Source of the DNA: an uncultured Ruminococcus sp.
GTDB taxonomy: Bacteria; Bacillota; Clostridia; Oscillospirales; Ruminococcaceae
Assembly (NCBI GenBank): GCA_946612185.1
Contig: CAMOEP010000025.1
Span: 1 to 14,383 of the forward strand
Direction of reading: 5' to 3'
DNA length: 14,383 nucleotides
The notes under the pieces are model-generated. The model had not been told where the DNA came from. It did no database searches and saw nothing but the letters and a program-made list of their open reading frames with translations. A program made the position numbers and the translations under genes. Shown here piece after piece: positions 1-14,383 of the stretch (position 1 is its first letter; every line of letters begins with the position of its first letter).

Positions 1-710
1 TTATCGAGGTAAATCCCCGTTCTTCAAGAACAGTTCCCTACATCAGCAAGGTAACAGGCATACCTATGGTAGACATCGCCACAAAGATAATGTTCGGCGC
101 AAAGCTGAAGGATATGGGCTACGAAAGTGGACTTTATCCGGCTGGTGACTATGTTGCAGTCAAAGTGCCTGTATTCAGCTTTGAGAAGCTTACTGACGTT
201 GACACTATGCTTGGCCCTGAAATGAAGTCCACCGGTGAGTGTCTGGGTATCGGCAGAAATCTGGAGGACGCACTCCTCAAGGGTCTGACCGCAGCCGGCT
301 TTGACCTGAAACGTGAAGGCGGAGTACTTATTTCCGTCCGTGACAGCGACAAGCAAGAGGTTCTGCCTATTGCCGATAAGTTCGAGCGCATGGGCTTTGA
401 ACTGTACGCCACATCAGGAACACAGAGCGTACTCACCAGAAATATGATCGCATCTCACCTTGTCCGCAAGATATCCGACGGCGAGCCGAATGTGGTAACG
501 CTTCTGGAAAGCGGCAAGATACACTATGTTATCTCCACTTCCGCAAAGGGCAGACTGCCTGAGCGTGACAGCGTAAAGATGCGCCGTAAGTCTATCGAGC
601 GCTCCATATGCAGCCTTACCGCAATCGACACCGCAAAATCTCTGGTAAAGGTGCTTGAATCCGGCAGAACTATCAATGACGTTGAACTTGTTGATATAAC
701 AACGATCTGA
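1..710 (+). CDS. carB: Carbamoyl phosphate synthase large chain, C-terminal part
   Basis: Partial gene, open at the left edge; the reading frame begins at base 3 and stops with TGA at 708-710. It makes carbamoyl phosphate from glutamine-derived ammonia, bicarbonate and ATP for pyrimidine and arginine synthesis, together with the small chain CarA. The visible 235 residues start with EVNPRSSRTVPYISK, the end of the second ATP-grasp (carbamate-phosphorylating) domain. Next comes the conserved VKVPVFSFEKL and LGPEMKSTGE stretch. From about GGVLISVRD onwards is the MGS-like allosteric domain, with the ATSGTQSVL phosphate-binding loop and an SICSLTAIDTA segment near the C-terminus. In this family the domain binds regulators such as UMP, PRPP or ornithine; which one applies here cannot be read from sequence. 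The frame is intact. A hairpin terminator follows 33 bases after the stop. Confidence 0.96.
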   Translation, partial: IEVNPRSSRTVPYISKVTGIPMVDIATKIMFGAKLKDMGYESGLYPAGDYVAVKVPVFSFEKLTDVDTMLGPEMKSTGECLGIGRNLEDALLKGLTAAGFDLKREGGVLISVRDSDKQEVLPIADKFERMGFELYATSGTQSVLTRNMIASHLVRKISDGEPNVVTLLESGKIHYVISTSAKGRLPERDSVKMRRKSIERSICSLTAIDTAKSLVKVLESGRTINDVELVDITTI

Positions 711-713
711 CGG

Positions 714-742
714 TTGACATTTCCTGGAAAATGTGATATAAT
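714..742 (+). promoter_or_regulatory. Consensus sigma-A promoter for the SGNH hydrolase
   Basis: A perfect -35 hexamer TTGACA (714-719) is separated by 17 bases from a perfect -10 hexamer TATAAT (737-742). A TGn extended -10 element lies at 734-736. The expected transcription start is near 749. The promoter begins 4 bases after the carB stop codon and its -10 abuts the terminator hairpin at 743-785. Confidence 0.85.
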
Positions 743-791
743 GTTGACAGTGTTGCCTGGAGACTATCCGGGCGGTGCTGCCAACTTTTTT
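743..791 (+). terminator. Intrinsic terminator behind carB, overlapping the start of the next transcript
   Basis: A long helix pairs 743-760 with 768-785 around a 7-base loop (761-767). It has one A-C mismatch (747/781) and several G-U pairs, and is followed by six T residues (786-791). This is a canonical rho-independent shape for transcripts reading out of carB. A transcript starting near 749 from the promoter at 714-742 would lack the outer part of the 5' arm (743-748). Confidence 0.7.
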
Positions 792-809
792 ATTACGGAA
801 GTGATAATT

Positions 810-1850
810 CTGAAAAAGCTGCTTTCTGTTTTTTCAAGCAGGACATTTGTCACATCGTTCTGCACATCATTCGGAATATTTGCAGCCGCAGCCGGAGTGC
901 TGTGGTTTACCGGCAATGCTGAGACAGAATCACCTGTCAAGCAGCCTATAAAAACTGCCGAGGCTTATCATCAGCTTGAAACATCTGTTACCACAACCTC
1001 CACCACTGAGATAACGACCACATCGACTACAACTACCACATCGTCAGCAACTTCGTCATCAACCACAACATCTACTTCTGCCACTACTTCTTCCGCAGCT
1101 ACGACTACCGCGGAAACTACCACGACCACGGCAGTCACCGAAGAACCCACTGAGCCGGAGACTGAAACAACTCCTGCCGAGGAGGAATCCCACCCTGTAT
1201 ACGATTTCAGCTATCTTGAAGCAGGGGACTCGCCCAACAGCAGTTACTATCAGGACAGACTTGTCATTCTTGGCGACTCTATCGCATACGGCTTCAATGC
1301 CTATGGCTATATTCCCTTTGAGCATAATCTTGCCACCGAGTCAGTGTCTATCTGGAATTTCGACCACTTCACCTTTGACAAGGGTGGGGGAGAAATGGGC
1401 ATAATTGATGCGGCTGACTATGTTGACCCGGCGCTGATATATATGTCTCTGGGCATGAATGACCTGTACACATACACTCCTGCGGACTTTGCCTCCCACT
1501 ACCGCACAAGGGTAGAGGAGATACTGGAGCGAGTGCCTGATACGACCATTGTTATCGGCTCTATTACACCAGTTTCGGCGGAGTGCAGTTTCACTGACAA
1601 CGACACTATACGCTCATTCAATTCCGCCCTTGAAGTTATGGTGGAGGACATGGGTTCGGATCAGGTCTACTATTTCGATTCCCACATGGTACTTGCTGAC
1701 CCGTTTACCGGCGCACTGAAAGAAGGGCGTTCCGGCGGCGACGGCATCCACCTTGGAGGAAGCTGTTACAACGACCTGCTTGTGGCACTTTACAACTATC
1801 TTGATACCACCTGCGCTGTGGATAATATAAAGGTTCACGACGGCTACTGA
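810..1850 (+). CDS. Membrane-anchored SGNH/GDSL-type hydrolase with a threonine-rich linker
   Basis: Predicted extracytoplasmic esterase or acylhydrolase of the SGNH fold; the substrate is unknown. From the proposed CTG start at 810 it has 346 residues. A basic N-terminus (MKKLLSVF) and a hydrophobic segment at about 13-34 suggest a signal anchor or signal peptide. Residues about 58-122 are a low-complexity Thr/Ser linker ending in a Glu/Pro-rich stretch. The catalytic domain follows: block I ILGDSIAYG with nucleophile Ser157, block III LGMND with Asn217, and block V DGIHLGG with Asp311 and His314. The open frame extends upstream, but those codons lie in or before the promoter and terminator. 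An SD-like GGAAG (797-801) stands 8 bases before CTG 810, so I prefer that start; GTG 801 lies inside the SD itself. Polysaccharide or cell-envelope deacylation is plausible but not shown. Confidence 0.85.
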   Translation: MKKLLSVFSSRTFVTSFCTSFGIFAAAAGVLWFTGNAETESPVKQPIKTAEAYHQLETSVTTTSTTEITTTSTTTTTSSATSSSTTTSTSATTSSAATTTAETTTTTAVTEEPTEPETETTPAEEESHPVYDFSYLEAGDSPNSSYYQDRLVILGDSIAYGFNAYGYIPFEHNLATESVSIWNFDHFTFDKGGGEMGIIDAADYVDPALIYMSLGMNDLYTYTPADFASHYRTRVEEILERVPDTTIVIGSITPVSAECSFTDNDTIRSFNSALEVMVEDMGSDQVYYFDSHMVLADPFTGALKEGRSGGDGIHLGGSCYNDLLVALYNYLDTTCAVDNIKVHDGY

Positions 1851-1851
1851 T

Positions 1852-1896
1852 AAAAAATCACCCCTGATACGGTTTGCTCCATATCAGGGGTTCTTT
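1852..1896. terminator. Bidirectional terminator between convergent genes
   Basis: A perfect 9-bp stem (1861-1869 with 1882-1890) encloses a 12-base loop. On the plus strand it is followed by TTCTTTCATTTT and would end the SGNH transcript. On the minus strand it is followed by six T residues (complement of 1852-1857) and would end the EamA transcript. The convergent genes leave only 45 bases between them, filled by this element. Confidence 0.85.
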
Positions 1897-2831
1897 CATT
1901 TTCCGGCACTTTTTGAGATGTTGACGATTATTATACCCAGTGCCACCAGCACCAGAGAAACCGCCATTTTAAGCCAATCGCCGGACTGAGTTTCCGATAA
2001 GAACAGTGCCGACAATACCACTCCTGAGACAGGGGTCATGAAACCGAAAACCGATATCCTCGACACCGGGTTATATTTCAGCAGCAGTCCCCACAGCGAG
2101 AACGCAGCCGCAGACACGAATGCCAGATACAAGAGGATAAGCTCGCCTCCTGCTCCCGTACTGCCCAGTTTCCCGCCCATTGCAAACCCTGCGGCAGTCA
2201 TAACAAGTCCGCCGAGAATAAACTGGTACGAACTGAGCATAACCGGGTCGTCGTGCTTTGAAAAACGCTTGGTAAAGCATACCGAGAACGAGTAGGACAC
2301 CGCCGAAAGCAGGATAAGTCCCTCGCCGGAAAAATGGATACCGCCCTCAGTACTGCCGCCCAGGTTCACTATGACCACACCTGCAAAACCCAGCAGACAA
2401 CCGGCAAGTTTGCGCAGGGTCATTTTCTCCTGCCGGAATATGTACACAGCGGTGAGTATGCAGATAAACGCCTGTGAGCCGTTGATCACCGAACTTTTCA
2501 TACCAGTGGTTCTTGCAAGTCCCAGGTAGAAGAAGGTGTACTGCAAAATGGTCTGAAACATTGCCAGAACGCCTATCCTGGGCAGCGAACCTTTTCCCGG
2601 AACGAGCCACCTGCCTGCTCCGGCGCTTCCAAGTAATGCCGCAAGGATTCCTGCCAGTGTGAAGCGAAGTCCGGCGAAAAGGATCTGCGAACTGCTGTCC
2701 CCGGACGCTATCCCGAAAAGCTCATATCCTTTTTTTATAGCCGGAAATGCGCTGCCCCACAATAAACAGCACACCAGCGTCAGCACAAGAACGACTGGCA
2801 GTGCGCTAAGATCTGTTTTATTCCTTTTCAA
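1896..2831 (-). CDS. EamA/DMT-superfamily membrane transporter
   Basis: A 311-residue, very hydrophobic protein of the 10-TMS drug/metabolite transporter type. It has two EamA-like repeats, about residues 12-155 and 170-305. Typical features are the first-helix signature LLWGSAFPAIKKGYE, the GLRFTLAGILAALLG segment, the repeat-1 end GFAGVVIVNLGG, and the repeat-2 end LVALGIIIVNISK. It probably exports or exchanges a small metabolite across the cytoplasmic membrane; the substrate cannot be inferred. The start is TTG at 2831-2829, supported by a strong GGAGGT six bases upstream (2843-2838). It has its own promoter and an inverted repeat upstream, and is transcribed divergently from the amino acid ABC operon. 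Confidence 0.88.
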   Translation of the reverse strand: MKRNKTDLSALPVVLVLTLVCCLLWGSAFPAIKKGYELFGIASGDSSSQILFAGLRFTLAGILAALLGSAGAGRWLVPGKGSLPRIGVLAMFQTILQYTFFYLGLARTTGMKSSVINGSQAFICILTAVYIFRQEKMTLRKLAGCLLGFAGVVIVNLGGSTEGGIHFSGEGLILLSAVSYSFSVCFTKRFSKHDDPVMLSSYQFILGGLVMTAAGFAMGGKLGSTGAGGELILLYLAFVSAAAFSLWGLLLKYNPVSRISVFGFMTPVSGVVLSALFLSETQSGDWLKMAVSLVLVALGIIIVNISKSAGK

Positions 2832-2860
2832 ATCAATACCTCCGAAAGTTTACTGATTGT

Positions 2861-2889
2861 ATTATACCACACTGATTCTCCGGAATCAA
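2861..2889 (-). promoter_or_regulatory. Promoter of the EamA transporter gene
   Basis: Reading the minus strand, TTGATT (2889-2884) is followed by a 17-base spacer and a perfect TATAAT (2866-2861). A TGG extended -10 element precedes it. It lies about 30 bases upstream of the TTG start and its GGAGGT ribosome binding site. Confidence 0.75.
2873..2888. promoter_or_regulatory. Inverted repeat overlapping the EamA promoter, possible operator
   Basis: TGATTC (2873-2878) and GAATCA (2883-2888) form a perfect 6-bp inverted repeat with a 4-base spacer. It overlaps most of the -35 and half of the spacer of the minus-strand promoter. Position and symmetry fit a repressor operator; no regulator is encoded nearby, so the role is inferred. 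Confidence 0.35.
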
Positions 2890-2918
2890 TATCATAGCTA
2901 TATTATTTATTAATAGTA

Positions 2919-2947
2919 TTGCAATTTGGGTAATAATGCGATATAAT
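2919..2947 (+). promoter_or_regulatory. Promoter of the amino acid ABC transporter operon
   Basis: TTGCAA (2919-2924), 17-base spacer, perfect TATAAT (2942-2947). The predicted start near 2954 gives a leader of about 73 bases before the ATG at 3027. The leader contains a 7-bp inverted repeat TAATTGC/GCAATTA (2961-2967 with 2978-2984). Confidence 0.7.
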
Positions 2948-3026
2948 ATAGAAGTCAGGTTAATTGCCGGATAATGTGCAATTATTGGTATTTTTACATC
3001 ATTTATTACCGAAGGGAAAGACAATA

Positions 3027-3806
3027 ATGAAAAAAACAAATAGTATTATTCTGACCTGTATGCTTCTTGCATCACTCACAAGCTGCGGCTCAGGAAAAGC
3101 AGCAAATACAGTTCACTCCGTAGACGACCTCAGCGGCAAGGTCATAGGCACTCAGCTTGGCACTACAGGATACATATTCGCAGGCGATATCGAAGGTGCG
3201 ACCGTCGAACCTTACAACAAGGGCGCTGACGCTGTTCAGGCACTCAAGCAGGGCAAGATCGACGCAGTTATCATCGACAGCGAGCCTGCTAACGTATTCG
3301 TCCAGAAAAACGACGACCTCCAGATACTTCCCGATCCCTTTGCTGTTGAGGAGTACTCCATAGCTTACAAGAAAGGCAATGACGAGCTTGGAAAGAAGCT
3401 GGACGATGCACTGACTGAACTGAAAAGCGAAGGCGTGCTTGACGAGATAGTTACTCACTGGGTAGGTGACAGCGCCGACAACGTTCCCTACGAGGACAAG
3501 AACTCCGACGTTTCCGGCGGTAAGCTGGTAATGGCAACAAACGCTGAGTTCCCCCCTTATGAGAGTATGAACGGCGGCGAGATATCCGGTATCGACGTTG
3601 ATATGATGAATGCAGTATGCGATAAGCTGAATATGGAACTTGTGGTGGAGAATATGGAGTTCGACTCTATCATTGCCGCAGTTGATTCCGGTAAAGCTGA
3701 CGTTGGAGTGGCAGGTATTTCCGTAACTCCTGACCGTGAGAAGAACGTTTCCTTTACTCAGGGATACGCTTCCACAACTCAGGTCATCATCACCCGTAAG
3801 GACTAA
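3027..3806 (+). CDS. Amino acid ABC transporter substrate-binding lipoprotein, circularly permuted
   Basis: Surface lipoprotein of the SBP_bac_3 (class II, polar amino acid) family, 259 residues, delivering a substrate to the permease and ATPase encoded next. The start at 3027 follows a GGGAAAG ribosome binding site and gives a lipoprotein signal peptide with lipobox LTSC (Cys20). Upstream in-frame TTG 2964 would spoil it. The domain order is reversed relative to the family. Residues about 31-147 match the normal C-terminal half: DDLSGKVIGTQLGTTG, KGADAVQALKQGKIDAVIID with Asp84, EEYSIAYKKGN and ELKSEGVLDEIVTHWVG. After an acidic linker (about 148-164), residues 165-259 match the normal N-terminal half: KLVMATNAEFPPYE, GIDVDMMNAVCDKL, MEFDSIIAAVDSGKADV, ISVTPDREK with Arg237, and QVIITRKD. 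All expected ligand-site motifs are present once, so the fold should be complete. Substrate unknown, perhaps a polar amino acid or cystine. Confidence 0.93.
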   Translation: MKKTNSIILTCMLLASLTSCGSGKAANTVHSVDDLSGKVIGTQLGTTGYIFAGDIEGATVEPYNKGADAVQALKQGKIDAVIIDSEPANVFVQKNDDLQILPDPFAVEEYSIAYKKGNDELGKKLDDALTELKSEGVLDEIVTHWVGDSADNVPYEDKNSDVSGGKLVMATNAEFPPYESMNGGEISGIDVDMMNAVCDKLNMELVVENMEFDSIIAAVDSGKADVGVAGISVTPDREKNVSFTQGYASTTQVIITRKD

Positions 3807-3809
3807 GCC

Positions 3810-4502
3810 ATGAGTGCCTTTACACAGAAGCTCTACGATACATTTATCGAGGGCGAACGCTGGAAATACCTTACAAACGGTCTGAAAACCACTCTGCTCA
3901 TCACGTTCTTTGCAGTAATAATCGGCATGGTTCTGGGTTTCCTCATTGCAATGGTGAGAGCTACCCACGACAAGACCGGAAAGCTGAAATTTCTCAATGT
4001 ACTGGCAAGGATATACCTTACAGTTATCCGTGGTACGCCGGTAATGGTTCAGCTTCTTATAATCTACTACGTCATTTTTGCAAGCGTCAACATCGACAAG
4101 GTGTTCGTCGGAATACTTGCTTTCGGACTGAATTCAGCGGCGTATGTGGCTGAAATAGTCCGTTCGGGAATCATGTCCATAGACAACGGTCAGTTTGAAG
4201 CCGGAACAAGTCTGGGACTGAATTACCGCCGCACAATGATATACATAATCCTGCCCCAGGCTTTCAAGAACGTTCTCCCGGCGCTGGCAAACGAAGCTAT
4301 CGTATTGCTGAAGGAAACCTCAGTTGCCGGATATATCGCCCTTGAAGACCTGACAAAGGGCGGCGACATCATCAGAAGCCTTACATATGAGGCATTCCTG
4401 CCGCTTATCGCCGTTGCACTCATATACCTTATCATGGTAATGATACTCACACGGCTTGTGGCACTTCTTGAAAGGAGGCTGGCTAAGAGTGATAGAGGTT
4501 AA
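3810..4502 (+). CDS. Amino acid ABC transporter permease (HisM/GlnP type)
   Basis: A 230-residue integral membrane subunit of a polar amino acid importer. It has about five hydrophobic segments and the family landmarks: [15 protein letters not shown] near the N-terminus, [16 protein letters not shown], and the cytoplasmic EAA loop [20 protein letters not shown] followed by [18 protein letters not shown]. The EAA loop contacts the ATPase. ATG 3810 follows the lipoprotein stop by three bases; its ribosome binding site (AAGGAC) is weak, suggesting translational coupling. The 3' end overlaps the ATPase start by 14 bases and contains that gene's AGGAGG site. A homodimer is expected because only one permease is encoded. 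Confidence 0.94.
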
Positions 4503-5214
4503 AAACCTGGAGAAATCTTTCGGAGAACTGCATATCCTCAAAGGCATCTCCACAACTATCGAAAAGGGCGAAAAGGTCGTAGTCATCGGGCCTTCCGGCT
4601 CAGGAAAAAGTACGTTCCTGCGCTGTCTTAACAGGCTTGAACAGCCTTCCTCCGGACAGATAATCTTCGAGGGCAAGGACATAACCGGAATGAGTGAAAA
4701 GGAACTGTGTGCAGTCCGTGAGAAAATGGGCATGGTGTTCCAGCACTTCCACCTGTTCCCGCACCTGACCATACGGAAGAACCTTACTCTTGCACCGGTG
4801 AAGCTGGGACTTCTCTCAAAGGAGGAAGCTGACAAGAATGCTATGGCGATGCTTGAAAAAGTAGGTCTTGCAGACAAGGCAGAAGCGTACCCCAATCAAC
4901 TCTCCGGCGGACAGAAACAGCGTATTGCTATCGCAAGAGCGCTGGTGATGAACCCGGACGTTATGCTATTTGATGAACCTACTTCAGCCCTTGACCCGGA
5001 AATGGTAGGGGAGGTGCTGAGCCTGATGAAGACCCTTGCTGACGACGGCATGACAATGGTGGTAGTGACCCACGAAATGGGCTTTGCCCGTGAGGTTGCG
5101 TCAAGGGTAATGTTCATGGAGGGCGGTTACATCGTCGAGGAAAACTCTCCGGATAAGTTCTTCTCAAATCCGGAAAGTCCCAGACTTAAAGAGTTCCTTT
5201 CAAAAGTACTCTGA
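4489..5214 (+). CDS. Amino acid ABC transporter ATP-binding protein (GlnQ type)
   Basis: Cytoplasmic ATPase that powers import through the neighbouring permease; 241 residues, the normal length for the family. Motifs are in order: Walker [10 protein letters not shown] (34-42), Q-loop [15 protein letters not shown] signature LSGGQKQR, Walker [14 protein letters not shown], and H-loop VVTHEMGF. The start chosen is GTG 4489, giving [12 protein letters not shown] as in homologues. AGGAGG at 4473-4478 lies 10 bases upstream. The frame stays open to TTG 4456, but those extra residues are inside the permease gene and unlike the family. It is last in the three-gene operon; a terminator follows after 14 bases. 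Confidence 0.96.
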
Positions 5215-5228
5215 ACACACGATCTATA

Positions 5229-5256
5229 GGCTGCGTAAACCTGCGCAGCCTTTTTT
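5229..5256 (+). terminator. Intrinsic terminator of the ABC transporter operon
   Basis: Perfect 7-bp GC-rich stem GGCTGCG (5229-5235) with CGCAGCC (5244-5250), an 8-base loop and six T residues (5251-5256). It ends only four bases before the AGGAGG ribosome binding site of the next gene, leaving no room for a promoter between them. Confidence 0.88.
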
Positions 5257-5272
5257 ATAAGGAGGTTTTATC

Positions 5273-5710
5273 ATGATCTACACTCCACTTACTATCAAGG
5301 CAATGAAACTGGCTTACTCAGCACATGAGGGTCAGACCGACCATGCCGGCGTGCCGTATATCTTCCACCCGTACCACGTCGCAGAGCAGATGGATGACGA
5401 GTACTCCTGCTGTGCGGCACTTCTCCATGACGTTGTTGAAGATACTTCCGTGTCACTTGTGTCTCTGGCGCTGGCTTTCCCGGCGGAAGTGGTCCAGGCT
5501 GTGGAACTCCTCACCCATGAGGACGACGTGAGTTATGAGGACTACGTTCGCCAGATAAAGACCGATCCCATCGCCTTGAAAGTCAAGCTGGCTGACCTGG
5601 AACACAATTCCGATCTGTCAAGGCTTAAAGCCTCCGGTGCTGATGAATCAGAGATAGAAAGACTGCGGAAAAAGTACGCCAATGCACGCAGAATTCTCAC
5701 GGAAGAATAA
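5273..5710 (+). CDS. Small HD-domain phosphohydrolase, SpoT/MESH1-like
   Basis: A 145-residue stand-alone HD domain resembling the (p)ppGpp hydrolase half of RelA/SpoT proteins and the short MESH1-type hydrolases. Visible motifs: an N-terminal helix AMKLAYSAHEGQ (His18), DHAGVPYIFHPYHVAEQM (His32), AALLHDVVEDT (His52-Asp53, Glu56-Asp57) and LKVKLADLEHN (Asp108, Asn112). Together these make the expected metal site and ED pair. There is no synthetase or TGS domain. The likely reaction is removal of the 3' pyrophosphate from an alarmone or related nucleotide, but activity on this subgroup is inferred. ATG 5273 has GGAGG seven bases upstream. The gene sits between the ABC-operon terminator and the fhs promoter, so expression probably comes from read-through or a weak promoter inside the ATPase gene. 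Confidence 0.8.
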   Translation: MIYTPLTIKAMKLAYSAHEGQTDHAGVPYIFHPYHVAEQMDDEYSCCAALLHDVVEDTSVSLVSLALAFPAEVVQAVELLTHEDDVSYEDYVRQIKTDPIALKVKLADLEHNSDLSRLKASGADESEIERLRKKYANARRILTEE

Positions 5711-5735
5711 ATTTTACTCTTTTGACGGAATGTGC

Positions 5736-5764
5736 TTGCATTTTTTTCAAAAAAGTGGTATAAT
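5736..5764 (+). promoter_or_regulatory. Promoter of the fhs-tsaE-tsaB-rpiB-upp cluster
   Basis: TTGCAT (5736-5741), 17-base spacer containing a T-run and an A-run, perfect TATAAT (5759-5764). A TGG extended -10 element lies at 5756-5758. Predicted start near 5771; the fhs ribosome binding site GGAGG is at 5784-5788. Confidence 0.8.
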
Positions 5765-5796
5765 AAAAGAACAATAATTGAACGGAGGAACTGATT

Positions 5797-7476
5797 ATGC
5801 TTTCCGATATAGAAATCGCTCAGAACGCTAAAATGAAAAAGATCACCGAGATCGCCGCTGACCTGGGTATCAGCGAGGATAACCTCGAACCCTATGGTCA
5901 CTATAAGGCTAAGGTCTCAGAGCAGCTTTACTCGGAACTGGCTTTCCGTGAGGACGGCAAGCTGATCCTTGTGACCGCTATCAACCCCACACCTGCCGGC
6001 GAGGGTAAGACTACCGTAAGCGTAGGTCTTGCAGAAGCTATGGGCAGGATCGGCAAAAAAGCTGTACTTGCCCTGCGTGAACCCTCTCTTGGCCCTGTTT
6101 TCGGCATCAAGGGCGGCGCAGCAGGCGGCGGCTATGCCCAGGTTGTGCCTATGGAGGACATCAATCTCCACTTCACAGGTGATATGCACGCTATCACTTC
6201 CGCAAACAACCTGCTCTGTGCAATGATCGACAACCATATCCACCAGGGCAACCAGCTCAGGATCGACCAGCGCCGTATCCTTTTCAAGAGATGCATGGAC
6301 ATGAATGACCGTGCCCTCAGAAGTATTATCATTGCTCTTGGCGGCAAGGTAAACGGCTTCCCCCGTGAGGACGGCTTCAATATCACAGTTGCATCTGAGA
6401 TAATGGCAATACTCTGCCTTGCTACTGACCTTGCTGACCTGAAGGAGAGACTGGGCAATATCCTCGTAGCTTACAGTCTTGACGGCGAACCTGTTTTCGC
6501 TAAGGACTTAGGCTGCACAGGTGCTATGACTGCACTTCTCAAGGACGCTCTCAAGCCTAATCTGGTTCAGACCCTTGAGAATAACCCTGCATTTATCCAC
6601 GGCGGCCCATTCGCAAACATTGCTCACGGCTGCAACTCCATAAGAGCCACAAAGCTTGCCCTGAAACTGGGTGACTACTGCATCACAGAGGCTGGCTTCG
6701 GTTCAGATCTGGGTGCTGAAAAGTTCTTCGACATCAAGTGCCGCTATGGTGGACTGACACCTGCCTGCGTTGTACTTGTAGCTACTATCCGTGCGCTGAA
6801 ATACAACGGCAGAGTCCCCAAGGACGAACTTTCCAAGGAGAATATGTGGGCACTTGAAAAGGGCAGCGTGAACCTGCGCACCCACATCGAGAATATGCAC
6901 AAGTACCATGTGCCGGTAGTTGTGGCTATCAACCGCTTCGCAACCGATACAGATGAGGAAGTTAAGTTCATCGAGGATCTGTGCGCCGAAATGGGCGTTG
7001 AAGTGTCCATGTGCGAGGTATTCGCAAAGGGCGGCGAAGGCGGCGAGGATCTGGCAAAGAAGGTTTGTGAGACTATCGAGCTGACCGAAGGCAATGACGA
7101 GAAATTCCGTCCGCTGTACTCCAGAAGTCTGTCCATCAAGGATAAGATCGAGAAGGTTGCCCGTGAGATATACCGTGCTGACGGCGTAAACTACACTGAC
7201 CAGGCTGAAAAAGCGATCAAGGAGATCGAGAGCATCGGTTTCAGTGACCTGCCTATCTGCGTGGCAAAGACACAGTACTCCCTCTCCGATAACCCCTCAC
7301 TTCTGGGCAAGCCCAAGGGATTCCGCATCACTGTCAAGAACGCTACTCTGTCCTCCGGCGCAGGATTCGTGGTAATTTACACCGGCGACATCATGACCAT
7401 GCCCGGTCTGCCTAAAGCACCCTCTGCGCTGAACATCGACTGCGACGGAAGCGGCAATATCACAGGACTTTTCTGA
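5797..7476 (+). CDS. fhs: Formate-tetrahydrofolate ligase
   Basis: Cytoplasmic enzyme that couples ATP hydrolysis to the joining of formate and tetrahydrofolate, giving 10-formyl-tetrahydrofolate for purine synthesis, initiator tRNA formylation and one-carbon flow. It has 559 residues, the usual length. The P-loop-like ATP site reads [10 protein letters not shown] (64-73), followed by the family stretches [20 protein letters not shown] and [22 protein letters not shown] and [19 protein letters not shown] come later, and the C-terminal [15 protein letters not shown] is intact. ATG 5797 lies 8 bases after GGAGG. It is the first gene of the transcript beginning at 5736-5764, and tsaE begins one base after its stop. 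In an anaerobe lacking other formyl donors this is often the main route from formate into folate. Confidence 0.97.
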
Positions 7477-7477
7477 T

Positions 7478-7921
7478 ATGCCGGTAATTATAACTAACTC
7501 TCCCCAGGAAACTATCGAAGCAGCACGCCGCCTTGGTACGCTGCTCAGACCCGGCGACATGATCGCATACACCGGCGGTCTGGGGGCAGGAAAGACTACG
7601 TTCACCCGTGGACTAGCAATGGGGCTGGGACTGGGCGACAGCGTTTCCTCGCCTACATTTGCGCTGGTAAACGAGTACCGTGGTGAGCAGATAAATATGT
7701 ACCATTTTGATATGTACCGGATAAACTCCGAGGACGACCTTGAGACTACCGGATTCTGGGACTACGATTTTGAAAACAACGTGGCAGTTATCGAGTGGTC
7801 GGAAAATATCATGGAGTTCCTGCCGGGAAACGTTATCCGGGTAAGCATCGAACCGCTGGACGGCGACCGCCGGAAGATCACCATAGAGGAGGACGACAGA
7901 TTTGCTTCTGCTTGGAATTGA
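7478..7921 (+). CDS. tsaE: tRNA t6A biosynthesis ATPase TsaE
   Basis: ATPase partner of the TsaB-TsaD complex that installs N6-threonylcarbamoyl on A37 of ANN-decoding tRNAs. It has 147 residues. Walker A GGLGAGKTT is at 33-41; the switch segment SPTFALVNEY, the HFDMYRI motif and the VIEWSE segment follow, all characteristic of the family. ATG 7478 begins one base after the fhs stop and has no clear ribosome binding site, so coupled translation with fhs is likely. Its end overlaps the start of tsaB by 20 bases. TsaD is not encoded in the window. Confidence 0.94.
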   Translation: MPVIITNSPQETIEAARRLGTLLRPGDMIAYTGGLGAGKTTFTRGLAMGLGLGDSVSSPTFALVNEYRGEQINMYHFDMYRINSEDDLETTGFWDYDFENNVAVIEWSENIMEFLPGNVIRVSIEPLDGDRRKITIEEDDRFASAWN

Positions 7922-8594
7922 TACATCGGGCAAAACCGCATCAGCAGCACTTTTCGATACTGAAACGGAGATAATGCTGGCGGAAAAGACCCTTTATACC
8001 CAAAAGACACATTCTCAGGTGATAATGCCTATCGTCAAAGACCTTCTGGCTCAGACCGGCAAGGCAATGGATGACGTTGGACTTATCGCCGTGGCGAATG
8101 GCCCTGGATCTTATACAGGTCTGAGGATAGGTGTTGCTGCGGTCAAAGCTATGTGCTTTGCTCTTAACTGCAATTGTGTGGGCGTATCGACCCTGGAAGC
8201 CCTTGCTTACAGCAATATTGCGTACAAAGGCACGATATGCGCTGTTATGAAGGCAAGAGGTGAACTGGTGTACACCTGCACATACAAGAGCAACGGCTAC
8301 GAACTGGAAACCATGTGCGATGAGAGTATAATCCCTCGTGATGAACTGGCTCAGTTCCTTGCCTTCAACGGCACTGAGGTACTGCTCTGCGGCGACGGCG
8401 CTGCTGACTTCTTTACGGACTACCGTTCACCTATGTTCACTATTGCACCGCCAATGGGACGGCTTCAGAATGCCTGCGGAACGTGTCTGGCAGCAATGTC
8501 GAAAGAGTCAGTAAGTGCCGATGAACTTGAAGTATCCTATCTGCAAAAGGTGAAAGCTGAAAAAGATCTGGAGGACAGAAACAATGCTAAGTGA
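7902..8594 (+). CDS. tsaB: tRNA t6A biosynthesis protein TsaB
   Basis: ASKHA-fold scaffold protein that dimerises with TsaD in the t6A synthase; 230 residues. The N-terminal LLGIDTSGKTASAALFD and the family signature VANGPGSYTGLRIGVAAVKAM are diagnostic, followed by GVSTLEALA. The start is TTG at 7902, supported by GAGGAGG (7886-7892) nine bases upstream inside tsaE. It overlaps tsaE by 20 bases and the next gene by 11 bases, indicating translational coupling. The gene order tsaE-tsaB is the common Firmicute arrangement, but the usual rimI and tsaD do not follow; an unrecognised gene does. Confidence 0.94.
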   Translation: MLLLGIDTSGKTASAALFDTETEIMLAEKTLYTQKTHSQVIMPIVKDLLAQTGKAMDDVGLIAVANGPGSYTGLRIGVAAVKAMCFALNCNCVGVSTLEALAYSNIAYKGTICAVMKARGELVYTCTYKSNGYELETMCDESIIPRDELAQFLAFNGTEVLLCGDGAADFFTDYRSPMFTIAPPMGRLQNACGTCLAAMSKESVSADELEVSYLQKVKAEKDLEDRNNAK

Positions 8595-9027
8595 TCCAGT
8601 TAAAAAGAAAACCATGCTTCAACTGATAGATAAGGTTATTGAGTTTACAGCAGAACAGCCGGACTCTCCGCAGCTTGATATCACACTGGAACAATTGGCG
8701 GGACTTTGCGGCAAAACCAGCGAATATGTGGAGGAACTGATCTTTTCCTCAAACATAGAATCCGACGACGCTATGGTTGAGCGTCTGCTAATGCCAGAAG
8801 CCAGACGTACACAGCTCAGCGACGAGCGTATCAAAAAAATCGTCTGGAATCTGGTAAGATGCAAGTACTCAGAAGCTGAGGAAGACTACTGGCGTGAGGT
8901 TCTTAAACTTTCCACAGGCTTAAATATTGATGATTATATTTATTTCCCTGACACAGTGGGACTGGAGATATCTGCCTCTGAGGAGGAGATAGCCTTCGCA
9001 ATACTGAAAGACAGGAAATACAAATAG
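8584..9027 (+). CDS. Unrecognised 147-residue protein coupled to tsaB
   Basis: I do not recognise this family. The protein is acidic, Leu/Glu-rich and predicted soluble and mainly helical, with no signal peptide, membrane segment or metal-binding Cys/His cluster. Residues about 32-54 (LDITLEQLAGLCGKTSEYVEELI) could form a helix-turn-helix-like pair of helices, but this is only a pattern impression. A WNLVRCKYSEAEEDYWREVL helix and the segment DDYIYFPDTVGLEIS follow. ATG 8584 overlaps the tsaB stop by 11 bases and has GGAGG nine bases upstream, so it is very likely a real, co-translated gene. The rpiB gene follows after 13 bases. It occupies the place where rimI or tsaD often sits, but it has no N-acetyltransferase motif and is too short to be TsaD. 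Confidence 0.8.
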   Translation: MLSDPVKKKTMLQLIDKVIEFTAEQPDSPQLDITLEQLAGLCGKTSEYVEELIFSSNIESDDAMVERLLMPEARRTQLSDERIKKIVWNLVRCKYSEAEEDYWREVLKLSTGLNIDDYIYFPDTVGLEISASEEEIAFAILKDRKYK

Positions 9028-9040
9028 AGGAGATATGACT

Positions 9041-9478
9041 ATGATAGCTATAGGCTGCGATCATGCAGGTGTTGAGATGAAAAAGGCAATAATCGACGCT
9101 CTTTCTGCAAAGGGCTTCGAGTTCAAGGACATGGGCACAGACGGTGAACCCTGCGATTACCCGGTAGTTGCAAAGGCAGTCTGCGGACTGGTGACTTCCG
9201 GCGAGTGCGAGAGGGGAATCCTCATCTGCGGTACAGGTATAGGTATGTCCATTGCCGCAAATAAGGTGAAGGGAATCCGTGCCGCACTCTGCTCCGATTC
9301 ATTCTCTACACGCTTCACAAGACTTCACAACGACTCAAATATCATGTGTATGGGCGCAAGAACACTGGGCTGCGGTCTTGCCTGCGACCTTGCAGAGATA
9401 TTCCTGACAACTGGTTTTGAGGGCGGCAGACATCAGCGCCGCATCGACCTGATAACAGATATTGAAAATAATAACTAA
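9041..9478 (+). CDS. rpiB: Ribose-5-phosphate isomerase B
   Basis: Interconverts ribulose 5-phosphate and ribose 5-phosphate in the non-oxidative pentose phosphate pathway, supplying ribose for PRPP and nucleotides. Family motifs are the N-terminal IAIGCDHAG (Asp7-His8), DYPVVA (Tyr40) and ICGTGIGMSIAANK. Cys63 and Thr65 match the catalytic Cys and nearby Thr of RpiB. HNDSNIMCMGARTLG follows. ATG 9041 is preferred over ATG 9035: GGAG at 9029-9032 is 8 bases from 9041 but only 2 from 9035, and MIAIGCDHAG aligns with homologues. Length 145 residues, normal for RpiB. A LacA-type galactose-6-phosphate isomerase is the main alternative, but single-gene context next to upp favours RpiB. Confidence 0.93.
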   Translation: MIAIGCDHAGVEMKKAIIDALSAKGFEFKDMGTDGEPCDYPVVAKAVCGLVTSGECERGILICGTGIGMSIAANKVKGIRAALCSDSFSTRFTRLHNDSNIMCMGARTLGCGLACDLAEIFLTTGFEGGRHQRRIDLITDIENNN

Positions 9479-9490
9479 GGAGGCTTAGTA

Positions 9491-10120
9491 ATGTCTGAAT
9501 TACATATTATCGACCACCCGCTGGTACAGCACAAAATTTCCCTTTTAAGGGACAAGAACACCGGTACAAAAGAGTTCCGTGAACTGGTATCAGAGATTGC
9601 AATGTTCATCTGCTACGAGGCAACCAGAGATCTTCCCTTGAAGGAAATCGAACTGGAAACTCCCGTTGCAGTCGCTAAAACAAAGGTGATTTCCGGCAGA
9701 AAACTTGCTTTCGTGCCTATCCTGAGAGCAGGACTTGGCATGATCGACGGCGTAACTGCACTTGTTCCCGCTGCTAAGATAGGTCACATCGGTCTTTTCC
9801 GTGACCCTGCCACAAAGTCACCTGTAATGTACTACTCAAAGATGCCTGACGACATCAGCGAGCGTGAAGTTATCATCGTTGACCCGATGCTGGCTACAGG
9901 TCACTCCGCAACAGCAGCTATCGACGAGATGAAAAAGCTGGGCGTAAAGACTATCAAGTTCATGTGCATCATCTGCTCACCTGAGGGCGTTGAGGCAGTC
10001 CAGAAGGCTCACCCGGACGTTGAGATATATACCGGCGTTATGGACGAGGGTCTTAACGAGGACAATTACATCGTTCCCGGCGTAGGCGATGCCGGCGACC
10101 GTATTTTCGGCACAAAGTAA
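9491..10120 (+). CDS. upp: Uracil phosphoribosyltransferase
   Basis: Cytoplasmic pyrimidine salvage enzyme: uracil plus PRPP gives UMP and pyrophosphate. It has 209 residues, the standard length. The protein begins with [17 protein letters not shown], has [13 protein letters not shown], and the PRPP-binding loop [14 protein letters not shown] starting at about Asp131. The uracil-contact region near the C-terminus reads [21 protein letters not shown] (9479-9483) stands seven bases before ATG 9491. It is last in the fhs-to-upp cluster and directly downstream of rpiB, so one transcript encodes part of the route to PRPP and its use. Confidence 0.97.
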
Positions 10121-10135
10121 CATTGAAGTTCCATG

Positions 10136-10167
10136 ATACCCGGAAGCGTACACTTCCGGGTATTTTT
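10136..10167 (+). terminator. Intrinsic terminator behind upp
   Basis: A perfect 11-bp stem (10136-10146 with 10153-10163) encloses a 6-base loop and runs into five T residues (10163-10167). It closes the fhs-to-upp transcript 15 bases after the upp stop. Confidence 0.92.
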
Positions 10168-10354
10168 CATTGGGGAAAAGTTGAAAACACAATTTGCACT
10201 AAAATCAGAGGGTATAGAAATAGCCTGTTCAAATGGGAAATAAATTGTCGCTTATAGATAATTTGTGAACAGAGTCAAAATCTGAACCAATACTTTCACC
10301 CTCCATTTTTACTGAAAATGTCAGTATAGATCTTGTTATTGTTCCAAAGGCAGA

Positions 10355-10370
10355 ACACAAGATATAGTGT
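10355..10370. promoter_or_regulatory. NrdR-box-like palindrome, distal copy
   Basis: ACACAAGATATAGTGT matches the published 16-bp NrdR box pattern ACACwATATATwGTGT at all but one position. NrdR is the ATP-cone repressor of ribonucleotide reductase genes and normally binds paired boxes. This copy lies 219 bases upstream of the nrdD start. It overlaps a possible -10 (TATAGT, 10363-10368) with TTGTTC 18 bases upstream, so a second distal promoter is conceivable but weak. Between 10168 and 10354 I see no gene or other convincing element. Confidence 0.6.
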
Positions 10371-10502
10371 TTGGTTTTTGTTTTTGATTTAATATGCGAG
10401 AACGTCGCAATATGGCTGAAAACCCTGTTTTTCAACAGTTTTATTGTGTGATATTTACAAAAACCACGGTTTCAACATTGCTTTGCTTGTGATATCATAC
10501 AG

Positions 10503-10531
10503 TTGACATATCCGTTTTTTTCGATTATACT
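10503..10531 (+). promoter_or_regulatory. Promoter of nrdD-nrdG
   Basis: Perfect TTGACA (10503-10508), 17-base spacer, TATACT (10526-10531). The predicted start is near 10538, about 50 bases before the nrdD ATG. The proximal NrdR-like box lies just downstream of this start, where bound repressor could block initiation or early elongation. Confidence 0.82.
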
Positions 10532-10554
10532 AATATAAGACGTCAAGTACGGAA

Positions 10555-10570
10555 ACACAACATATTGTGA
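10555..10570. promoter_or_regulatory. NrdR-box-like palindrome, proximal copy
   Basis: ACACAACATATTGTGA matches the NrdR box pattern at 14 of 16 positions. It sits between the predicted transcription start and the GGAGG (10574-10578) of nrdD. It is exactly 200 bases downstream of the distal copy, far more than the usual roughly 31-base spacing of paired boxes. Confidence 0.6.
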
Positions 10571-10588
10571 TGCGGAGGTAATTTATCA

Positions 10589-12907
10589 ATGATCATACAT
10601 ATCATCAAAAGGGACGGCAGAAAAGTTCCCTTCAACATTGAAAAGATCGCTAACGCCATTTTCAAGGCTGCTCAGTCCTGCGGCGGCTCAGACTTCAGTG
10701 TGGCTATGGAAACAGCCGCTGAGGTTTGCAGACAGTTCGAGGAAGAGAACCCCGGAAAAACTCCTACCGTTGAGCAGATTCAGGATATGGTAGAGAAAAC
10801 TCTCATCGAAAAAGGTCACGCTAAGACCGCTAAGGCTTATATCCTCTATCGCTACGAGCGCACACGCTCAAGAGAAATGAAAACTAACCTTATGTGCATA
10901 CTTAATGAGCTTACTTTCAGCGCCGCTAAGGACAGCGATATCAAGCGTGAGAACGCTAATATCGACGGCGATACCGCTATGGGTACTATGCTGAAATACG
11001 GCTCTGTATCAGCTAAGGAGTACTACGGTATGTACGTCCTCGATCCCAAGCACGCTAAGGCTCACCGCAACGGCGATATCCATATCCACGACCTGGACTT
11101 CTACACCCTGACTACTACCTGCGCTCAGATTGACTTGAAAAAACTGTTTACAAACGGCTTCTCTACCGGTCACGGCTATCTCCGTGAGCCTAATGATATT
11201 TCCAGCTACTCAGCGCTCGCCTGTATCGCTATCCAGTCCAACCAGAACGACCAGCACGGCGGTCAGAGTATCCCTACTTTCGACTACGCAATGGCTGACG
11301 GCGTTAAAAAGACCTACGCCAACAGATATACCCAGAACATCGCAAGAGCCCTTTCTCTCCTCGCAGGTATCGACAACGAGGACGAGGTGAGCAAGAGCAT
11401 CAGAAATCAGATCAAGGAGGAGTGCGGTATTATCCCCGTACTAGCTGACGATAACGGTTATGCTGAAAAGGAACTTGCATTTCTGGAAAAATATACCGAC
11501 CACGACACCGCTGTCAAGATCCAGAAGTTCGCTAAGAAGAACGCTGAAAAGGAGACAGACCGTGCTACATATCAGGCTATGGAGGCACTTATCCACAACC
11601 TGAACACCATGAATAGCCGAGCAGGTGCTCAGACACCGTTCAGCTCCATTAACTACGGTACTGATACTTCCGCTGAGGGCAGAATGGTCATCAAGAACGT
11701 TCTCCTGGCTCAGGAAGCTGGTCTTGGAAACGGCGAGACACCTATATTCCCCATTCACATATTCAAGATCAAGGACGGCATCAACTACAATCCCACCGAC
11801 CCCAATTACGACCTGTTCAAACTTGCCTGTCGTGTATCAGCAAAGCGTCTGTTCCCCAACTTCTCTTTCATCGACGCTCCTTATAACCTGAAGTATTACA
11901 AGGAAGGCAATCCCGACACTGAGATCGCATACATGGGCTGCCGTACACGAGTTATCGGCAACGTTCACGACCCGTCCAGAGAGATAGTTACCGGCAGAGG
12001 CAATCTTAGCTTCACCTCTATCAATCTGCCCAGACTGGCTATCAAGTCTGACCACAACGTCGGACTGTTCTTCGATAAGCTGGACGAAATGATGGATCTG
12101 GCTATCGACCAGCTCAAGCATCGTTTCAGAATACAGTGCCAGAAGCGTGTAAGAAACTTCCCATTCCTCATGGGACAGGGCATCTGGATCGACTCGGACA
12201 AGCTTGCTCCCGATGATACTATCGAGGAAGTTCTCAAGCATGGTACTCTGTCCGTTGGCTTCATCGGTCTTGCAGAGACACTGAAAGCGCTCATCGGCGT
12301 TCACCACGGCGAAAGTGAAGAAGCCCGTGAGCTTGGTCTGGAGATAGTTACTGCAATGCGCAAGCGCCTTGACGAGGAGGCTCAGAGAACTGGTCTGAAC
12401 TTCTCACTCCTGGCAACTCCTGCCGAGGGTCTTTCCGGCAGATTCGTCCGCATGGACGCTAAGAAATATGGCAAGATCGAGGGCGTTACTGACCGTGATT
12501 ACTATACCAACTCCTTCCACGTCCCAGTATACTATCCTATCAGCGCATTCGAGAAGATAAAGATAGAAGCGCCCTATCACGAACTGACAAATGCGGGTCA
12601 CATCAGCTACATCGAACTTGACGGTGATCCGCTGGAGAACCTTGCTGCATTCGAGAAGATAGTTCGCTGCATGAAGGAATCCGGCATCGGCTACGGCGCT
12701 ATCAACCACCCTGTTGACCGTGATCCTTGCTGCGGTTACACCGGTATCATCGGTGACGTTTGCCCCTGCTGCGGCAGAAAGGAACATTCCAACAACGTTG
12801 CATTCGACCGTATTCGCCGCATCACAGGTTATCTGGTCGGTACACTTGACAGATTCAACGACGGCAAGCGCTCCGAGGAGCATGACCGTGTAAAGCATAA
12901 CATTTAA
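10589..12907 (+). CDS. nrdD: Anaerobic (class III) ribonucleoside-triphosphate reductase
   Basis: Oxygen-sensitive glycyl-radical enzyme that reduces ribonucleoside triphosphates to deoxynucleotides; 772 residues. Residues about 1-95 form an ATP-cone allosteric domain (IKRDGRKVPFNIEKIANAIF to KAYILYRYERTR), the dATP/ATP overall-activity site. The catalytic barrel follows, with TTTCAQIDL (Cys178) and MGCRTRV (Cys451) as probable active-site cysteines by motif analogy to characterised NrdD proteins. Near the C-terminus is the zinc motif with Cys714/715, Cys725 and Cys727/728 in DPCCGYTG and VCPCCGRKE. The glycyl radical loop RRITGYLVGTLDRFNDGK has Gly747 as the predicted radical site. ATG 10589 is ten bases after GGAGG. 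The activase gene nrdG follows nine bases downstream. Confidence 0.97.
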   Translation: MIIHIIKRDGRKVPFNIEKIANAIFKAAQSCGGSDFSVAMETAAEVCRQFEEENPGKTPTVEQIQDMVEKTLIEKGHAKTAKAYILYRYERTRSREMKTNLMCILNELTFSAAKDSDIKRENANIDGDTAMGTMLKYGSVSAKEYYGMYVLDPKHAKAHRNGDIHIHDLDFYTLTTTCAQIDLKKLFTNGFSTGHGYLREPNDISSYSALACIAIQSNQNDQHGGQSIPTFDYAMADGVKKTYANRYTQNIARALSLLAGIDNEDEVSKSIRNQIKEECGIIPVLADDNGYAEKELAFLEKYTDHDTAVKIQKFAKKNAEKETDRATYQAMEALIHNLNTMNSRAGAQTPFSSINYGTDTSAEGRMVIKNVLLAQEAGLGNGETPIFPIHIFKIKDGINYNPTDPNYDLFKLACRVSAKRLFPNFSFIDAPYNLKYYKEGNPDTEIAYMGCRTRVIGNVHDPSREIVTGRGNLSFTSINLPRLAIKSDHNVGLFFDKLDEMMDLAIDQLKHRFRIQCQKRVRNFPFLMGQGIWIDSDKLAPDDTIEEVLKHGTLSVGFIGLAETLKALIGVHHGESEEARELGLEIVTAMRKRLDEEAQRTGLNFSLLATPAEGLSGRFVRMDAKKYGKIEGVTDRDYYTNSFHVPVYYPISAFEKIKIEAPYHELTNAGHISYIELDGDPLENLAAFEKIVRCMKESGIGYGAINHPVDRDPCCGYTGIIGDVCPCCGRKEHSNNVAFDRIRRITGYLVGTLDRFNDGKRSEEHDRVKHNI

Positions 12908-12916
12908 GGTGATAGT

Positions 12917-13417
12917 ATGAAACTCAGGATAGCAGGTACCGTCAATGACTCGATCGTTGATGGCCCTGGCATCAGATTTGCGATATTTGTTCAGGGCTGT
13001 CCTCATAACTGCGAGGGCTGCCACAATCCGCAGACGCACGATTTCAGTGGGGGAGAGGAGACTGATACCGATTCCCTGCTGAAGCGAATTGAGGGCAATC
13101 CGTTGCTGGACGGTGTAACGTTCAGCGGCGGCGAGCCGTTCTGTCAGGCGCAGGCTCTTGCGTATCTCGGCAGGCAGATAAAGTCGCTTGGTCTGAACGT
13201 GATAACCTACACTGGCTACGAATTCGAGGAACTCTACGCCAACCGTGAGCAGAACGGCTGGGGGGAGTTGCTTGAAGTGACTGATTATCTGATTGACGGT
13301 GAGTTTATTCTTGCCAAGAAGGACTGGGAAATCAAGTTCCGTGGCAGTTCAAATCAGCGGTATATCGACTGTCAGGCAAGTCTCCGGGCAGGACAGGCGA
13401 TAGAAACCGAACCCTAA
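12917..13417 (+). CDS. nrdG: Anaerobic ribonucleotide reductase activating protein
   Basis: Radical-SAM activase that cleaves S-adenosylmethionine to generate the glycyl radical on NrdD. It has 166 residues, typical of the short activases. The iron-sulfur motif is CPHNCEGC (Cys28, Cys32, Cys35; CX3CX2C), preceded by the SIVDGPGIRFAIFVQG segment. VTFSGGEPF (the GGE motif contacting SAM) follows, then the C-terminal DYLIDGEFI and FRGSSNQRYID common to NrdG. AAGGTGA precedes ATG 12917 at suitable spacing. It is co-transcribed with nrdD and ends 11 bases before a strong hairpin. Confidence 0.96.
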   Translation: MKLRIAGTVNDSIVDGPGIRFAIFVQGCPHNCEGCHNPQTHDFSGGEETDTDSLLKRIEGNPLLDGVTFSGGEPFCQAQALAYLGRQIKSLGLNVITYTGYEFEELYANREQNGWGELLEVTDYLIDGEFILAKKDWEIKFRGSSNQRYIDCQASLRAGQAIETEP

Positions 13418-13420
13418 GCA

Positions 13421-13466
13421 AAAGAAAAAGGCTTCTGTAGAAATATACAGAAGCCTGATTTGTTTT
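13421..13466. terminator. Bidirectional terminator between nrdG and the 6S-like RNA gene
   Basis: A perfect 11-bp stem (13429-13439 with 13446-13456) has a 6-base loop. On the plus strand TGATTTGTTTT follows, ending nrdDG. On the minus strand TTTTTCTTTT follows, providing a strong stop for the opposing RNA gene. Confidence 0.85.
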
Positions 13467-13665
13467 AAAAAGAGATCCGCCTTGCCGTCATATAGCGAAT
13501 AAAACCCGCACGAAGCAGGTGGGTAAACGCCCAACTGATTCTCGCTCCCTTCTTCCGTTACCGGGAGGTCTGCAGTCCACAGCCGGAGCTGAATTCCCTT
13601 AGTAGATGTGTTGGATTATAAAAACTATAATTACTCGAACAAGGCAGAAGTCTAATTCATTTGTT
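13467..13665 (-). ncRNA. ssrS: Probable 6S RNA
   Basis: A structured, non-coding minus-strand transcript of about 199 bases between its own promoter and a terminator. The ends pair: CTGCCTTG (13647-13640) with CAAGGCGG (13484-13477), continued after a 2x2 internal loop by AGA/TCT, and followed by five U residues. This is the closing stem expected of 6S RNA. Other features resembling Firmicute 6S RNAs as I remember them are CCTTGTTCG just inside the stem and AAGGGAATTCAGCTCC followed by GGACTGCAGACC. Near the 3' side are GCGTTTACCCACCTGC and the local hairpin ACCTGC/GCGGGT. An internal hairpin ATTATA/TATAAT lies near the 5' side. 6S RNA mimics an open promoter and sequesters housekeeping RNA polymerase in slow growth. 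Ends are estimated from the promoter and U-run; an Rfam RF00013 match would settle it. Confidence 0.72.
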
Positions 13666-13671
13666 GTATAT

Positions 13672-13700
13672 ATTATACCACACTATTTCAAAAAAATCAA
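13672..13700 (-). promoter_or_regulatory. Promoter of the 6S-like RNA
   Basis: On the minus strand TTGATT (13700-13695), 17-base spacer, perfect TATAAT (13677-13672), with a TGG extended -10. It lies in the A/T-rich gap just after the DUF1292 stop, so the RNA is transcribed independently of that gene. Predicted start near 13665. Confidence 0.8.
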
Positions 13701-13730
13701 GTGTTTTTTGGAAGTTTTTTCGGATTTTTT

Positions 13731-14009
13731 TCAAAATTCCTCATTGTCCATTCGATCCAGGAAAAATTCAGTGACTTTGGTATACTCGTCGATATCGTCA
13801 ATAGTGACCAGTATTTCTTCGTCGTCCTCATAAACCGCCTTCAGGAACAGGAAGCCCAGTTCCTCATTGAGGTAATTCTCGTCCTCAGCAGCCGGTATCA
13901 TAACGTAGTACTGCTCACCGCCGAGCTGCGCTGAATCCACCAATTCAAACTGCCGGACATTGCCCTCATCATCGGTAAGCTCATAAAGATCAGGTGTATA
14001 CTCATTCAT
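13731..14009 (-). CDS. DUF1292 family protein (YrzB-like)
   Basis: A small, very acidic cytoplasmic protein of 92 residues of unknown function. It has the family pattern: DLYELTDDEGNVRQFELVDS, then YYVMIPAAEDE, then LGFLFLKAVYEDDEEILVTI and DIDEYTKVTEFFLDRMD. In other Firmicutes such genes often sit near alaS and ruvX, but neither is visible here. ATG at 14009 gives the family-like start MNEYTPDLYEL. An in-frame TTG at 14015 has better spacing (5 bases) from the GGAG at 14024-14021 and would add only two residues, so the exact start is uncertain. The 6S-like RNA promoter begins about 30 bases after its stop. Confidence 0.85.
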   Translation of the reverse strand: MNEYTPDLYELTDDEGNVRQFELVDSAQLGGEQYYVMIPAAEDENYLNEELGFLFLKAVYEDDEEILVTIDDIDEYTKVTEFFLDRMDNEEF

Positions 14010-14050
14010 AAACAATAGAACTCCAGTCCGCCAAAGGCATAATATATAAT

Positions 14051-14079
14051 ATTATACACCAAAATTCGCTTTATTGCAA
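14051..14079 (-). promoter_or_regulatory. Promoter of the DUF1292 gene
   Basis: On the minus strand TTGCAA (14079-14074), 17-base spacer, perfect TATAAT (14056-14051). Predicted start near 14044, giving a leader of about 35 bases. Confidence 0.72.
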
Positions 14080-14190
14080 GCATATTTTTGATTCTGCAAA
14101 TTATTTGTACTTTTTGTACAACTACAGGAATTTCTCATTGTGCGAGTATACAAAACTAACCGAATTACATCAAATTCTTCATAATTTCTA

Positions 14191-14219
14191 TTGACTTTTT
14201 ACAAAGGATGTGGTAATAT
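14191..14219 (+). promoter_or_regulatory. Promoter of the right-edge structured transcript
   Basis: TTGACT (14191-14196), 17-base spacer, TAATAT (14214-14219), with a TGG extended -10 at 14211-14213. Predicted start near 14226. It points off the right edge, away from the DUF1292 gene. The 14080-14190 stretch between the divergent promoters is A/T-rich and shows nothing else I can name. Confidence 0.65.
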
Positions 14220-14225
14220 ATAATC

Positions 14226-14383
14226 AAGGAAAAGGAGTAACGGAAAGTTACTCGAAGCTGAATTTACTTGGACTGAGGTGGACAAACCTCAATGTAAATT
14301 ATTCTATGCGGAAAGGTGAGTGAGTCCGATGGAGGAACCAATAATTTCACAGCGTGAAGCCGGCGGGCTTGCAAAGTGATCAG
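14226..14383 (+). ncRNA. Unassigned structured leader or small RNA, cut by the window edge
   Basis: Downstream of the promoter at 14191-14219 is a run of hairpins with no long reading frame. There is a GAGTAAC/GTTACTC hairpin, and an AATTTAC/GTAAATT helix enclosing a TGAGGT/ACCTCA hairpin. A CGGA/TCCG pairing follows, then TTCAC/GTGAA and AAGCC/GGGCTT hairpins. The density of pairing suggests a regulatory leader (riboswitch-like) or a stable RNA. I do not recognise the T-box, SAM, TPP, cobalamin, lysine, glycine, FMN or M-box consensus. A 16-codon frame (ATG at 14330, MEEPIISQREAGGLAK) exists inside it and may be chance. Confidence 0.4.

Follow-up and report, generated by a model that had tools for sequence, protein, structure and literature searches.

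The lipoprotein encoded at positions 3027..3806 of the forward strand of the window (the whole stretch of DNA analysed, 14,383 nucleotides of contig CAMOEP010000025.1 from an uncultured Ruminococcus sp.) is an SBP_bac_3 amino-acid-binding protein in which the two halves are exchanged. Judging from sequence comparison, it very probably serves the adjacent GlnPQ-type importer as a working amino-acid-binding lipoprotein, permuted at the first crossing between its lobes, likely by way of duplication, fusion and trimming. A cut at this first lobe-to-lobe crossing, giving the order C-N, is referred to below as CP1, where N and C denote the normally N-terminal and C-terminal halves; half-models of both were built from 19 homologues.

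Gene and protein

The gene begins with ATG at 3027 and ends with a stop codon at 3804-3806, encoding 259 amino acids, so that its coordinates in the preliminary description were correct. Its parts are as follows.

3027..3086, + strand: signal peptide and lipobox (LTSC) with the presumed lipid-modified Cys20 (from the sequence)
3117..3470, + strand: residues 31-148, the C-terminal segment of normal SBP_bac_3 proteins (lobe 2, second crossing and C-terminal lobe-1 helices), with GTTG at 45-48 and Asp84 (from profile, structure alignment, half-models and model)
3471..3515, + strand: residues 149-163, an acidic linker that connects the former C-terminus with the former N-terminus (from linker survey and model)
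3516..3806, + strand: residues 164-259 and the stop codon, the N-terminal segment of normal proteins (lobe 1), with Phe175, Phe212, Gly230 and Arg237 (from profile, structure alignment and model)

PF00497 was the only Pfam family over its cut-off for the 259-residue protein (120.1 bits against 26.4; E 6.9e-35), and the match falls into two stretches, the best of which places residues 167-259 on profile positions 1-93. Aligned separately, the first segment corresponds to profile positions 84-131 and the second to 1-93. Solved structures repeat this pattern: residues 25-148 align with positions 105-233 of the AncQR chain 4zv1 and residues 165-258 with positions 10-104, each half once, and 6svf and 4prs give the same exchange. 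Among the matches listed (60 of 102 chains), only 6h30, a tandem SBD1-SBD2 protein, provides a stretch that runs from a first half into a second half. No sugar SBP family was matched, the matches being PF00497 and polar amino acid SBPs. The N-to-C profile order in one chain, which is usual in SBP_bac_3 without being a formal criterion, is absent from the window protein, and we class it as a permuted relative of SBP_bac_3 (PF00497). Chance is not a candidate for the swapped order, given the E-value of the match and the fact that 79 of the best 80 genome relatives share this order.

The preliminary description had interpreted the gene as a natural circular permutation with each half present once, as opposed to a tandem or broken duplicate. 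Both points are borne out by the half-by-half profile and structure matches in swapped order, the half-models and the single open frame, and the outcomes that it had named as speaking against this interpretation (normal order, two copies of the same half, or a frameshift joining two genes) did not occur. The structure prediction that it had proposed, made with AF2 for the single chain, is confident (pLDDT 86, pTM 0.81), also in the blocks of residues 151-160 and 161-170 that contain the linker (pLDDT 84 and 89). The comparison of this model with solved structures gave TM scores (normalized by the query) of 0.29-0.48 among the 50 matches listed; Foldseek and VIA-align are both bound to chain order, permuted superposition being beyond their scope, and low order-bound scores are what a permutation predicts, though they are not a proof of it.

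Cys20 is invariant in all 19 rows of the homologue alignment A1. Of 99 distinct single CP1 ORF records, 93 show a loose lipobox pattern; two of the six that do not are cut genes. The linker measures 15-16 residues in 100 of 106 CP1 ORF records, and the end point is likewise near-constant, the window protein ending at the hinge strand.

Operon and ligand residues

The binding protein is encoded separately from the permease gene, which starts three bases past its stop codon and is followed by an ATPase gene.

3810..4502, + strand: permease of the polar amino acid (HEQRo 3TM / BPD_transp_1) family (PF00528, 79.2 bits; TIGR01726 over its cut-off)
4489..5214, + strand: GlnQ-like ATP-binding subunit, whose gene probably starts with GTG and overlaps that of the permease (PF00005, 140.7 bits)

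The best NCBIfam matches of the permease were cystine and glutamine permeases, both below cut-off; that of the ATPase was GlnQ (320.1 bits, below the equivalog cut-off of 379). A permease and an ATPase lie downstream in 72 of the 80 loci surveyed, as separate genes in 68 and as an SBP-permease fusion followed by an ATPase in four; three further loci have a permease before the contig end, and five have neither, one of these at a contig end. A normal-order SBP adjoins five of the 80. CP1 genes with no permease or ATPase match within 4.3-5 kb downstream were seen in L096, L112, L120 and L127, which are possibly orphan binding proteins; since these four of the 80 loci lack both partners downstream, some CP1 copies may serve other permeases.

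In glutamine-binding protein (GlnBP) the ligand contacts presumably include Arg75 and Asp157 (numbering assumed). Their equivalents, the alpha-amino-acid clamp residues Arg237 and Asp84 of the window protein, are invariant in 28 of 28 CP1, 19 of 19 CP2 (a second permutation, described below) and 46 of 46 normal proteins, i.e., in 93 rows. Near the operon no Rfam family reached gathering score; the sole match over it in the window is a 6S RNA (RF00013) at 13470-13653 on the - strand (60.3 bits).

Distribution among relatives

All 14 loci of the genus that match P0001 near full length, in the genome of the window and in 13 of 35 same-genus genomes, have the C-N order, as does one more genome of the order (G042). 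Among 397 genome relatives the best 80 are all C-N, 79 of them in one frame; these 80 were picked by similarity to the permuted alignment and thus speak of conservation, not of prevalence. Two of the 80 come from isolates, one of Ruminococcus callidus (ATCC 27760) and one of R. flavefaciens (007c). The order is shared by homologues listed for Ruminococcus sp. 5_1_39BFAA and Blautia schinkii (names as in the source), and by 109 proteins of a set of 121 made up of the query and 120 listed hits. The impression recorded in the preliminary description, that similar proteins exist in gut Firmicutes, was right and even understated, and the survey of homologues and linked permeases that it had suggested agrees with its interpretation. 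In the one exception among the 80, L074 (4986-5774), the CP1 gene is interrupted by an in-frame stop (62 + 200 aa).

As controls, the half-models gave N-C in all six E. coli SBPs (GlnH, ArtI, ArtJ, HisJ, ArgT, TcyJ) and in each of the 31 SBP ORFs read in a phylum sample; these 31 were the best PF00497 matches, a choice that favours normal order. Two loci of the phylum sample that lie outside the class, L237 and L240, have C-N order together with a permease and an ATPase; by eye, L237 retains a short normal-junction stretch at its C-terminal end, and the long branches of the two leave their position in a quick tree unsure. Besides this gene, the genome of the window (assembly 73.7% complete) carries a single PF00497 locus, which is divergent and has normal order. 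Split hits in the same genus (e.g., G012:C20, G010:C28, G034:C35) appear to be SBPs in normal order. In L239 (G332:C8:70000-74500, 1660-2512) normal-order N and C halves lie in overlapping frames (153 and 134 aa), followed by permease and ATPase, which represents either a split SBP or a frameshift.

A second cut site

A second permutation, CP2, has the order C(66-118)-N-C(7-64), approximately the last half of the C segment leading. First found in three relatives, it was read in 27 clostridial genes (the count covers loci whose order was read, and L236, cut by a contig end, is excluded). The C pieces start at model positions 63-69 and end at 60-68; in all 27 the cut falls in the same loop inside lobe 2, and a lipobox-like motif lies ahead. 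The PF00497 matches of two CP2 proteins start at residues 118-124 and reach profile positions 98-107, with a second stretch elsewhere, whereas their normal orthologue covers 1-130 in one stretch. For one CP2 protein, among the matches listed (60 of 70 solved chains), the order appears only in the tandem 6h30. The AF2 model of CP2 is poor (pLDDT 53, pTM 0.55), which leaves the fold unconfirmed. In both CP1 and CP2 the folded chain that follows the presumed lipidated cysteine starts in lobe 2, in contrast to normal proteins, where it starts in lobe 1. Further CP2 candidates taken from hit ranges alone ('95..99-259') are left out of the count, as the similar G216 (90-259) turned out to be normal on reading (L157/L178). 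The preliminary description mentions neither this second permutation nor the recurrence, nor the tandem and fused proteins.

Tandem, fused and chimeric forms

Arrays of tandem units in which C opens and N closes the series, with a permease domain behind them, were found in L034, L035, L036, L163 and L164, the array of L163 sitting on a single 4.0 Mb contig, and single fused C-N-permease proteins in L037, L049, L078, L081, L100, L116, L140, L166 and L167. The arrays of L035 and L164 have N-to-C spacings of roughly the short length seen in normal SBPs, which would fit either pairing of lobes. L165 (3186-5042) contains a 619-aa ORF with a C-N unit from residue 390 to the end, the approximately 390 preceding residues being unmatched by the half-models.

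Proteins with 1.5 copies (C-N-C or N-C-N, 350-400 aa) make up 12 of the 121 proteins of the first set and 57 of the 111 new ones of the second, nearly all of them single-member clusters. As duplication intermediates they were rejected: compared by eye, P0084, P0122 and P0128 have near-identical starts and then switch to different normal SBPs near GMTVT. Such proteins are probably chimeras of short-read assembly, as their sequences suggest, and they were excluded from use. No clean duplication intermediate was found among the proteins compared, and for this reason we can only infer the origin by duplication and trimming.

Phylogeny

The tree of 93 SBPs, with halves brought into a common order, was rooted on E. 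coli HisJ/ArgT, the rooted version leaving out long-branch units (tandem arrays, five divergent normal paralogues, L041) and L153. Permuted and normal genes interleave in it, and at least seven changes of order are needed; CP1 appears in four places and CP2 in three, the window protein falling into a clade of 19 rows (97/100). Strongly supported branches force three changes for CP2 and one for CP1. A single CP2 clade is rejected (p-AU 0.0012), a single clade of all CP1 is weakly rejected (p-AU 0.039), and with the fused lineage set aside a single CP1 clade is not rejected (p-AU 0.14); CP1 and CP2 had been defined by order before the trees, and the subset without the fused lineage was chosen after a tree.

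In trees of the separate halves, made by a quick method, the window clade stays nearly or fully together, with two changes for N and one for C, which indicates that the halves were not spliced from unrelated genes. The tree of the unpermuted permease gene requires seven changes too; it comprises 49 of 58 loci (those with sufficient permease sequence), and its bootstrap has not fully settled. With weak support it splits the window clade, placing L037, L132 and L138 elsewhere and leaving L113, L123 and L129 unplaced.

The clearest case is the genus g81, in which L183 and L184 have CP2 and L185-L187 the normal order, all flanked by the same genes; L188 shares the operon, those neighbours being absent in the stretch read. 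Brought into canonical order, the proteins L148 (the L183 gene) and L158 (the L185 gene) are 81% identical. The CP2 pair is nested inside normal relatives in the SBP tree (91/95, 98/97). The presence of syntenic normal and CP2 orthologues indicates that permutation events occur in place. In the permease tree L183-L185 are closest kin (100/99), but the normal L185 joins the CP2 L183 (89/87), and a second event or recombination is thus possible in g81. The ATPase tree of this genus lacks resolution.

Discussion

The permutation looks like a working, recurrent design, not a sequencing error. The window protein would have the usual two-lobed (type II) fold, would bind an alpha-amino acid between Arg237 of lobe 1 and Asp84 of lobe 2, then close, and would dock on the neighbouring permease. 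As the alignment suggests, its new ends would lie at the hinge, the lipid-anchored N-terminus opening lobe 2 and the C-terminus closing lobe 1, while the linker would bridge the old termini and one of the two covalent crossings would be left. Its origin would most likely be duplication, fusion and trimming within the operon, and Clostridia would have seen several events of this kind.

As to the consequences, the chances seem to us even that the permutation is functionally neutral, i.e., that the fold tolerates new ends at both sites and that binding, anchoring and transport proceed as in normal relatives. The occurrence of both forms at one syntenic locus in g81, with ligand residues kept, agrees with neutrality, and so does the improvement of FRET sensors by engineered permutation of six periplasmic binding proteins, as far as the available part of the source describes it (PMC4168480, citing Okada 2009). 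The restriction of nearly all genes read to two cut sites, both of which put lobe 2 first, and the recurrence of fused CP1 point the other way, though they are suggestive only. According to the opposite proposal, Clostridia repeatedly permute amino-acid SBPs in place at two preferred sites, and the shift of the tether from lobe 1 to lobe 2 is selected for altered closure or docking (in CP1, with the lobe-1 end freed for fusion to the permease); we regard it as rather doubtful, the neutral reading being at least as likely.

With regard to recurrence, each type may instead descend from one old permutation, later masked as genes reverted, were transferred or underwent conversion between permuted and normal paralogues. 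This is a serious possibility, though not one that we would favour. The constancy of the cut sites (one loop for CP2, one hinge point for nearly all CP1) agrees with it, as do the single CP1 change forced by well-supported branches, the result for CP1 without the fused lineage and the signs of recombination in the permease tree (the weak split of the window clade and the grouping of L185 with L183); moreover, since assemblies switch at motifs common to paralogues, real conversion could do so as well. On the other hand, a single CP2 clade and, weakly, a single CP1 clade are rejected, the unpermuted permease interleaves as well, and the g81 pair is nested among normal-order relatives within a syntenic operon.

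Pairing of lobes between molecules (a domain-swapped dimer) or, in arrays, of N in one unit with C in the next, in which case the single chain would not be the functional unit, seems improbable: the short spacing in L035 and L164 is compatible with either pairing, but single-unit genes predominate among the loci read, their linker is near-constant and the single-chain prediction is confident. An artefact, whether through a frameshift, faulty assembly or two adjacent broken copies, deserves practically no credence, for although the window assembly is fragmented (433 contigs) and probable chimeric SBPs occur in metagenome assemblies, the single open frame in nearly all of the best loci, two named isolates included, the near-constant linker and end point and the single occurrence of each half contradict it. 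A permuted binding protein of the adjacent importer remains our preferred reading.

To our knowledge, natural circular permutation is usually pictured as rare and old. Here relatives that are 81% identical differ by a permutation at one operon position, so that the process could be studied almost stepwise, and they offer natural matched pairs for the effects of hinge connectivity and tether position on the binding protein and the importer. Designers of sensors, for their part, gain natural permutants of amino-acid-binding proteins. There are also practical consequences for annotation: order-bound profile and structure searches return such proteins as partial hits, and metagenome assembly at permuted SBP genes is suspect.

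Comparison with other binding proteins

What is new here is the permutation in SBP_bac_3, its two cut sites, its recurrence within close relatives and the permuted arrays, the permutation of an ABC transporter SBP as such being already known from TpMglB-2, the nearest precedent. No report of natural permutation in SBP_bac_3 was recognised among the open-access papers searched, subscription journals being mostly outside this search. The CIRPIN report describes many permuted pairs (PMC12667903); its main text contains no periplasmic, solute, substrate-binding, ABC transporter or amino acid-binding terms.

GlnH, ArtJ, HisJ and AncQR share with the window protein the PF00497 match, the ligand-contact residues and the linkage to GlnP/GlnQ-type genes. 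The window protein differs from them in its exchanged halves, and also, as inferred from the alignment, in an N-terminus on lobe 2 and a single covalent crossing. GlnPQ of Lactococcus lactis (6h30), to the extent that its available description goes, resembles the arrays and the fused CP1 proteins in having tandem amino-acid SBDs fused to the permease; its units, however, run N-C, in agreement with the 6h30 alignment, whereas in the permuted arrays C comes first and N last.

TpMglB-2 (Tp0684) of Treponema pallidum is, according to the accessible part of its report, a natural circular permutant for which 'Type Ic / Cluster Bc' was proposed; it binds ligand and changes shape, and it has homologues in Gram-positive gut bacteria (PMC4990184). 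Like the window protein, whose tether is predicted from its lipobox, it is a membrane-tethered, naturally permuted SBP of an ABC importer. It is, however, a type I (cluster B) glucose-binding protein, in which a cut inside the N-lobe sheet adds a fourth crossing and the permuted part is poorly conserved; the proteins considered here are SBP_bac_3 members with two other cut sites, a crossing would be removed in the window protein, and the permutation recurs among close relatives. In man-made counterparts, as far as the consulted parts of the sources describe them, the ends were moved as well, with the ligand response kept: in periplasmic binding proteins engineered as FRET sensors, where they lie on different lobes (PMC4168480, citing Okada 2009), and in permuted halves of the ribose-binding protein (PMC9815098), whereas the permutation in the window protein is natural and conserved.
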